From the NCBI GenBank assembly GCA_019509785.1, contig JAEKLQ010000025.1, positions 1 through 64,000 on the forward strand: a stretch of DNA of 64,000 nucleotides, given 5' to 3'. Origin of the DNA: Fibrobacterota bacterium. Lineage in GTDB: Bacteria > Fibrobacterota > Fibrobacteria > UBA11236. Made by a program: the position numbers and the translations under genes. The notes beneath the pieces were generated by a model, which saw only the letters and a program-made list of their open reading frames with translations, made no database searches and was not told the origin of the DNA. The first letter of the stretch is position 1, and each line of letters opens with the position of its first letter. Positions 1 to 64,000 of the stretch are shown one piece after another.

Positions 1-471
1 TACACCGGCATAACGGGCTTCGAACGCGATCGCCTGGACTCGGTCAAGCTGTACGATTCGGCCGGCGCGATCATGGACAAGTGGCGCCCGGCGCAGATCG
101 CCAAGATCGTGCACTCGCGCAACATCAAGAAGTCGGGTAACGGCAAGGATGCCGAGATCCGCTTCGACGTGGTGGTCGAGATCAAGGATGACGGCGGCGT
201 GAGGAAGGGCACCTGGAACGGCACCATGACCGGCTCCTATGACGGCAGCCCCTTCAAGAGCGGTACGATAACCAATGTGGTCCGGGCGTGGGACAGCGGG
301 CACTTCGGCTTCCCCGAATCCGGCACCATCGAGATCGACCGTCCGGTTCTGCACCTCTTGGCCGAGTTCTTGGGGGACGGCAAAGCCAAGGTGACCATTA
401 CCAACAAGGTGACCGGCAAGATCCGCATCCTGTACCTGGATGCGAACTATAAGGAGAGCGCGAACCCTTAA
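1..471 (+). CDS. Hypothetical protein, 5' end outside window
   Basis: The reading frame is open from the first base of the window to a TAA at 469-471, so the gene probably begins upstream; a first internal ATG lies at 73. About 156 residues are visible. They are rich in charged and beta-prone segments (for example VVVEIKDD and GKAKVTITNKVTGKIRI), which suggests a soluble or exported beta-rich domain at the end of a longer protein. I do not recognise the family. A strong terminator follows directly, so this is the last gene of its transcript. Confidence 0.6.
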   Translation, partial: YTGITGFERDRLDSVKLYDSAGAIMDKWRPAQIAKIVHSRNIKKSGNGKDAEIRFDVVVEIKDDGGVRKGTWNGTMTGSYDGSPFKSGTITNVVRAWDSGHFGFPESGTIEIDRPVLHLLAEFLGDGKAKVTITNKVTGKIRILYLDANYKESANP

Positions 472-490
472 GGGACGGAATGAGTGCATG

Positions 491-539
491 GGAGCAGCCC
501 GCGGGCTGCTCCGGCCGGGCCCGGAATGGGCCCTTTTTT
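491..539 (+). terminator. Rho-independent terminator, double hairpin
   Basis: An 11-bp perfect stem (491-512) is followed by a second stem, GGGCCC-GGAAT-GGGCCC (517-533), and then six T residues (534-539). It ends the transcript of the partial gene just upstream. The rest of the 472-788 gap holds a GGAAACGCTTC motif at 633-643, which resembles a LacI-family half-palindrome, and the leader of the esterase gene. Confidence 0.85.
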
Positions 540-788
540 ATTTCCTCCGTTTTGGGATTAATGTCAGTTTAGTCTGATAAAACCGAGGCACGCCAAAAAA
601 ACAGCCTTCAAGGCATTCTTTGTTTTCCGTTTGGAAACGCTTCATGCCCCGACATCAAGAACCACCAACCCAAATTCTCCCAGGGAGAATAATATCCAGG
701 TTAAATGGGAGCCGGGAGGGAAATGGGAAAAGTAGGACACGGTAGCGCCATGGGCCTTATTTTATGCCATCGGGAGGAAGCCACTAAC

Positions 789-1934
789 ATGAAAACCACT
801 TCGAAGCATCGCAGCCTCGCCCTGGGCCTGGGCTTATTGGCCGCATCCCTATTGGCCGTTAAGGGGTTTTCGCAAGATCCCAACTTCTATATCTTCCTGG
901 CCTTCGGCCAATCCAACATGGAAGGATACCCGGGCCAGCAACAGCATCAGGATTCGGTCGGGCTGTCCTCCCGCTTCCAAACCATGCCCGCCGTGGACTG
1001 GCCGGATGGAAGCCGTAAAAAGGGGACTTGGACCCCCGCGCTTCCGCCCCTCTGCCGCAACAGCACCGGCCTATGCCCCTGCGATTATTTCGGCCGGACC
1101 TTGACGGACAGCCTGCCCGCGAACATCAAGATCGGGATCATCAACGTGGCCGTGGCCGGGTGCGCGATCGAAATGTTCGACCCGGCCAAATACCAAAGCT
1201 ACGCCTCCGGCCAGGCCTCGTGGCTGCAGGATATCGTCAAGCTCTACGGCGGCAGCCCTTATGCGCGCTTGGTTGAGGTGGCCAAGTTGGCCCAGAAGGA
1301 CGGGGTGATCAAAGGCATTATCATGCATCAGGGGGAGTCCGGATCTTCGACGGGGAACTGGAACGGCGAGGTCAAGATCGTATACAACAATCTGGTCAAG
1401 GATCTCGGCTTGGATTCCAACAAGACGCCTTTCCTGGCCGGGGATTTCACCAATCCCAATGGTCAGAATTCCATTGTCTGGGGCCTCCCCAAGGTCATGA
1501 AGCAGGCCTACGCGGTTTCTTCGAAGGGGGACGAGGCGAATAGCACCGGCATCCATTTCAGCGCCGCGGGATATCGCGCCTTAGGGAAGAGCTATGCCGA
1601 CACCATGCTCATCGCCATGCGCAAGCTGGGCATTGGGCCGACGGGACTCTTCGCAAGCAGATCCCGGTCCGGGGCTTATACCATCCGGAGCTTGGCGAAT
1701 ACCGATGCCGGGACATTGCTGTCGTTCGGCATTCCGGAGCGCGCCTTTATCACGCTTAGCGCCTATACCGTGGGCGGCAGGCAGATTGCGCAATTGGCCC
1801 GTGGCGAGTATGCGGCCGGGGAGCACTCCATTTCCTTCGGCGGGGAAGCGATGCCGGCGGGCGCCATCGTACTCAAGTTAAACTCGGGTTCCAATACCAC
1901 GGCCCGGACGCTCGTCATGTCCACGGCCCCTTAA
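789..1934 (+). CDS. Secreted SGNH/sialate-O-acetylesterase-type carbohydrate esterase (CE6-like)
   Basis: This is a 381-residue secreted esterase. The ATG at 789 is chosen because GGGAGG lies about 12 bases upstream and the protein then starts with a signal peptide (basic MKTTSKHR, a Leu/Ala core, cleavage near VKGFS-QDP); the longer in-frame start at 705 would bury it. The block I motif GQSNMEG follows the signal, then MHQGES in the middle and GIHFSAAGYRALG near residue 260, which supply the nucleophile Ser, the block III motif and the catalytic His of the SASA/CE6 fold. CE6 enzymes remove acetyl groups from xylan and related polymers. Residues from about 300 to 381 form a separate beta-rich tail resembling a Por-type secretion domain, with a GEHSISF...PAGAIVLKL pattern. 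The exact substrate is inferred. Confidence 0.82.
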   Translation: MKTTSKHRSLALGLGLLAASLLAVKGFSQDPNFYIFLAFGQSNMEGYPGQQQHQDSVGLSSRFQTMPAVDWPDGSRKKGTWTPALPPLCRNSTGLCPCDYFGRTLTDSLPANIKIGIINVAVAGCAIEMFDPAKYQSYASGQASWLQDIVKLYGGSPYARLVEVAKLAQKDGVIKGIIMHQGESGSSTGNWNGEVKIVYNNLVKDLGLDSNKTPFLAGDFTNPNGQNSIVWGLPKVMKQAYAVSSKGDEANSTGIHFSAAGYRALGKSYADTMLIAMRKLGIGPTGLFASRSRSGAYTIRSLANTDAGTLLSFGIPERAFITLSAYTVGGRQIAQLARGEYAAGEHSISFGGEAMPAGAIVLKLNSGSNTTARTLVMSTAP

Positions 1935-2030
1935 GAGTCCCTGACATGATGGATGCCGGGCGGCGGCCGGCGCGGGTCCTATTGACTCCGCGCGGCCCAG
2001 GGCCGGAGCCCCGAAGACGCCTATCTGTCC

Positions 2031-2438
2031 TTATTGTTTCGAAAGAATGACCGAACCGTTATTCTGATCATAAGGAATGGGAATCGTCAGCTTGTTTCCC
2101 GAGAGGGTTCCGGTTACGGAATCGGGCGTGGGCGGCGGGACGCCTTCCGGAGAGATGCCCGGCGAAGAAAGCAGGCTGCTCGCGTACTTTAAAGAAATCG
2201 TATTTCCGGTCAGTTTATACTTCCCTGCCAGGGTATAGGTTCCATACGACAGAGGCAAGGTCCCTGCAAAAGCCGTATCGGCCGTGAAGACCAGGATCAT
2301 GGTGGAGTCCGGCGCCTTGCCCTTCCAGGTTCCGGCCACGGCGTTGGACGTCCCTGAATCAGTAGAGCTATCGCACCCCAGCAGAATGAAGGCGCCGAGC
2401 AAGGAGCCGATCAAAACGGTTTTGAATCTTGCGCTCAT
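2031..2438 (-). CDS. Small lipoprotein, lipocalin-like fold predicted
   Basis: The 135-residue product begins with a lipoprotein signal, with lipobox FILLGC placing the lipidated Cys at residue 22, followed by a Ser/Thr/Asp/Gly linker (DSSTDSG). The mature part reads as short alternating beta strands (VAGTWKGKAP, YTLAGKYKLTGNTISLKY, VTGTLSGNKLTIPI). This is the strand pattern of the short lipocalin-like lipoproteins that start with a GTW motif. A ligand cannot be named. It is convergent with the upstream esterase and precedes no obvious partner. Confidence 0.7.
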   Translation of the reverse strand: MSARFKTVLIGSLLGAFILLGCDSSTDSGTSNAVAGTWKGKAPDSTMILVFTADTAFAGTLPLSYGTYTLAGKYKLTGNTISLKYASSLLSSPGISPEGVPPPTPDSVTGTLSGNKLTIPIPYDQNNGSVILSKQ

Positions 2439-2500
2439 GAATACCCCGATGAATTGGATGTGAATGAACCCCTAAGTTAAACAGCCTATGCGGTTTCCGC

Positions 2501-3169
2501 CTAGAGGGATTTTTTCGCGCGGATACTGAAAACGGGCCAGGGGCTGGATAGTTCCTTCTCCCCGATGGGCCAGCTGAAGTTCACGTGGTTCACCACCTTC
2601 TGGGTGGATTTGCTGGCCCCCAGGCGCACGCCGAAGCCCACTGAATAATGAAGTTTGTCCCAATCGAAATCGCGGTAAGCGGGAAAGGTATTGCCGGCGT
2701 TGGCGAAGACCGCCAGGGCGGGCACCACGGTGCCGATCTCGAAGGTGGGAAACAGGCGTTGCTCGGCCTCGATGAGGATGCGCGCCTGGCCCGCGTAGTA
2801 GAAACTGGGGTAGCCGTTGAGCCCGTTGTCCTCGCCCAGCAGCACTTGCTGCGATTGCTCCGAGGCGAAAAAATGGTTCCAGGTCACCGCCAGGAAGGAC
2901 GAGGTGAGGTAGACGGGTTTCCATTGCATCTCGCCGAAGGCGGAGGCGTATCCGTCGTCGAAGCCGCTCGGGCCCACGAAGTAGTGCATGGAAGCGCTGG
3001 TGTTCATGAAGAAGGAGTCCCACCAGGCATCGTTGAAAACGGCCGTATGGCTCAGGTACCAATCGTCGTTGCGGGCGCCGAGCCAAGATTGGTCCTTGGC
3101 CGCCTTGGTGGTCAGGCGCCAGCCCGTTTCCAAGGTCTCGCTCCATTTCAGGTTGTTGAAGTTCTGCAC
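2501..3169 (-). CDS. Omp85-like outer-membrane barrel, C-terminal part (frameshifted)
   Basis: This 222-codon frame is the second half of the barrel protein whose first half lies at 3148-4098. Read upstream of its nominal ATG, the same frame continues with LYPYERHDYLLGLSLSVYQY, which fits directly onto the upstream half after a one-base shift near 3240-3262. The sequence alternates aromatic and polar residues as in transmembrane beta strands. The strands at the end run up to a terminal VFSIRAKKSL. It is probably not translated alone. The shift is either a real lesion or a sequencing error in the GGGG run. Confidence 0.6.
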   Translation of the reverse strand: MQNFNNLKWSETLETGWRLTTKAAKDQSWLGARNDDWYLSHTAVFNDAWWDSFFMNTSASMHYFVGPSGFDDGYASAFGEMQWKPVYLTSSFLAVTWNHFFASEQSQQVLLGEDNGLNGYPSFYYAGQARILIEAEQRLFPTFEIGTVVPALAVFANAGNTFPAYRDFDWDKLHYSVGFGVRLGASKSTQKVVNHVNFSWPIGEKELSSPWPVFSIRAKKSL

Positions 3170-4098
3170 GGTCTTGTAGTCATATTGGTAAACCGAAAGC
3201 GAGAGGCCCAGCAGGTAATCATGGCGTTCGTAAGGATAAAGCCCCGAGAGCGGCTCGCGTCCTGGGTGACCACGTGCTTGAATTGCGATTGGACGTGGTA
3301 GTCCCCGCCCAAATCCTTTGCCAAAGTATCAGGCAAGGAGGACAGCCGATTGGCGTCGAAGTACACGTATTCCGAAGTCTTATCGGCGGAGAAGGAGGAT
3401 GAAAACGACCAGCGGCTGGTGCGCGATTCCAGCGGCTTGGACAAGGAGAAGAGGGTGGAGTAGCCGTCGGAAAGCCAGGCCGCATGGCTAGCGAAGCGCA
3501 AGCGGGCCGGGGTCAACGCGTTGTTGGCATAGTCCAGCCAACGCGTGTCCCGTATCTGATCATGCCCGACGAAAAAACCGAGCCTTTGCCCGGTCCCGAA
3601 TAGATTGCTTTCCACCGGGCCCACCCAGTAGATCCATTCGCGTCCCAAGCGGTTGATGCTGAAGCCGGGCACCGTGGTCCATTGATCATAAGTGGTGACG
3701 ATGATATGCGCGGTGCCGTCCTGCCAGCGCATCACTTCGATGATGGCATCGGCCAGGAATTCCTCTTGGCGCAGGGACTTCTCGGTCTCGAGCAATAGGC
3801 CCTTGGTAATCGTGTCCCCTTCCTTGAACAACAAGCGCCGCCTTATGGTTCCGGGCCGGCTTTCGATATGCAGCTTGTTGCCTACGTCATAGACCCATTG
3901 CTCGGCGTCGCTATGGGTGGCGCTGCCCTCGAAAGCGTCCTTGATGGACAATTGGATGGACCGCACCTGGGCGCTGAAGGTATCGGGAAGATCCTTCGCG
4001 CGGGTGAAGCCCTCGGCGGGCTGGAAGAAGCGATTGCTTTGGGCGGAGGCGGTCGGGGCGAAAAGGGCGAGGAGGGTTAACAACAGAAGGAAGGGCAT
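3148..4098 (-). CDS. Omp85/BamA-family-like outer-membrane protein, N-terminal part (frameshifted)
   Basis: The product begins with a signal peptide (MPFLLLLTLLALFAPTASA-QS). Residues 80-130 then resemble a POTRA repeat (RRRLLFKEGD...LLLETEKSLRQEEFL...), the periplasmic module of BamA/TamA-type assembly proteins, and the start of a beta-barrel follows. After DASRSRG (around position 3255) the frame runs into an unrelated 35-residue tail, whereas the next frame continues the barrel. A one-base deletion explains this. The full protein would be about 530 residues. It lies immediately downstream of rnpB on the same strand. A general role in outer-membrane insertion or secretion is inferred from the family only. 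Confidence 0.65.
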   Translation of the reverse strand: MPFLLLLTLLALFAPTASAQSNRFFQPAEGFTRAKDLPDTFSAQVRSIQLSIKDAFEGSATHSDAEQWVYDVGNKLHIESRPGTIRRRLLFKEGDTITKGLLLETEKSLRQEEFLADAIIEVMRWQDGTAHIIVTTYDQWTTVPGFSINRLGREWIYWVGPVESNLFGTGQRLGFFVGHDQIRDTRWLDYANNALTPARLRFASHAAWLSDGYSTLFSLSKPLESRTSRWSFSSSFSADKTSEYVYFDANRLSSLPDTLAKDLGGDYHVQSQFKHVVTQDASRSRGFILTNAMITCWASRFRFTNMTTRPCRTSTT

Positions 4099-4144
4099 TG
4101 CGCAGGAAGATAAAAAGTTGTGCCTCGGCGCGGCCGCCTATGTC

Positions 4145-4596
4145 GATCGGATCGGGGGAAGCGGGCCTATAAGCCGGGTTCTGTCTCAAGCGATCGGGCA
4201 AGCCCGATCGCTTGGGATGGCCATCCATCTGGGTCGGCGGTTGCCCGCCGCCTCGAGCGACCTACCCGGTGGCCGGCCGGAGCGGACCGCTCCAGGGACG
4301 GCGATCTTGCGAAAGCCCTCCTCGGCCACCCTATTTGGTCTTGCACCGGATGGGGTTTGCCCTGCCGTCCCCGTCGCCGGGAACGCGGTGAGCTCTTACC
4401 TCGCCATTTCACCCTTACTCGGGAACGGCCTTGCGGCCTTTTCCGAGCGGTATATTTTCTGTGGCACTTTCCGTCGCGTCGCCGCGCCTGGCCGTTAGCC
4501 AGCATCCCGTCCTATGGTGCCCGGACTTTCCTCCAGGATCAAACGGCGCGAGCCGAAGATCCCAGCGGCCATCCGGCCCGCTTCCCGATCCGATCA
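4145..4596 (-). ncRNA. rnpB: RNase P RNA (catalytic subunit)
   Basis: The minus strand carries the two universally conserved ends of bacterial RNase P RNA: GGAGGAAAGTCCGGGC near the 5' side (about 4526-4541) and AGACAGAACCCGGCTTATAG near the 3' side. Between them lie GAGTAAGGGTGAAA and CCGGTGCAAGACCAAATAG, also typical. The ends pair in a long P1 helix: positions 4575-4595 with 4145-4167 (GATCGGATCGGG.AAGCGGGCC). I set the boundaries from this helix. An extended -10-like TGCTATCTT lies just upstream (TATCTT at 4608-4613). The RNA processes tRNA 5' leaders together with RnpA, which is not in the window. Confidence 0.93.
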
Positions 4597-4687
4597 GGAG
4601 GGCGGACAAGATAGCAACTAGTTGCCGGGGACCTTCCCGGGGCCGGTCTTGCGACAAGGTTCCGACCGGATCGGTGCTACGTCCGGA

Positions 4688-5197
4688 TCAGAGGTGTTCG
4701 GCGCCGAGGGGCGCGGGATTCGGCGCCGACTTCTTGAGGAGGGATTGGTACTGCTTGTCCGCCTTGAGGGCCTTCTCCAACGCCTTGCGCCGCTTTTCCT
4801 CGCCCGTCAGGCATTGCTTGGCGCGAGGCTGGGTGGCATAGCGATCATCGCAGGCCTTCTCGGCCGCGAACTTCTTTTCCATCAACGCCTGCACGGAAGG
4901 GTCGTTCATGTCGGCCCCATGCAGCTTGGCATCGTTCAGTTCGCGGTCCACGCGGGCGTAGGCCGAATCGGAGCGGCATTCCTTAAGGAACTTCGTCTTC
5001 TCCCGATCGCAGGCGCGGATCTCCTTCTTGTCGGAATCCGAAAGGATACGCCGCTGGATCACGCGCTGCAGGGAGTCGAGGCTATTGAGCACGGAAGGAT
5101 CGACCGGGGTCGCCGTAGGCTGGGCGATGGCCGGAGCGGCGCAGAGAACGGCGCCGAGGGCGGAGAAGGCTAAGGCACACGCTAAGCGAAGGCGCAT
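4688..5197 (-). CDS. Periplasmic alpha-helical protein of unknown function
   Basis: The start at 5197 is preferred over 5224 because GGAG sits six bases before it and the protein then opens with a signal peptide (MRLRLACALAFS...APAIAQ). The mature 145 residues are highly charged and helical (EKKFAAEKACDD, EEKRRKALEKALKADK), with four Cys spaced so that they could form two disulfides (ACDREKTKFLKEC, ACDDRYATQPRAKQC). There is no recognisable domain. It sits between rnpB and an ABC-2 exporter pair, 43 bases downstream of the permease gene on the same strand, so it could be cotranscribed with that exporter. Confidence 0.65.
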   Translation of the reverse strand: MRLRLACALAFSALGAVLCAAPAIAQPTATPVDPSVLNSLDSLQRVIQRRILSDSDKKEIRACDREKTKFLKECRSDSAYARVDRELNDAKLHGADMNDPSVQALMEKKFAAEKACDDRYATQPRAKQCLTGEEKRRKALEKALKADKQYQSLLKKSAPNPAPLGAEHL

Positions 5198-5240
5198 CGG
5201 ATCTCCAAGGGAAGTTGACCGCAATATACTCGTCCCCGTA

Positions 5241-5921
5241 TCAAAGCACCTTGGGAAACCGCCGCCGCGCCGCCAAGAAGCAAGCAGCCGACGCAGCCAG
5301 CAAAGCGGCCAGGGCCGAGGCCAAGACCAACGTCGAGCCGAAAAAAGCCGGCGAGAAAGCGGCCGCCAGGAAAAACAGTCCCAGCATGGCCAGGCTGGAG
5401 AGCTGCGCCGCGCCGCGTACCGACTCGGCGATGAGGGAAAGCAAGGTGGACAAGGCGCAGAGGAACAGGGCCAACGCCGGGGTCAAAACCATGGCCTTGA
5501 TCAGGAGCGCGCCGAAACCGGGATAGGCGTAGCCTTGGGAAGCCAGCATGGCTCCCAGCGCCCCCTGCCCCAGCCAACCTACCAGCACGGGGAACGGCAA
5601 GATGCCGAGGATCTTCCCCCAGAACAACGGGCCGATGCCCACCGGCAGGCACATGAGTATCTCCAAGGTGTTGCGCTCTTTCTCGCCGGCGAAAGTATCG
5701 GCGCCGAGGGGAACGGCGGCGCTGGGGGCCAGTACGGCCAACATCAGCAACAGCGATCGGGCCAGCTCCAGGGTTTCCCGGGGCGAGCCTATGCGACCCC
5801 AAAGGGTAGCCGCTTGCAGTCCAAGCAAGATGAGAGGCGTAAGCAGGAAAGGCAGCAGGAAGCGCGGCTCCTTGAGGACGAGGCGCCACTCATGCCGGGC
5901 CATGCGCAATGCGTCGCCCAT
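5241..5921 (-). CDS. ABC-2 type exporter permease
   Basis: This 226-residue integral membrane protein has about six hydrophobic segments. The diagnostic AGEKERNTLEILMCLPV after the second segment is the conserved cytoplasmic motif of ABC-2/NatB-type permeases, which read AGEKERGTLE in most members. It partners the ATPase encoded immediately upstream; the stop and start codons overlap as TGATG, implying translational coupling. The substrate is unknown. NatAB-like relatives export Na+, drugs or peptides, but nothing here decides. It is shorter than two-domain NatB proteins, so it may work as a homodimer. Confidence 0.8.
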   Translation of the reverse strand: MGDALRMARHEWRLVLKEPRFLLPFLLTPLILLGLQAATLWGRIGSPRETLELARSLLLMLAVLAPSAAVPLGADTFAGEKERNTLEILMCLPVGIGPLFWGKILGILPFPVLVGWLGQGALGAMLASQGYAYPGFGALLIKAMVLTPALALFLCALSTLLSLIAESVRGAAQLSSLAMLGLFFLAAAFSPAFFGSTLVLASALAALLAASAACFLAARRRFPKVL

Positions 5922-6916
5922 CAGGCCGCCCCCGTGAAACGCGCGTACGCATCGGCCAGGGTAGGACGGATCGGTTCCGCCGAGGCCAAGAGGAGACCGC
6001 GCTCCACCACCGCGCGCAACAGGGCGGGCATGCGATCGAAAAGGCCCTCGGCTTCCGCTTCCAGGGCCAGGGCATCGCCCGGGACGGTCGTAACGCGGGC
6101 GGAGAAGGCGGTCTCCATCCAGGCCCGGTCCGCCGCTTGGGCGGGGGCCGCGAAGCCCAGGCGGACCCGGGCAGGCCCCCCCGCGGCGCCCAGGATGGCC
6201 GCGCGTTCGCCGGCCGCCCGTAAAGCTCCCTGCGCCAGGAAACCGAAATGGGTCGCCACCGCTTCCATCTGCTCCAGGCGATGGGTGGCGACCAAGGCGG
6301 TGGCTCCGGCCTCCGCGAGGTAACGCCCAAGATACCCCAGCACCTCGCGCTGGGAATCGGGATCGAGATGATCCGTAGGCTCATCCCACAGGAGCAGCTC
6401 TGGCCGATGCAACAGGCTGCGCGCCAAGTGCAGCTTCTGGCGATTGCCTTGGGACAGTTTCCCGCAAGGCTTGCCATCGAGGGGAATGCCGAACTCCCGG
6501 CAAATCCCGTCGATGCGATCCCCGGCATCGGCCAAGCCGTAGAAGGAAGCGAAGAAGGACAAGTACTCGCGCGCGCTCAGGCGGCCGTACACGCCCGGGT
6601 TCTCGATCAACACCCCGAGGCGGGCCAAGCGGGAACGATCGCCCCCGTCCGACGACCCGAGTACGGCTATCGACCCGGAGGTCGGCTTCACCAAGCCGGT
6701 GATGCAACGCATCAAAGTGGTCTTCCCCGCCCCGTTCGGCCCGAGCAATACGAACAGGGAGCCCTTGGGAATGTCCAAATCCACGCCCCCCAAAGCCTCC
6801 ACCGGCCCGGTCTTCCCAGGGAAGGTCACATGCAGGTTACGGCAGGAAACGGCCCCCGCGCCTATGCCGATCGCGGGAGCGGTCGTTCGGGGCTCGATCA
6901 GCGAAGTAGGGGTCAT
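5921..6916 (-). CDS. ABC exporter ATP-binding protein (NatA/CcmA-like)
   Basis: The 331-residue ATPase has Walker A GPNGAGKTT near residue 60, signature LSQGN, Walker B LLLWDEP followed by TDHLDP (the D-loop), and a switch His in VATHRLEQ. The nucleotide-binding domain ends near residue 235. The remaining 95 residues form a C-terminal accessory domain of the type seen in NatA-like ATPases. The ATG at 6916 is preferred over the upstream TTG at 6925. It overlaps the permease gene by one base and powers that exporter. The upstream region carries the large palindromic elements and no clear promoter. Confidence 0.82.
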   Translation of the reverse strand: MTPTSLIEPRTTAPAIGIGAGAVSCRNLHVTFPGKTGPVEALGGVDLDIPKGSLFVLLGPNGAGKTTLMRCITGLVKPTSGSIAVLGSSDGGDRSRLARLGVLIENPGVYGRLSAREYLSFFASFYGLADAGDRIDGICREFGIPLDGKPCGKLSQGNRQKLHLARSLLHRPELLLWDEPTDHLDPDSQREVLGYLGRYLAEAGATALVATHRLEQMEAVATHFGFLAQGALRAAGERAAILGAAGGPARVRLGFAAPAQAADRAWMETAFSARVTTVPGDALALEAEAEGLFDRMPALLRAVVERGLLLASAEPIRPTLADAYARFTGAA

Positions 6917-6983
6917 CGACCCCAAAGATAGATTTCGCGTGGGGCGCTGGTTTCCGTATGCTGGGTCCGGCGGGCCCGGGGGC

Positions 6984-7137
6984 GCGTGGGCGGCTCAGAG
7001 GAAGCGGGTCGATGCGTGGGGCTTTCCGGCGGCCTGGGAAAGGGGTTCGCCCGCGCATTTGAAGAGCGCGGGCTGGCCTTACTTCGAGTGCGTACCCTTT
7101 CCCAGGCCCGCCGTCCGCTTCCATGCGCCGCCCACGC
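6984..7137 (-). repeat. Long nested palindromic element, copy A
   Basis: Three nested inverted repeats share one centre. The outer arm GCGTGGGCGGC (6984-6994) pairs with GCCGCCCACGC (7127-7137). The middle arm CCTGGGAAAGGG (7033-7044) pairs with CCCTTTCCCAGG (7095-7106). The inner stem CCCGCGC (7050-7056) pairs with GCGCGGG (7066-7072) around a nine-base loop. A second copy with the same plan lies in opposite orientation at 7352-7500. The architecture recalls REP/BIME units or a structured RNA. It lies in a 630-base non-coding gap between the divergently read-away ends of the ABC ATPase and pmbA. Confidence 0.7.
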
Positions 7138-7351
7138 ACCCCCGGTCCCGCCGTCTCCGCCGACCGAACCCGCGACCGGCGCTCTTTGGACTGGAACGAT
7201 TGGGTTGGGCCGGATTGAGAAGTGACGCCCATCGTGGATGCCCACCGTGGACGCCCCTCCCCGCGATCCGCAAAAAAGGAAAGCGATTCCCGTCCCGGGA
7301 GAGCGTCCGCGGGGCCCGCCGGAGGCGAAGCGGGCGGGACTGGGCTTGCGG

Positions 7352-7500
7352 GGCGGCGAGTCAAAGCGGACGACATCCTGGGAAGGAGATCGATCCACTC
7401 CTAAGGCAAGCCCGCGCTCTTCAAATGCGCGGGCGTCCGTCCCTTCCCAGGAGGTCGGGGAGCCTCAACTCAACGATCCGCTTTGTCCGAGCCGCACCGC
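7352..7500 (+). repeat. Long nested palindromic element, copy B (inverted relative to A)
   Basis: CCTGGGAAGG (7377-7386) pairs with CCTTCCCAGG (7442-7451) and encloses CCCGCGC (7411-7417), a loop TCTTCAAAT, and GCGCGGG (7427-7433). Outer arms GGCGAGTCAAAGCGGA (about 7355-7370) and TCCGCTTTGTCCGAGCC (7477-7493) pair imperfectly. The core, from TAAGGC through the hairpin to CTTTCCCAGG or CCTTCCCAGG, matches the reverse complement of copy A with few differences, while flanks and spacers differ. The 214 bases between the copies have no gene that I can support. Confidence 0.65.
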
Positions 7501-7547
7501 ATGCACAGGCACGCCAGACCCACCTCAGGCGGGACTCAAAGCAGCGA

Positions 7548-8915
7548 TCACCCAGAGACGTGCATCGACTCCACCAGCATATCGGGAACCTTCACCGAAG
7601 AAAAGGAATCCGAATACTCGCCGGAGAATCCGCGGATGGCCATGAGCAGTTCGAAAAAGTTGGAGTTCAGGGTGATCTTGTCCACGGGCCGGATGCGTTT
7701 TCCTTGCTCGTACCAGAAGCCCTGGGCGCCGATGGAAATTTCCCCAGAGATGGCCGAACAACCCGAGCCGCCCTCCAGCTTGGTCACGAACAGGCACTTG
7801 GGGTGGGCCGATAGGAGTTCGTCCAGGGACTTGTCCCCTTTGGGCACGATGTAGTTCGAGAATCCCGTACCCGCCTTGCCGGAGTAACCCCGGGAGCCGC
7901 TGCCGGTGGGCGCTACGCCCGCCTTCTTGGCCGACTCCAGGTTGTAGAGATAAGTCTGCAGGACGCCGCCCTTGACCACTTCCAAGCGCGAGGTCGCCAC
8001 GCCTTCGCCGTCGAAAAGATGCGACCCGGGCGCGCCGGGGATATGCGGCTCGCTGAATATGTTCAGCAAAGGAACGGCGATGGCCTGGCCGACCTTTCCC
8101 GCCAAACGCGATTGTCCCTTCTGCACCGCCTCGGCGAAGAAGGGGGAACCGAACATCGACATGATGGAGGGCGCCACGCGATTGCTGAACACCACCGGAT
8201 AGCTTCCGGAAGGAACCGATTCGGCGCCCAAGAGCTCCGTCGCGCGTTCCACCGCCTTGGCGGCCATGAACTTCGGGTCGAAGGCGAAGTCGCGTCCCCC
8301 GTTGGAATACACCCCCATCTTCTTATGCTCGCCCTGCTTGGCCACCACGCCGATGCCGGCCGAAACCACGTTGGAGCGCGAATGGTAGTCGATGCCGTTC
8401 GAATTGCGCACGATGGACATGCCCGATGAGCGGCTGGCCCCCAGGTAAGGCACGTTGTCGATGCGCGGATCCGCCCCGCGGGCGATGGCCTCCAGCTCCA
8501 GCCCCAGGGCCTTGAGCTGATCGAGGGTGACCTCTTCCAGGGCCGGATTGTATTGCTTGAGATCGAGGTCCGGCAGGGGCCGGGGCTGGGGCAGATCGAT
8601 GTCCACCGGATCGGTGAGCTTGGTATGCGCCAAGGCGTCCTTCACGGTCTGCGCGATGGCCTCATAGGACATCTTCTCGGTGAAGGCGAAGCCGGGACGG
8701 TTGTCTTTGAAGATACGGATGCCGATGCCGCGGGAATTGGAGATCTCCGTGCTCTTGACCTTGCCTTCGAAAAGCTCCAGGCCCATGCTGTCCGATTCGC
8801 CCGCCACGCAATCGAAATGATCGGCGCCCTGCCGGCGCGCCTCTTCGCACATGCAATCGAGGGCCTCGGCCGGAGCCAGGGATTCGGAACCGGGATTGCC
8901 CGCCTTCTGGATCAT
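7548..8915 (-). CDS. pmbA: TldE/PmbA metalloprotease-family protein
   Basis: The 455-residue product matches PmbA/TldE over its whole length. Landmarks include RNSNGIDYHSRSNVVS, a GSYPVVFSNRVAPSIM segment equivalent to the TldD metal-site region but without the HExxxH motif, and the C-terminal GGSGCSAISGEISIGAQGFW. TldE pairs with TldD in a heterodimeric Zn protease in which TldD carries the active site; it degrades unfolded or modified peptides and matures some peptide antibiotics. The ATG at 8915 overlaps the tldD stop as ATGA, so the 27-codon-longer in-frame start is rejected. No precursor peptide gene was seen nearby. Confidence 0.92.
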   Translation of the reverse strand: MIQKAGNPGSESLAPAEALDCMCEEARRQGADHFDCVAGESDSMGLELFEGKVKSTEISNSRGIGIRIFKDNRPGFAFTEKMSYEAIAQTVKDALAHTKLTDPVDIDLPQPRPLPDLDLKQYNPALEEVTLDQLKALGLELEAIARGADPRIDNVPYLGASRSSGMSIVRNSNGIDYHSRSNVVSAGIGVVAKQGEHKKMGVYSNGGRDFAFDPKFMAAKAVERATELLGAESVPSGSYPVVFSNRVAPSIMSMFGSPFFAEAVQKGQSRLAGKVGQAIAVPLLNIFSEPHIPGAPGSHLFDGEGVATSRLEVVKGGVLQTYLYNLESAKKAGVAPTGSGSRGYSGKAGTGFSNYIVPKGDKSLDELLSAHPKCLFVTKLEGGSGCSAISGEISIGAQGFWYEQGKRIRPVDKITLNSNFFELLMAIRGFSGEYSDSFSSVKVPDMLVESMHVSG

Positions 8916-10297
8916 CTTCCCCCCACCAGGATGTTGTCGACTTTGATGCTCGGCTGGCCCACCATCACCGGGATCGAGCCGGAGGATGCGCCGCACATGC
9001 CGGCGGCCAATTCCAGATCGTCGCCCACCATGGAGATGAGCGGTAGGATTTCCGGGCCCTTGCCGATCAAGGTGGCCCCGCGCAGGGGTTCGCCGATACG
9101 GCCGTTCTCGATCTTATAGGCTTCTTCCACCGCGAAGTTGAATTCGCCGGTGGCCGGGTTGACCGAGCCGCCGCCCATCTTCTTGGCGTAGATGCCGTTG
9201 TCGATGCTGGCGATCATCTGGGCCAGGGTCGAGTTCCCTTTGTCTATATAAGTGTTGCGCATGCGCGAGACGGGGGCGTACTGGTAGGACTCGCGGCGCG
9301 AGCTGCCGGTGATGCCCGCCCCCACTTCCTTGCCGCCCACGCGGTCGCTCATGTAAGCCTGCAAGCGCCCGTCCTTGATCAATACGGTCTTCTGCACCGG
9401 ATTGCCTTCATCATCGATGTTCTGCGATCCCCAGGCGTTGCGCAGGGTGCCGTCGTCGACGGCCGTCACCGCGGGATGGGCGATCAATTCTCCGACCTTG
9501 CCCGCGAAGGGCGTGGCCTTGCGCCGCACCGCCTCGGTCTCGAGCAAATGCCCGCAGGCTTCGTGGAAAATCACGCCGCCGAAGCCGTTGCCCATGACGA
9601 CCGGCATCTTGCCGCCCTTCACGTAGCCGGCGTTCAGCATCAGCACGGCGCGTTCGGCGGCGAGCTTCGAATAATGGGAGATATCCAGGCCTTCGAAGAA
9701 TTCGAATCCGCGCATGGCCCCGGGGGCTTCGCTTGCGGTGAAGATCTCGCCCCCCGACTCCGCGGTCACGTTCACGGTGAAGCGGCTGCGGGTGCGCGTA
9801 TCCTCCGCCCACAGGCCCTCGCTATTGCAGATGAGCACTTGGCTCACCACGTCGCCGGCGCGGGCGTTGACCTGGATGATCTTGTCCGAATAGCCGCGCG
9901 CGATGTGGTCGGCGAGCTTGACGAGATCGAGCTTCCTGTCCTGCCCGATCTCGCGGGGATCCTTGGTGATCTTATGCTGGTTCTCGAACACCATGCCCAC
10001 CAGCTTCACCGTCGGCTCGGAAGTGCCGGGATGGATAATGCCGCGGCTGCGGGCGAGGTTGTCGATCAGCCGGACGATATGATCTTCGCTCTCGTTGCTG
10101 GTGTGGGCGTAGAGGATCTCGGTGCCGTAAACCAGGCGGATGCCCAGCCCGTAGTCGGTGCCGGCCGAGGCCGATTCCACCTTGCGATCGCGGAAGGAAA
10201 CGGACGCGTTACGCGTCTCTTCCTCGAAAAGTTCCACGAAGTCCGCCTTGCGGTCGAGGCCGGCCTGGATCAGGCGGGCCGCTTTGTTCTTATCCAT
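8912..10297 (-). CDS. tldD: TldD zinc metalloprotease
   Basis: This is the catalytic partner of PmbA, 461 residues from the ATG at 10297. The zinc-binding motif HEACGHLLE is present near the middle, in the usual TldD context GNGFGGVIFHEACGH, and the C-terminal GMCGASSGSIPV is also typical. I chose the start because the family begins with this helix (MDKNKAARLIQ) and an extended -10 promoter lies about 30 bases upstream, inside any longer version. It is first in a two-gene operon with pmbA (ATGA overlap). It is cytoplasmic and acts on small or unfolded peptides. Confidence 0.93.
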   Translation of the reverse strand: MDKNKAARLIQAGLDRKADFVELFEEETRNASVSFRDRKVESASAGTDYGLGIRLVYGTEILYAHTSNESEDHIVRLIDNLARSRGIIHPGTSEPTVKLVGMVFENQHKITKDPREIGQDRKLDLVKLADHIARGYSDKIIQVNARAGDVVSQVLICNSEGLWAEDTRTRSRFTVNVTAESGGEIFTASEAPGAMRGFEFFEGLDISHYSKLAAERAVLMLNAGYVKGGKMPVVMGNGFGGVIFHEACGHLLETEAVRRKATPFAGKVGELIAHPAVTAVDDGTLRNAWGSQNIDDEGNPVQKTVLIKDGRLQAYMSDRVGGKEVGAGITGSSRRESYQYAPVSRMRNTYIDKGNSTLAQMIASIDNGIYAKKMGGGSVNPATGEFNFAVEEAYKIENGRIGEPLRGATLIGKGPEILPLISMVGDDLELAAGMCGASSGSIPVMVGQPSIKVDNILVGGR

Positions 10298-10325
10298 GTT
10301 TTTTTCGTCCTGGTGGTATCTTCCC

Positions 10326-10331
10326 ATTATA
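10326..10331 (-). promoter_or_regulatory. Extended -10 promoter of tldD-pmbA
   Basis: The minus strand reads TGTTATAATGGG, a perfect TATAAT preceded by TGN. The expected start of transcription is about 20 bases before the tldD ATG. No good -35 hexamer is evident, which is usual for extended -10 promoters. Confidence 0.5.
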
Positions 10332-10408
10332 ACAATTTGGCCGATCGCGATCCCGGATGCGATGCGTAGGTCCGGTATTCGCAAGACGCCTGGGCCGGGG
10401 GGCTGGAT

Positions 10409-10645
10409 ATGTCCCCTTTTCCCCTGTTTCGGGCCATGGGCCCCGGCCTCGCTTTCCTATTGACCACCGGTCTTTGCGCGACCATGCGAACGGCATCCGC
10501 GCAAGGTGATGGCTGGCGGGATCTAGGGCTTCCCCAGGACGCGCAGGTAATGCGATTGGCGCTTGGTCATGCACGGGCTTCTGGCGCCGCATCGATGAGG
10601 GCGAACTACCATAAATCCGGGCCGATTTTCCGCCGGCCGCGATGA
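10409..10645 (+). pseudogene. Truncated relative of the adjacent BNR-repeat protein
   Basis: A GGGGGG tract precedes the ATG at 10409 and the frame opens with a signal peptide (MSPFPLFRAMGPGLAFLLTTGLCA...ASAQ). The next residues, GWRDLGLPQDAQVMRLALG, match the mature start of the following gene's product (DWKDAGLPGGGWVSNLARL). After about 60 residues the similarity stops and the frame ends at a TGA at 10643. It looks like the 5' end of a tandem duplicate that lost its body. A functional 78-residue exported peptide is possible but less likely. Confidence 0.45.
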
Positions 10646-10690
10646 AGCAACGGGGGTTATCTTAGGGATAATCTTCGCCCGGGAGATCCC

Positions 10691-12730
10691 ATGCATCCTT
10701 CCGCCGGACCCGCCGCTTCGTTGGCGTTGTCCGCTACCTTGCTCTTCGCGTCGCCCGCTTTCACGGCCGATTGGAAGGATGCCGGCCTTCCCGGCGGGGG
10801 GTGGGTATCGAACCTCGCCCGCCTCCCGGCCACGTCGCAAAGCCCGGCGGCCCTGATCGCCGGAACCGAACCAGGGGCAATCTATCGGTCCCTTGACGGA
10901 GGCGTCCAATGGGAACGCGTGCTTCCCGATGCGGGAGAGCCCATCCGCAGCCTGCTGGTCGATGGGGACATCGTGCTGGCCGCGGCGGGAACGCGAGCCG
11001 ATATCGGCCTTTGGGATTGCTTCGGGCCCTACGGCTCCTGCCCCAGTCCCTGGGCCAATGGCGGAATGTTCCGTTCCACCGATCGGGGAGGAACCTGGCA
11101 ACGGGTAAAGGCGGACAGCTTGGATGGCGCGGTCCTGGGCTTGGCCCGGACGAACGCAGCCTGGTATGCCGCCGGAGGTTCCTGGCTTTGGTCGTCGGCG
11201 GACAAAGGCGCAACCTGGAAACGCGTGCCCCCGGATACGGGCTGGGTCCCTTATTCCTCGGCCATGTCCGCCTTCGTCTCCGATGGCGTCCGATTGTATG
11301 CCGTCGCCAGGCAAGGCCTCTACTCCGCCCAGCTCGATGCCCCGAGAGGCGTGGCTTGGAAACGGGAACCGGGTTTAATCCTGGCATTGGCCGCGGGCCC
11401 GGACAGGATCTACCTATCCGCTAAGCCCGACGTGAATCCCGTCCAGGGCGGTTTCAACGCGGACGGCATTTACAGCCGCAGATCTTTCGACCTTACTTGG
11501 CGGCTGCTGTCGCCGGATACGGCCGCGGCCCTGGCCGTGGATGGCGATACCGTGCTCGCCGGCTCGGCGGCAGCCATGCGCGTCAGCCGTAATGTGGGCG
11601 CCAGTTGGAATCCTTTCGCGATGCCATTGCCCAACCTGGGTCGTACCGGAACTTTGCTGGTCGACGGCGCCTATGCTTTCGCGGGCGGCGGCGATTCCCT
11701 AGGCATCCGCAAGGCGGCTTTCGCTTCGGGTGGCTGGACTTACCTGAGCCCGGGACTGCGGGATTATTCCGCGTACGCCCGCTTCGCGGGCGGAGTCCTC
11801 TTCTCCAACGACGCTTACGGCGATCTCCTACGCCAAGGCGACCAAAATACCTGGTCTAAATTCCCCTTGGGGATTTCCAATTACATCGAATCCACCCGAA
11901 AGCTTCTCATCAGCCAGATGGGCCGCTATGCCCTGATCGGGGCGAACTCGGGGTTCTACTCCCTCGATCCCGCCGGAACTTGGAATCGCCTCGATAACGT
12001 GCAAGTGGACGGAATCGCGCGCGGGGAAGGTTGGGTGGCGACCTTCCAGGAAGCCGGTTGGTATTTACGGAGTTGCGTCGCCAATGACTATCTGGTCTGC
12101 GCTCCGTCGCATCTGACGGGCTTCCCTTCCAAAGGGCCTTATGCCGGCACCACGCCGCTGCGGCATTTCCGAGGCATGACCGCACGCGGCGACTCCCTGT
12201 ACCTCGGCATCGATAGCATCCTGTACCGGTCGGGGGATCGGGGCGACTCCTGGCAGGCGGCCGGCAAGCTGCCCGACTGGATCTTTTCGCTAGGTTTCGC
12301 GGGAGACCGGCTGTACGGGATGCCTCCCTCGGGCGGTTCGCCGCTCGGGTCGAAGCTGCTCAGCGCGTGGGATGATGCGGCGCGGGCCTGGCAGCCGCAG
12401 GACCTGGCCGGCGTACGCGGCGCCTTCCGGGAAGCGGCCTTCCGCGGGCAGGAACTCTACCTCGCCACGGACTCGGGCCTTTTCGCCCGGGCGGCGGGCG
12501 GAACGGATTGGGTGGATTTATCCGGCGGGCTTCCGCAAGCGGACCTCCGCTCCGTGGCGGTGCAAGGGGATACGTTGGCCGTGGGGCTGATGCAAGGCGG
12601 GCTCTTCACGCGGAAATTGGGGCCCGAGACCACTGGGATGCGGGGCCAGTCGCGCCCCCTGCGCATCGCCCGGCCGAGGGGTATATGGACGCGGGAATAC
12701 CGCGCCGACGGGCGACTGCGCCCGAGGTAA
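10691..12730 (+). CDS. Secreted BNR/sortilin-like beta-propeller protein
   Basis: The 679-residue exported protein begins with a signal peptide cleaved near PAFTA-DWKD; GGGAG sits five bases before the ATG. BNR/Asp-box-like motifs recur along the chain: IYRSLDGGVQWERV, MFRSTDRGGTWQRV, LWSSADKGATWKRV, MRVSRNVGASWNPF and LYRSGDRGDSWQAA. They give the periodic S-x-D-x-G-x-x-W pattern of seven-bladed propellers in sialidases, sortilins and YCF48-type proteins. No sialidase catalytic residues are evident, so a binding or scaffold role is more likely than hydrolysis. The last 40 residues are basic. A truncated copy precedes it. Confidence 0.75.
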   Translation: MHPSAGPAASLALSATLLFASPAFTADWKDAGLPGGGWVSNLARLPATSQSPAALIAGTEPGAIYRSLDGGVQWERVLPDAGEPIRSLLVDGDIVLAAAGTRADIGLWDCFGPYGSCPSPWANGGMFRSTDRGGTWQRVKADSLDGAVLGLARTNAAWYAAGGSWLWSSADKGATWKRVPPDTGWVPYSSAMSAFVSDGVRLYAVARQGLYSAQLDAPRGVAWKREPGLILALAAGPDRIYLSAKPDVNPVQGGFNADGIYSRRSFDLTWRLLSPDTAAALAVDGDTVLAGSAAAMRVSRNVGASWNPFAMPLPNLGRTGTLLVDGAYAFAGGGDSLGIRKAAFASGGWTYLSPGLRDYSAYARFAGGVLFSNDAYGDLLRQGDQNTWSKFPLGISNYIESTRKLLISQMGRYALIGANSGFYSLDPAGTWNRLDNVQVDGIARGEGWVATFQEAGWYLRSCVANDYLVCAPSHLTGFPSKGPYAGTTPLRHFRGMTARGDSLYLGIDSILYRSGDRGDSWQAAGKLPDWIFSLGFAGDRLYGMPPSGGSPLGSKLLSAWDDAARAWQPQDLAGVRGAFREAAFRGQELYLATDSGLFARAAGGTDWVDLSGGLPQADLRSVAVQGDTLAVGLMQGGLFTRKLGPETTGMRGQSRPLRIARPRGIWTREYRADGRLRPR

Positions 12731-12747
12731 CGCGCCGGTTACTGAGG

Positions 12748-13239
12748 CTAGCCCTCGCCGGGGAAGATCGAGTCGATGCGATCCGAAACCTGCTGCCCGC
12801 GGTCGGGCTCGAGATCGGGCATCATCTCCGCCACGCCGTTCTTGCGGACGTCCAACAGCACCGTCCCCAGCTTGGATTTGGCTTGGGCGGCGATCATCTT
12901 CACCAGGCCCAGATTGGTGCGATCGTCGAAGATCAACACCATGATCACGTCCTCGTCCACCAGGGAGATGTGGATGTTCTCCTTTTCGCCTTGATGGAAC
13001 ATGACCGAGAATTCGGTCTCGCCGATGAGCGTGGCGATGGCCTTGGTGGAAGCGAAGCTGCCGGCCGCCAGGGCGGCCAGGCTGGTCACGTTGATGTTCG
13101 GGTTGAAGCCGACCTGGGAGATCAGGTTCCCGTCCTTATTGATGAGGAGCACGTATGACGAGGCGGATTCGGTGATGAGATGCGACAGGATCTTGTTGAT
13201 CCGATCGATGTCTTCCTTGTACACGACGAAGTCGCCCAT
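12748..13239 (-). CDS. Roadblock/LC7-family protein (MglB-like)
   Basis: The 163-residue product has a Roadblock/LC7 fold: a first helix (DRINKILSHLITES), a strand hairpin (SYVLLINKDGNLISQVG), a helix with SLAALAAGSFASTKAIA, then strands (HISLVDEDVIMVLIF) and a final helix. The segment around SLAALAAGSFASTKAIA is the pattern seen in MglB, the GTPase-activating partner of MglA. It starts seven bases after the MglA stop, so MglA and this protein are the natural pair. A C-terminal extension of about 40 residues (EPDRGQQVSDRIDSIFPGEG) is extra. It is the last gene of the 12.7-21.7 kb operon. Confidence 0.82.
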   Translation of the reverse strand: MGDFVVYKEDIDRINKILSHLITESASSYVLLINKDGNLISQVGFNPNINVTSLAALAAGSFASTKAIATLIGETEFSVMFHQGEKENIHISLVDEDVIMVLIFDDRTNLGLVKMIAAQAKSKLGTVLLDVRKNGVAEMMPDLEPDRGQQVSDRIDSIFPGEG

Positions 13240-13246
13240 GCGGCGC

Positions 13247-15094
13247 CTACTTATCCTTCCGGAATAGGCCGTCGAAGAAGCCTTTCTTTTTCTCGTTGGG
13301 ATGCGGCAGCTTCTTGGTCTTGAAGGAATCGTCCTTCTGGAGATCCTCGAAGGTGGTCACGATCCCGCTGTTATCCCCGAAGCCCCCGGCGTTACGGGAC
13401 GATCCCGGCCCGCCTTGATCCGGATTGGGGAAAGGCGTGGAACCCATGGGCGCTTGCCCGGGAGGGGCGAAGGAGGATCCCGGCCCTTCGAATGCCGGAC
13501 CGCCGAAACCGGCGCCCGGCGGATTGTTTTGTCCGCCGAAGCCGCCCGCCGGCGGAAAGCCCGGTCCCGGCCCGCCGGGAGCCGAAGCATGCCCACCGGG
13601 GTTTCCCGGAAAAGGGGTCGCGAAGTTTCCGCCGCGAGGGGCGGATCCGGGGGAAGCGGGAGGCGTGCCGAAGCCGGGCATGGGCTGCATTTGCTTCGGG
13701 GGCGCCGCGAAAGGATTGAGTCCGGGCGGAGCGCCCACGCCGGGGAATCCGCCGGTAGGCGCGCCGAAGCCGCCGGCCGCCGGAGGCGCGCCGGAAGGGC
13801 CCGCAGGCGGCGCCGCGTTGGGACGTCCTTGGCCGAAGGTTTCGACGAAGGGGGAAACCGGAATTCCGGGCGGGGGTTGGAAACCTGGCGGCTGGAAGCC
13901 GGGATTGCCCGTGGATTGGGGCCCGGGAGCTTGCGGGCCGGGCCCTCCCGGTCCGGCCTGTTTGGGAGGATAAGGCGGGAAGCCCCCCGGGCCGCCCGGA
14001 AAACCGGCTTTGGGCGCGGCGGGAGGATTACCGGCGAAGGGGTTGGGCGATGCCATGCCGAAGCCGGTATTGGGCGCCTGATTTCCGAAGGGCGAAGTCG
14101 GCGGGGCGCCGAAGCCGGGCGCGCCCGGAGCGCCTTGCGGAGCGGGTTTGGGCGCGGCCGGCATGGAGCCGGGAAATCCCGACGAGCCGGGCATACCGGA
14201 AGGCGGAGACATGAAAGGATTCCCGCCGGCGGGGGCGGTCGATCCGAATCCGCCGGGAGCCGGCGCGGCCGGGCGAGGGCCGGGCTGGGGAGGAGCGCCG
14301 AAGTTTCCCGGAAACTGCTGCGGTCCGGGCGGACGCGGAGGCGTACCCGCGAACGGGTTGGGCGCGCCGGGGGCGCCGAAGCCGGGCGCGCCTTGCGGCG
14401 CCGGCGCGGCAGGACGTTGGGGGGCGGAGGGTGCCGCGGGCGATCCGGGGGCGGCGGGCCGTTGCGGCGCGCCGGGGGCGGCCGGGCGGCGGGTCCCCTG
14501 GAAGCCGGCGTACTTGGCGTTGAACTTGTCGATGACAGACTTTCCGATCGCCTTCAGGGTGGTGAATACGCCCACTCCGGTCGCGGCTACGGCCTCGTAG
14601 AACGGCAGGTTGTGCTTGTTCAAGAGCGCGTTGAGCTGCTGCACCGGATAGACGTTAGGCAGATCGCGTTTATTGAACTGCAACACCAGCGGGATGTTCT
14701 CGATGGAATGGCCGTACTCCCGCAGGTTCTCCTGGAGGTTGGCGAAGCTTTCCAGATTCTCCTGGAGCTTGTCCACCTGGGAATCCACCACGAACACCAC
14801 GCCGTCCACGCCGCGCAACACCAGCTTGCGGGTCGCGTTGTAGTAGACCTGGCCGGGCACGGTGTAGAGCTGGAACTTGGTGGAAAAACCCTTGATGGAT
14901 CCCAAGTCCAAGGGGAGGAAATCGAAGAAGAGGGTGCGATCGGTTTCGGTCGCGAGCGATACCATTTCGCTCTTATCCTTGTCCGGGATCTTCCTATGGA
15001 TGATCTGGAGGTTGGTGGTCTTGCCGCTCAAGCCCGGACCGTAGTAGACGATCTTGCAGCTGATCTCCCTCGTCGCGTAATTGATGGATGCCAC
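13247..15094 (-). CDS. mglA: MglA-type Ras-like GTPase with a long Pro/Gly-rich tail
   Basis: The GTG start at 15094 has AGGAA six bases upstream and gives MASINYATREISCKIVYYG, the canonical MglA N-terminus. G1 is GPGLSGKTT (residues 19-27), G3 is TVPGQ near residue 80, and G4 is NKRD near residue 140. The GTPase domain ends near residue 195, the full length of Myxococcus MglA. About 420 further residues are almost only Pro, Gly, Ala, Phe and Gln (GAPGFGAPGAPNPFAG-type repeats) and end in a charged tail with GFFDGLFRKDK. MglA-GTP marks the leading pole and recruits motility machinery. The tail should be disordered and is unusual for the family. Flanking Roadblock genes support the call. Confidence 0.9.
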   Translation of the reverse strand: MASINYATREISCKIVYYGPGLSGKTTNLQIIHRKIPDKDKSEMVSLATETDRTLFFDFLPLDLGSIKGFSTKFQLYTVPGQVYYNATRKLVLRGVDGVVFVVDSQVDKLQENLESFANLQENLREYGHSIENIPLVLQFNKRDLPNVYPVQQLNALLNKHNLPFYEAVAATGVGVFTTLKAIGKSVIDKFNAKYAGFQGTRRPAAPGAPQRPAAPGSPAAPSAPQRPAAPAPQGAPGFGAPGAPNPFAGTPPRPPGPQQFPGNFGAPPQPGPRPAAPAPGGFGSTAPAGGNPFMSPPSGMPGSSGFPGSMPAAPKPAPQGAPGAPGFGAPPTSPFGNQAPNTGFGMASPNPFAGNPPAAPKAGFPGGPGGFPPYPPKQAGPGGPGPQAPGPQSTGNPGFQPPGFQPPPGIPVSPFVETFGQGRPNAAPPAGPSGAPPAAGGFGAPTGGFPGVGAPPGLNPFAAPPKQMQPMPGFGTPPASPGSAPRGGNFATPFPGNPGGHASAPGGPGPGFPPAGGFGGQNNPPGAGFGGPAFEGPGSSFAPPGQAPMGSTPFPNPDQGGPGSSRNAGGFGDNSGIVTTFEDLQKDDSFKTKKLPHPNEKKKGFFDGLFRKDK

Positions 15095-15108
15095 GGGAAC
15101 TTCCTTGG

Positions 15109-15441
15109 TTACTTGATTAAGGGGCTCACTTGGGCGATTTCGACACGGATCAGCCCGGTGTTGGCCTGGCTGTCCGCCAACACGACGAGGTATCCGAGTT
15201 CGACCACCTGCACGAAGAACTTCCCTTCGCTGGCCTCGATCATGGTTTGCATAAGCGCCCCCGCATGGGCGTTGGCGACGATCTTGCTGGCCACTTGCTG
15301 CACCGACACGATCAGGGCGCTGATGAAGTCCGATGGGACGGGGGTCCTGAAATGGGACACGATCTCGATCCCGTCCGGGCTCACGATGCTGGAGCCCTTG
15401 ACGCCTTTGATCTGATTTATCCGTTCCAATATAGTCAACAT
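15109..15441 (-). CDS. Roadblock/LC7-family protein
   Basis: This 110-residue Roadblock/LC7 domain starts MLTILERINQIKGVKGSSIVSPDG and contains VSVQQVASKIVANAHAGAL and a C-terminal strand-helix with ADSQANTGLIRVEI. The ATG at 15441 follows the upstream stop by five bases; a TTG at 15450 overlapping that stop is an alternative. The product is close to the size of single-domain MglB/RomX-type regulators. It lies immediately upstream of mglA (14-base gap), the usual mglB position, so it is the best candidate for the GTPase-activating MglB, with the 12748-13239 protein as a second candidate. Confidence 0.82.
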   Translation of the reverse strand: MLTILERINQIKGVKGSSIVSPDGIEIVSHFRTPVPSDFISALIVSVQQVASKIVANAHAGALMQTMIEASEGKFFVQVVELGYLVVLADSQANTGLIRVEIAQVSPLIK

Positions 15442-15446
15442 CCCAT

Positions 15447-15875
15447 TCAACCCCGTAGATAGCCGCGCGCATGCAGCAGTTGCGCGACGGCGTGGGCCCC
15501 GCGTTCGATCCTGAACTTGAACAACTCATAACTGCCCCGGTTCCCCGAGACGATGAGCAGGAACCGATCCGCCAACTCCAGGTTGAGGATCAGGTGGAAG
15601 CGGCCTTGCGTGAAGGTCACCACTTGATCCAATGGACCCAGCCCCAACATCCGGCAGCGCTCCAGGTTTTCCAGGAAGCTGGAAACGAAGTACGGGCCCT
15701 CGATGAACAGGCTCTCGTGGGAATCCTGCCCCCACGCCATCACCAGCCCCTCGCGGTTGTACAAGATAACGCCGTGGATGCCGTTGACCAGGCTAAGGTA
15801 GCCGAGGCATCCGTCCAGATCGCGCGACTCCACCAACTTGTTGATTTGCATCGCGCCCGATTCGGTCTTGCTCAT
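15447..15875 (-). CDS. Divergent Roadblock/LC7-like protein
   Basis: The 142-residue product has a Roadblock-like order: N-terminal helix (INKLVESRDLDGCLGYL), strand-turn-strand (GVILYNREGLVMAWG), helix (FVSSFLENLERCRM), strands (VVTFTQGRFHLILNL, DRFLLIVSG) and a final helix. It is more divergent than the two flanking Roadblock proteins. The start ATG overlaps the upstream stop as ATGA. It could form heterodimers with its neighbours. Function beyond the operon context is unknown. Confidence 0.7.
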   Translation of the reverse strand: MSKTESGAMQINKLVESRDLDGCLGYLSLVNGIHGVILYNREGLVMAWGQDSHESLFIEGPYFVSSFLENLERCRMLGLGPLDQVVTFTQGRFHLILNLELADRFLLIVSGNRGSYELFKFRIERGAHAVAQLLHARGYLRG

Positions 15876-16987
15876 GGCTGGGCCCCGGAAGCGGCCGTGC
15901 CGCCGGTCGCGGGAAGCCCGCCCATGCCCGCCGGCCCGCCATGGGCGGCGGGACCGCCAGGAACGGTCTTCTTGAAAGTGTTCTCGGCGCGCACGATGGA
16001 GAGCAGGTTCTGGTTGAGAGGGCCGGTGACATGCGCCATGCCTTCCCCGCCCGCATGGAAGGTAGAGACGGTGAGATGCTGGAAGGAAAAACAGATCTTA
16101 TGGATCGGTCCCGCTTCGAGAGCGCCGCAAGCGTCCTGCAAGGACCCGGGCAATTCCCGCATCAGCATCGCCATCAGGGGTTCGAGCTCGGGCGACCGGC
16201 AAAAGATCTTCGGCCGCTGCTTGCCCCATAGGCCCAAGGCCTGGGTATTCGGATCATTGGCGATGCCCTGGGACAAGCCCATGTCCGCATCCCCGGACGC
16301 GCCCGCGCGATGGCCGCGGGAACCATCGCGGCCGAGGGCGACCGCCGGCGCCGGGGCCGAGGGAAGGGAAGCCAGGGCGACTTCGATGAAGCCCGGCCGA
16401 ACGGCCTTGGCCGGACGGGCCGGAGAAGCCTGGACGGCCGGCGCGACTAGGGTAACCATCGGGGCCGGGGACGCCGGGGCCGGGTCGGCAGGCCCGCTCG
16501 CGATCTCCGGCGCGACGGGCTCCTCGGGCGGAAGCCTGGTGGGCGCGAATGATGCGGACAAGGCGGCGGCCGAAGCGGCCTCGACATTCCCGAAGCCGGA
16601 GGCCGATCGCGCTTCGGGAACCGGGTCGGGCGATTCCGGGGCGTTCTCTGCGAACTCGCGGTAGATGCTGGTTTCCAGCAGCGACAACGCCACCATATCG
16701 TTGGGATGCTGGTTCACGCGCGGGACCAGGCGCTTCTTCACCATCGGGTATTCGCCGGTTTCGATCCCGATTTGCGCCTGGAGATAGAAGACCATGTCCT
16801 TGAAGCGGGACGCCTGCTTGGCCTCCAGGCTGTGCAGCACGTGCGCCGCCAACTCGAACCTGCGCCGGCGGATGAGGAGGCACGCGTAGGCCAGGGTGCA
16901 AGAGCTCTGGATGAAGCTCTGGCAGATGACGTCCTCGGCGATGACCGCTTCGGCGGACTTGATTTCATGCTGCGGGGCGGCGATCAT
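15872..16987 (-). CDS. Helical-repeat protein with disordered linker and Roadblock-like C-terminus
   Basis: The 371-residue product has three parts. Residues 1-115 are helical and TPR-like (AYACLLIRRRRFELAAHVLHSL, YLQAQIGIETGEYPMVKKRL). Residues 120-245 are Pro/Ala-rich and probably disordered. Residues 255-345 hold two helices and strands (ELEPLMAMLMRELPGSL, CFSFQHLTVSTF, GMAHVTGPLNQNLLSIV) that read like another Roadblock-type domain. A short Gly/Ala/Pro tail follows. It begins 16 bases after the DUF4388 gene and overlaps the next gene by ATGA. An adaptor joining the GTPase switch to other components is a plausible inference. Confidence 0.6.
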   Translation of the reverse strand: MIAAPQHEIKSAEAVIAEDVICQSFIQSSCTLAYACLLIRRRRFELAAHVLHSLEAKQASRFKDMVFYLQAQIGIETGEYPMVKKRLVPRVNQHPNDMVALSLLETSIYREFAENAPESPDPVPEARSASGFGNVEAASAAALSASFAPTRLPPEEPVAPEIASGPADPAPASPAPMVTLVAPAVQASPARPAKAVRPGFIEVALASLPSAPAPAVALGRDGSRGHRAGASGDADMGLSQGIANDPNTQALGLWGKQRPKIFCRSPELEPLMAMLMRELPGSLQDACGALEAGPIHKICFSFQHLTVSTFHAGGEGMAHVTGPLNQNLLSIVRAENTFKKTVPGGPAAHGGPAGMGGLPATGGTAASGAQP

Positions 16988-17003
16988 GGTTTGCGGATCC
17001 GTC

Positions 17004-18086
17004 TCATTTGAGGATGAAGGTGAAGCCGCCCGTGCGGCGATAATAGGGCATGCCCCCGGATCCGTCGAACTCCCGGCCGCCCAGCGCTCCCCGTTCCCGC
17101 AGAGGCGCCAAGGTGGCGGGAAGGCTGTCGGCGTGCGCTGCGAAATCGATCAAGAAAGTCTCCACGTTGTCCCGCGCCAGCGAGCGGGTGATCTCGTATT
17201 CGTAATCGCCCGAAACCTGCCGTCCGGGACCCGCCGGTCCCGCGGTCCCCGTCATCCAGATGGCGAACAACCGCACGGAGGTCGCGAACACCAGGAAAAG
17301 TATGGAGACCCCCAGCACCATGGCCGTCTTGCGATCCTTTTCGGACTGCGGATCGACCTGGAGGGGAGCCTCGCGTTCCTCGCTCGCCGCCTTCACCGGG
17401 GCGATGAACCCGCCGTGCCATAAATTTACGATGCATTCCGAAAGCCGGAAAGACCCGAAAGGCACTTGACGCGCGATTTGCGAGACGCTGCGCCGGGAAT
17501 CCACCAGGCCCAGCACCAGGTAATCCCAGCCTTGTGGATCCCCGTCATAAGGTCGGCCGGTGGGCCGGAACACCAGCTTGGCGTCCGGCAACGCCTCGCG
17601 CAGGCGCGGCCATTCGTCGATACGGCGCATGCCCTCCATGCAGGCGAACTCGGTGGAAATGTTGAGAGGGGAGGCCGGCATCCCCTTTTGGCCGGCCGTG
17701 AACTCGTAGCGGCCTTCCAACCAGCCGAACAGCTCGCATACCAGGTCCTCGGTGATGATCTGCTGCCACTCCTTACGCTCCTCCTCCAGGAGATGGCCCT
17801 TGGAGGCCAAGGTATCCAAGAGGGAGCGATCCATGTCCCGGCCAATGGCCTCCATGTCCGACATATCGCCCTTGGTAACGCGGCCGGTCGAGATGAGGAT
17901 GTCCTTCACCTTGCTTTCGGGGGCTTCCCCGTTCACCCGCACGCCCGCCAGGTTCCCTTGGACGATGGACAGCTCGGCCTTTTCCTTGCCGCGGGAGAGG
18001 AGCAGTTGGCCGGTCTTGCGCTGCTGCAGCAGCAATTGCAGCACGTCCGCCAGGGAGAAGTCCTTCAGTTCGCCCGAGAGGATCAT
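17004..18086 (-). CDS. DUF4388 (PATAN-like) protein with one membrane segment
   Basis: The N-terminus, GELKDFSLADVLQLLLQQRKTGQLLL, is the hallmark of DUF4388/PATAN domains, which occur with receiver and MglA/Roadblock proteins in gliding bacteria. Residues 1-110 hold this domain and residues 110-240 a second helical region. One transmembrane helix follows (MVLGVSILFLVFATSVRLFAIW, about 255-277) and then an outside domain of about 80 residues. The topology places DUF4388 in the cytoplasm. The start overlaps the upstream stop (ATGA at 18086-18083). It could link the cytoplasmic switch to the envelope. Confidence 0.78.
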   Translation of the reverse strand: MILSGELKDFSLADVLQLLLQQRKTGQLLLSRGKEKAELSIVQGNLAGVRVNGEAPESKVKDILISTGRVTKGDMSDMEAIGRDMDRSLLDTLASKGHLLEEERKEWQQIITEDLVCELFGWLEGRYEFTAGQKGMPASPLNISTEFACMEGMRRIDEWPRLREALPDAKLVFRPTGRPYDGDPQGWDYLVLGLVDSRRSVSQIARQVPFGSFRLSECIVNLWHGGFIAPVKAASEEREAPLQVDPQSEKDRKTAMVLGVSILFLVFATSVRLFAIWMTGTAGPAGPGRQVSGDYEYEITRSLARDNVETFLIDFAAHADSLPATLAPLRERGALGGREFDGSGGMPYYRRTGGFTFILK

Positions 18087-20302
18087 CTAACCGCCCCCTT
18101 TTCCAGGGCCGCCCGGGAAGAAACCCGGTCTTCCGCGCTGAGCGGGGCGCGCAACTGCTTCAGGTTGAAAACGGCGTAAAGCAAAAGCAGGGGGGCGATG
18201 GGCAGCCATCTTAAGGGGCCCAGGGCGAAAGCCGGATATTCCATCACCGGGTGGTTCGCTCCCCACAGTAACCCGAACAGCATCGAAACGGCCAACGGCC
18301 ACAGGAAGCGGCCGCCGCCTTTGCCCAGGTACAAGAGCCCGACCCCGGGGAACAGGCTGTTCAAGAGGGAACCGATCCGCACCGCGGAGAGGGCGGCGCG
18401 ATGGCGCAGGCGCGCCACCAAATCCAGGCGCACGCGATTCTCCTGGACGCCCGAAACGGTTTTGAAGCACTGCTCGCAATGCACGCCTTTGCGGCAGGTA
18501 CGGCACATGACGCGTCCGCAGATCCGGCATTCGAAAAGGTCCCATCCTTGGGTTTGCGGCGAATACCGGCGGAAGCGGAACCACAAGATGGCGACGGCCA
18601 AGACCACCGCCGCCAACAGCCAGGAACCCGGCAACTCCAGGATGCCGGCCTGCACTCGCACGCGCAGGAAATCGAGATCGAGCAGGGAGCGCCAAGCGCC
18701 CGTCCAGGCCTGTCCCGCGCGCAGCATGGGATCCATGGTCTTGCGCACGCCGGGGGCGGTCGGGAATTGTTCGTCGTTATCGTTGAGCCATTGCGTCACC
18801 AGAACAGGATCGATATCGGCGGCCCGATCCAGGAATTTCTTATGCTCCTCCGAATGGTTGTCGTACAACTCGGCTTGGCTCGAATTGAACCAGGTCTCCA
18901 CCCGTTCCGGCGCCTCGCGCCGCGCGGTCGCGAAAACGGACGCCGCCTTGGCATATTCGAAAGACGCCATGGAGAGATCGCCCTCGTTCAGCAAGGACAA
19001 ATCGCCTGCCGGATCGATGCGGGAAGCCTCGCGCGCCCAGTCCGCCGCGCGCAGGTAATTGCCCTGCTTCTTGTATTGTAACGACAGGGCCAGGGCGCGA
19101 TAGAGGCTATCCTCGCGCGTGCGCAGGCGCAGGGCCGCAGCGCGTTCCACCAGCGCGCCGTCATAGCCGCGCGACCAGGCTTGATGGTAATAGGCCATGC
19201 CTTGGCGCGCGTCGAGATGGCTGCACATCGACCCCTCCCAAGCGATCAAGACCGGCAGGAGCGCGATGCCGAGAAGCACGGCGCGCAGCACCGATTTCTC
19301 GTCCCCGGAAGAATGTTTCCAGAGCAGCATGACTCCCAGGATCCCGAGCAAGGCGAAACCCAATCCGCCTATCGCCAGGCTAGCCAACATCAGGGCGATG
19401 GCAAGATAGCGGATACGCATTTCCGCCGCCTTAGGCAGGCGCTCGGCAAGAGGGTGCGCGATACGCGGGAAATGGCGCGCGAACAAGACCAATAATCCCA
19501 GCCCCCCGAAAAGGACCAGCCCGAAGCGCAGGCAACGGGAGAGATTGACCAGGAAGAGCGCCTGCGCATCGTAGTAGCGCAACAAACGGAACGTCTCGCC
19601 CAGCGAGGACCATATGTACCCGAGATCCCAAGAAAAGAGGGATTTCTCCCGAACGTACAGGACCAGGTTCTGGAACGGGATCCAGGGGCAAAAGGGATCG
19701 AGGCGATGGGCGAACTCCAGGTCCTGCCGGGCGGATTGGAACTTGCTTTCCCCCGTGGCTATCCGGGCTCTCCAGAGTTCGAGCTTGGCGAACTCCGGCA
19801 GGCGCAAGTATCCCTTTTCCAGCATGATCCGGTGGGTCTCCACCTGCCAGCCATGGGCGCGCTGGCGCGAGCCCGCCTCGTCCAGGATGCGCGCGGCCTC
19901 GTACGCGATGCCGAGATCGCCGCGTGCCGCCGTCGCCGCGGCCGCGAGATCGGCATCGCCGGCGCCGGGACGTTGGCGGTCTTCGGCCATGCCCAGGGCG
20001 AGGCCGGTCCAGACCGGGGCGGACGCGCTCGGCGAGCGCAACTGGCCGATCAAGGTCGTTCGATCGGTTTCGCCGGCGGTACCGGCGAAGAGCTTTTGCG
20101 CCAAGGGAAAACGTTGCTGGAATTCCCAACGCGATACGACCGCTTCGCGGAGCGACTCCAAGGCGGCGGTTTGCGCGCACGCCGGATTCGCCGCGTACGC
20201 GGCCGCCGCTAATGCGATGCAGAAAAACCTAAACACCCATCCGCCCCTTCCCCTCCCCGGGGAGGCCGACCGTTCCCTTAGAGTCCCCGCTCCGATTCCC
20301 AT
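18083..20302 (-). CDS. Multi-pass TPR membrane protein with zinc-ribbon motif
   Basis: The 739-residue product has a signal-like first segment (FRFFCIALAAAAYAANPACA), a helical-repeat region to about residue 240, three to five hydrophobic helices (260-360) and a second TPR-like region (YLRAADWAREASRIDP, EYAKAASVFATARREAP). Another helix is followed by a Cys cluster, CRICGRVMCRTCRKGVHCEQC near residues 595-615, and then two to three C-terminal helices. The eight closely spaced Cys suggest a zinc ribbon on the cytoplasmic face. The ATG at 20302 is preferred over a TTG at 20311. The gene follows the sigma-54 regulator and overlaps the DUF4388 gene. The family is not recognised. Confidence 0.65.
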   Translation of the reverse strand: MGIGAGTLRERSASPGRGRGGWVFRFFCIALAAAAYAANPACAQTAALESLREAVVSRWEFQQRFPLAQKLFAGTAGETDRTTLIGQLRSPSASAPVWTGLALGMAEDRQRPGAGDADLAAAATAARGDLGIAYEAARILDEAGSRQRAHGWQVETHRIMLEKGYLRLPEFAKLELWRARIATGESKFQSARQDLEFAHRLDPFCPWIPFQNLVLYVREKSLFSWDLGYIWSSLGETFRLLRYYDAQALFLVNLSRCLRFGLVLFGGLGLLVLFARHFPRIAHPLAERLPKAAEMRIRYLAIALMLASLAIGGLGFALLGILGVMLLWKHSSGDEKSVLRAVLLGIALLPVLIAWEGSMCSHLDARQGMAYYHQAWSRGYDGALVERAAALRLRTREDSLYRALALSLQYKKQGNYLRAADWAREASRIDPAGDLSLLNEGDLSMASFEYAKAASVFATARREAPERVETWFNSSQAELYDNHSEEHKKFLDRAADIDPVLVTQWLNDNDEQFPTAPGVRKTMDPMLRAGQAWTGAWRSLLDLDFLRVRVQAGILELPGSWLLAAVVLAVAILWFRFRRYSPQTQGWDLFECRICGRVMCRTCRKGVHCEQCFKTVSGVQENRVRLDLVARLRHRAALSAVRIGSLLNSLFPGVGLLYLGKGGGRFLWPLAVSMLFGLLWGANHPVMEYPAFALGPLRWLPIAPLLLLYAVFNLKQLRAPLSAEDRVSSRAALEKGAVR

Positions 20303-20307
20303 GCGCG

Positions 20308-21702
20308 TCAAAACTGGGCCTTCAGCCCGTATCTCTCGATTTTCCTATAAAGCGTAGATATATCCAACCCCAGGATTTTCGCCGCCGTCGGCTTGTGCCA
20401 ATGATGCTGGGTCAATACCCAGAAGATGTAGGCGCGTTCGATGTCCCCCAAGGTGGGCTCGATTCCGGCCGATGCCGTCGCGGTTCCGGCCGCGAAGAGT
20501 TCCGTTCCGCCATCGGAGGCGGCAGAGGAAGCCGAAAGCGCGGCTGAGGCCGCCGGAGTCTTGGGATCCAGCTCCAGGCTTTCGATGGCCTCGCCCGTGC
20601 TGAAGGCGATGGCCCGCTCTACGGCGTTCTCCAATTGCCGGACGTTCCCCGGCCAGGCGCATGAGCGGATCTGCTCCAACGCGCTCGCGGTGAAACGCTT
20701 GCGGCCATGCGCTTTGCGCGTCAGGAAATGGTTGGCCAGGATCACCGAATCATCCCCGCGCTCGGCCAGCGAAGGCGTATGCACGCGGAGCACGTTCAGG
20801 CGATAATAAAGGTCCTCGCGGAAGCGGCCCTGCGCGACCGCGTCCTCCAGATCGACATTGGTGGCCGCCAGGATTCGCACGTCGATGGGTTCCGGAACGG
20901 TGCCGCCGACCTTGGTGATCTCGCGCTCCTGCAGAACGCGTAACAGCTTCACCTGGGTCCGCAAAGGCATTTCCCCGATCTCGTCCAGGAAAACCGTGCC
21001 CCCTTCGGCCACCGAGAAAAGGCCTTCCTTGTCGATATGCGCAGAGGTGAAGGAGCCCTTAACGTGCCCGAACAGTTCCGACTCGAGCAGGTTCTCGGAA
21101 AGGGCCGAGCAGTTCACCGGCACGAAGGGTTTGAGCGCGCGCTGCGATTTCTGGTGGATCAGCTTGGCCACCATCTCCTTACCGGTGCCGCTCTCGCCCG
21201 TGACCAGCACCGTGCTTTCCGAAGAGGCGATGGCTTCGATGCGTTCGCGCAAGGCCCGTATCGGTTCCGATTGTCCGACCAGTTCCACCCCTTGCCGGCG
21301 GATGAGATCCTTCAGCCCGCGGTTCTCTTCCTCGAGCACGCGCGGGGCCACCGCCTTTTCCACCACCTTGGACAGGAAGCCCATCTCGAAAGGCTTGGAG
21401 ATAAAATCGAAGGCCCCCAGCTTCACGGCCTCCACCGCTTTTTCGACGGTGCCGTAAGCGGTCATGACGATCACCGGTAGTCGCGGCCAGCGGGCGACGA
21501 GCGCCTTCACCACGTTCAGTCCCGACTCGCCGCCCAGGGAAAGATCGACCATGGCCACGAGGGGTTCGGGGCATTCCAGGCGGGCTTTGGCCGCGGCGGC
21601 GTCATGGACGGAAAAAGGCGCATAGCCCTTCTTCTCGAAAAAGACTTCCAATAACCCGCACAACGACTTTTCGTCGTCGACGATAAGGACCGGGGGTTTC
21701 AC
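20308..21702 (-). CDS. NtrC-family sigma-54-dependent response regulator
   Basis: The 464-residue product has a receiver (acidic DDE near residues 9-11, phospho-acceptor Asp in MVDLSLGG, T in MTAYG, Lys in SKPF). The AAA+ domain has Walker A GESGTGKE and Walker B GGTVFLDEIGEM. A Fis-type helix-turn-helix follows (AAKILGLDISTLYRKIERYG). The sigma-54-contacting loop reads GSFTSA instead of GAFTGA, keeping the Phe-Thr pair. The GTG start has GGGA upstream. It is the first gene of the operon ending with the MglA/Roadblock genes, so it may control its own operon or motility genes. No histidine kinase is adjacent. Confidence 0.9.
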   Translation of the reverse strand: MKPPVLIVDDEKSLCGLLEVFFEKKGYAPFSVHDAAAAKARLECPEPLVAMVDLSLGGESGLNVVKALVARWPRLPVIVMTAYGTVEKAVEAVKLGAFDFISKPFEMGFLSKVVEKAVAPRVLEEENRGLKDLIRRQGVELVGQSEPIRALRERIEAIASSESTVLVTGESGTGKEMVAKLIHQKSQRALKPFVPVNCSALSENLLESELFGHVKGSFTSAHIDKEGLFSVAEGGTVFLDEIGEMPLRTQVKLLRVLQEREITKVGGTVPEPIDVRILAATNVDLEDAVAQGRFREDLYYRLNVLRVHTPSLAERGDDSVILANHFLTRKAHGRKRFTASALEQIRSCAWPGNVRQLENAVERAIAFSTGEAIESLELDPKTPAASAALSASSAASDGGTELFAAGTATASAGIEPTLGDIERAYIFWVLTQHHWHKPTAAKILGLDISTLYRKIERYGLKAQF

Positions 21703-21805
21703 ATGGGAATTATCCCACTATTCGCAGGGCGGAGTCGCGGGGTTTGGCCCACGGAAGGCCAAGAAAAAGAAGGGGTTAGGCCCTAGAGAGGCCCTCACGG
21801 AGGGG

Positions 21806-21826
21806 GGCCCTCCTTGAGGAGGGGCC
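21806..21826 (-). terminator. Probable terminator hairpin after rpsT
   Basis: On the minus strand GGCCCCTCCT-CA-AGGAGGGCC forms a strong stem overlapping the last base of the rpsT stop codon. A uridine tract is lacking directly after it; a pyrimidine stretch CTTCTTTTTCTT comes about 50 bases later. It may attenuate rather than fully terminate. Confidence 0.4.
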
Positions 21827-22086
21827 TATTTCTTCGAGGCGACGAGCGCGTGCACCTTGCGCTTGTAATTCGAGGCGGTATTCTTCGTGATACCGGCCTT
21901 GTTGCGGCGGGCGGCCTTGTCCAGCATGGAGAAAAAGACGGGAACCTCGGCCATCAGGGCCTCTTTGGTCGCCGCGGCGCGGATTTTCTTCAGGCTGGTA
22001 CGGATGGCGGACCGCACGGCGCGGTTGGCCAGGCGGGCCTTGTCGGCGGTGATAACCCTCTTAATGGCGGACTTATGATTCGGCAA
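21826..22086 (-). CDS. rpsT: 30S ribosomal protein S20
   Basis: The 86-residue basic protein is a full-length S20: MPNHKSAIKRVITADKARLAN at the start, then RSAIRTSLKKI, and KAGITKNTASNYKRKVHAL at the end, all family hallmarks. S20 binds the 5' domain of 16S rRNA early in 30S assembly. The start codon is TTG with GGAGGA six bases upstream. E. coli rpsT also starts with UUG, where the weak start is part of autogenous control. The gene stands alone with its own promoter at 22120-22148. Confidence 0.97.
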   Translation of the reverse strand: MPNHKSAIKRVITADKARLANRAVRSAIRTSLKKIRAAATKEALMAEVPVFFSMLDKAARRNKAGITKNTASNYKRKVHALVASKK

Positions 22087-22119
22087 ACGTTCCTCCGGAC
22101 AATCGACTCGTGGGGGACA

Positions 22120-22148
22120 AACTTAGCATTTCGGGCTTTTCTTTCCAA
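22120..22148 (-). promoter_or_regulatory. Probable rpsT promoter
   Basis: On the minus strand a -35 TTGGAA (22143-22148) and an extended -10 TGCTAAGTT (hexamer 22120-22125) are separated by 17 bases. Transcription would begin about 25-30 bases before the TTG start of rpsT. Confidence 0.5.
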
Positions 22149-22231
22149 CTCCAAAGGGGGAAGGGGCTTAAACCTTGGAATCCCAAACGGAATGGGGACT
22201 CGGCTGCGGCCGGCCGCATTGTCCGGGGGCT

Positions 22232-22897
22232 TTAGCCCGGATAAAGAAAGGCGGGGACGTGGAATAGGTCCAAAATCGGCCCAACCAGGGGCCTCCAAAA
22301 ATGGAACCAGTAGCCGATAATCCCGGGTCCGGGATACAAAGCCTCAAACGCCACAATCAGCAGCAGGGGGAAGATTCCTGCGCGGGATATGGCGGCTTCA
22401 TATCGATCTGCCCAGTTATCGGACATGAAGGCGGTGACGATCTTGGAGCCGTCGAGGGGGGCGATGGGCAAGAGGTTGAAGATGGCCAGGCTGAAATTGA
22501 TGCGGATGAAAAGGACCAGCATCGCGTACCAGCCCGAATCCAGCACGCGTTCGGCGAAGAGGGAGTAGAGGGAGCAGAAGAAGAAAGCCAGGATCAGGTT
22601 GGACATCGGCCCGGCGAAGGCCACCAGGGGCATGCCCGTGCGGGGATTGCGGATGTTCCTGGCATCGACCGGCACGGGTTTGGCCCAGCCGATAGGCATG
22701 GCCCCGAGGATCATGAGGGTTCCCAGGGGATCGAGATGGACCAGGGGATTGAGGCTCAAGCGCCCCATGCGCTTGGCGGTATCGTCGCCCAGGCGAAAGG
22801 CCGCCCAGGCATGGCAAGCTTCATGGAAGGTCAGCGAGACGATCAGGACGAAGAAGCGGAGCAGCAGGGCCGGGATGTTCTCGAACACTTGAGCCAA
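22232..22897 (-). CDS. Site-2 protease (M50) family membrane metalloprotease
   Basis: The 221-residue membrane protein has the zinc motif HEACH (residues 25-29) inside its first helix. The third ligand motif, NLLPIAPLDGSKI (around 140-152), matches the N-P/A-x-x-P-L-D-G signature of compact S2P proteases. Five to six hydrophobic segments fit the YwhC/Rv0359-like group, which lacks a PDZ domain. It begins with TTG one base after the folC stop; a GTG three codons later is possible. It should cleave a membrane-embedded substrate such as an anti-sigma factor, but no partner is visible. The operon order is accD-folC-this gene. Confidence 0.85.
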   Translation of the reverse strand: MAQVFENIPALLLRFFVLIVSLTFHEACHAWAAFRLGDDTAKRMGRLSLNPLVHLDPLGTLMILGAMPIGWAKPVPVDARNIRNPRTGMPLVAFAGPMSNLILAFFFCSLYSLFAERVLDSGWYAMLVLFIRINFSLAIFNLLPIAPLDGSKIVTAFMSDNWADRYEAAISRAGIFPLLLIVAFEALYPGPGIIGYWFHFWRPLVGPILDLFHVPAFLYPG

Positions 22898-22898
22898 A

Positions 22899-24344
22899 CT
22901 AGCAATCGAATTCGTCCGTGAATTGCCGGAACCAGTTCAGGCCGGGGTACAGCGGCGTGAGTTGCGGGATCAATTTCCCCAGCAGGTAGAGCGATCCGCA
23001 GGCCACCACGAGGTCGTCCCCGCCGGGACGAGGGGTCCCGGGACGGGGGGCCCCGAGAAAGGGGGCCCGGGGATCCGGGGCCGGAACGCGAGGCGCCAGA
23101 GGGCCCGTCGATCGCAGCCAAGCTTCCAAGGCCCCGGGCGCCAAGGGGAAAGCCTCCACCCGCGCGCGTTCGGCCGGGGATAACGCGGCTTCCAATTCGG
23201 CGAAAGCGAGGGCCCGCGGAAACTCATCCCCCAGCGGGACGAAAAGGATGCGCTCGGAAAAACCCAGCACGCGCCGGCAGACGGCGGCGTAATCCTTGTC
23301 CTTCATGACCGCGAAGAGCGACTGCACGCGGCGGCCCGGGAAGGCGCGCGCGAGGTAAGCCGCCAAGGCATCGATGCCGCCGGGATTATGCGCGCCATCG
23401 AGGAGCACCGGAGGCAGGCCAGGAGCCTCCAACCATTGCGTTCGGCCGGGCATGCGGGCCTGGCGCAGGGCCGGGATCCACGTTTCCGGCGGAGGCAGGG
23501 CGCGTCCCAGGAACACCTCCATGGCCAGCAGGGAAAGGGCCAGGTTCTCGCGTTGGTGGGATTCGGGCCTCAGGTCCCCAGGTAACTCGTAGGTGGCGTA
23601 ACGTCCATGGAACCGTATGGCGGCGGGACTTTCCGCGCCGGGAATTTCTTCCCAGGCATGATCCATCAGCCGGATCACCGGGCTGCCGAAGGCGGCCGCG
23701 CGCCGTTCCAGCTCCTCCAGCAAGGCGGGCCTATCCTCCCTCACCACCATCGGGATTCCCGGCTTCAGGATCCCGATCTTCTCCTTCCAGATGGCCTCCA
23801 CCGTATCCCCCAGGATCGAGGTATGGTCCAGGGAGATGGAGGTAATCACGGTGATGGCGGGCATCACCGCATTGGTCGCATCCAACCGCCCGCCCAGGCC
23901 CGTCTCCAGCACCACTGCCCCGCAGGCCCGATCGCGGAAGTAATCCAGGGCCAAGGCGGTTACGCATTCGAAGTAAGTGGCCTGCAATTCCAGGATGACG
24001 GGCAGGGCCCGGCGCAGCCAGGCGACGATGAAGGCGGCGGGGATGGGTTCGCCGTCCACCTGGATCCGCTCCCGGAAGCTGACGAGGTGTGGCGAGGTGT
24101 AGAGGCCCACGCGCCGGTAGCCGGCCGCGCCGGCCAAGGCCGCCAGGTTGGCGCATACGCTTCCCTTGCCGTTGGTGCCCGCCACGTGCAGGAAGGTGAG
24201 CCCGCGTTCGGGATTCCCCAGGCGGTCGAGCAGGGCGTGGATGTTCTCCAGGCCCAGCTTCATGGCGAACTGGTTGCGGGCGTAGAAGAAGGCGAGGCAA
24301 TCCCGGTAGGTTTCGGGAAGCGGAAGGGATGGGGTTGCGGTCAT
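22899..24344 (-). CDS. folC: Folylpolyglutamate / dihydrofolate synthase
   Basis: The 481-residue Mur-ligase-family enzyme has the P-loop GTNGKGS near residue 57, then VLETGLGGRLDATNAV, SLDHTSILGDT and the C-terminal-domain motif LLDGAHNPGG. It adds glutamate to dihydropteroate and/or extends the glutamate tail of folates. Between residues about 420 and 445, just before the terminal DDLVVACGSLYLLG block, there is an extra Pro/Ala/Gly-rich stretch coded by GC-only runs (23022-23085) that usual FolC proteins lack. The gene lies 28 bases after accD on the same strand, a common accD-folC arrangement. Confidence 0.93.
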   Translation of the reverse strand: MTATPSLPLPETYRDCLAFFYARNQFAMKLGLENIHALLDRLGNPERGLTFLHVAGTNGKGSVCANLAALAGAAGYRRVGLYTSPHLVSFRERIQVDGEPIPAAFIVAWLRRALPVILELQATYFECVTALALDYFRDRACGAVVLETGLGGRLDATNAVMPAITVITSISLDHTSILGDTVEAIWKEKIGILKPGIPMVVREDRPALLEELERRAAAFGSPVIRLMDHAWEEIPGAESPAAIRFHGRYATYELPGDLRPESHQRENLALSLLAMEVFLGRALPPPETWIPALRQARMPGRTQWLEAPGLPPVLLDGAHNPGGIDALAAYLARAFPGRRVQSLFAVMKDKDYAAVCRRVLGFSERILFVPLGDEFPRALAFAELEAALSPAERARVEAFPLAPGALEAWLRSTGPLAPRVPAPDPRAPFLGAPRPGTPRPGGDDLVVACGSLYLLGKLIPQLTPLYPGLNWFRQFTDEFDC

Positions 24345-24372
24345 GCGGCCGCCCGGAGCCTCGGAGGTGGAT

Positions 24373-25209
24373 TCAGGAAAGGTGGGAAAGGATCGAGGCC
24401 AGGGTGTCCTTCAGTTCCTTGCGCGGCACGATCATGTCGAGCATGCCCTTCTCGAGCAGGAACTCCGCGCGTTGGAAACCGGGCGGCAGGTTCTGGCGGA
24501 TGGTCTCGCGGATCACGCGCTCGCCCGCGAAGCCGATCATGGCGCCGGGTTCGGCGATGTTGATGTCGCCCAGCATGGCGAAACTGGCGGTGACGCCGCC
24601 CGTGGTGGGGTTGGTCATGATGGAGATATAGGACACGCCGGCGGCGTTCAATTGCGCGATCACGGCCGAAGTCTTGACCATCTGCATCAGGGAAAGCGCG
24701 CCTTCCTGCATGCGGGCGCCGCCCGAAGCCGAGACCATGATGGCCGGGATTTTCATCTGCAAGCCGCGCTTGAGCACGCGGGCGATCTTTTCGCCTTCCA
24801 CCGAGCCCATGGATCCGCCGATGAAGCGGAAATCCATCACGCCCAGGCTCACCTTGATCCCTTTGATCTCGCCGACGCCGGCCACCACGCCGGAGTGGGC
24901 GCCGGTGTTCTTCTCGGCGTCGTGCAGGCTGTCCTTGTACTTCTTCTTGGCGACGAACTTGAGGGGGTCGGTGGACTTCAGGCCCGGGTCCATCACCTGC
25001 CAGGTACCATCGTCGATGAGGAGCTTAACGTAATCGTTGGCGCCGATGCGGAAGTGATAGCCGCAATGCTCGCAGACGTATTTATTGGCCGCCAGCTCCT
25101 TCCGGTACAGGATCTCCTTGCATCCTTCGCACTTCACCCATAGGTCCACCGGAGTGTCCCGTTTGATGAAAGTACCGATGCCGGATTTAGCCTTGCGGAA
25201 CCATTCCAT
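24373..25209 (-). CDS. accD: Acetyl-CoA carboxylase carboxyltransferase subunit beta
   Basis: The 278-residue product has the N-terminal four-Cys zinc finger (CEGCKEILYRKELAANKYVCEHC) and the crotonase-type carboxyltransferase core, with GSMGSVEGEKIARVL, SASGGARMQEGALSLMQM and PTTGGVTASFAMLGD. It transfers the carboxyl group from carboxybiotin to acetyl-CoA as an alpha2-beta2 complex with AccA, not present here. The start MEWFRKAK is typical. AGAAG precedes the ATG. The upstream gap carries the heptamer repeat array at 25304-25446, so this array lies in or near its promoter region. Confidence 0.96.
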   Translation of the reverse strand: MEWFRKAKSGIGTFIKRDTPVDLWVKCEGCKEILYRKELAANKYVCEHCGYHFRIGANDYVKLLIDDGTWQVMDPGLKSTDPLKFVAKKKYKDSLHDAEKNTGAHSGVVAGVGEIKGIKVSLGVMDFRFIGGSMGSVEGEKIARVLKRGLQMKIPAIMVSASGGARMQEGALSLMQMVKTSAVIAQLNAAGVSYISIMTNPTTGGVTASFAMLGDINIAEPGAMIGFAGERVIRETIRQNLPPGFQRAEFLLEKGMLDMIVPRKELKDTLASILSHLS

Positions 25210-25303
25210 TCGTCTTCTAACCGTCCAGGGGAGCTTCTAAATGAGGGGATTTAAGATAGCCAAAGGGGGGAACGGCGTCTATTTGGCCGTAATTCCGAAG
25301 AAA

Positions 25304-25446
25304 AGGGTATAGGGTATAGGGTATAGGGTATAGGGTATAGGGTACAGGGTTCAGGGTTCAGGGTAAAGGGTTAAGGGTACTCTACTTTAACCAATCGACT
25401 CTCTGGCGCTTCGCGCCGGTACCCTTAACCCTGTACCCTGTACCCT
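25304..25446. repeat. Tandem heptamer (AGGGTAT-type) array with inverted arm
   Basis: Eleven consecutive 7-base units AGGGTWN run from 25304 to 25380: five AGGGTAT, then AGGGTAC, two AGGGTTC, AGGGTAA, AGGGTTA and AGGGTAC. After a 38-base spacer containing a GGCGC-TTC-GCGCC hairpin (25405-25417), four units return in inverted orientation (25419-25446). The junction units form a perfect 14-base inverted repeat, AGGGTTAAGGGTAC against GTACCCTTAACCCT. The array sits between the HNH gene end and accD. There are no unique spacers, so it is not a CRISPR. Confidence 0.9.
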
Positions 25447-25472
25447 AACGGAGTAAAGCCTACAGGCGAGTC

Positions 25473-26018
25473 CTACGCCATCGCCACCCGCCAATAGATG
25501 TAGTCCGCCCAGGATTGGTGGGGGATCTTGAAGCTCAGCTTGTTGACCAGGTTGCGCGGGGCCGCCTTGGTGAGCCGGGGCGCGTAAGGCTGTTGCAGCA
25601 TGCTCAGCTCGCCTGCCTTCCAGCGCTTGTTCCCCTTGCGATTGTTGCAAGTCATGCAAGCCGCCACCACGTTGTCCCACGAGGTTTCGCCCCCGTGGCT
25701 TTGCGGAATCACGTGGTCGAGAGTGAAACTGGTCATGGTTACCTTGACCCCGCAATAAACGCAACGGCCATGATCGCGGGCGTAGATGTTCTTGCGGTTG
25801 AAGGGGAGGAAGTTGGTGAAGTTGCGAGGCATCACCTGCATATCCAGGCATTGCACGATGGACGGGATGCGCATGCTGAAGCGGGGGGAGCGCACCACCT
25901 TGTCTTCGTATTCCGCCACCACGATGGCGCGGCCCAATGACCAAAGGGTAATCGCCTTCTTCCAGGAGATGATGTCCATCGGAATGCCGGCCTTATTCAG
26001 CGCCAACGCTTCAACCAT
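25473..26018 (-). CDS. HNH endonuclease family protein
   Basis: The 181-residue product carries a complete HNH module in residues 85-140. CVYCG and CMTCNNRKG provide two Cys pairs for structural zinc, LDHVIPQSHGG holds the catalytic His, and WDNVVAAC holds the Asn. The N-terminal 80 residues (LALNKAGIPMDIISWKKAI) match the free-standing HNH proteins common in many bacterial chromosomes, which are not tied to a phage or intron. The substrate is unknown. No phage genes surround it, so a house-keeping or repair role is more likely than mobility. Confidence 0.88.
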   Translation of the reverse strand: MVEALALNKAGIPMDIISWKKAITLWSLGRAIVVAEYEDKVVRSPRFSMRIPSIVQCLDMQVMPRNFTNFLPFNRKNIYARDHGRCVYCGVKVTMTSFTLDHVIPQSHGGETSWDNVVAACMTCNNRKGNKRWKAGELSMLQQPYAPRLTKAAPRNLVNKLSFKIPHQSWADYIYWRVAMA

Positions 26019-26193
26019 GGGGACTACCTTGGTCCGTTACCATCCCGCGCCCAACGCGCGGTTATCCTTATTTTACTAACATCCCCCCGCCTCGGCAGCA
26101 GCAAAATCGGGGTCTCCAGGGCCGCGCAGCCTCCAATCCTCCAACCTCCGGTTACTTTTTAACTACTCATCCCTTCCCAAGGGACCTGGAACC

Positions 26194-26640
26194 ATGCGGC
26201 GGAAACCCAACATCGGCAGCCCCAAAATCGAAGCCGCCCTGGCGTTGGGGCTCTTGCTCAGCTTCTTCCTTCCCTGGCTCCGCTCGATGGGCAAGCCCGT
26301 GTCGGCCCCGGAGATCCGAGGTCTGCTGGAAGGGCCCCACCGCTTTTTCTCCTCCTTCCATGCGGGCTCGCGCGTTTCCATCGACTATCGCCTTTCGCTA
26401 CTCCTTTGGACGGTGCCTATCGCCGCCGGTTGCATCCTGATGGCGATCGCGTTGCGGCGGTATCGCGGGTGGATGGCCGTGGTGGCCGGGAGCCTGGCGG
26501 CAGCGGCGTTCTTCTTCTTGCAGCATGAAGTGGAAGGGTTCCCGTTCCACCGTTTGGCTTGGGGAGCCTACCTGGCGCTTGGCCTAGGCGCGGCCTTGCT
26601 CTTCTCGGCCCTATGGCGGATTCTCATCATCCCCCCGTGA
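26194..26640 (+). CDS. Small integral membrane protein, four helices
   Basis: The 148-residue product has about four hydrophobic segments (ALALGLLLSFFLPWL, LLLWTVPIAAGCILMAIAL, WMAVVAGSLAAAAFFFL and LALGLGAALLFSALWRIL). A short loop between the first two holds a Pro/Glu-rich segment. No family is recognised. It stands alone on the plus strand, divergent from the HNH gene, with 176 bases between them. Confidence 0.6.
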   Translation: MRRKPNIGSPKIEAALALGLLLSFFLPWLRSMGKPVSAPEIRGLLEGPHRFFSSFHAGSRVSIDYRLSLLLWTVPIAAGCILMAIALRRYRGWMAVVAGSLAAAAFFFLQHEVEGFPFHRLAWGAYLALGLGAALLFSALWRILIIPP

Positions 26641-26741
26641 ACTTTGGCTAGCGAGTGTGAGCTGGCTCACTCCCCTTATTGTTGCTGGAAGGCGGCGGTA
26701 CTAGATTTTTTGACTTAACCCTTATGATGGGATCCCGGGCC

Positions 26742-27407
26742 ATGCCGTTTCGCTTTTTCCGTTTTGCAGCCGCGAGTGGGCTTCTTCTGATTCCCGCTGT
26801 TCGCGGTACATGGGCGAAACCGGCCCCGAAGACGGAGACGAGAACCCAGGCGGCGGCGCCCGCTCCCTCTGGCCCGCTCCGGGTGGATTCCGCCAAGGTC
26901 CATAGCCTTTACCTGGACGGGGAATTCGACACGGCCATCGCCATGTTGGAAGCCAACCTGAAGGAAACCCGCCAGTACCGGCACGACGATAGCGTTTTCA
27001 TCTTCAAGCATCTGGGCGTGATGTACGCGGCCCAATACGATACGCGCGAGAAGGGGAAGTACTACATGAACCGCCTTCTCTCCGTAGAGCCCACCGCCAA
27101 AATCGTGGATATGTACGCCAGCGACATGATCTATATGATTTTCAGGAACATCCAGGATGAGTTCGAGCAGAACCGCTTGTTCATGGGAATGCAGAGCCAG
27201 AACCGGCTCAGGAACGATTCGCTGGCCGAAGCGAAACCGAAAAAGGATTCCGTTAAGGAAAACCCGAAGGTGGCCTCCTCGTCTTCGTCGAGCGGAACGA
27301 AGTGGATTTGGGGCGGGGCGGCCGTGGCCACCGTGGCGGCGGGCGTGGGCGCCTACTTCATTTTAAGCGAGCAACCCAAGGTCGTGCGCAAGGGATCCGA
27401 ATTTTGA
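26742..27407 (+). CDS. Exported TPR-like protein with C-terminal membrane helix
   Basis: From the ATG at 26742 the 221-residue product begins with a signal-like segment (RFFRFAAASGLLLIPAVRGTWA). The centre is a helical-repeat region (VHSLYLDGEFDTAIAMLEANL, FKHLGVMYAAQY, YYMNRLLSVEPTAKIVDMYA). A Ser/Lys-rich linker then leads to one hydrophobic helix (WIWGGAAVATVAAGVGAYFIL). ATGs at 26724/26727 and 26679 are alternatives. A weak promoter (TTGTTG-17-TAGATT) lies at about 26680-26708. The gene precedes the large Ig-repeat esterase lipoprotein by 32 bases, so the two are probably cotranscribed. The family is not recognised. Confidence 0.6.
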   Translation: MPFRFFRFAAASGLLLIPAVRGTWAKPAPKTETRTQAAAPAPSGPLRVDSAKVHSLYLDGEFDTAIAMLEANLKETRQYRHDDSVFIFKHLGVMYAAQYDTREKGKYYMNRLLSVEPTAKIVDMYASDMIYMIFRNIQDEFEQNRLFMGMQSQNRLRNDSLAEAKPKKDSVKENPKVASSSSSSGTKWIWGGAAVATVAAGVGAYFILSEQPKVVRKGSEF

Positions 27408-27439
27408 ACGCCTGGGCGAGACTCCTTCGGCGGACCGGA

Positions 27440-30400
27440 ATGATATGGCGGTCACGCCGCTCATTGTGGGCCTTATCGGCGCTTTCTCTGTTCGCATGGA
27501 GCTGCCAATTAACCAAGAGCGATAAGGTCGAGAACACGCTTTCCTTCAGCCGGCTCGCGGACAGCCTAAAGAGCTTCGACAAAACCGTGATCGTGCTGAA
27601 GCAGCTCGACGGCACTCCCTTGGATACGATTTACCAGGCCAAGGTAATCCAGGACGCGGACGTGAAAGATTTGCTCGCGCCCCATTGGGATGGGAGCCGG
27701 ATACTGGTGGAAATCACCGGCATAAAAGACGGCAAGGTAGTCTACCAGGTGGAGACCCGATATGATCGGGCCACGGGGATTCGCGATGGGGTCCAGGTTT
27801 ACGTCACTCCGGACCTCGCCCTTTCGTCTACGGTACATACCCTGAGCCTTCTCATCGGAGACTCCTCGGATTTGCCGACGGTCACGATCCAACCAGCGAA
27901 CCTCCTGGATAAAACCTTGGAATGGATGGTCGATTCGACCACGCTGGTAAAGCTTGGCCCCACCTACTTGCTGGCCTTACGGGCGGGCAAGGGTGAACTG
28001 ACGGTCAGGCTGAAAACCCATCCCGATTCCAAACTTTCCTTCCCCTTCACCATTACCGAAGCCGGAACTGTTCCACAATCCATTACTATCGATCCGGAAT
28101 CGCTGAAGATCGCCGCCAACGGGCCCTCGGCGCTTCTCACGGCCAAGATCTCCCCTTCCGCCGCGTCCTCCGCGGTCACTTGGACATCCGCGGATACCGG
28201 CATCGCCTCGGTGGATACGAACGGGCGGGTGCAGGGCAAGCGAGCAGGCGAAACTTCCATTCTGGCGACCTCCGCGGTACGCCTCAACGTGCATGCCTTC
28301 GCGCATGTGAAAGTAACGGATGCGGTTCCCGTCACCAGGGTCATTTTCGCCAACCATAACCTGTCTATCGTCGCGGGAAGCGCTGCGGAAAGCCTCTTGG
28401 TAACGGTTCAACCTACCGATGCCGATCCGTCCGTCAGTTTCACCGTATCCGACCCGAACAAGGCATCGCTGCAAAACGGGAAAATATCCGGGATCGCGGC
28501 CGGCACCTTGACCGTCATCGCGACTTCGGTTTCCAATCCTCTCGCCAAGGACACGCTCCACCTAACCGTTACCCCTCCCAGTCAGCAAGATACCGTGCCT
28601 CCGCTCAGGCCTAACGTGCACGTGAATCCCGTCGGCCCGACCAAAGCGCGGCGGCCCGTATGGACCTGGTCCAGCGGCGGCGGCGGCTCCGGTATTTACC
28701 AGGTTTTGCTCGACAAGACGTTCTTCGACACCACCACTAGCATTTCCTTGCCGGATACGACCTATACGCCCTCGGCCGATCTCAGCATCGGCGTACACGT
28801 GTTATACGTGCGCGAGCGGGATGCGGCGGGAAATTGGTCCCCGCCCGGATCGGCGCAAGTGGAAATCGATACCGCCGGTCCGGCGGCCCCCCTCATACAT
28901 GGAACTTCGCCGACCGCCGTATTACCGCGCTGGACATGGGGGTCGGGCGGCAACGGCGGCGCGGGCGTATTCCGATCCCGGTTGGCGGATGCGAATTTCC
29001 CCGCGGGCGCATCCGAATCGACCGATACGATCTTCACGATCGCCAGCGCCATCGGCGGCACGACCTATACCTTGTACGTGGAAGAGCGCGATGCGGCCGG
29101 GAACTGGTCCCCGTCCGCCAATCTTCCCATCAAATACGATTTGAGCAAGCCGGTGGTGGCCATCTCGGTTCCGCAGGCATCGGGAACCTTCATCACCGCG
29201 TTCGATACGGTCACCATCGCGGGCAGCGCCAGCGGACCCAATGGCATCGCCAAGATCGATTACACGGTGAACGCGGGCGCGGCGACCTCCCTTACCGTGG
29301 GAACGGGCGGAGCCTGGCGCATCGCGTCCTTGCGGGTCGCCAACGCCGCGACCCTGGCCATCAAGGTTACGGCTACCGATAGCCTAGGGAATAAGGGCGA
29401 AGCCAATCTCTCCATCCTGCGGGATAGCATTCTGCCCCTTCCTCCCGTCGCCCTGTCCAAGCCGGCTTCCCCGACCAACGTGCCAACGGCATCATGGACA
29501 TGGGCGCCAGGAAGCGACATCGACGGGAGCGGGCTCAACGGGAAATACCGTTGGAAGTTGGACGCGGGCGCCTGGACGGAAACATCGTCCGCAGCGGCTA
29601 CGGGCGTGGCGCTTACCGAAGGAACCAGCACCTTTTATGTTCAAGAACAGGACAAGGCGGGCAATTGGTCCGCGTCGGTAACCGGGGATATCATGCTGGA
29701 CACGAAAGTCCCCGACGCGGTTACCTTCGTCGGAACGGATTCTTCCGTCGTGACCACCCTCACGCCGACCTGGAAGTGGATCCCCTCCGTCGCCAACGGC
29801 GGCATCGACGCCTATATCCTGAAATTGGACAACGGAATCGAGTTCGATTGGCCGACCCGGACTTACACCCCGACCACGCCGCTCAGGAACAACGCCATCC
29901 ATACCTTGATCGTGAAAGAGAAGGATTACGTGCCAGGCGTAATCGGGCCTGGCAAGCCTTTCAGGATACAAGTGGGATTGGACCCGAACAAACCCTGGGG
30001 AGGCTTGAAAAATATCGCGGCTAAGACCTCCGGCTGCGGCAATAGTGTGTTTGCTGGAAGCGGGAAATTCACGACCACGAGCGGCGGACAATCGAGAACC
30101 TATATCGTGGATGTGCCTGACGGTTATGATTGGCGCCATCCCTACCGGCTATTCTATTGTTCGCATTGGCTCGGCACCAGCGCCGACACGATGGCGGCCC
30201 AGAACTACCTCTCCCTCAAGACATTTGCGGACGCCGATACCGAACATGCTTTTTTCATCGCGCCGCAAGCGCTCGGAACGACCTGGACGCAAAGCGATCA
30301 TGTTCTCTTCGATGATATCCTGGCCCAGGTGAAATCGACCTATTGCATCGATTCCACGCGGATTTTCGCGGTCGGTTTCAGCATCGGAGCCAGCTTCACC

Positions 30401-30808
30401 TATTCCCTTTCGACCACCCATCAGAACCAGATCCGCGCCGCCGTCGGCATCGCTCCGGCCAATTACAATATCTATCTCCCTTCCCCGCTCCCGCGCGATC
30501 CCATCGCATGGATGCAGACGACGGGCGTGAACGACGTCACCGACCCTTGGATCAGCGGCACCAGCACGACCCAAGGCGCGAAATATATCGCCATCCAGCG
30601 GGCCCAGGATAACGGTTGCACCGTTCCGGCGACCATCCCGACATGGCAGACAGGCGATCATGTCTGTTATGACTTCAGCGGTTGCAAGCCGGAATATCCC
30701 ACCAAGGCCTGCACCTTCAACGGCGTTCACACCAACGTCAACATCGATGCGGGCAGCACGGAAAATTGGATTCCCGCCGAGGCCTGGAAGTTTTTCACGC
30801 AATTCTAA
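27440..30808 (+). CDS. Surface lipoprotein: BIG2/Ig-like repeats plus feruloyl-esterase-like (CE1/LpqC) domain
   Basis: The ATG at 27440 gives a lipoprotein signal (RRSLWALSALSLFAWSC). The order of the 1122 residues is: an N-terminal domain shared with the gene at 62857; two BIG2-like domains (about 210-280 and 297-365); then at least four Ig/fibronectin-like modules, three of them marked by ERDAAGNWS or QEQDKAGNWS near 457, 550 and 735. A C-terminal alpha/beta-hydrolase (about 865-1122) ends the chain, with nucleophile motif GFSIGAS (Ser near 981) and a late His in GVHTNV near 1097. The hydrolase resembles PHB-depolymerase/feruloyl-esterase proteins of the LpqC type. It would sit on the cell surface and remove feruloyl or acetyl groups from plant polymers; the substrate is inferred. 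Confidence 0.8.
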   Translation: MIWRSRRSLWALSALSLFAWSCQLTKSDKVENTLSFSRLADSLKSFDKTVIVLKQLDGTPLDTIYQAKVIQDADVKDLLAPHWDGSRILVEITGIKDGKVVYQVETRYDRATGIRDGVQVYVTPDLALSSTVHTLSLLIGDSSDLPTVTIQPANLLDKTLEWMVDSTTLVKLGPTYLLALRAGKGELTVRLKTHPDSKLSFPFTITEAGTVPQSITIDPESLKIAANGPSALLTAKISPSAASSAVTWTSADTGIASVDTNGRVQGKRAGETSILATSAVRLNVHAFAHVKVTDAVPVTRVIFANHNLSIVAGSAAESLLVTVQPTDADPSVSFTVSDPNKASLQNGKISGIAAGTLTVIATSVSNPLAKDTLHLTVTPPSQQDTVPPLRPNVHVNPVGPTKARRPVWTWSSGGGGSGIYQVLLDKTFFDTTTSISLPDTTYTPSADLSIGVHVLYVRERDAAGNWSPPGSAQVEIDTAGPAAPLIHGTSPTAVLPRWTWGSGGNGGAGVFRSRLADANFPAGASESTDTIFTIASAIGGTTYTLYVEERDAAGNWSPSANLPIKYDLSKPVVAISVPQASGTFITAFDTVTIAGSASGPNGIAKIDYTVNAGAATSLTVGTGGAWRIASLRVANAATLAIKVTATDSLGNKGEANLSILRDSILPLPPVALSKPASPTNVPTASWTWAPGSDIDGSGLNGKYRWKLDAGAWTETSSAAATGVALTEGTSTFYVQEQDKAGNWSASVTGDIMLDTKVPDAVTFVGTDSSVVTTLTPTWKWIPSVANGGIDAYILKLDNGIEFDWPTRTYTPTTPLRNNAIHTLIVKEKDYVPGVIGPGKPFRIQVGLDPNKPWGGLKNIAAKTSGCGNSVFAGSGKFTTTSGGQSRTYIVDVPDGYDWRHPYRLFYCSHWLGTSADTMAAQNYLSLKTFADADTEHAFFIAPQALGTTWTQSDHVLFDDILAQVKSTYCIDSTRIFAVGFSIGASFTYSLSTTHQNQIRAAVGIAPANYNIYLPSPLPRDPIAWMQTTGVNDVTDPWISGTSTTQGAKYIAIQRAQDNGCTVPATIPTWQTGDHVCYDFSGCKPEYPTKACTFNGVHTNVNIDAGSTENWIPAEAWKFFTQF

Positions 30809-30841
30809 AGGGCTTGGCAGAGGAGGGGTAGGCCATTCCTT

Positions 30842-31717
30842 TTAATCATTTAAAATCAAATCGCTGAGGCTGGTGAAGTAGACGACAAGGTAAACCAGAA
30901 CCGCCCCAAGAATCGCTTTACGGTAAACGGAAGCCGCGTAGCCCGGCGGTAGGCTAATCTCCAGGCTCGGTTCGGCCCGGAAACGGCTTTCCCACTTCCG
31001 CATCAGAATGCCATTAATGAGGATTTCCGTCGCGAGGGGCAGGAGGAAATTGAAGGCAAGCCATAAGTTGATCCGGTAATCCGTGGCCGGGCTGGCATCT
31101 GCGAGCATTTTCCCGGACCATGTCGCTGCCCCGGAGGCCAATGCGGTTATACACCAATGCTTCCGGAAGGACTTCCAAAGGATTTCAGTGCGGACCAGCC
31201 GCCAAAGGAATTCCCGCCGAATCGGTTCCGGCCCGAAAAGCGGTTTCCCGATGCGCTCGAAAAACGACCTGAGCAAAACATCGGGCTCCGCGAATAAGGG
31301 CGATATACGCAGCCGTCCTTGCGCGAACTCCAGATCCAACATCCATCGTTTAAACCGCCCAATCCGGAAGTGGATGCCCTTGAGGGAATGGAAGGGATAT
31401 TCGGTTTCTCGGCCGTTGGAACCCAAGCGTAGCGAATCCGAGTCCAGCCTCAGGTATTTATCCGTCCCGCGGCGCATGAAGAACCAGAGGCTGAAAAGCA
31501 GGAAGGCCGCCACCAGGTTGGCCAAGGATAAGGACAGCCAAGCGGCATAAGCGGAATTCCCCTCCATCATCCGGATGCGTTGGACCGCGCCCCAATCCGT
31601 TGGGAAAAAGCGAACGAGCGCTAATACGATGAGGAGGTAAGGTAACCTTCGCAAAGCCGTCCGGACCGGATGAACGCCGGTTACGGAGCTTTCCGGAGGC
31701 TCCCGATCCACGCTCAT
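30842..31717 (-). CDS. Membrane protein of unknown function
   Basis: The 291-residue product (start 31717, overlapping the upstream stop as ATGA) has two N-terminal helices (LPYLLIVLALVRFF; AWLSLSLANLVAAFLLFSLWFFM). A central soluble region of about 90 residues has PH-like strands (LRLDSDSLRLGSNGRETEYPFHSLKGIHFRI is the first of them in outline). Two to three C-terminal helices follow. It is translationally coupled to the TPR protein upstream and its stop faces the esterase lipoprotein end. It is probably a partner of that TPR protein in the envelope. Confidence 0.6.
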   Translation of the reverse strand: MSVDREPPESSVTGVHPVRTALRRLPYLLIVLALVRFFPTDWGAVQRIRMMEGNSAYAAWLSLSLANLVAAFLLFSLWFFMRRGTDKYLRLDSDSLRLGSNGRETEYPFHSLKGIHFRIGRFKRWMLDLEFAQGRLRISPLFAEPDVLLRSFFERIGKPLFGPEPIRREFLWRLVRTEILWKSFRKHWCITALASGAATWSGKMLADASPATDYRINLWLAFNFLLPLATEILINGILMRKWESRFRAEPSLEISLPPGYAASVYRKAILGAVLVYLVVYFTSLSDLILND

Positions 31718-34149
31718 GGATCCACCCGGATGGTCTGCGCGAGGACCCATTGGTTTTTCCAATTCAAATCGAAACGCCAATCGCCCGGGGCTTCGCCGGC
31801 CTGACCGAATCGATAGGAGAACCACTGGGTATAGTGCTCTCCGCGGATGGAAACCCGGAGATCACCGGTTTCCCTTACCGCGCCCACGCCATCCAGGATG
31901 CGGTAGGTATAATCGTAGTTGCGGCCCCGCACATTGGACAACTGCATCCTCAAATAGATCCGTCGCTTGCGCATGGCCTTCAAGGAAAGGCGTTCAGGAC
32001 GATCGATGGCCTTGCCTTCCAGGATGTTGCGCGTAAAACCGGAGCGCATGGAGAAAAGCGGTTCCCGGGAAAACAAGAGCGTGTCCGTCTTGGCGGCGAT
32101 CATCCAATCGCGCATTTCCAGGGAATCCTGCCGAGTGGCCTTGCCGGAACGAGCCAGCGTAGCGAAATCCTCCCAAGCGAGGCCATGGGCCGACAAGGCG
32201 CGGAACACCGCGATGCGCGTGCGCAAGCCCGGGAGATGGGTGCGGTTCCGGCCTAACGCTTGGTTCAAATACGGAAGGGCCGCTTCGGATTTTCCCAGCC
32301 GGAACAAAGCCTCCCCTCTAGCGGCCAACCAGTCCGGATTTTCCTCTCCCTGAGCCGAAGCCTTCGTGAAGTCGGTCTCAGCTTCCGCGAAGCGGCCCTG
32401 CGCCATGGCCCGCTTGCCGAGCGCGGCCCATGCTTCCGCGGCCGTACTGTCGCGACGAGCGGCTTCGGCGGCGCCGGCGGCTGAATCCCCTTCCAGATAT
32501 CCTTGATAAAGCGCGGCCAGTCCCATTCCCTTGTCCACGGCTCGGGCCAAATGACCGCGGGCGCCCTCGATGCGGCCCGCATGGAATTCCGCGAGTCCGC
32601 ACGCCTCGTCCAGACCGGGCGATTCCAGCCCTCGCGAGGAAAAGCCGCCACAGGCAGCCTCCGCCTCCCCGTCTTCCCCCAACCGATCCAGGATCCGGAT
32701 TTTTTCGCGAGCCAAGGCCGGGTCCGGCGCGCGCGCCAACAAGTAGTCCAAATCCTCCAAAGCCAAGGAAGACAATCTAGTGGTCCCGAGGATCCCGGCC
32801 CTCTGGGATCGGACGCCGGAGGCATTCCCGGAAGCGCCCAGTCGCGTGGTCCAGTTCCGGGTTCGCTCCAGCAATCCGTGCTTTTCACCATAACGGGACT
32901 GCTTGCGTTCGGCTTCTTCGCAGATCATCGCCCCCATCGGGTAAGAACCGGCCACGGCAAGCCTATCGCATAGGACCATGGCCTCGTCGAAACGGAATTC
33001 CCTCACCAGATAAGCGGCGTAATTGCCGTAGGGCTGAGGAGCATTGGGATCGTGAAGGATCAGCCGATTGTAATTCCTTTCCACCTCGGGCAGATCCCCT
33101 TCCCGATCGGCCAACCGCATCGGGATCTCCTCGAACGAGTAGTAGGATTTCTCGGGAAAGATCCCGTTTTCCACCCGCGTCACGGTGGCGCGGCAAGAAT
33201 CGCTTTCCTCCGCCAGCAATTGCACCAGGGCCTTGGCAGTGAGGTAATGATAGGTTTCGCCGCAGGCTGCCGCCTTCCCCAAATCCGACCGCGCGGCGGG
33301 GAAGTCCCCGAGAATCGCGTGATAGCGCGCCTGGCGCGCATGGCCCATGCAGAAATCCGGATGGTTTTTTAAGGCGGCGGCTTGGATTCGGATGGCTTCC
33401 AGCAAGGCTCCGTCCGCATAGGAGGACGCCGAAAAGGGGTTGCCGCCGCGATATTCATCTTGGATCAAACGCAGTCCGGCCAATACGGCAAGGCCGGGAT
33501 CATCCGGCGCATGCGACTCCAGATATCTCTGCTTCCGGATTACCTCATTCAGGTCGCCGAACTTGTATTGGCTATTCGCCGCCTGATAAAACGCTTCCAG
33601 GGCCAGCGACCTCGCTTCCGCTACCGTCCATGATCGTCCGATCCAGATCCGCCCCGCCAACGTATCCGCGATAGCGAAGGACCAATGGCGCTGGGCTCCA
33701 GGCGCGTCGAAAGGCGAATGGCAAAAAAGCAGGGATCGGGAGCCCGCGTTCGGCATCAGGGCCGACGGCATTCCCAACCGCTCCGCCAGAAAAGACAGAC
33801 CCCGGATGGAGCCGGTATCCGTCCCGGGTTGCCAGGATTCCAATCGGCGCAAAGGGATCTTATCCAGGGCCGTTTTCAGGATTTCGCCTTTGGCGGAATA
33901 AACCAACAAAACGTTTTCGCCGGCTTCCTCATCCACCGATCGCCGGAAAAAATCGAGGTCCGCGAAAAAAGGCATCGAGCGGACCTGAAAAGTTTGACGT
34001 TGGGCGGTCCTGTAGGGTTTCAAAGTCCTATTAAGTTCCCACCCTACCAATAATGCAGGTCCCAAAAGGAGAAACGATCCCACCAGGAAAAATGCGGGTC
34101 TGGAAATGAACTTTTCGCGTACGTAAGTTCGAGCGCCTTCGGCTTGCAT
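31714..34149 (-). CDS. Membrane-anchored TPR protein
   Basis: The 811-residue product has one N-terminal transmembrane helix (AFFLVGSFLLLGPALLVGWEL, about 18-39). A domain of about 140 residues follows, then TPR-like helical repeats from about 180 to 690 (for example YHAILGDFPAARSDLGKAAACG, RAMAQGRFAEAETDFTKASAQG and FRLGKSEAALPYLNQALG). The last 100 residues are beta-rich (RIYLRMQLSNVRGRNYDYTYRI; WRFDLNWKNQWVLAQTI), probably an immunoglobulin-like end domain in the periplasm. Its downstream neighbour is coupled by ATGA. A scaffold in the envelope is likely; the specific role is unknown. Confidence 0.7.
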   Translation of the reverse strand: MQAEGARTYVREKFISRPAFFLVGSFLLLGPALLVGWELNRTLKPYRTAQRQTFQVRSMPFFADLDFFRRSVDEEAGENVLLVYSAKGEILKTALDKIPLRRLESWQPGTDTGSIRGLSFLAERLGMPSALMPNAGSRSLLFCHSPFDAPGAQRHWSFAIADTLAGRIWIGRSWTVAEARSLALEAFYQAANSQYKFGDLNEVIRKQRYLESHAPDDPGLAVLAGLRLIQDEYRGGNPFSASSYADGALLEAIRIQAAALKNHPDFCMGHARQARYHAILGDFPAARSDLGKAAACGETYHYLTAKALVQLLAEESDSCRATVTRVENGIFPEKSYYSFEEIPMRLADREGDLPEVERNYNRLILHDPNAPQPYGNYAAYLVREFRFDEAMVLCDRLAVAGSYPMGAMICEEAERKQSRYGEKHGLLERTRNWTTRLGASGNASGVRSQRAGILGTTRLSSLALEDLDYLLARAPDPALAREKIRILDRLGEDGEAEAACGGFSSRGLESPGLDEACGLAEFHAGRIEGARGHLARAVDKGMGLAALYQGYLEGDSAAGAAEAARRDSTAAEAWAALGKRAMAQGRFAEAETDFTKASAQGEENPDWLAARGEALFRLGKSEAALPYLNQALGRNRTHLPGLRTRIAVFRALSAHGLAWEDFATLARSGKATRQDSLEMRDWMIAAKTDTLLFSREPLFSMRSGFTRNILEGKAIDRPERLSLKAMRKRRIYLRMQLSNVRGRNYDYTYRILDGVGAVRETGDLRVSIRGEHYTQWFSYRFGQAGEAPGDWRFDLNWKNQWVLAQTIRVDP

Positions 34150-34217
34150 GGGACGCCCGGATCATACCCTTTTATATCACCCGTTGCCGAAGTTTTCCTT
34201 CCTCCTCGGACCCTGGA

Positions 34218-34745
34218 TCATCCTTTGGAGCCGGAACACGCGATCGCGGAGCCCATACCCGGGGAACCCCGCAAGGTCTGGAAGACCACGCAATAGCGCT
34301 CCGTAAGGCGCAGCAAGGAATCCAGCTTTTCCTGGGTCGCATCCGTGTCCAGCTCGATGCGCAAGCGGATGGCCGTGAATCCCACCGGCGCGTCCTTGGC
34401 GACGCCTAAGGTCCCGCGGAAATCGAGATCCCCATCCACGACTACGCTGCCGGAACGGATCTCGACCCCGATGGCGGTGGCCACCGCCTTGAGGGTCACG
34501 CCGGCGCAACCGGCCAAGGCTTGCAGCAGCATGTCGCCGGAGCAGGCTTCGCTGCCGTCGCCGCCCGTGGCGGGATGCAGTCCCGCGATCACCGGACCCG
34601 TGAAGCCGGCAACGGCGGCGGAAACGCCTTGCCCCAGGGACGCCCGGCCGGACAAGGTCCTCAGGGCCGCCTCCGGATGGGCGCGATATTCATCCTTGAG
34701 CGGCGCCTGCCTGGCCCGCAGGCTATCCGCATCCTTGATTTCCAT
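34218..34745 (-). CDS. OsmC/Ohr-family protein
   Basis: The 175-residue product starts at 34745, where GGGAGG lies four bases upstream. It has the OsmC fold with two reactive Cys, one in LAGCAGVTL (start of the long central helix) and one in ERYCVVFQTL near the end. Family members reduce organic hydroperoxides with dihydrolipoamide-linked or thiol donors. The context is HPATGGDGSEACSGDMLLQALAGC, with an additional Cys in EACSG. It stands between a TPR gene and the ABC permease. OsmC-like YhfA proteins without proven peroxidase activity are an alternative. Confidence 0.85.
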   Translation of the reverse strand: MEIKDADSLRARQAPLKDEYRAHPEAALRTLSGRASLGQGVSAAVAGFTGPVIAGLHPATGGDGSEACSGDMLLQALAGCAGVTLKAVATAIGVEIRSGSVVVDGDLDFRGTLGVAKDAPVGFTAIRLRIELDTDATQEKLDSLLRLTERYCVVFQTLRGSPGMGSAIACSGSKG

Positions 34746-34803
34746 GGTGCCTCCCGCGCATCGTGGCGCGCATGAAAAATACGAATTGCCCGCTACATGC
34801 CGA

Positions 34804-37491
34804 TTAGGATCGGGACAAGGCCAAGAGACCCCGCAATTGCGCCCGCCCCCCGCGGAAGGCCGCATAGACCGAGCACAAGCCGCCGATCAGGGCCGAAGCC
34901 GCCAGACAGATACCCGGAATGCGCCAATCGGGGATCCAGGGGACTTGCCACACCAGCAAGTCGATGACCCAGGCCGCGGCCAGGCTCAAGGCCCAACCGG
35001 TGCTTCCGGCCGCCAGGCAAAAGCCCGCGTATTGGACCAGGGATTGGCGCGCCAAACGCGCGCGCGGCTCGCCCAAGGTGCGTAGAAGCAGAACGGTCTT
35101 GCGGCTCTCGGCCACCAGCGCATCCACGATGAGCCAAAGGATGGCCAGGCCGATCAAAAGGGCGAATCCGGATAGGAAGCGCACCAGCCAAGCCAATTTT
35201 CCCAGGGTCTGGATGGTACGGCCGATCACGTCCCGTAAATTCAAGATGGTCACGTTGGGGAAGGCGGCGCTCACCGCGTCCTGCAAGCCCTCCGCTTCGC
35301 CCGCGGGCAAATCGCCCAAGGTCCCCAACCAGGTCTTAGGCGCCATCTCCAATGCGCCCGGCTGGAAGAGTACGAAGAAATTGGGCTGGAAGGAGGCCCA
35401 ACGCACCTGCCTCAGGCTGGTCACCTTGCCTTCCACTTCCACGCCTTGCACGTCGAAACGGAGGGTGTCGTCCAAAGCGAGGCCCACCCGCTTCGCGAAA
35501 TCCTTCTCCAGGCTGATTTCCGGCAATGCGCCCTCGGCCGCAGGCCCCTTCCACCAACTCCCCGCCGAGACCTTCTCCGCATCCGAAGGCTTGTCGCGGT
35601 AGGAAAGGTTGAAACCGCGCGTGCGGAATTGCTCGCGGTTGCGCGCCTCTATCGTGGCCGCGCGTTGGCGCTTCCCGCCCGCCTGGGCGCGGAGCCACGG
35701 GAGCAATCGCCTCCAGCCTTTGGCCGCCGCGCTATCCCCCTCCTCGCGCTTGAAGGGCTTCCCGTTCAAGGCTTCCAAGCGCGCCCGCACCATCGGCGCC
35801 GGTTGTTCCAAAGCCGATCCCCGGGCCTTGAGCAGGGCTTCCACGCCGGGCAATTGCTCTTCCTGGATGTCGAACAGGAAAAGCTGCGGCAGGACGCGTC
35901 CCTTCGGCACGCGGATCTCGTTCAGGATGAGGTCCTGCAATTGCGGGATAAGGCAGGAAGTGAAGGCGACGAAGCCGAGGGCGGCGAAGGCCAGCAGCGA
36001 CTTTTCGCGGCCCCAGCGGATGGATCCGAGCGCGATGCGCAGAGGGTAACCCAGGCGGGACCGTAACGCCCAGAGTACCTTGAAGGCGATCCAGCCCAAC
36101 GCCGCCAGGAGCAGGAAAGCCGCTCCCATGGACCCCACCGAAATGGCGCTCAGCACCCAGGAACGGCTATCGGCCATGGCCAGGACGAAGAAGAACGCCC
36201 CCTGGGCCAGGAACAGCAGCGCCCTCGGCCACAGCCGCAAGGGCGCCCCCTCCAGCGGCTTGATCAAGGTGGCGGGAGGCACCCGGCCGAGGCCGGCGAA
36301 GCCGGTGAGGCAGAAAAGCAAAGAGGTGCATATCGCCAAGGCCCACCCCAGCCATAATGTGGAGGCTGGTAAGGAGGAAGGAATCCGCACCGCGTATAGG
36401 CGGTAAATGAGTATGGGCAGGCCGATGGCCCAAACCCGCGCCAGCACCAGTCCCAGCGCGGCCGCCAGTGAAGAAAGCAACAGGTTCTGCGCCAGGTACA
36501 GCCCGACGATGCGGCGGCGCGAAGCCCCCAAGGTGGCCAAGATCGCCACCGTCTTGCGTTCCCCCACCAGGTGATGGCGGAAGAAAAAAGCCGCCCCCAC
36601 CGCAGAAAGCAGGAAGCCGGAAAGGCTCAGCATCTTGAGGAAGGCGATCACCATCTGGAAGCTGCGCCCCAAGTCGGACCCCGAATCGGTGTAGGCGGAA
36701 ACGTCGATCTCGGGATCGGCCAGGGCGGCCTCCAGGCTGTCGCGTAACGCGTCCGCGTCGGCGCGCGCGGGCAAGGAATAGAACCGGTACCGGAAGATGC
36801 GGCTGCCCTTCGATTCCAGCCCGGTGGCCGGCATGTCGTCCAGCAGGATGTAAACGCGGCTCCCCATTTCCCAGAACTCGAAATTGCCGCCGGGCCGATC
36901 GGTATACGCGTCCTTGATGCGGAAGGTCTTGTTCCCGAGGGCTACGCTGTCCCCGACCTTCAATTTCATGCCCGCAAGCAACTCGGGGGGGACCAGCATG
37001 TCCCCGCTCTTCAGGTCGGCTATGCGGCCGGACCATTCGCCGCCGCGCCCATCGCGGTCCGCCCGCGCGAAAGCGAAGGCTCCGATCAAGGGATAGCTGC
37101 GTGAGACCGCCTTCACCTGGACCAGGCGGCTCGCGGCGGAAGGCTGGGTAACTGGTGAGTTACCCTGGGGACCGCCCTCCTTCGGCTGGCCCTGCGCGGG
37201 CGCGGCCGGCCCGGCCCGGAGCATGGACAGGAAGCCCCAGACTTCCGCCTGCCGCGAATCCGGAGGGATGAGGCGCGCGAGGGCCGCTTCTTCGGCGGCG
37301 GAGAAGGGCCGCCGCGCATGGACGCGCAAATCCCCCTCCAGCAACTCCTTCGACTTGTCGTGGATATCGGCCTGGAAGTTGCGCGCCAGCCCGTTCACGA
37401 CCAGGAATACCGAAAGCCCCAGGGCGTAGATGGCCACGAAGGAAAGCCAGGCGCTCCGCCCATGGCGCAACAGCCTTAAGAAAAGGGGCAT
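34804..37491 (-). CDS. FtsX-like ABC transporter permease (YbbP/LolC-E superfamily)
   Basis: The 895-residue permease has a first helix (SFVAIYALGLSVFLVVNGLA), a large periplasmic domain, and a triple-helix FtsX block (LKMLSLSGFLLSAVGAAFFF; LVGERKTVAILATLGASRRRIVGLYLAQNLLLSS). A central pair of helices, a second periplasmic domain and a final FtsX block follow (LVAESRKTVLLLRTLGEPRARLARQSLVQYA). The double FtsX arrangement and length match YbbP-type permeases. With the ATPase 16 bases upstream it forms a YbbA-YbbP-like MacB-fold machine that may extract lipids or lipoproteins from the inner membrane. The substrate is unknown. Confidence 0.85.
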   Translation of the reverse strand: MPLFLRLLRHGRSAWLSFVAIYALGLSVFLVVNGLARNFQADIHDKSKELLEGDLRVHARRPFSAAEEAALARLIPPDSRQAEVWGFLSMLRAGPAAPAQGQPKEGGPQGNSPVTQPSAASRLVQVKAVSRSYPLIGAFAFARADRDGRGGEWSGRIADLKSGDMLVPPELLAGMKLKVGDSVALGNKTFRIKDAYTDRPGGNFEFWEMGSRVYILLDDMPATGLESKGSRIFRYRFYSLPARADADALRDSLEAALADPEIDVSAYTDSGSDLGRSFQMVIAFLKMLSLSGFLLSAVGAAFFFRHHLVGERKTVAILATLGASRRRIVGLYLAQNLLLSSLAAALGLVLARVWAIGLPILIYRLYAVRIPSSLPASTLWLGWALAICTSLLFCLTGFAGLGRVPPATLIKPLEGAPLRLWPRALLFLAQGAFFFVLAMADSRSWVLSAISVGSMGAAFLLLAALGWIAFKVLWALRSRLGYPLRIALGSIRWGREKSLLAFAALGFVAFTSCLIPQLQDLILNEIRVPKGRVLPQLFLFDIQEEQLPGVEALLKARGSALEQPAPMVRARLEALNGKPFKREEGDSAAAKGWRRLLPWLRAQAGGKRQRAATIEARNREQFRTRGFNLSYRDKPSDAEKVSAGSWWKGPAAEGALPEISLEKDFAKRVGLALDDTLRFDVQGVEVEGKVTSLRQVRWASFQPNFFVLFQPGALEMAPKTWLGTLGDLPAGEAEGLQDAVSAAFPNVTILNLRDVIGRTIQTLGKLAWLVRFLSGFALLIGLAILWLIVDALVAESRKTVLLLRTLGEPRARLARQSLVQYAGFCLAAGSTGWALSLAAAWVIDLLVWQVPWIPDWRIPGICLAASALIGGLCSVYAAFRGGRAQLRGLLALSRS

Positions 37492-37507
37492 GCCTACCTG
37501 GGGCCTT

Positions 37508-38158
37508 TCAGGCGAAGCGGCCCAGATGCAAGGTAAGCACGCGGGAGCATTTGGCCGCCAGCTCGCGGTTGTGCGTCACCACGATGGCCGTGAGGCCGCG
37601 CTCGGCGATGAGGGAGAAGATGAGCGACTCCACCTCTTCGGCGGTGGCCTCATCGAGGTTGCCGGTGGGTTCGTCGGCGAAGAGCAAGCGCGGCCCGGAG
37701 GCCAGGGCGCGGGCGATGGCCACGCGTTGCTGCTCTCCCCCGGAAAGTTGGTGCGGAAAATGTCCGGCGCGCGCGGTCAGCCCCACTCGTTCCAGCAAGG
37801 CGTCGGCGCGGGGGCCCGCATCGCGCTCGCGCAGGATCTCCAGGGGCAGGGCTACGTTCTCGCGGGCCGTAAGCGAGGGCACCAGGTGGTATTCCTGGAA
37901 GATGATGCCCATATTGCGCCCGCGCAGGCGGGCCAAGGCATCGGGATTCAGTGACGCGAGATCGGTTCCATCGAAGCGGACTTCGCCTTGATCGGGGGCT
38001 TCCAATCCGGCCAACAGGCTGAGTAAGGTGGTTTTGCCGCTGCCCGACTGCCCCAAGACCGCCACGCTCTCGCCCGCGCGGAATTCGGCATCCAGGCCGT
38101 GCAGTACGCGCGTGGCGCCGTAATTCTTCGCGAGATTCGCTGCGCTGAGCAAGGTCAT
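37508..38158 (-). CDS. ABC ATPase of the LolD/YbbA family
   Basis: This compact 216-residue ATPase has Walker A GQSGSGKTT, Q-loop IIFQEYHLVPSLTARENV, signature LSGGEQQRVAIARAL, Walker B LLFADEPTGNLDE and a switch His in VVTHN. FQ.YHL...T..ENV and DEPTGNLD are typical of LolD/MacB/YbbA proteins that work with FtsX-like permeases. It is followed 16 bases later by the permease. It lies upstream of a strong terminator belonging to the MFS gene, so it starts its own transcript. Confidence 0.9.
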   Translation of the reverse strand: MTLLSAANLAKNYGATRVLHGLDAEFRAGESVAVLGQSGSGKTTLLSLLAGLEAPDQGEVRFDGTDLASLNPDALARLRGRNMGIIFQEYHLVPSLTARENVALPLEILRERDAGPRADALLERVGLTARAGHFPHQLSGGEQQRVAIARALASGPRLLFADEPTGNLDEATAEEVESLIFSLIAERGLTAIVVTHNRELAAKCSRVLTLHLGRFA

Positions 38159-38198
38159 GCGAGGAAACTAGAAAATGGGCGATCCCGGCAAATGAAAA

Positions 38199-38224
38199 GG
38201 CCCCGGCGACGTATCGCCGGGGCC
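38199..38224 (-). terminator. Rho-independent terminator of the MFS gene
   Basis: A GC-rich stem of 12 pairs (GGCCCCGGCGAT against GTCGCCGGGGCC, minus strand) is followed by TTTTCATTT. It ends the transcript of the sugar permease at 38259-39506 and isolates the LolD/FtsX pair. Confidence 0.85.
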
Positions 38225-38258
38225 CGAAAAGGACGAATCGAGGCTGGAAGCCTACGCC

Positions 38259-39506
38259 TTAGGCGTGGACGAATTCCCGCGACTTGGCGCCCGAACCGGT
38301 GGACTGGTTCGCCTTGTTCTTCCGCACCCAGATGGTGAGGATGGTGAACAGAACGACCAGGATGGCCGGGAACATGACCATGGTTCCCAGGGTCGCCTGT
38401 CCGGCTACCAGTTCCAGGTTGTCGCCGGTCAAGCCCTTGGCCGCCGCGGCGGCCTTATCGTTATCGATCCACGAGCCGATGATGGGCTGGAAGATGGAGG
38501 AGGAGAACATTCCCACCGCTCCGATCACCGACATTCCCAACGCGCCGCTCTTCGGGATCTTGTCGGCGATGAAGCCGATCATGTTGGGCCAGAAGTAGGC
38601 GATGCCCGCAGCGTAGATGACGGCGGCCAGATAAGCCCCGTTGCCGGTCGTCTTGCTCAAAAGGTATACGCCGATGGTTCCCAAGATGGCCGAACCCAGC
38701 AGCACGCCCGTCTGATCGAACTTGCCGACCATGTTGCCGCCGAAATAGCGGGCCACCGCCATCAAGCCGGTCACCAGGGCCAGGATCAACATGGGCTGCG
38801 CGCCGCTCTTCGACAGGATGAGGCCGACCCATTGCTGGGGACCGAACTCCGAGATGGCGGTCAAGGACATGCAGATGAACATCATGATGAACAGGGGCGA
38901 CAGCATCGCCTTGAAGTTGTTCACCAAGGAGTTGGCTTCCACCAGTTTCGACTTCGGGAAAGTCTGGCCGAAGAAGAGGATGGCGTAGACGATGGTGGGG
39001 GCCATGATGACGGCGATTTGGGTTTGCCAGGAGAAGTGCGCGTCCGTCATGAATTTGGACAAGAGGGAGCCGATGACGATTCCGCCCGGGAACCACATAT
39101 GGAAGCGGTTCATCTTCTTGCTCATCTCGACGCCTTCGTAGGCGTCGGCGATCATGGGATTACAAGCGGCTTCGGTGCAGCCGTTGCCCAGGCCGATGAG
39201 GAAGGTGGAAACGAGCAGGCCGACATAGCTGGCGCTGAAGATGGTCAGCAGGATGCCGATGGAGTGCGAGAAGAAGGCGAACTGCATGATGCGCTTGGGA
39301 CCGACGGTATGGTAGACCAGGCCGCCGACCAGCATGGAGAGCGGGAAGCCCAGGAACCACATGCTATTGATGAAACCTAACTGGTGGGCATTGAAATTCA
39401 GCTCTCTTCCCAGCTGGGCAAGGATTCCAGCACGGATGCTGAAAGAAAATGCCGTGGTAATCAGCGCGAAACAGCTGGCGTAAAAGAGCCTGTTCTTATT
39501 ATCCAT
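38259..39506 (-). CDS. MFS sugar permease (FucP/NagP-like)
   Basis: The 415-residue permease has about 12 hydrophobic segments. The first half reads FSIRAGILAQLGRELNFNAHQLGFINSMWFLGFPLSMLVGG, the pattern of FHS-type sugar:H+ symporters, with FLIGLGNGCTEAACNPM in the fourth helix region. The long central loop and KSKLVEANSLVNNF fit the two-bundle layout. It is transcribed alone with SD GAGGG and ends at a strong terminator. The 283-base region upstream of its start contains two CGCGAATT repeats and a GGCATCACATGCC inverted repeat that could bind a regulator. The substrate is not determined. Confidence 0.85.
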   Translation of the reverse strand: MDNKNRLFYASCFALITTAFSFSIRAGILAQLGRELNFNAHQLGFINSMWFLGFPLSMLVGGLVYHTVGPKRIMQFAFFSHSIGILLTIFSASYVGLLVSTFLIGLGNGCTEAACNPMIADAYEGVEMSKKMNRFHMWFPGGIVIGSLLSKFMTDAHFSWQTQIAVIMAPTIVYAILFFGQTFPKSKLVEANSLVNNFKAMLSPLFIMMFICMSLTAISEFGPQQWVGLILSKSGAQPMLILALVTGLMAVARYFGGNMVGKFDQTGVLLGSAILGTIGVYLLSKTTGNGAYLAAVIYAAGIAYFWPNMIGFIADKIPKSGALGMSVIGAVGMFSSSIFQPIIGSWIDNDKAAAAAKGLTGDNLELVAGQATLGTMVMFPAILVVLFTILTIWVRKNKANQSTGSGAKSREFVHA

Positions 39507-39789
39507 ACTTGAATTCCCTCACCTGTTAAGGTTAGACCGCAGGTTTCTAGCGGTACAGACGGGTAAATGTACTGCAAAGAACCCGATCTTTCCACGCAAG
39601 TCCTGCCATTTTGTTGCATTGAATGTATTTCCTGGCTCGCATTTGATTTCTTTGGCCTCCCGGAGGCGGGAATTCGCGGGATTTATTCGAAATTCGCGTC
39701 CGGCCGGGAAGGCATGTGATGCCTGTAACAAACTCCCCGGACGACCGTTAGGAACGATGTTCCGGTTTCTCCGGGCATTGCTGCCCCGC

Positions 39790-40485
39790 TTATTCCCCCG
39801 CTGGAAGCCGCCGCGCCAGCAGGGGTTTTAAGTATGCGAAGAGGCTATCCGCCAGGATGCGATGGCCTTTTTCGTTCGGATGGATGCCATCGGCCTGGTT
39901 GAGGGCGGGCTCGCCCGCCACCCCGGCCAAAAGGAAGGGCATCAGGGGCAACTTATACTTCGCCGCCAGCTCGGGATAGATGCGGGCGAAGTCGGCGGCA
40001 TACTGGGATCCGTAATTGGGCGGCACCCTGAGACCGGTCAAAGCCAAGTCCCAATGCCGCTCGCGGCAGAAGCGGATCGCATCCTCCAGGTTCTTACGCG
40101 TCTCTTCGGGTTTCATGCCGCGTAGGCCGTCGTTGGAGCCCAGGGCCAGCACCACCAGATCGGGTTTGGCCTTGGCGTACCATTGCAGCCGCCGCACCGC
40201 GCTGGCGGAAGTGCTTCCGCTGGAGCCGCCGTTGATGACCTGGCAGCAGGCCGGTTTCCATTTCCCGAGTTCGGCATCCAACAAGGCGGGAAAGGCATCT
40301 TCCTTTTCCACGCCCAAGCCTTCGGTGAGGCTGTCCCCGAGGATCAGGATTTTAAGCGGCGTTTTGCCGGCTTCGGCCCCGAAGGCCATGGCGATGGCGA
40401 AGAGGAAGAGACCGGCGCGAAGGCGCGAAAGCGGGAAGCGGCGCAGGGGAGAAAGCGGGAAACGCCAATTCGGAGGACGGATCAC
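39790..40485 (-). CDS. tesA: GDSL/SGNH esterase, TesA-like
   Basis: The GTG at 40485 overlaps the uppP stop as GTGA and opens a signal peptide (SRLRAGLFLFAIAMAFGAEA), giving 231 residues. The SGNH blocks are all present: GDSLTEG with the nucleophile Ser, NGGSSGST with Gly, LGSNDGLRG with Asn, and DGIHPNEKGH with the Asp-His pair. The order and spacing match the periplasmic lysophospholipase/thioesterase TesA and arylesterases. It is the last gene of a run with uppP upstream. Membrane phospholipid or short-chain ester turnover is plausible. Confidence 0.88.
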   Translation of the reverse strand: MIRPPNWRFPLSPLRRFPLSRLRAGLFLFAIAMAFGAEAGKTPLKILILGDSLTEGLGVEKEDAFPALLDAELGKWKPACCQVINGGSSGSTSASAVRRLQWYAKAKPDLVVLALGSNDGLRGMKPEETRKNLEDAIRFCRERHWDLALTGLRVPPNYGSQYAADFARIYPELAAKYKLPLMPFLLAGVAGEPALNQADGIHPNEKGHRILADSLFAYLKPLLARRLPAGE

Positions 40486-41354
40486 CGGGAGAAATACCAC
40501 CAGGTGAAGGCGGCCAGGGCCAGGCGATACCAGCCGAAGCCCTTGAGGGTGTGCTTGCCCAGGAAACCGATGAAAAAGCGGACGGCGAACCAAGCCGAGA
40601 CCAGCGCCACCAGGAAACCGACCGCGAAGAGGGGAGCGTCCGAGGCGTGCAGGAATTCCCGGCTCTTATAGAGATCGAATCCCGTGGCGGCGATCATGAC
40701 CGGAACCGCGGCCAGGAAGGAATATTCCGCCGTGGTCTTGCGATCGACGCCCATCAGCATCCCGCCGATGATGGTCGATCCGGAGCGGGACATGCCCGGC
40801 CATAGCGCGAAGCATTGGAACAGGCCCACCCATAGGGCCTCGCGCATGCCGATATCGTCCAGGCGCGAGACGCGGGCGCGCGGCTTGAAGACTTCGATCA
40901 GGATCAGGCCCACCCCGCCGATGGCCAAGCCGATGGCGACCGTAAGAGGGCTGAACAGTTTTTCCTTGATGGCATGGTGGAACAGCTTGCCGCAGACCAG
41001 GGCCGGCGCGGTGGTGACCGCCAACAGGAGCAGGCCCCGCATGCCCGCGAAGCGCTGGCTCCGGGAAAGGTCGGAGGGGCTGCGGTCGGCGATGCCGGGG
41101 TGGTCGGAAGTCCGATCCGAAGACGGCGAGCCCGCGGGCGCGCGGCCGGGGATGAGGCCCAAGAAGCGATCCCGGTAAAGGAAGGCCACCGCCAGTATGG
41201 CCCCGAGCTGGATGAAGACCTCGAAGGCGTCGGCGCGTTCGCCCGTGAAGTGGAGCATGTGGCCGGCGATGATCATGTGCCCGGTGGAGGAGACGGGGAT
41301 GAATTCGGTCAGGCCTTCCAACAAGCCTATGATGATGGCTAAGGCGTATAGCAT
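40482..41354 (-). CDS. uppP: Undecaprenyl-diphosphatase
   Basis: The 290-residue membrane enzyme has the two signature regions LEGLTEFIPVSSTGHM (residues about 12-27) and PGMSRSGSTI (about 185-194), with the catalytic Glu, His and Arg of BacA/UppP. It recycles undecaprenyl pyrophosphate to the monophosphate lipid carrier used for peptidoglycan and O-antigen. A loop of about 45 residues after the third helix (RAPAGSPSSDRTSDHPG...) is hydrophilic and longer than usual. The ATG at 41354 is chosen over a TTG at 41363. It lies 45 bases after the ABC ATPase gene and overlaps tesA. Confidence 0.95.
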   Translation of the reverse strand: MLYALAIIIGLLEGLTEFIPVSSTGHMIIAGHMLHFTGERADAFEVFIQLGAILAVAFLYRDRFLGLIPGRAPAGSPSSDRTSDHPGIADRSPSDLSRSQRFAGMRGLLLLAVTTAPALVCGKLFHHAIKEKLFSPLTVAIGLAIGGVGLILIEVFKPRARVSRLDDIGMREALWVGLFQCFALWPGMSRSGSTIIGGMLMGVDRKTTAEYSFLAAVPVMIAATGFDLYKSREFLHASDAPLFAVGFLVALVSAWFAVRFFIGFLGKHTLKGFGWYRLALAAFTWWYFSR

Positions 41355-41399
41355 GTCCGGCAAATTAATAAATAAAAACCGGCGATCCCCGCGGCGGCC

Positions 41400-42452
41400 T
41401 CAAGCGCGCAAGGCCCGTAACAACTCTTCCAGGCTGCCGCGGCCTTCCGCTCCCCGGGCGCGCCACTTCCAGTATGGGCCCGCGGAGTCGCGCTCCGCCC
41501 GCACTTCGATATCCGACGACCCCGCTTCCTTCCCCGCGCCCACGCCCGTGACGGCCGCGATCCCTTCCCGTTCCAAAGCCCGCGAGGTCCAGAAAACCAT
41601 ATCGGGGTCGCCCTCCAAACGCGCCGAGCGCGCCGCTTCCCCGTGGATGCGGAACGCTCCCGTCGCGCGATCGAATGCCACGTCCCCCTGATCGAAGGTC
41701 CCGCCTATCGCCCCGGACATCGCCAGGTCTTCGGGTAGGCCGGAGCGCAGGGCGCCTTCCGCGGAAACCAGCCACAGGCGATCGGCCGCCCGCAAAGCGA
41801 GATCGAGATCGTGGGTGGAGACCAGCACCGCGCGTCCGCGCATGCGCGCCAACCGGCGCAAGGCCCGCATGGCGCCGACCCGTCGCGGCAGATCCAGGAA
41901 TGCGGTGGGTTCGTCGAGCAGAAGGGCGGCGGGATCCTGGGCCAGGGCGCGGGCCAGCATGGCCCGTTGCTTCTCGCCGTCCGAAAGCTCGTCGCAGGGC
42001 CGCGAGCGTAGATCCCATGCGCCCGCTTCTTCCAACCCCCGGCGGATGGCATCGCGATCTTCCTCCCCGAGTCGGCCGCTCCAGCCCGTATGGGGATAGC
42101 GACCCAAGGCGGCCAAGTCCTCCACCGTCAAATGGCCCAACTCCATCCGCTCGGTGAGCACGATCGCCAAACGCCGCGCCCGCGCCGCTGCCGGCAGGGT
42201 CGCCGCGTCGCGATCCTCGAGCCAGATCCGGCCGGCCAAGGGCGGCTGCAATCCCGCCAACGTTCGCAGCAAGGTGGATTTGCCCGCCCCATTGGGGCCC
42301 AATAGGCATACGAGTTCCCCCGCGCGCAATTCCAAATCGAGGCCGGACAGCACCGGCCGGCCCGGATAGCCTACGGCCAGGGATTCGGTCCGCAAGGGAA
42401 CGGCGCCGCTCACCGCATCTTGCGAGGGCGATGTCCGCGCGCGCGCAGTCAT
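41400..42452 (-). CDS. ABC importer ATPase, FecE/BtuD-type
   Basis: The 350-residue product has Walker A GPNGAGKST, signature LSDGEKQRAMLARAL, Walker B ALLLDEPTAFLDLP and a switch His in STHDLDLAL. This matches the ATPases of iron-siderophore, haem and cobalamin importers. The ATP-binding domain ends near residue 255. About 90 extra residues (DPDMVFWTSRALEREGIAAV...) form a C-terminal extension also known in some BtuD/FecE proteins of Bacteroidota-like bacteria. The start overlaps the permease stop by ATGA. The 42456-42656 part of the longer frame is antisense-like and rejected. Confidence 0.88.
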   Translation of the reverse strand: MTARARTSPSQDAVSGAVPLRTESLAVGYPGRPVLSGLDLELRAGELVCLLGPNGAGKSTLLRTLAGLQPPLAGRIWLEDRDAATLPAAARARRLAIVLTERMELGHLTVEDLAALGRYPHTGWSGRLGEEDRDAIRRGLEEAGAWDLRSRPCDELSDGEKQRAMLARALAQDPAALLLDEPTAFLDLPRRVGAMRALRRLARMRGRAVLVSTHDLDLALRAADRLWLVSAEGALRSGLPEDLAMSGAIGGTFDQGDVAFDRATGAFRIHGEAARSARLEGDPDMVFWTSRALEREGIAAVTGVGAGKEAGSSDIEVRAERDSAGPYWKWRARGAEGRGSLEELLRALRA

Positions 42453-43543
42453 TCGTCCCTCGCGGCGCGGCGGCGTACGAGTATGGCGATCACCACGGGC
42501 GCGCCGACCAGGGCGGTGACGGCGTTCAAAGGGAGCGTCCGGCCTCCCCCGGGCAAACGGCAGGCGAGATCGGAAGCCAGCGACAGGGCGGCCCCGAGCA
42601 AGACGCAAGCGGGCAAGAGTACGCGATGATCGGCGGTGCGGAACATGCCCCGGCACAAGTGCGGGACGGCCAGTCCGAGGAACGCGACCGGACCGCAGTA
42701 GGCGGTCACCGCGCCGGCCAGCAGCGAGGTGGAAGCGAGCAGCATGGCGCGCAAGCGGCCTGCGTTCACTCCCAGGCTACGCGCGTAAGTCCAGCCCAGT
42801 AAAAGCGCGTTCAGGGACTTGGCGGAAAGCGCGGCCATCAGGATCCCCAGGCCCGTCGCGATCGCGAGCGCGGGCAGTTGCGCCCAGGTCACGCCCGCAT
42901 AGCTGCCGAAGCCCCAGAAGGTGAAGGCGCGTAAGCGCTCCGAATCGCTGAAGGCTTGCAGCACCGCCACCAGACCGCCGGCGATTTGCCCGAACATCAA
43001 GCCCAGGATCAACAAGGTGGTATTGCTGCGGATCCGCCGGGATACGGCCAGCACCAGCAGCATGACCGCCGCCGCGCCGGCCACCGCCGATCCGGCCGTG
43101 CCCAATTGCGGGCCCAGTCGCGCGAGCGCCGGCAGGCCCGGCAATGCCCCCGCCCCTGCGCCGGCCAGTACCGCCAATGCTACGCCCAAGGTGGCGCCCG
43201 CGCTGATCCCCAGCGAATAAGGCCCGGCCAGGGGGTTGCGGAACAAGGTCTGCATCAAGAGCCCGCTCACCGCCAAACCCGATCCCGCCAGCGCCGCGGT
43301 AAGGCAACGGGGCATGCGCAATTGCCAGAGGATGTCCCGCCACACCGGATCGCCGACGGCGCCGCCGAATAAGATCGAGACGGTCGCAGGCATAGGTATG
43401 CGCACCGAACCGCAAGCCAGGCCCAGGATCAAAAGAGCCGCGAGCAAAAGCGCAAGCGCTCCGAGGCCCGCCCAGACGGGAAGGCGCGCGGCGGCCTGGG
43501 CGGCGGAACTTTGCCGCGCGGGCCCGATCGGGATCCCCATCAT
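42449..43543 (-). CDS. FecCD/BtuC-family importer permease
   Basis: The 364-residue protein has about ten hydrophobic helices. Family motifs include LRMPRCLTAALAGSGLAVSGLLMQTLFRNPLA (first part), GISAGATLG, the cytoplasmic EAA-like loop near LGVNAGRLRAM, and GLAVPHLCR at the coupling region. It pairs with the ATPase downstream and the binding lipoprotein upstream; both junctions are ATGA overlaps, so the three proteins are made together. The substrate is a siderophore, haem or a corrinoid; no cobalamin riboswitch precedes the operon. Confidence 0.93.
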   Translation of the reverse strand: MMGIPIGPARQSSAAQAAARLPVWAGLGALALLLAALLILGLACGSVRIPMPATVSILFGGAVGDPVWRDILWQLRMPRCLTAALAGSGLAVSGLLMQTLFRNPLAGPYSLGISAGATLGVALAVLAGAGAGALPGLPALARLGPQLGTAGSAVAGAAAVMLLVLAVSRRIRSNTTLLILGLMFGQIAGGLVAVLQAFSDSERLRAFTFWGFGSYAGVTWAQLPALAIATGLGILMAALSAKSLNALLLGWTYARSLGVNAGRLRAMLLASTSLLAGAVTAYCGPVAFLGLAVPHLCRGMFRTADHRVLLPACVLLGAALSLASDLACRLPGGGRTLPLNAVTALVGAPVVIAILVRRRAARDE

Positions 43544-44787
43544 CCGGCCTTCCCGCCCGGGTCGGCCGGGGTGGACGACTTCTCCCCCGCGCGTTTACCC
43601 GCAGGCAGGCGCCGATACCAGCGCATGACATGCCCGGGCAAAAGCTCCGGATGCAAGATGGCGATGAGATCCGCCAGCACCCAATCGGGACGCGCGGTGC
43701 CGGTCTCGAAGAAATCCCGCCCTCCGTCCGCGCAGCGGATGCGGTCGTTGTTCCAAACGTTCCCTTCCCGGAAGGCCCGGAACAACGCGTAGCGATCGTC
43801 CTGGGCCCGCGCATCCGCCAAATCCTTCCACCCCCAGACGTTCAGCCAGATTTCCGCCCCGCCCGCCTTCGCCAAAACCGCCTCCAGATCCATGTTGAGG
43901 CTTCCGCGCGTGGTATCCCCGGCCCAAGGGTAAGCTGCGCCCGCATCGGCCAAGAGGCGAGCCACGTAGGTATGCCCCCCGGGTACCCACCATGCGCCTC
44001 CGAAGGGCGCGCCCACCAGCACCACCGGTTTGCGAGCGGCCCCCGCGGCCAGCGCCGCCAAGGCCCGGTACGAGCTGTCGATCTCGTTGAAGATGGAGTC
44101 GGCCGCGGCCGCTTTCCCGAAGAAGGCCGCCATGAACTTGATCCATTCGGCGCGGCCCAGCGGGTTTTCCTCCATGTACGATCCCTCGATCGCCGCCGGC
44201 AGCCGGGCCTCCGCCAGCTTGGCCAAGCCCCCGTCCGAAGAACCCCCGACGATGTAAGTGAAAAGCAATTCGGGCCGCAATGCCACCAAAGCCTCGAGAT
44301 CGAGATGCATATCGTCGCCCACGTCCCGGATGCGGCCGTCCGCCAGCCGTTGGCGCACCGCGGGACTGCATATCAACCGCCCCGACCCTACCCCCACTAG
44401 GGAATCCAGTACCCCCAGATCTTCCAGCTGCTTGAGATTGGTGGTGGTGAGGGTCACCGCGCGGCGCAAGGGTACGGCCACGATTTGGGTATCCCCCCGA
44501 GGGGCGCCGCGGGATGCTTGGTCCCGGGGCACCAGCAAATAGGTAAAGTCCTGGTGCGCGCCTTGCCAGGGATTATGTACCGTGATCCGCGTGGCATCCC
44601 CGCTCCGGGACATGGAAAAAACTTCGGCATACCGCAAAGGATGGGAACCCGGGCGGGGTTTCCCGGACTGGAGGGCGGGGCGCCCGGAGCCGGCCTTCGC
44701 CTTTTCGCCCGAAGCCGGATGATCGCATCCGGCCAGGCCAAGGATAATGACGGCGGCGAACCGCAATGGCGGCGAAAAGATTCCCAT
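43540..44787 (-). CDS. Substrate-binding lipoprotein of the FecB/BtuF type
   Basis: The start ATG at 44787 has GGAGA four bases upstream. Lipobox LGLAGC lipidates Cys 21. The domain resembles the helical-backbone type III binding proteins: VLDSLVGVGSGRLI, DLEALVALRPELLFTY, NMDLEAVLAKAGGAEIWLNV and a C-terminal DLIAILHPELLPG. Together with the permease and ATPase it forms a complete type II importer. The mature N-terminus is Gly/Ser/Lys-rich, and a Pro/Lys tail ends the chain. No TonB-dependent receptor is encoded in the window. Confidence 0.88.
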   Translation of the reverse strand: MGIFSPPLRFAAVIILGLAGCDHPASGEKAKAGSGRPALQSGKPRPGSHPLRYAEVFSMSRSGDATRITVHNPWQGAHQDFTYLLVPRDQASRGAPRGDTQIVAVPLRRAVTLTTTNLKQLEDLGVLDSLVGVGSGRLICSPAVRQRLADGRIRDVGDDMHLDLEALVALRPELLFTYIVGGSSDGGLAKLAEARLPAAIEGSYMEENPLGRAEWIKFMAAFFGKAAAADSIFNEIDSSYRALAALAAGAARKPVVLVGAPFGGAWWVPGGHTYVARLLADAGAAYPWAGDTTRGSLNMDLEAVLAKAGGAEIWLNVWGWKDLADARAQDDRYALFRAFREGNVWNNDRIRCADGGRDFFETGTARPDWVLADLIAILHPELLPGHVMRWYRRLPAGKRAGEKSSTPADPGGKAG

Positions 44788-44851
44788 GCATTCTCCGGGA
44801 GGCGGGAAATATAGCTCCCCGCCCGCGCCTGCTTCCGGAAACCGAATTTGC

Positions 44852-44857
44852 TATTAT
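44852..44857 (+). promoter_or_regulatory. Possible extended -10 promoter of the HD-GYP gene
   Basis: TGCTATTAT on the plus strand gives an extended -10 with TATTAT as hexamer, about 105 bases before the GTG start at 44966. No convincing -35 is seen. It lies in the short divergent region shared with the binding-lipoprotein gene. Confidence 0.3.
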
Positions 44858-44965
44858 TGGATACAGGCGTCCATCGACTTGGCCGTAGGGTGAATCGCCT
44901 AGGATGCTCGCTCGACCCGATCATCCGCACGCACTCTCAGAATTCCGGATTGGAAGCTTTCAGCC

Positions 44966-45820
44966 GTGACTCCGCAGCCGCCCGACCCTTCATCGGAAAC
45001 TGGAACCGCCGACTCCGATCCCGGATCCATGTCGCAGCGCCTGGAAGATTTCTGGCGTAGCCGTAAAGCCGAAGGCGAACTCCAGACCACGGAAATCCCC
45101 ATCTCCATGCTGCTGGCCCTGGATAAGATGGTCCAGCAACAGGCCGGAGCCCCGGCCGCGCCCGCCGAACTACAATCCGCCGCGGACTCCGCCGCATCCG
45201 AGCGTAAAAGCGCGTTGACCGTGCGCGATTTGAGCGGGCATCTGAAACGCGTCGCCGCTTACGCCAAACTCCTCGCCCTCAAGGCCGGCCTTTCCGAGCA
45301 AGAATCCAATTTCGTCAAGCAGATCGCGCCCATGCACGATATCGGGAAATGGGCCATCCCCGAAGCCATCCTGCAAAAGCCCAGCACCTTGACCCCGGAG
45401 GAGTGGGAGATCATGAAGACCCACACCCAGGCGGGTTACGAGATGTTGAAGGATTCCAAGCTGGACGTACTGCAAATGGGCGCCCTGGTGGCGGTCCAGC
45501 ACCAGGAAAAGTTCGACGGCACGGGTTATCCCAAGGGCCTCAAGGGCGAAGAGATCCACATCTACAGCCGCATCACCACGGTGGCGGACGTGTTCGACGC
45601 CTTGGGCAGCCAGCGATCCTACAAGCACGCTTGGGCCGTCGCCGACATCGTGCAGTACTTCGCCGAAGGGCGCGGGACGCATTTCGATCCGACGCTTGTG
45701 GACTTGCTGCTGGAGAACCTGGAAGAATTCCTGGCGGTCCGCGAAGGGCTGCCGGTCGCCGGCGCCGAGGCGGCGGGCGCCGAAGCTACGGGCGTGGACG
45801 AAAACCCTAGCGGGCGCTAG
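44966..45820 (+). CDS. HD-GYP domain protein (c-di-GMP phosphodiesterase family)
   Basis: The 284-residue product has an HD-GYP domain from about residue 85 to 265: GHLKRV (first His), MHDIGKWAIPE (HD pair), MKTHTQAGYEML, QHQEKFDGTGYPKGL, and RITTVADVFDALGSQR. Family members hydrolyse c-di-GMP with a two- or three-metal centre. Here the usual HHE of HHExxDGxGYP is HQE, so one conserved His is Gln. There is no receiver or membrane segment attached. The first 80 residues are low-complexity. The start is a GTG. It overlaps the convergent receiver gene by four bases, and this lone receiver could be its input partner. Confidence 0.85.
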   Translation: MTPQPPDPSSETGTADSDPGSMSQRLEDFWRSRKAEGELQTTEIPISMLLALDKMVQQQAGAPAAPAELQSAADSAASERKSALTVRDLSGHLKRVAAYAKLLALKAGLSEQESNFVKQIAPMHDIGKWAIPEAILQKPSTLTPEEWEIMKTHTQAGYEMLKDSKLDVLQMGALVAVQHQEKFDGTGYPKGLKGEEIHIYSRITTVADVFDALGSQRSYKHAWAVADIVQYFAEGRGTHFDPTLVDLLLENLEEFLAVREGLPVAGAEAAGAEATGVDENPSGR

Positions 45821-46209
45821 ACCGTTTCCCGCCGGACGTCGCCGCCCAATAATCCTTCCACCATCCCGATCAACGCGTTCAGGCGGAACGGTTTCTGCAG
45901 GAACGCGACGCCGGGCATCCCCAGGTTCTTGTGCACCGCCGCGTTATTGCTTCCGGTGTACCCGGACATGAAGATCACCTTGAGGCCGGGGAAATCTTGC
46001 CTCAGATTCTCCACTAGCTCGGACCCGCTCATATGCGGCATCACCACGTCGGTGAGCACCAGGTCGATGGGGCGATCCGCATTGCGGATCATCTCGAGGG
46101 CCTCCACGCCTTGGGAGGCCTCAAGGACTTCATAGCCCTTGATCTCGAGGAGCTCGCGGATAAGGCCGCGCAGCATATCCTCATCTTCCACCAAAAGGAT
46201 GGATTTCAT
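45817..46209 (-). CDS. Stand-alone response-regulator receiver (CheY-like)
   Basis: The 130-residue product is a single receiver: acidic pair in LLVEDEDM, phospho-Asp in VLTDVVMPHMSG, Ser/Thr switch in IFMSGYTG and Lys in LQKPF. The MPHMSGSELV and MSGYTG pattern resembles receivers at the C-terminus of hybrid PAS kinases. The ATG at 46209 begins the fold directly; the longer in-frame start adds a basic tail without support. It is convergent with the HD-GYP gene. No kinase lies nearby. Confidence 0.85.
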   Translation of the reverse strand: MKSILLVEDEDMLRGLIRELLEIKGYEVLEASQGVEALEMIRNADRPIDLVLTDVVMPHMSGSELVENLRQDFPGLKVIFMSGYTGSNNAAVHKNLGMPGVAFLQKPFRLNALIGMVEGLLGGDVRRETV

Positions 46210-46287
46210 CACACGTAAAGATACCATCCGGGGGCGGCCAGGCAAGCGCCGAAAGAAATTCGGCACATTCTACCGGTGATCCGCATC

Positions 46288-47436
46288 TCAATCTAGGGGG
46301 ATTCTTTTCAATACCAGGGCGGTATCCGAGGAAGCCTCGCAGCGGAAGCGGATTTCGCCCAGCACCCGTCCCGTCTCCGTTTCCAGCCGGACTTCCCACT
46401 TTCCCGGGGCAAGGTTGCGTTTATTGGTATAGCCCCGAAATCCCTCGGCGCGGCCCCCCGCGATGGGGAATCCGATGCGCGAAGCGTCCACCCAGCCCCG
46501 GCGGGGATCGTCGAAGCGCCAGCGATGGTACAGGGTGCAATGCAAACCCTTGGGGGCGAACACCGAAGTGAAACAAAAGATCTTCTCTCCGGGCCTTTGC
46601 CGCACGAGGGTTTCCGAGGTCCGCCAAAAGGCCCAGGCCGGCGGCGGTTCGATCTCGGCCGAGTAGTCGCCATCGACCCGTTCCAGGTTGCGGCAGATGG
46701 ACACGTTCTTCTTGACCAGCGGCACCGGCGGGATGGCGTTGGCGAGATAGAGCCCCACGAGACATAAGGCTACGGCATAGGTGGGCCAGAGGCTGCCCTT
46801 GGCCTTGGGGGAAAGCCGCTTCGCGACGAAGGTTAAACCTACGCCCGCGGCCGTGCTGATGAAGAACCAGAACGCATTGATGCTGCCCATGACGTGGGGG
46901 ATGGCGAAATTGAGGAAGAGGATGGCGCAGGTTCCGAACAAGGCCCAGGTGAGCGTGAAGCGATGGTAATGGTCTTCCAGGAATTCGTTGGCGACCAACA
47001 GGCCGAGTAGGACCACGGCCAATACGAATCCGGGCAGGTAACTGGAGCTGAGGAAATAGAGGATGAACAGCGCGCTGAATTGGCTTCCGAAGCAGAACTG
47101 CAGGAAAAAGACCGGGCCTTCTTCTCGAAGCCAATGGCGGGCCTTGGCGAAGGCGGTGTCGGGCTGGTCGTGGGCCCCTTCGGCATGCGCCATCCCGCCG
47201 GGGATTGCCCCTTTGTCGACGTGGGCCTCCGCGGCTTCAGGTCCGCCCAATCGGCCGCGGCGGCCCATGAAGACCAAGAGCCCGGCCGAGACCAGTAAGT
47301 AGCCTAACAGCATCCAGAGATCCAGGGCGGTGACCGCGCGGCCCAGGGTGGCGGCGTCCCACAGGAAACCGCCGAAGAACGCGACCGCGGGGAAGGCGGC
47401 CTTGGCGCGGAAGAACAGGGCGGCGAAGCGTTTCAC
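46288..47436 (-). CDS. DUF2914 membrane protein
   Basis: The 382-residue product starts with a GTG. It has about seven hydrophobic helices in residues 1-245 (LWMLLGYLLVSAGLLVFMG; FVLAVVLLGLLVANEF; TYAVALCLVGLYLANAIPP). A C-terminal domain of about 110 residues begins near EKIFCFTSVFAPKGL and contains LYHRWRFDD, RGYTNKRNLAPGKWEVRLET and RVLGEIRFR, which is the DUF2914 pattern. DUF2914 is extracytoplasmic and beta-rich, of unknown function. A Gly/His-rich cytoplasmic loop separates helices 2 and 3. It stands alone; the next gene is divergent. Confidence 0.85.
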   Translation of the reverse strand: MKRFAALFFRAKAAFPAVAFFGGFLWDAATLGRAVTALDLWMLLGYLLVSAGLLVFMGRRGRLGGPEAAEAHVDKGAIPGGMAHAEGAHDQPDTAFAKARHWLREEGPVFFLQFCFGSQFSALFILYFLSSSYLPGFVLAVVLLGLLVANEFLEDHYHRFTLTWALFGTCAILFLNFAIPHVMGSINAFWFFISTAAGVGLTFVAKRLSPKAKGSLWPTYAVALCLVGLYLANAIPPVPLVKKNVSICRNLERVDGDYSAEIEPPPAWAFWRTSETLVRQRPGEKIFCFTSVFAPKGLHCTLYHRWRFDDPRRGWVDASRIGFPIAGGRAEGFRGYTNKRNLAPGKWEVRLETETGRVLGEIRFRCEASSDTALVLKRIPLD

Positions 47437-47574
47437 GTGTAAGGTCCGGGATCGGTCACGATGGCCTCGGTTATCGGGTCGGTTGCGGAAAATTTATAAC
47501 TTTCGCGGAACAGCCTTTAACAGGGCGCTAAAGGGGCCGCGCCTGGCCCGCCCCATTCCTTGGACGCATATCCA

Positions 47575-48351
47575 ATGGCCTTGAAACCCTATCATGAAAT
47601 CGCCGGCGAACCGCCCCGTCCCCAGCTCGTGCTGAAAGGCCGGGACGGCCGGGAATACGGCGTCGTCGAGTATTACGAAACCGACCGCGCCCGGCCGTAT
47701 ACCCACGTGCTGCTGGAATTCTTCCCCTCCGACTCCCCCGAGGGCCCGCGTCCCCGCATCTGGGTCGATCTGGCCGCCTGGAGCGTCGCCATCGGCCACG
47801 GGAAGAATCTGCCCGATCCCGATTTCGAGCCCAGCTTGGACGCCTACCTGAAAACCTTCCCCGAAGAGGAGAAGGAGCTGCGCCGGGAACGCGCCCGTAA
47901 GGCCATCCGCTTCGATCTGATGCGCCTGGCGGAGCAGGGCTATAGCATCGCCTACCAGGAGATGTTCCCCGGCGAACTGACCCGCGAGGATTTCCCGAGG
48001 GTATGGGTGGATAAGACGCAATACGTGGTGGACGATCAGTACCTGATCCGTCCGGGCGATTACCGTAACCAGATGACCTTGGTGTTCGTACCCGAAGGGG
48101 CGGACAAAAGCGGCGGCGAGGTCGAGCCGGCCATGTTGGCCAATTGGCTCTTCGGCGAAGGCTATGAGATCCTGGAGTCCCAGCTGGAAGAGATGCGCGC
48201 GCGGCGCGTGCTGGATCAGATGACGTCCAATCCCGAATTGGAAAGGATCTACCGGGAGCGCCTGGCCCGGATGCGCCGCGAAGGCGTCCTGCTCGGCATC
48301 AAGCCCAAACCCTACGCCGCCCGCGGCTCCGAAGAGACGGAATCCCCATAG
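47575..48351 (+). CDS. Conserved-looking hypothetical protein coupled to ppc
   Basis: From the ATG at 47575 the product is a 258-residue cytoplasmic protein without signal or membrane segments. It has an N-terminal beta-rich part (LVLKGRDGREYGVVEYYE, THVLLEFFPSD), a charged helix (LKTFPEEEKELRRERARKAI) and a C-terminal helical part (ESQLEEMRARRVLDQM; ERIYRERLARMRREG). I recognise no family. Its TAG shares its last base with the GTG of ppc, so the two are translated together; a role linked to PEP carboxylase is possible but unproven. A TTG at 47560 is an alternative start. Confidence 0.65.
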   Translation: MALKPYHEIAGEPPRPQLVLKGRDGREYGVVEYYETDRARPYTHVLLEFFPSDSPEGPRPRIWVDLAAWSVAIGHGKNLPDPDFEPSLDAYLKTFPEEEKELRRERARKAIRFDLMRLAEQGYSIAYQEMFPGELTREDFPRVWVDKTQYVVDDQYLIRPGDYRNQMTLVFVPEGADKSGGEVEPAMLANWLFGEGYEILESQLEEMRARRVLDQMTSNPELERIYRERLARMRREGVLLGIKPKPYAARGSEETESP

Positions 48352-51056
48352 TGAGTCGCGTCGATCCCGCCCTGCAGGCCTTTCAGGAGCAGGTGGCCCT
48401 GAAGTACCAGCTGTACAACGGGCTGTTCCTGGGGCTGCCCTTCGAGGACCTGGCCGATACCGGCGTGCAATTGCCGCTCTTCGCCAACGAATGCCGGGAA
48501 AAATTGCAAGCGGGGAAATCCCCGGCCGAGATCGTCGCCCAGTATTTCAAAGAACGTCCGGGACGGCCCGGCTTCGAGGCCCAAGTAAAGGTCCTCTTCA
48601 AGTTCCTGCAATTGGTGGAACGCCAGGTGGTGCTCTTCGACGCCTTGGAGGATGCCGCCTTCCCCGCCGTGAACGACGTTACCGGGCCGGGCAGCCTCGA
48701 TCATTTCCTGGCCCGCGTCGTCGATCAGGGCAAGCAGGACTTGCTCGGTAAGGAGTTGGACGGCTATAAGGTGCGCATCGTGCTCACGGCCCATCCTACC
48801 CAGTTCTATCCCGATTCCATCCTCGGCATCATCACCGACCTGAGCGAGGCCATCGAGGCCGACAAGCTGCCGGTCATCCACGAGCTCTTGCTCCAGATGG
48901 GCAAGACCCGATTCCAGAACCGCCAGCGCCCGACGCCCCTGGACGAGGCCAAGAGCCTTATCTGGTATCTGGAACACATCTTCTACCGGACCCTGCCGGC
49001 GGTCTCTTCGCGCCTTTTAGGCGCCCTTCCCGAAGGCCGCCAGGATCCGTTCCGGCATGCTCCCGGCGTCGAACTCGGCTTCTGGCCCGGGGGCGATCGC
49101 GACGGTAACCCGTACGTTACCTCGGCGACCACCCTCAAGGTGGCCGAAGCCCTCAAGGCGAGCATCCTGGGCCTGTACCTCCGCGATCTGGAGTCCCTGC
49201 TCAACCGCCTTACCTTTGACGGCGTGATCCAACCCTTGCAGGCCATCCGCGATCGCGTGGAGGCGACCGCCCCGCGGGCCTTGCCCGGCGAGGCCAAGCC
49301 CTACCCCGCCCCGGCCGACCTGCTGGAGGATCTGCGCCCGTTGCGGCGCGCGCTGGCGGAAGAGCATCAGGGCCTTTTCATCGCCCGCCTGGACGAATTC
49401 ATCCACAAGGTTCAGGCCTTCGGATTCCATTTCGCCGCCTTGGATCTGCGCCAGGACAGCCGCGTGCACGCGACCGCCCTGGAAACCCTCTTCGCGCGCT
49501 TGCACTCCCGCGGGCATCTCTCCGCGCCCAAGAGCCAGCGCAAAGGGGCGTGGCCGCGCGCGCATGGGTCCTCCCAGGATTCCGCCTCGGCCTTGCTGGA
49601 GGAAATGGGCGGATATCCCGGCCTCTCCGCCGAAGGCAAGCTGGATTTCCTGACGCGCTGCCTGGAGGCCCCGGACCTGAAAGCGGAGTTCCTCCCGGAC
49701 GAGATCGATCCCCTCGCCGCCGATACCCTGGCTTCCCTGGCCGCCGCGCGCGCCATCCAGGACCTGGGCGGCGAACGGGCCCTGGACCGTTACGTGATCA
49801 GCAATGCCAACTCCGCTCTGAACGTGCTGGAAGTCATGGTGCTGGCGCGCCTCTCGGGATGGAACGCCGGCCGCATCGGCCTCGACATCGTCCCCCTCTT
49901 CGAGACCATCGAGGATCTGAAGCACGCCGAAGGCATCATGCGGAAGCTGTACGCCCATCCCGCCTACGCCGCGCACCTGGCTTGGCGCGACCGGGCCCAG
50001 ACCATCATGCTGGGCTTCTCGGACGGGACCAAGGACGGCGGCTACATCACCGCCAACTGGTCCATCCATAAGGCCAAGCGCGATCTCACGCGCGTTTCGC
50101 GCGAGGCCGGGATCCGCGCCATCTTCTTCGACGGCCGCGGCGGGCCGCCGGCGCGGGGCGGCGGCAATACGCATAAGTTCTACCGCTCCCTCGGCGCCGA
50201 TATCGAGCACGGCGAAATCCAGCTCACCATCCAAGGCCAGACCATCAGCTCCAATTTCGGGACTCCCGAAGCGGCACGCTACAATCTGGAGCAGCTCTTC
50301 ACCGCGGGCTTGGAAGACAAGCTTTTCCCTCCCGATGCCCCCGATCTCGATCCCGAGGACATCCGACTGCTCGATCGCTTGTCCAAGCACAGCCGCGAGG
50401 CCTATCTCAAGTTCCGCGAGGATCCGCTCTTCCTCCCCTATCTGGAAGAGATGACTCCGCTTTCCTATTACGGCATGCTCAACATCGCCAGCCGCCCCAC
50501 GCGCCGCAAGTCCTCGTCCTTACGCTTCGAGGATTTGCGGGCCATCCCCTTCGTGGGCGCCTGGAGCCAGATGAAGCAGAACATCCCCGGCTTCTACGGG
50601 GTCGGCATCGGCATCGGCAAGATGACGGCCGGCGGCGGACGGCGCAAGCTGGAGGAACTCTACCGCTCCTCCCTCTTCTTCCGCACCTTGGTCGAGAACG
50701 CCATGATGAGCCTGTCGAAGTCGTACTTCCCGCTCACGCGCTACTTGGAGAAGGACCGCAAGTACGGGCGCTTCTGGCGGCGCATCTATAAGGAAGCCAC
50801 CGACGCGCGCGCGGTCGTGAAGGAGATCACGGGCCAGCAGAAATTGCTGGAGACGAATCCGGCGGTGCGGGAATCCATCCGCCTGCGCGAGCGCATCATC
50901 CTCCCCCTGCTGGTGATCCAGCAATACGCCATGGGGATGGTGAAGTCCGTACAGCGGAATCCGGATGCCTACCCCAAAGGGGCCTTGGACGCTTACGCAA
51001 AAATGGTGGTCAAAGCCATGGCCGCGAATATCAATGCGGCGCGGAACTCGGCTTAA
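48351..51056 (+). CDS. ppc: Phosphoenolpyruvate carboxylase
   Basis: The 901-residue enzyme carries the family blocks: VLTAHPTQ (catalytic His near 146), GFWPGGDRDGNPYV, GFSDGTKDGGYITANW (usually GYSDSNKDGG) and FFDGRGGPPARGGGN (usually FHGRGGSVGRGGG). It carboxylates PEP to oxaloacetate, the anaplerotic step that also feeds reductive succinate formation. The C-terminus reads ARNSA where most members end RNTG, a loop that reaches the active site. This end lies in the first unit of a tandem repeat. The GTG start overlaps the preceding stop. Confidence 0.95.
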   Translation: MSRVDPALQAFQEQVALKYQLYNGLFLGLPFEDLADTGVQLPLFANECREKLQAGKSPAEIVAQYFKERPGRPGFEAQVKVLFKFLQLVERQVVLFDALEDAAFPAVNDVTGPGSLDHFLARVVDQGKQDLLGKELDGYKVRIVLTAHPTQFYPDSILGIITDLSEAIEADKLPVIHELLLQMGKTRFQNRQRPTPLDEAKSLIWYLEHIFYRTLPAVSSRLLGALPEGRQDPFRHAPGVELGFWPGGDRDGNPYVTSATTLKVAEALKASILGLYLRDLESLLNRLTFDGVIQPLQAIRDRVEATAPRALPGEAKPYPAPADLLEDLRPLRRALAEEHQGLFIARLDEFIHKVQAFGFHFAALDLRQDSRVHATALETLFARLHSRGHLSAPKSQRKGAWPRAHGSSQDSASALLEEMGGYPGLSAEGKLDFLTRCLEAPDLKAEFLPDEIDPLAADTLASLAAARAIQDLGGERALDRYVISNANSALNVLEVMVLARLSGWNAGRIGLDIVPLFETIEDLKHAEGIMRKLYAHPAYAAHLAWRDRAQTIMLGFSDGTKDGGYITANWSIHKAKRDLTRVSREAGIRAIFFDGRGGPPARGGGNTHKFYRSLGADIEHGEIQLTIQGQTISSNFGTPEAARYNLEQLFTAGLEDKLFPPDAPDLDPEDIRLLDRLSKHSREAYLKFREDPLFLPYLEEMTPLSYYGMLNIASRPTRRKSSSLRFEDLRAIPFVGAWSQMKQNIPGFYGVGIGIGKMTAGGGRRKLEELYRSSLFFRTLVENAMMSLSKSYFPLTRYLEKDRKYGRFWRRIYKEATDARAVVKEITGQQKLLETNPAVRESIRLRERIILPLLVIQQYAMGMVKSVQRNPDAYPKGALDAYAKMVVKAMAANINAARNSA

Positions 51057-51155
51057 GGACTCGCGCCGCCCCGCCCGCAATTCGGCTTAGGTAATCGGGC
51101 GGCGCCAGCGCGCAATTCCGCTTAAAAACTCGCGCTGCCCCGATTTCAGCCGAAT
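51046..51155 (+). repeat. Three degenerate 34-35 bp tandem repeats and a hairpin at the ppc 3' end
   Basis: AACTCGGCTTA (51046), AATTCGGCTTA (51080) and AATTCCGCTTA (51115) begin three consecutive units, each continuing with a CTCGCGC/GGCGGCGCC-like GC-rich part. The first unit encodes the last residues and stop of ppc. The third runs into a hairpin (CCGATT-loop-AATCGG, 51136-51155) that might act as an mRNA 3' end. Confidence 0.55.
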
Positions 51156-51287
51156 CGGCAATCGAATTCCCAAAATCGGATACCCCGAAATAAAGGGAAC
51201 AATCCTCCTGCCCTCGGCCGTCCAAAGAAGGGGAATTTGTACCTTTTTCCGGCGTTTCCGTGCCCGTTTCGTCTTGAAGGAGATCCT

Positions 51288-52394
51288 ATGCGCCAACGCG
51301 CCCTAGTTTGCCTCGCCGCCTTGATCGGATTCGTCGGCCTCCGCGTTCCGGCGGCCAAAACCCTGCTGGTCCTTCCTCTCAAGATGGACACGGTGAAAAT
51401 CGCCGATTACGTGGCCATGCGGGAAATGTTCACCGAGAACCTGACCAAGGAATATGACGGATCCGTGAAGGATGCGACGGGGCCGATGGAAGTTTGCGCG
51501 GCGCGGGAATGCGCCGCCAAGGCTCTCGCCTCCCAGGGAGGCGACGAGGCGGTATTCGGATCCATCCGCATCCTCGGCAGCAAATATTTCCTCAGCGGCT
51601 CCATCTTGGGAGCGGACGGCAAGCTTTACTCCCAGCAAATCCCCATGGCGGGCGTGGAGGACTTCGAGGCCGCATCCAAGCGCATCGCGGCGTCCCTGGC
51701 GAAGCGCAAGGACATCGAGCAAGTCGCCGACGTGGATAACGTGACCGAAAGGGAAGAGGCGCCGGAAGCCAATCGCCGCGCCGGCTTCTATAGCATGGGA
51801 GGCTCGGTCGGGTTTACCATCCCGGTGGGCGATAGCTACCAGCGTTGGTCGATGAAAACGAACGGGTGCGAATTTTGCGGGACGCAAGATACCACTTATA
51901 CCCACTTCAAGAGCAAGCAAATCTTCACCCTGGGCTGGAACAACTGGTTCGAATTCAAGAACCACCTGGCCCTCGACCTGGACGTGCTGCTCCATATCCC
52001 CATCGCCATGGGCGGCGACGCGAATCTGGATTATCTCTTCGGGAACTCGGATTTCACGCCCTTCGCCGGCGGCGGCCTGGGCTTCCAATACGTTTTCCCC
52101 GACGAGGGAATCCATGCGGATGACACTAAGCAGAACCTGGGGCCCGCGGCCAACGTGCAGGCGGGCATGATCCTGTTCCGGACCTACAACATCAACCTGA
52201 TCCTGCGCAGTTCCTATCATGTCGTGATGAACGATGACATGGACAACGGCCCGACTTTCGAGATCGCGGTGCGAACCAAGATGGGCGGCACTTCAAGCGA
52301 CAAATACCATCATACGTCCTCGACCACCTACCTGGGAATGGCGATCGGGGCCGCTTACCTGATCGCAATCATCATAGGCGCAGCCAAGTCCTAA
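51288..52394 (+). CDS. Exported outer-membrane beta-barrel-like protein
   Basis: The ATG at 51288 follows GGAGA by four bases and gives a 368-residue product with a signal (RALVCLAALIGFVGLRVPAA-K). Residues 25-150 form an alpha/beta domain like FlgT/TolB-N-type lipoprotein domains that read component levels (LLVLPLKMDTVK...; ILGSKYFLSGSILGADGKLY). Residues 165-330 have alternating aromatic strands typical of a small barrel (FYSMGGSVGFTIPVG; PFAGGGLGFQYVFP; NINLILRSSYHVV). A terminal hydrophobic stretch (YLGMAIGAAYLIAIIIGAAKS) is unusual for a barrel. Its transcript ends at a perfect terminator. Confidence 0.65.
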   Translation: MRQRALVCLAALIGFVGLRVPAAKTLLVLPLKMDTVKIADYVAMREMFTENLTKEYDGSVKDATGPMEVCAARECAAKALASQGGDEAVFGSIRILGSKYFLSGSILGADGKLYSQQIPMAGVEDFEAASKRIAASLAKRKDIEQVADVDNVTEREEAPEANRRAGFYSMGGSVGFTIPVGDSYQRWSMKTNGCEFCGTQDTTYTHFKSKQIFTLGWNNWFEFKNHLALDLDVLLHIPIAMGGDANLDYLFGNSDFTPFAGGGLGFQYVFPDEGIHADDTKQNLGPAANVQAGMILFRTYNINLILRSSYHVVMNDDMDNGPTFEIAVRTKMGGTSSDKYHHTSSTTYLGMAIGAAYLIAIIIGAAKS

Positions 52395-52414
52395 TTGCCG
52401 AAAAGCGGATACAG

Positions 52415-52447
52415 AAAGGCCCGCGGGATCGATCCCGCGGGCCTTTT
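52415..52447. terminator. Bidirectional rho-independent terminator
   Basis: A 16-bp perfect inverted repeat, AAAGGCCCGCGGGATC/GATCCCGCGGGCCTTT, has A-rich and T-rich flanks on both sides. It serves the plus-strand barrel gene and the minus-strand lipoprotein gene that converge here. Confidence 0.9.
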
Positions 52448-52478
52448 GCGTTTCAGGGACGCTTGCTTCCAGGAACGC

Positions 52479-52781
52479 CTATTCGGCGCAGCGGCCGGCG
52501 ACTTCGATGGTATTCATCTCGCCGATGATCATCCAACGAACGGTATGGGTGAAGCTCACGCCCAACACCTGCTTGTTTCCGCATTGTTCGGACAGATCGT
52601 CCATCAACTTATCCAGGTTATCGGGAGGCACGAGGAGGAAAATGTTGAAGTGGTTCAATGACGCCGTGACTTTCTTCCCCTTGTTGCTGGTGGAATCGGG
52701 ATAACCCATTTGGTGGACTACGGCGCAACCGGAAAGAACGACGGCCAACGCCAAGGCGGCCAAACGCGGAAAGCTTTTCAT
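52479..52781 (-). CDS. Small lipoprotein
   Basis: The ATG at 52781 follows AGGAGT by four bases. The 100-residue product has lipobox AVVLSGC (Cys 19) after MKSFPRLAALAL. The mature part (KKVTASLNHFNIFLLVPPDNLDKLMDDLSEQCGNKQVLGVSFTH is its core in outline) has one strand pair, one helix and two further Cys (SEQC, AGRC) that could pair. It resembles the small TRL-/Bor-like lipoproteins only in size and layout, so no function is assigned. Confidence 0.7.
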   Translation of the reverse strand: MKSFPRLAALALAVVLSGCAVVHQMGYPDSTSNKGKKVTASLNHFNIFLLVPPDNLDKLMDDLSEQCGNKQVLGVSFTHTVRWMIIGEMNTIEVAGRCAE

Positions 52782-53180
52782 GCGGACTCCTATTGTTGTG
52801 TTTCGGGCACGGTCCATCCGGCAAGAACCGGACGAGTGGCGGGAAAGTTAATCGAAGCTTAAGGCCCCAACAAGACCAAGCGAGGTGGTCGGGTTAGGCC
52901 CGTTCGAAGGCGGGGACAGCTGCGATCGCTTCCCTGGAATCGGAATGCGCCGGCGATCGGAAAATGCGCCTCGCGAATGCGATTGGCGGGATCGGCGGTT
53001 GAAAATCCATCCCGGCCGGAACCAAGGCATTTCCGACCGCGCATCGGGTTCGGCCCGGACATCGGGGCTGCGGGCCGGATAAAGTCCAGGAATGCGGCTT
53101 CCGGGGACAAGTCCCACCGCGCCGTACCCGTTTCGGGGGCTACTTCTTACGCCCCGGCCAGGGATTGTTAATTTTGCGCC
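52782..53180. other. Non-coding gap upstream of fumarase
   Basis: About 400 bases hold no gene that I can support; frames on both strands are short, overlapping and Arg/Pro-rich. The part nearest 53181 must include the fumarase promoter; GATTGTTAATTTTG at 53162-53175 is the only AT-rich patch, so transcription may start very close to the ATG, which lacks a clear ribosome-binding site. Confidence 0.4.
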
Positions 53181-54833
53181 ATGCCCCAGTACCAGCGCGT
53201 GGAACCCTATCCCTTAGGGGCCGATGCCACCGAGTATCGCCTCCTCAGCCGCGATTTCGTCTCCATAGAGCGCTTCGGCGACCGCGAGATCCTGAAAGTG
53301 GACCCGCAGGCCCTTACCCTGCTGGCCCGCGAGGCCCTCACCGACGTCAATTTCCTTTTACGTGCGTCCCATCTGGCCAAGCTGCGCGCCATCCTGGATG
53401 ATCCCGAAGCCTCGGACAACGATCGCTTCGTGGCCGATACCCTGCTCAAGAACGCCGTGATCGCCGCCCAAGGGAAATTGCCTTCCTGCCAGGATACGGG
53501 CACCGCCATCGTGATCGGCGAGAAGGGCGAGCGCGTATGGACCGGCGGCGACGACGAAGCGGCATTGGAAGAAGGCATCTTCCGCACCTACCAGGAACAA
53601 AACCTGCGCTATTCCCAGATGGCCCCGGTCTCCATGTTCGATGAGAAAAACACCGGCAATAATCTTCCCGCCCAGATCGATATCCATGCCGCCTCCGGCG
53701 GCCCGGGCCATGGGGACGAATACCGCTTCCTCTTCCTGGCCAAGGGCGGCGGCTCGGCCAACAAAACCTATCTCTTCCAAGAGACCAAGTCGCTCCTGAA
53801 CGAAAAGTCCCTGGAGAAATTCCTGCGCGAAAAGTTGTTCTCCTTGGGCACGGCCGCCTGCCCGCCCTATCATCTGGCCGTGGTCATCGGCGGGACCTCG
53901 GCGGAGGCGACCTTAAAGGCGGTCAAGCTGGCCTCGACGGGCTACTACGACTCGCTGCCGATCCAGGGCCAGGGCGACGGCAAGGCCTTCCGCGATCCCG
54001 AATGGGAAGAACGCATCGTCCGCATGGCCCGCGAAAGCCGCATCGGAGCCCAGTTCGGGGGAAAGTACTTCGTCCACGACGTGCGCGTGCTGCGCCTGCC
54101 GCGCCACGCCGCATCCTGCCCGGTGGGCATCGGGGTCAGCTGCAGCGCGGACCGGAACATCAAGGCCAAGATCACCCGGGACGGGATCTTCCTGGAGCGC
54201 TTGGAACGCGATCCCGGCCGGTTCATTCCCGCGGACCGGGCCGGCGCCGGCGCGGGAGTGGGCGTAGAAACGAAGCCGGTCCCCATCGATCTCAACCAGC
54301 CGATGGAAGCCATCCGCGCCGAATTGTCCAAGCATCCCATCAAGACGCGCCTGTCCCTGACCGGGCCGCTTATCGTGGCCCGCGACGTCGCGCATGCGCG
54401 CATCAAGCAAATGCTGGACGCTGGCAAGCCCATGCCGCAATACCTCAAGGATCACCCCGTCTATTACGCCGGTCCCGCCAAGACCCCGCAGGGCATGGCT
54501 TCGGGCAGCTTCGGGCCCACCACGGCCGGCCGCATGGACGGCTACGTGGACGAGTTCATGGCCAAGGGAGGTTCCTTCGTCATGCTGGCCAAAGGCAACC
54601 GTTCGCCCGTGGTGCGCGAGGCATGCGCCAAGCATAAGGGCTTCTACCTGGGCTCCATCGGCGGGCCCGCCGCCATCCTGGCGCAGGAAAACATCCTCAA
54701 GGTCGAAGTAGTGGATTTCGAAGACTTAGGCATGGAGGCCGTGCGCCGCATCTGGGTGAAGGATTTCCCCGCCTTCACCGTAGTGGACGACAAGGGCAAC
54801 GATTTCTTTCAGGGCATGGGCGCGAAGGACTGA
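53181..54833 (+). CDS. fumA: Fumarate hydratase, class I (iron-sulfur)
   Basis: The 550-residue product matches the single-chain FumA/FumB type. The N-terminal part contains [12 protein letters not shown] with the first cluster Cys, [19 protein letters not shown] with the second, and [17 protein letters not shown] with the third, giving the oxygen-sensitive 4Fe-4S cluster. The C-terminal swivelling domain carries [16 protein letters not shown] and GSIGGPAA. The enzyme interconverts malate and fumarate and fits an anaerobic reductive branch with PEP carboxylase. The next gene starts three bases after its stop, so a CheB/receiver protein is made with it. Confidence 0.95.
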
Positions 54834-54836
54834 GCG

Positions 54837-55766
54837 ATGAAGGTCTGCTTCATCCTTTCCTCCATCGGCGGCCCGCGCATGCTGCCGCAGATTTTCGCCG
54901 GCGGCATGCGGGACGACGTCGCTTACGTGGTGATCCAGCGGCTGGCCGGGGCCGGCCTCTTGGACGTGCTGGTGGAATGCCTGCGCGAAGATCTCAACCG
55001 CAAGACCCTGATCGCGGGCCATACCCTGCAGCTCCAGCCCGGGGCCATCCACTTCCTGCCCAATGAACGCAACTACGCCTTCGAAGGCGATGCCTTGGCG
55101 GCCGCCCCCGGCAAAGGCGCCCTGGATCTGGATCTCCTCTTCGCCTCGGCCGCCGCCCAGCCCCATGCCTGCGCGGTCGCCGTGCTTTCGGGCATGCTGG
55201 TGCAGGACGAAGGCTTGGCCGGGCTCGCCAAGCTGGCGGCCAAAGGGTCCTCCATCGTGGGCACCTTGGAGAGCCAAACGCCCGTCTTCGACATGATCGA
55301 GCGCCTCCGCTCCGCCGGCCTCATGGGCGAGCTTTATCCGCCCAAGCATTTGCTGGAGCATCTCGAATTCGCGACGGCCAAGCCCCGAGCGGAATCGCCC
55401 GCCGGGACGCAGAACGGCCCGCGCTTCCTGATCGCCGACGACGACGAGAAGGTGCGTTCCATGCTTTTCGAGATGCTGAAACTCCACGGCATCGCCTCCG
55501 ATCTGGCGGTGGACGGTTTGGACGCCGTGCGCAAGATCCAGAAGGGCCATTACGATGCGCTGATCCTGGATCTGGCCATGCCGGAGATGGACGGCATCAA
55601 GACCTTGGAAGCCCTCAAGACCATCGATCCGGCTTTGCCCATCGTGGTGATGACGGGCAGCGAGGATCCCGCGCGCATCCAGGCGGCGAAGGAGTTCAAC
55701 GTGTTAGGCGTTCTGCAGAAGCCCTTTTCCTGGGACAAGCTGAAGAAGCTGCTGCCCATGGGCTAA
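54837..55766 (+). CDS. Degenerate CheB-methylesterase-like domain fused to a C-terminal receiver
   Basis: Residues 1-180 follow the CheB catalytic domain: SSIGGPRML in place of (A/G)STGGP, VVIQRLAGAG in place of VVQHMP, FLPNERNYAF near the substrate loop, and VLSGMLVQDEGLAGL in place of LTGMGxDG. The catalytic His is replaced by Arg, so esterase activity is doubtful. Residues 195-309 are a standard receiver: IADDDEK, phospho-Asp in LILDLAMPEMDG, T in VVMTGSED, Lys in LQKPF. CheB normally has the receiver first; here the order is reversed. The gene follows fumarase after three bases. The role may be sensing or scaffold rather than receptor demethylation. Confidence 0.75.
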   Translation: MKVCFILSSIGGPRMLPQIFAGGMRDDVAYVVIQRLAGAGLLDVLVECLREDLNRKTLIAGHTLQLQPGAIHFLPNERNYAFEGDALAAAPGKGALDLDLLFASAAAQPHACAVAVLSGMLVQDEGLAGLAKLAAKGSSIVGTLESQTPVFDMIERLRSAGLMGELYPPKHLLEHLEFATAKPRAESPAGTQNGPRFLIADDDEKVRSMLFEMLKLHGIASDLAVDGLDAVRKIQKGHYDALILDLAMPEMDGIKTLEALKTIDPALPIVVMTGSEDPARIQAAKEFNVLGVLQKPFSWDKLKKLLPMG

Positions 55767-55828
55767 GGCCACCGCAGGCCCACGGCGGCGAGGCGATTCG
55801 GCGCAAAGCGGCGTGGGCGACCGGCCGC

Positions 55829-57358
55829 TTACCGGAGCACGATGTAGATTCCGGCCACCAGGACGATCACGATAACGCCCAAGGTCTTCGCCAAAGGGCT
55901 AGGGCGCAGATCGGGCGCGCCTTCCCGCCGCTTCAGCTTCACCGGTTCCTTCAGCGGCTTGACGGCCGTGATGATGCCCATCAGCGCGATCAGGATCAGG
56001 AAGGTTATAGCCATGTGGTTGAGGAAGGCGACGTTCGGGAACATCCAGCGCTGGAACAGGTAGATGACGACGCTGCCGATCAAGGCGGTCATCGCCGCCG
56101 AAGTGGGCGCGCGCGGGAAGACCAGGCCGAACAAGAAGGCGGCGGTTATGCCCGGCGAGAAGCAGCCCCACAATTCCTGGATGTAGTTGAAGACACCATG
56201 GAAGCGGCCCGGCAACGGGGCGAGCAGGCAGGCGACTACGGTGAAGGCGATGGTCGAGATGCGGCCGACCAGGACTTCCCGTCTGTCGTCGGCGGCGCGG
56301 TTGATGAACCGCTTGTAGAAATCCAGGGTGAAGATGGTTGACGCAGAATTCAGGATGGCGGCCAACGCGCTCATGATGGCCCCCGATAGCGCCGCCAACA
56401 GCATTCCCCGTAAGCCCAAGGGAACGATTTCCCGGATCAAGGTGGGATAGGCCAGATCGGGATTGCTGATCTTGTCCCGGAAGAGCTGGTACGCGATGAT
56501 GCCCGGCAGCACGATGATGAAGGGGATGAAAATCTTCTGCAGGGCGGCGAAAAGAATGCCCAATTGGCCCTGGGCCAGGGTCTTGGCCGCCAAGGCGCGC
56601 TGGGTGATGAACTGGTTGAAGCCCCAGTAATAGATGTTGGGGATCCAGATGCCGAGGAGCAACGCGGTCCAGGGAATGCCGGGATGGTTGGCCGGCAACA
56701 CCATGTGGAACTTGTCGCGGTTGTTGTGGAAAAATTCCGCCACGCTCCCGACCCGGCCCAATCCGATGCAGGTGACCACCGCCCCGCCGATGAGGAGCGC
56801 CGCCCCGTGGAGCAAATCGGAATAGGCCACGGCCTTGAGGCCGCCGAAGGCGGTGTACAGTCCCGCGCATAGCCCCACGATCCATACGCCGTAAGCGAGA
56901 TCGAGGCCGAACATGGCCTGGAGCGCGATGGCGCCGGCGTAAAGCACGGTCACCATCACGACGCCGCAGTAAGCGACCATCATGTAGAACGCCATCAGGG
57001 TGCGCGGGGCCGGGCCATAGCGGTATTCCAGGAACTCGGGCATGGTATAGATGCCCAGGTTCAGGTACAGGGGCAAGAGGAAGAAGGCGATGAACACCAA
57101 GGTCACCGCCGCGATGAACTCATAGCTGGCGATGGCCAGGCCCGCCCCTCCGAAGGCCTGTCCCGACATGCCCACGAAATGTTCCGAAGAGATGTTGGAG
57201 GAAATCAGCGAGAACCCCACCAGCAGCCACCCCATGCCCCGGCCGCCGAGGAAATAATCCTTCGCCGTTTTCTCCCGGCGGGATTTGTACATGGCGTAGG
57301 CGGTCACCAGCACTGAGAAGACTAAGAACCCGGCCCAGTCGATCCAATTAAGTTGCAT
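55829..57358 (-). CDS. Sodium:solute symporter (SSS/SGLT family), probably for galactose
   Basis: The 509-residue product has about 13-14 helices. SGLT hallmarks are ADYFLGGRGMGWLLVGFSLISSNISSEHFVGM near the N-terminus, YTMPEFLEYRYG, AYTAFGGLKAVAYSDLLH in outline, and IPNIYYWGFNQFITQRALAAK, the region holding sugar-binding residues in vSGLT. The gene follows galK by 24 bases with SD AGGAA, so Na+-driven uptake of galactose or a galactoside is likely. It is the last gene of the gal locus. Confidence 0.9.
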   Translation of the reverse strand: MQLNWIDWAGFLVFSVLVTAYAMYKSRREKTAKDYFLGGRGMGWLLVGFSLISSNISSEHFVGMSGQAFGGAGLAIASYEFIAAVTLVFIAFFLLPLYLNLGIYTMPEFLEYRYGPAPRTLMAFYMMVAYCGVVMVTVLYAGAIALQAMFGLDLAYGVWIVGLCAGLYTAFGGLKAVAYSDLLHGAALLIGGAVVTCIGLGRVGSVAEFFHNNRDKFHMVLPANHPGIPWTALLLGIWIPNIYYWGFNQFITQRALAAKTLAQGQLGILFAALQKIFIPFIIVLPGIIAYQLFRDKISNPDLAYPTLIREIVPLGLRGMLLAALSGAIMSALAAILNSASTIFTLDFYKRFINRAADDRREVLVGRISTIAFTVVACLLAPLPGRFHGVFNYIQELWGCFSPGITAAFLFGLVFPRAPTSAAMTALIGSVVIYLFQRWMFPNVAFLNHMAITFLILIALMGIITAVKPLKEPVKLKRREGAPDLRPSPLAKTLGVIVIVLVAGIYIVLR

Positions 57359-57382
57359 GCGTTTTTCCTTGCGTGTTGGCGA

Positions 57383-58591
57383 TCAGGCGCCGCGCTTCAG
57401 CGACGGTGCGGAAGAGTAGATAGTCTTCGCCCCATCGGCCAGGCGGATAGGCCAGGCCGAAACGGGGCACGAGGAAGGGAAGCGGACCGGATATTCGCGC
57501 CGCACGGCGGCGATGGCCGAATCCACGGACCCGTCCCGGATCAGGGCGATGACGCAGCCCCCGAAGCCGGCCCCCGTCAAGCGCGCCCCGATCGTGCCCG
57601 GCGTCCGATGGAGGATTTCCACCAGCAGATCCAGTTCGGGGCAGGATACTTCGTAATCATCGCGCAAGCTGCGGTGGGAGGCGGAGAGATTCTTCCCCAA
57701 GGCCGCCAGGTCGCCGCGGCGCAGTGCCGCGCAAGCCAGTTCCACGCGCGCATTCTCGCCCACCACGTGCCGGATGCGGCGCAGCAAGACAGGATCCATT
57801 CCTTCGGAAGCGGCGGCCAGATCTTCCGGCGATAAGGCGCGCAAGGCATGCTCCCGCCGCAGCTGGGGGAGCCGCGCCTGCAACCATTCCAGGCCCTCTT
57901 GGCACTGGGTCCGCCGCAAGTTGTATTCCGAATCGACCAGGCCGCGCTTCTTACCCGAATCGATCACCAGCCAGGTATGGCCGGGTACCGCCGCCGCCAC
58001 AGCCTCGTATTCGAGGTTGGCGCAATCGATCTTGAGGGCGTGATCGGCGATCCCCAGCGCGGAGATGTACTGATCCATGATGCCGCATTGCATCCCCACG
58101 AAACCGTTTTCGGCCCGCTGGCATAGCAAGGCGACGTCCCGTCCCGGAAGCGGATGCTGGAGCAGATCCAGCACGGCGCGGGCGACGGCCACTTCCAAGG
58201 CGGCCGAGGAGGATAGCCCGGCGGCCTGGGGCACGTTCCCCGCCACGCAGAATTCGAAGCCGCCCGGCCTGATCCCGATCCGTTCCAGCTCTTGCAGGAC
58301 GCCGAGGACGTAGCGTAGCCAACGATTGGGATGCCCGGGATTGAACTCGCCGACGGCGAACCGGACCTTCTCCCCGAATTCGGTGGAGTATCCGGTGACG
58401 TAATTCCCTGGCGCCGAGCGGATGGAGAAGAGGATTTGCCTATCAATCGCGACAGGCATTACAAGGCCGCCCATGTAATCGGTATGCTCGCCGATAAGGT
58501 TGACGCGTCCGGGGGCGGAAGCGATCAGATCCGGCTCTCCGCCGAAGGCATCGCGGAACGATCTCAACATGGATTCCAGGGCCTGGTTCAC
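57383..58591 (-). CDS. galK: Galactokinase
   Basis: The GTG at 58591 overlaps the galT stop as GTGA; the longer frame would run inside galT. The 402-residue GHMP kinase has the galactokinase signature GRVNLIGEHTDYMGG near residue 27, the phosphate loop NVPQAAGLSSSAALE, DSGKKRGL and the C-terminal GARLTGAGFGGC. It phosphorylates galactose to galactose-1-phosphate, the first Leloir step. galE and galM are not in the window. Confidence 0.95.
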   Translation of the reverse strand: MNQALESMLRSFRDAFGGEPDLIASAPGRVNLIGEHTDYMGGLVMPVAIDRQILFSIRSAPGNYVTGYSTEFGEKVRFAVGEFNPGHPNRWLRYVLGVLQELERIGIRPGGFEFCVAGNVPQAAGLSSSAALEVAVARAVLDLLQHPLPGRDVALLCQRAENGFVGMQCGIMDQYISALGIADHALKIDCANLEYEAVAAAVPGHTWLVIDSGKKRGLVDSEYNLRRTQCQEGLEWLQARLPQLRREHALRALSPEDLAAASEGMDPVLLRRIRHVVGENARVELACAALRRGDLAALGKNLSASHRSLRDDYEVSCPELDLLVEILHRTPGTIGARLTGAGFGGCVIALIRDGSVDSAIAAVRREYPVRFPSSCPVSAWPIRLADGAKTIYSSAPSLKRGA

Positions 58592-59595
58592 GAAGCCGTT
58601 CCTTGCCGGCGTTCCGCGCCGGCCCGGCGCAATTCCTCCGCCGATTCCTCGGGCAGGGACGGATTGATGATATTGCCTCCCCCGGTCTCGAAACCGGCCA
58701 GGTATTTCAGCTTGTCCGCCGACCGCACGGGCGGCGCGAACTGGATATGGAAATGCCAAGGCGTGGGGTCGAGGCCCGCCTTGCAAGGCGCGTTATAGAA
58801 GAGGGTGATGTTGGGGATGCGCCGGTTGAACATGTTATCGTAACGGATCAGCACTTCCCGGTACAGTTCCGCCAGCGCGCGCATTTCCCCGTCGTCCAAC
58901 GATGTCAGGTAAGGCACATGCCGAAGTGGCATGAGATGCACTTCGTATTTGAAACGCGCGAAGGCGGGCACGAAGGCGGCGAAATGGCCGTTACGGGCCA
59001 CCACCCGGCTCCCGTCGCGCAATTCCTTCCCGAGCACGTCGCAGAATACGCAGCCGCCTTCGCGGGCCCGGAATTCAGCAGCGCTCGCGTACATGGCCGC
59101 CGGGATGCGGGGGATGAAGTCGGTGGCGTAGATCTGCCCATGGGGATGAGGATTGGAGACCCCGATCTCCTTGCCCTTGTTCTCGAAGGGCATCACGTAT
59201 TCCATGCCCGGTACGGAAGCCAATTCCCGGAACTGCCCGGCGAAGGCCCGCAGCACGCCCTCGATCGCGTCCACGTCCATGTCGACCAAGGTAACGTTGT
59301 GCCGGGGGTCGAAGCAAACCACGCGGCAGACTCCGCGGGCCTGGGCCTCCAGGCTTAAGGATGCGTAGTCATTGTCGAAAACGAGGGTACCGGTATAACG
59401 GGGATTGGCTACTCCCGTGGCCCGGCTCGCGCCCGGGCAGAGATGGCAAGCCGGATCGAAGGCGGGCCCCGTTTCTTCCGCGGCCCGCATAACGGCACCG
59501 TTCCAGGGCCGTTCACCGGTGGCCGGGGCCAGGATCACCCATTCCTTGAGGTAAGGGTGCATGCGTTTCAAGGATGCCGGCCGACCCACGCTCAT
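58588..59595 (-). CDS. galT: Galactose-1-phosphate uridylyltransferase
   Basis: The start at 59595 follows GGAGGA and gives a 335-residue HIT-superfamily enzyme. The active-site motif is VSNPHPHGQIYA, in which the second His is uridylylated. Zinc-binding positions are in CHLCPGA and GCVFCDV. The C-terminal part has WHFHIQFAPPVRS. It exchanges UDP-glucose and galactose-1-phosphate. It is 16 bases downstream of the broken barrel gene and overlaps galK, so the locus looks polycistronic. Confidence 0.95.
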   Translation of the reverse strand: MSVGRPASLKRMHPYLKEWVILAPATGERPWNGAVMRAAEETGPAFDPACHLCPGASRATGVANPRYTGTLVFDNDYASLSLEAQARGVCRVVCFDPRHNVTLVDMDVDAIEGVLRAFAGQFRELASVPGMEYVMPFENKGKEIGVSNPHPHGQIYATDFIPRIPAAMYASAAEFRAREGGCVFCDVLGKELRDGSRVVARNGHFAAFVPAFARFKYEVHLMPLRHVPYLTSLDDGEMRALAELYREVLIRYDNMFNRRIPNITLFYNAPCKAGLDPTPWHFHIQFAPPVRSADKLKYLAGFETGGGNIINPSLPEESAEELRRAGAERRQGTAS

Positions 59596-59611
59596 GCTCC
59601 TCCGGCCCGGC

Positions 59612-60223
59612 TCAGTAGCTGGCCGTGACGCGGATGATGCCCCACCATTGGCTGCGATCCTTGAGCAGCTCTTCGTAGGTGAAGCCGTTGTCATCGGGAA
59701 GCCGCAAATGGTCATGCGCGATTTGGCTGGAGATGAAAAGTCCGCGCGCCACGGTTTTTTTCAGATAGAAGGACCATTTCCAAGGGCTATAGACGTAATC
59801 CGAATGCGTCGCCGGATTTACGTAAGAGGAGGGGCTGAAGTTTTGGCCGCCGGGTACGGGAAGCCCTTCGCGTAGCGAGGTTTGCCAGTCGTTCGGAAAC
59901 GGGTTTCCGCAATATTCGACTTCAATGCTCGCGACATCCAGGAGATTGAAGGCCGGGAAATTGAAACCCAGCATCCACGGGATCCGTTGTTTAAGGCTGG
60001 CGTAATAAAAAGGGTAGTCCTTCAACCCGAGAACCGCGGCTTCGCCGTAGAACTTCATGTCCTGGGACCCGAGCAGGGCAGGCGCTCCAAAGAGCGGCTT
60101 GGGATCCAGGGAAAATCGTCCCATCAGGGAAACTCCCTGGAACGTGTAATATCCCGTATCGACCTTCATCTTCGGATAGATTCGGTCTTGGGCGATTCCA
60201 GGCTGGGCTTCACCGCTAGGCAA
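59612..60223 (-). pseudogene. Outer-membrane barrel of the gal locus, C-terminal fragment (frameshifted)
   Basis: The 203-codon frame continues the barrel protein of 60166-60794 after a one-base shift near 60170-60190: the upstream frame ends SPKTESIRR, this one gives DRIYPKMKVDTGYYTFQG. It alternates aromatic and polar residues (FYGEAAVLGLKDYPFYYASL; KWSFYLKKTVARGLFISSQIAHD) and ends in WWGIIRVTASY, a typical barrel-closing strand with a terminal aromatic. A porin-like role for galactosides is suggested only by position before galT. Confidence 0.6.
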
Positions 60224-60794
60224 TGTTCGCAGGAAACGCCCGCGCCGAGATCGAGAACGCTTCCGAACTTATAATCCGAAACATAGGAGATGGTATAATC
60301 CGATTTCGGGTAGTATTTGTATTCCGAAGTAAGCAGCAGATCCTGGTGGAAACCGTGGGAGAACCAGGTTCCCAAGCGAATCCCCAGTAATCGATCTTTG
60401 GGCAACTCGAAATTCGTTACCAGGGTTACCGGATACATTTTGCTGCGGAATAGATACTCGCCCAGGTTCCGCTGATCCGGATTATAGTCGTAGAGGAAAT
60501 ACCCGACTTCCATTTCCGTGGGGAATTTCCAATCCTTCCCGAAAGCGTACAACGCCTTCGCCTCATGGATATAGGCGTTGTAGCCCGTTATCCGGGAATT
60601 CTCATTGTTCGTCTCGGGAAACGGCCTATTGAAGCTCGCTTCCAACGCCACTCGCGTGGATAGCTTATCGCTCATCGTGTTCTCGACTTATACCCGATAT
60701 TGACCGTCGAGTCCTGGGGATCCGCATCCTTGGCGAAAACCCAGCCGCAGGTTGCCAACCCGATAAACAAGCCGAATCCGACAGAATTTTTCAA
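60166..60794 (-). pseudogene. Outer-membrane barrel of the gal locus, N-terminal fragment (two frameshifts)
   Basis: AGGAG five bases before a TTG at 60794 opens a signal peptide (KNSVGFGLFIGLATCGWVFA-KD) that reaches VNIGYKSRTR and then hits a TGA at 60674-60672. In the next frame DKLSTRVALEASFNRPFPET carries on as a barrel (ALYAFGKDWKFPTEMEVGYFLYDY, then YPVTLVTNFELPKDRLLGIRL in outline). The joined protein, with the fragment at 59612-60223, would be about 390 residues. Both shifts fit single-base losses. The family is not recognised. Confidence 0.6.
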
Positions 60795-60888
60795 GCGAAC
60801 TCCTTTCCCGTTCTTAAAGTCATGGAAGCATAGTTGCAAAGTAGGAGCGGATCCCTGACGCAGGGGCTCCGCTAATCATGGCTTGGAA

Positions 60889-62376
60889 CTAGAACCGGAT
60901 TTCCGATTTGATATCGGAATTGGTTAAACGAAGGACGTGGCTGCCATCCCCTTTGATCGGGGAAGGATATCGCGAAGGGCCGGAACCATCGCGCCGCCAC
61001 AACACTCTCCCGTTCAAGTCCAGGATTTGCAGGGAATATTTTCCGGGCAACCCGATGTTGAACAACCCCGATGTATAGTCCACTCCGCGCATTTCCGCGC
61101 GAGAAGCCTTCGGAGCGAAATCGGAGACATCCGTCGTCGGGGTCAATTTCAGGATGGCCAGGCCATGGCTGGGAACGGAGATCCCGAAGCTTCCGGTTTT
61201 GGCGGTCGCGATATCCGCTTTGGCCCACAAATCCCTGACAGTCGCCGACGTCGTCGCCGTCCATGGGCCGACCGTGGTCCATTTATTCAGATCCGCCCAA
61301 TTCACGGTGATCATAGCGGCGGCACCGGAACGGTTGAGAAGCCCGACGGCGCGGCAATTCCCCATCATCGGCTTCGCCCATATCTCAAGAGAATTGCTCG
61401 AAGAAAGACGTTGCGCTTGTACCCCCAAAGAATCCTGGTCGACCGCGATGACCTCCCTATTGATCAGGATATCCCGGATATCGGTCGTCATTTTGGTCAC
61501 GTCATTTCCCGCGATCAGAGGGGCGCTCAATAGGCACCACATCCCGAAATGGGCCCTGTTTTCATCCTTATTCGAGCCGATGTTGCCTACCTCCAGCATG
61601 TCCGGATCATTCCACCCGCCGGGTTCGCCCGCGGCGCCGGGGCCGGCATAGGAGAACAGATTCACTTGTTGATCCAGGATGGACATGATCGAAGCCCAGT
61701 TCGGCCCGATATCGGTAGTCGTGCGCCAAATCTGGCCCCCGGAACTCCGCCCGAAGGTCCACGATTTTCCTACTCCCCAATTGCAAATGCTGTACAGGAT
61801 GGGACGGGCGCTGTTGGGCCCGGCGTACTTCTTGATCGTATCGCCCAGGATTTTATATGCCGCCCCCGGGTTCCCCGTTTGAGTGCCGTTCACGTGGCAC
61901 CAATCCACTTTTATATAGTCAACGCCCCAGTTCACCCACTGACGTACATCCTGGCTTTCGTATCCGAGCGTAGCCGGCTTTCCTTGGCAGGTTTGATCGC
62001 CAAGGGAAGTGTAGGCCCCGAACTTCATCCCTTTGCCATGAATGTAATCCGCCAAGGATTTGAGGCTGCTGCCCGTGAATTTATTGGTAGAGCTGATAAA
62101 TCCATTGGCGTCGCGAGCACCCTCCCAACAATCATCCACGTTCACGTAGTTATACCCGGCCGCATTCATTCCGTTGGACGTCATGGTATCCGCCACCGCC
62201 TTGAGCAGGGTTTCGCTGACGTTGCATGCGAATTCGTTCCAGGTGTTGAAGCCCATCGGGGGAGTTTTAGAAAGCGGTGGATTCACGGTTTGCGCCTGAA
62301 CCATGGTGATGCATAAGGATGATGCAATAGCGCCAAGAATTCCGGCCCTTATCGTTTTCGCTACCGATGCTCTCAT
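60889..62376 (-). CDS. Secreted alpha-galactosidase, GH27
   Basis: The ATG at 62376 follows AGAGGAG and opens a signal peptide (AGILGAIASSLCITMVQA-QT); the product has 495 residues. GH27 motifs are PPMGFNTWNEF, YNYVNVDDCWEG, DYIKVDWCHVN (nucleophile Asp near residue 158) and GGWNDPDMLEVGN with the acid/base Asp. The (beta/alpha)8 barrel is followed by the usual beta-sandwich near 310-400. A further tail (about 415-495; KYSLQILDLNGRVLWRRD) resembles the tail of the CE6 esterase. It releases terminal alpha-1,6-galactose from galactomannans or raffinose-type sugars. A LacI-type operator lies 25 bases before the ATG. Confidence 0.94.
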   Translation of the reverse strand: MRASVAKTIRAGILGAIASSLCITMVQAQTVNPPLSKTPPMGFNTWNEFACNVSETLLKAVADTMTSNGMNAAGYNYVNVDDCWEGARDANGFISSTNKFTGSSLKSLADYIHGKGMKFGAYTSLGDQTCQGKPATLGYESQDVRQWVNWGVDYIKVDWCHVNGTQTGNPGAAYKILGDTIKKYAGPNSARPILYSICNWGVGKSWTFGRSSGGQIWRTTTDIGPNWASIMSILDQQVNLFSYAGPGAAGEPGGWNDPDMLEVGNIGSNKDENRAHFGMWCLLSAPLIAGNDVTKMTTDIRDILINREVIAVDQDSLGVQAQRLSSSNSLEIWAKPMMGNCRAVGLLNRSGAAAMITVNWADLNKWTTVGPWTATTSATVRDLWAKADIATAKTGSFGISVPSHGLAILKLTPTTDVSDFAPKASRAEMRGVDYTSGLFNIGLPGKYSLQILDLNGRVLWRRDGSGPSRYPSPIKGDGSHVLRLTNSDIKSEIRF

Positions 62377-62856
62377 GTTCGCTCCTCTGCGGCCCTTCAA
62401 TGTAAACGTTTGCATAAAGGGGAATATAATGCCCATCGGCGGTTTTATGTCCGGGTTTTTTCCTTTAGATGTGGGAAAATTCCCTGAATATTGGAAGAAA
62501 GCGGATGTTATTGAATTGGAGAGCCAGAATTGGGAGCTCAGGGTTTCAAATCAGCTAGCGATGCCGCCGGGAAATTGGGGTCTGTTTACCGTCGGGCCCC
62601 ATTGAACCCGCAACTCTCCCTTCCGGGCCAGGATTTTACCTTGCTCAATGGAAAATGCCAGTGTAACTGGGGAATCCTGTGCCGTATCGGGAACTATGTG
62701 TTTCCGAAGGACATTGGACATGGAGTCCAAATCCCAATAACCGGTGAGCCTTGTCACAGTTGCCGCCGGGCCGCCCCATTACTTTAATTCCCATTTCGTT
62801 CCTGTAGCCCGGCTAGCCGCCGGAAATCGCCCCGAGGGGGCAGGAGACTGTCTTCC
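62377..62856. other. Divergent intergenic region of the GH27 and Ig-lipoprotein genes
   Basis: About 480 bases between two divergent genes carry the operator at 62401-62414 and both promoters. Short frames exist on both strands (for example 62551-62757 minus) but they lack ribosome-binding sites and family features, so I call no gene here. Confidence 0.4.
62401..62414. promoter_or_regulatory. LacI-family-type operator upstream of the alpha-galactosidase
   Basis: TGTAAACGTTTGCA is a near-perfect palindrome with central CG and fits the LacI/GalR/CcpA-type consensus TGNAANCGNTTNCA. It lies 25 bases before the GH27 start codon, where binding would block transcription or its start. No LacI-family regulator is encoded in the window. 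Confidence 0.55.
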
Positions 62857-64000
62857 ATGCGTGCACCCTTCCATTCCTCCTCATTTATTCAACCCCCGCT
62901 TGGACGCTTTCGGCCCGCCCTCGCGCTCCTGGGCGCCATTCTGTTTCTTCTCCTCTGGTCCTGCCAATTGGAGTCGGGAACCAAGGTGGAGGATACCGCC
63001 AGCTTCGATCAGCTGTTCGATTCGCTTTCCAAATACGATAGCGTCATCATCGTGTTCAACGACACCAACGGCCGCTTCCTGGATACGGTTTATCAGGGCA
63101 AGGTCGACAGCCACGCAAAGCTCGTGAACCTGCCCGTTAAAGGATGGGATGGGGGAAAGGCCATCATCCGCATCACCGGGATCACGGGCGGCAAGGTGGT
63201 TTATGAAGTGCAGAAGAAATTCGACGGAACGGTGAATCAGGTGGACGGCAATACCTATGTCATCCTGCCGGGAACCGCGCTCTCGGGGAACTTCCAGGAT
63301 TGGCAAATCACGGTGGGCGACTCGCTCAAACTGCCCGTCATTACGGTGACACCCGAGGCGTTGAGCGACAAGTCCATCCGCTGGATGGCATCCGACACCG
63401 CCATCCTGCACTTGGGATCTGATTTCGTGCGGGCGAAGTCCCAAGGCAGCGCCACCCTGACGGCCCGGCTCCGGTCCGATTCCACCAAAGCTTTCGCGAT
63501 CCTGGTTACGGTCAATTCCAATTTCCGTATGCCGGACAGCCTGTTCCTTTCCCCCAATCCCATGCAACTCACGGCGTCGGGAGCGCCGGGGCAATTCACG
63601 ATTCGATCGACCCCGGCCACGGCCGATAAATCCGTGGATTGGATATCGGACGATTCCACCATCGCCCGGGTTTCGCTCGACGGCTCGGTGCAAGGGCTGA
63701 AGCCGGGAAGCACGCGGATCAGGGCGGCCTCGAAGACCAAATCGGAAGTGACCGCCGGCGCCGACGTCCTGGTCGCCGCTGAAACCCCGGTGAGCAAGGT
63801 CGCCTTCCTCAACCAACCAGGCAACCTCTACGTGGGCGGCGTGCCCGAAAGCCTGCTGGTCAAGGTCACTCCCCCAACCGCCAATCAGGAGGTGGAATTT
63901 TCCGTGGCCGACTCGGCATTTGCCGCCGTCGCGAATCACAAGATCACTGCGCTTAAGGCCGGAACGACGCAGGTGATCGTCCGATCCTCGCGCTACCCTT
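62857..64000 (+). CDS. BIG2/Ig-repeat surface lipoprotein, 3' end outside window
   Basis: The ATG at 62857 has GGAG about 11 bases upstream and is followed by a lipoprotein signal (ALALLGAILFLLLWSC, Cys near residue 38). The frame stays open to the window end, giving 381 residues. The first 150 residues are paralogous to the lipoprotein at 27440: SCQLESGTKVEDTASFDQL against SCQLTKSDKVENTLSFSRL, LDTVYQGKV against LDTIYQAKV, ITGGKVVYEV against IKDGKVVYQV. Two to three BIG2-like domains follow (SVDWISDDSTIARVSLDGSV). By analogy the missing C-terminus may carry an enzyme domain. Confidence 0.85.
   Translation, partial: MRAPFHSSSFIQPPLGRFRPALALLGAILFLLLWSCQLESGTKVEDTASFDQLFDSLSKYDSVIIVFNDTNGRFLDTVYQGKVDSHAKLVNLPVKGWDGGKAIIRITGITGGKVVYEVQKKFDGTVNQVDGNTYVILPGTALSGNFQDWQITVGDSLKLPVITVTPEALSDKSIRWMASDTAILHLGSDFVRAKSQGSATLTARLRSDSTKAFAILVTVNSNFRMPDSLFLSPNPMQLTASGAPGQFTIRSTPATADKSVDWISDDSTIARVSLDGSVQGLKPGSTRIRAASKTKSEVTAGADVLVAAETPVSKVAFLNQPGNLYVGGVPESLLVKVTPPTANQEVEFSVADSAFAAVANHKITALKAGTTQVIVRSSRYP

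Follow-up and report, generated by a model that had tools for sequence, protein, structure and literature searches.

Directly downstream of a class I fumarase, in the 64,000-nucleotide stretch of Fibrobacterota DNA that we analyzed (the window), lies a gene for a response regulator in which a CheB-methylesterase-like domain with a broken catalytic triad precedes an intact receiver (REC) domain. Comparisons of sequence and gene order indicate that this CheB-REC protein is a real and conserved variant, lineage-limited among 168 genomes of the phylum. We favor, at a probability of roughly 45%, the reading that its CheB-fold output is a pseudo-methylesterase that would be gated by phosphorylation and would bind a protein partner, following a logic like that of the stress regulator PhyR.

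The source genome is a 5.4 Mb draft in 106 contigs. Within the window, the gene and its surroundings on the forward strand read as follows.

53181..54833 (+): class I (Fe-S) fumarate hydratase, the upstream gene of the pair; 550 aa; matches Pfam Fumerase and Fumerase_C and the NCBIfam class I fumarase models
54825..54829 (+): AAGGA, probable ribosome-binding site, as read from the sequence
54834..54836 (+): GCG, the 3-nt gap from the fumarase stop to the next start
54837..55766 (+): gene for the CheB-REC protein; 309 aa; identified by its open reading frame, Pfam matches and orthologues

The fumarase stop codon, TGA, occupies 54831-54833 and is followed by the ATG of the CheB-REC gene at 54837. 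The AAGGA lies 7 nt 5′ of this ATG, within the 3′ end of the fumarase reading frame, and a scan for promoters and terminators between the two genes returned nothing notable. An earlier note on this DNA had placed the start three bases past a class I fumarase, and both the spacing and the enzyme class hold. The same note called the gene fused with fumarase; one putative operon does join them, but these are two genes with separate proteins.

Response regulators with a CheB output are normally REC-CheB enzymes. Here the order is the opposite, as the earlier note had also stated: Pfam places CheB_methylest at residues 6-175 (E 1.8e-14; 54.3 bits against a cut-off of 24) and Response_reg at residues 198-305 (E 3.3e-24, above the cut-off). 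A profile HMM of the CheB-like half matched five CheB structures and nothing else significantly. We also modeled the structure of the whole protein (mean pLDDT 81, pTM 0.57); the arrangement of the domains in this model is not trustworthy. The best Foldseek matches to the CheB-like half were the CheB catalytic domains of T. maritima (3sft; E 2.4e-9, TM 0.73 by target length) and Salmonella (1chd), while those to the second half were Spo0F and CheY. Within the genus, identity is 68-77% in the CheB half and 67-81% in the REC, and falls to 5-23% in the linker, implying that both domains are constrained and the linker is free. The positions on which the following analysis rests are these.

54852..55361 (+): CheB-methylesterase-like domain, aa 6-175; Pfam PF01339, Foldseek 3sft and 1chd
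54861..54863 (+): Ser9, equivalent of the CheB catalytic Ser by alignment, kept in 7/7 homologues
54939..54941 (+): Arg35, which replaces the catalytic His by alignment, Arg in 7/7 homologues
55191..55214 (+): GMLVQDEG, altered catalytic-Asp motif by alignment, with a 2-residue insertion relative to the canonical GMGxDG
55428..55751 (+): REC domain, aa 198-305, with a complete phosphorylation site; Pfam PF00072
55569..55571 (+): Asp245, predicted phospho-acceptor by alignment

The receiver is fully equipped, as its acidic pair D201/D202 and residues D245, T273 and K295 are invariant in all seven homologues. Its best matches in the source genome are the receivers of other proteins (34-36% identity), with the receivers of canonical CheBs far weaker. 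For this reason, the protein probably arose when a CheB domain acquired a different receiver, one not of CheB origin, and a circular permutation of an ordinary CheB is not favored.

CheB methylesterases use a Ser-His-Asp triad, which is S165-H191-D287 in the Pectobacterium enzyme (PMC7698151). Aligning the window protein with canonical CheBs from the source genome and related genomes showed that this triad is incomplete: the serine is kept, the histidine has become arginine and the aspartate site is altered. The canonical A-S-T-G-G-P reads S-S-I-G-G-P, with Ala changed to Ser and Thr to Ile10 around the retained nucleophilic Ser9, and the V-Q-H motif reads I-Q-R35. The Asp motif of the relatives, GMLTDEDG or similar, also carries two extra residues, and its catalytic column is not conserved: the window protein has Glu there, and the most distant homologue has lost the position. 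By comparison, 7/7 homologues share the Ser, the Ile and the Arg, and the pocket motifs SSIGGP, QR and LSGM do not vary, with Q34, R35, S118, G119 and M120 unchanged across homologues of 36-76% identity. A Ser-His-Asp triad whose His is exchanged for Arg is normally no longer catalytic. Because the altered states are universal among the homologues, the Asp site is disrupted and the alignment contains no histidine conserved across all seven CheB-like halves, the CheB-like half is expected to have no methylesterase activity.

These results support much of what the earlier note had read from the motifs. Its catalytic His-to-Arg replacement is correct, and its “probably inactive” stands as a prediction, strengthened by the disrupted Asp site that it did not mention; a catalytic histidine restored nearby, which it had named as counter-evidence, finds no candidate among the conserved positions of the CheB-like half. 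Its description of STGGP changed to SSIGGP captured a real change, but the canonical motif is ASTGGP and the nucleophilic serine is still there.

To place the gene among its relatives, we compared the window genus (six genomes), its sister genus (four genomes) and the full set of 168 phylum genomes; two of our labels, L040 and G005, denote the same record. Orthologues lie directly 3′ of fumarase in 6/6 members of the genus, and the five others are 64-76% identical to the window protein. The two genes are always on the same strand, 3-56 nt apart across the genus (12-56 nt to the aligned start in the other five). In two members the CheB-REC frame could start so as to overlap the fumarase stop, an arrangement that would amount to translational coupling. 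A phosphoenolpyruvate carboxylase (PEPC) gene lies 0.1-2.7 kb 5′ of fumarase with variable genes inserted between, whereas the fumarase/CheB-REC pair is never interrupted in the genus. One of these intervening genes, at 51237-52394 (+) in the window, encodes a 385-aa protein that has no Pfam match and is 35-38% identical to products of intervening genes in three relatives, where the gene runs opposite to fumarase. The neighbors of the CheB-REC gene in the genus are fumarase, PEPC, a symporter or a small unnamed gene; no cheA, cheW, cheR or chemoreceptor (MCP) gene stands beside it in the genus loci or in that of the outgroup genome described next.

This outgroup, G010, belongs to another family of the same order and encodes a homologue of 36% identity, whose domain order and substitutions match those of the window protein. 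The gene for it lies 6 nt behind a STAS-domain gene rather than behind fumarase, and we detected no class I fumarase in this genome, which is 79% complete; a match of the class II fumarase/aspartase type is present, as it is in the window genus. The STAS gene has no close homologue in the window genus and is unsupported as a general partner. In the sister genus, four genomes carry fumarase and 0/4 carry the CheB-REC gene. No further orthologues were found among the 168 phylum genomes, where the other matches were ordinary CheB domains, and a pattern scan of 84,980 genomes returned close relatives only. Since relatives share both the substitutions and the gene order, the pattern is not a product of chance, and the open frame, the 64-76% identity in the genus and the invariant key residues led us to reject a decaying pseudogene. 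The tie to fumarase is only genus-deep. A fumarase module as a general rule is rejected, because the link fails in both G010 and the sister genus. The pairing that the earlier note had emphasized is thus tight in 6/6 genus members but is not kept beyond them; the homologues without a fumarase link that it had named as counter-evidence were found in part, G010 having the gene without a detected class I fumarase and the sister genus having fumarase without the gene.

Within the order, the gene seems to go with motility rather than with fumarase. It is present in 6/6 members of the window genus, which has the flagellar motor protein FliG, and in G010 (L190), which has FliG, MCPs and CheR; we found no CheW or other CheB in G010, although sequence may be missing from so incomplete a genome. 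In the four genomes of the sister genus, FliG, CheW and every CheB are absent. The loss of the CheB-REC gene therefore went with motility, fumarase being retained in that genus. This association is suggestive only, since it comprises one or two events and the sister genomes are generally small (2.2-2.7 Mb), so that the loss could be due to chance. Additionally, the flagellated G012 and G014, from another family of the same class, do without the gene.

What might such a protein do? A hydrolase with a changed specificity or mechanism, with Ser9 as nucleophile, Arg35 or another residue standing in for the histidine and a substrate that is not a receptor methyl ester, would explain why Ser9, the GG turn and the pocket residues are invariant, as if the pocket still binds. 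We consider this unlikely, given the usual effect of a His-to-Arg exchange, an Asp site whose residue differs among homologues and the lack of a histidine common to all seven. Similarly little credence goes to a phosphate sink or a CheY-like receiver to which an inert CheB remnant is attached. The REC is complete and the CheB half is predicted to be catalytically dead, as this reading needs, but in the genus the two halves are equally conserved and the pocket of the CheB half is invariant, whereas an inert remnant should decay.

Other explanations start from the neighboring gene. The phosphorylated protein could bind fumarase and adjust its flux or localization, the pair forming one module, and the constant, close, same-strand spacing in 6/6 genus members, set against the variable distance from PEPC to fumarase, fits this proposal. 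It is nonetheless quite doubtful, as G010 has the protein with a different upstream gene and no detectable class I fumarase, and the sister genus has fumarase without the protein. Still less credible, and in our judgment very improbable, is that the pair couples the fumarate level to the flagellar motor. In E. coli, rotation is affected by fumarate reductase, which interacts with the switch of the flagellum (PMC6978683), and Salmonella that has lost fumarase shows altered flagellar rotation together with lower CheY (PMC6908425). Beyond these links in enteric bacteria, the presence of FliG in the genus agrees with the idea; however, the sequence gives no sign of fumarate binding, and the adjacency does not hold in G010. 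The earlier note had suggested a signaling link of this kind, and we find it unsupported; within the order, the occurrence of the gene tracks the flagellar motor better than it tracks fumarase.

We instead favor the phosphorylation-gated pseudo-methylesterase, because the pocket is conserved, the triad is broken, the receiver is intact and four canonical CheBs are encoded elsewhere in the source genome, which means that the esterase job is already taken. In this mechanism, a histidine kinase, CheA or another, would phosphorylate Asp245, which would alter the exposure of the CheB-like domain; that domain would bind, and not hydrolyze, a protein partner. The likeliest partner would belong to the chemosensory or motility apparatus since, within the order, the gene is present with the flagellar motor and absent from the sister genus that lacks one. 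Partner switching could then proceed as in PhyR, where a non-functional mimic domain precedes a C-terminal receiver, and co-transcription with fumarase in the genus would set dosage, not necessarily identify a ligand. A more specific version, to which we assign a low likelihood, casts the protein as a CheB decoy under phosphorylation control, which would either shield methylated receptors or titrate a chemotaxis partner and would be made in step with fumarase so that central carbon flux tunes taxis. If true, it would make the protein the CheB counterpart of PhyR.

Among known systems, CheB itself (PDB 1a2o, 3sft and 6ymz, for example) shares the domain family and fold of the CheB-like half, the catalytic serine and the possession of a receiver. 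It differs in carrying the receiver N-terminal to the esterase, whereas ours is C-terminal (198-305 after 6-175), of non-CheB type and joined to a domain with Arg for His in 7/7 homologues and a disrupted Asp site, in a gene that does not sit beside chemotaxis genes. PhyR, the general stress regulator of Alphaproteobacteria, has a sigma-like domain leading into a C-terminal REC and acts by partner switching (PMC12148442). The shared layout of a mimic domain followed by a receiver makes partner switching plausible for CheB-REC by analogy, but the mimic is CheB-like here, and no link to NepR or EcfG was shown. CheB-only proteins and CheB-CheR fusions, including a CheB-CheR protein of 1284 aa in the source genome, likewise place a CheB domain in a non-standard layout. 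All but a few of the CheBs that we sampled retain the active-site His, and in none of them does a C-terminal REC follow a CheB domain with the His-to-Arg change. We found no report of an inactive or inverted CheB, or of a CheB-REC arrangement, in a search limited to open-access literature, which makes this weak evidence. A conserved, catalytically broken CheB with a receiver at its other end suggests that CheB became a binding module at least once, and the homologues are a small, clean family in which this can be tested.

The region downstream of the gene bears on its history. Both G010 and five genus members have a small conserved gene (MQLPKYKKKKR...) convergent to and downstream of CheB-REC; in one of the five, a 595-codon gene is inserted before it. 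In the source genome the small gene is about 12.4 kb further on, past an insertion.

L123 627-998 (+) and, outside the window, contig C25 of the source genome (G000:C25) 68173-68532 (-): small gene, 123 aa, starting MQLPKYKKKKRIKLK, with Cys/His pairs like those of a zinc-binding protein

Its product belongs to no Pfam family; identity is 83-88% throughout the order and 61-73% at the level of the class. The insertion runs from window positions 55767-64000 on to about 68170 of the contig and contains sodium:solute symporter, galactokinase-like and galactose-1-phosphate uridylyltransferase-like genes, among more. In the sister genus (G006), the corresponding block consists of fumarase, the small gene, an S41-like gene and an amidohydrolase-like gene, with no CheB-REC. 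The simplest reading is that CheB-REC stood beside the small gene before the families split, stood beside fumarase in the common ancestor of the two genera, and was lost from the sister genus. In another genome, G008, the small gene has next to it 29 codons copied from the 3′ end of fumarase (L185 2825-2911, -), and the whole fumarase lies 1.1 kb away at L185 4017-5630 (-), an arrangement that represents a duplicated gene end around an insertion.
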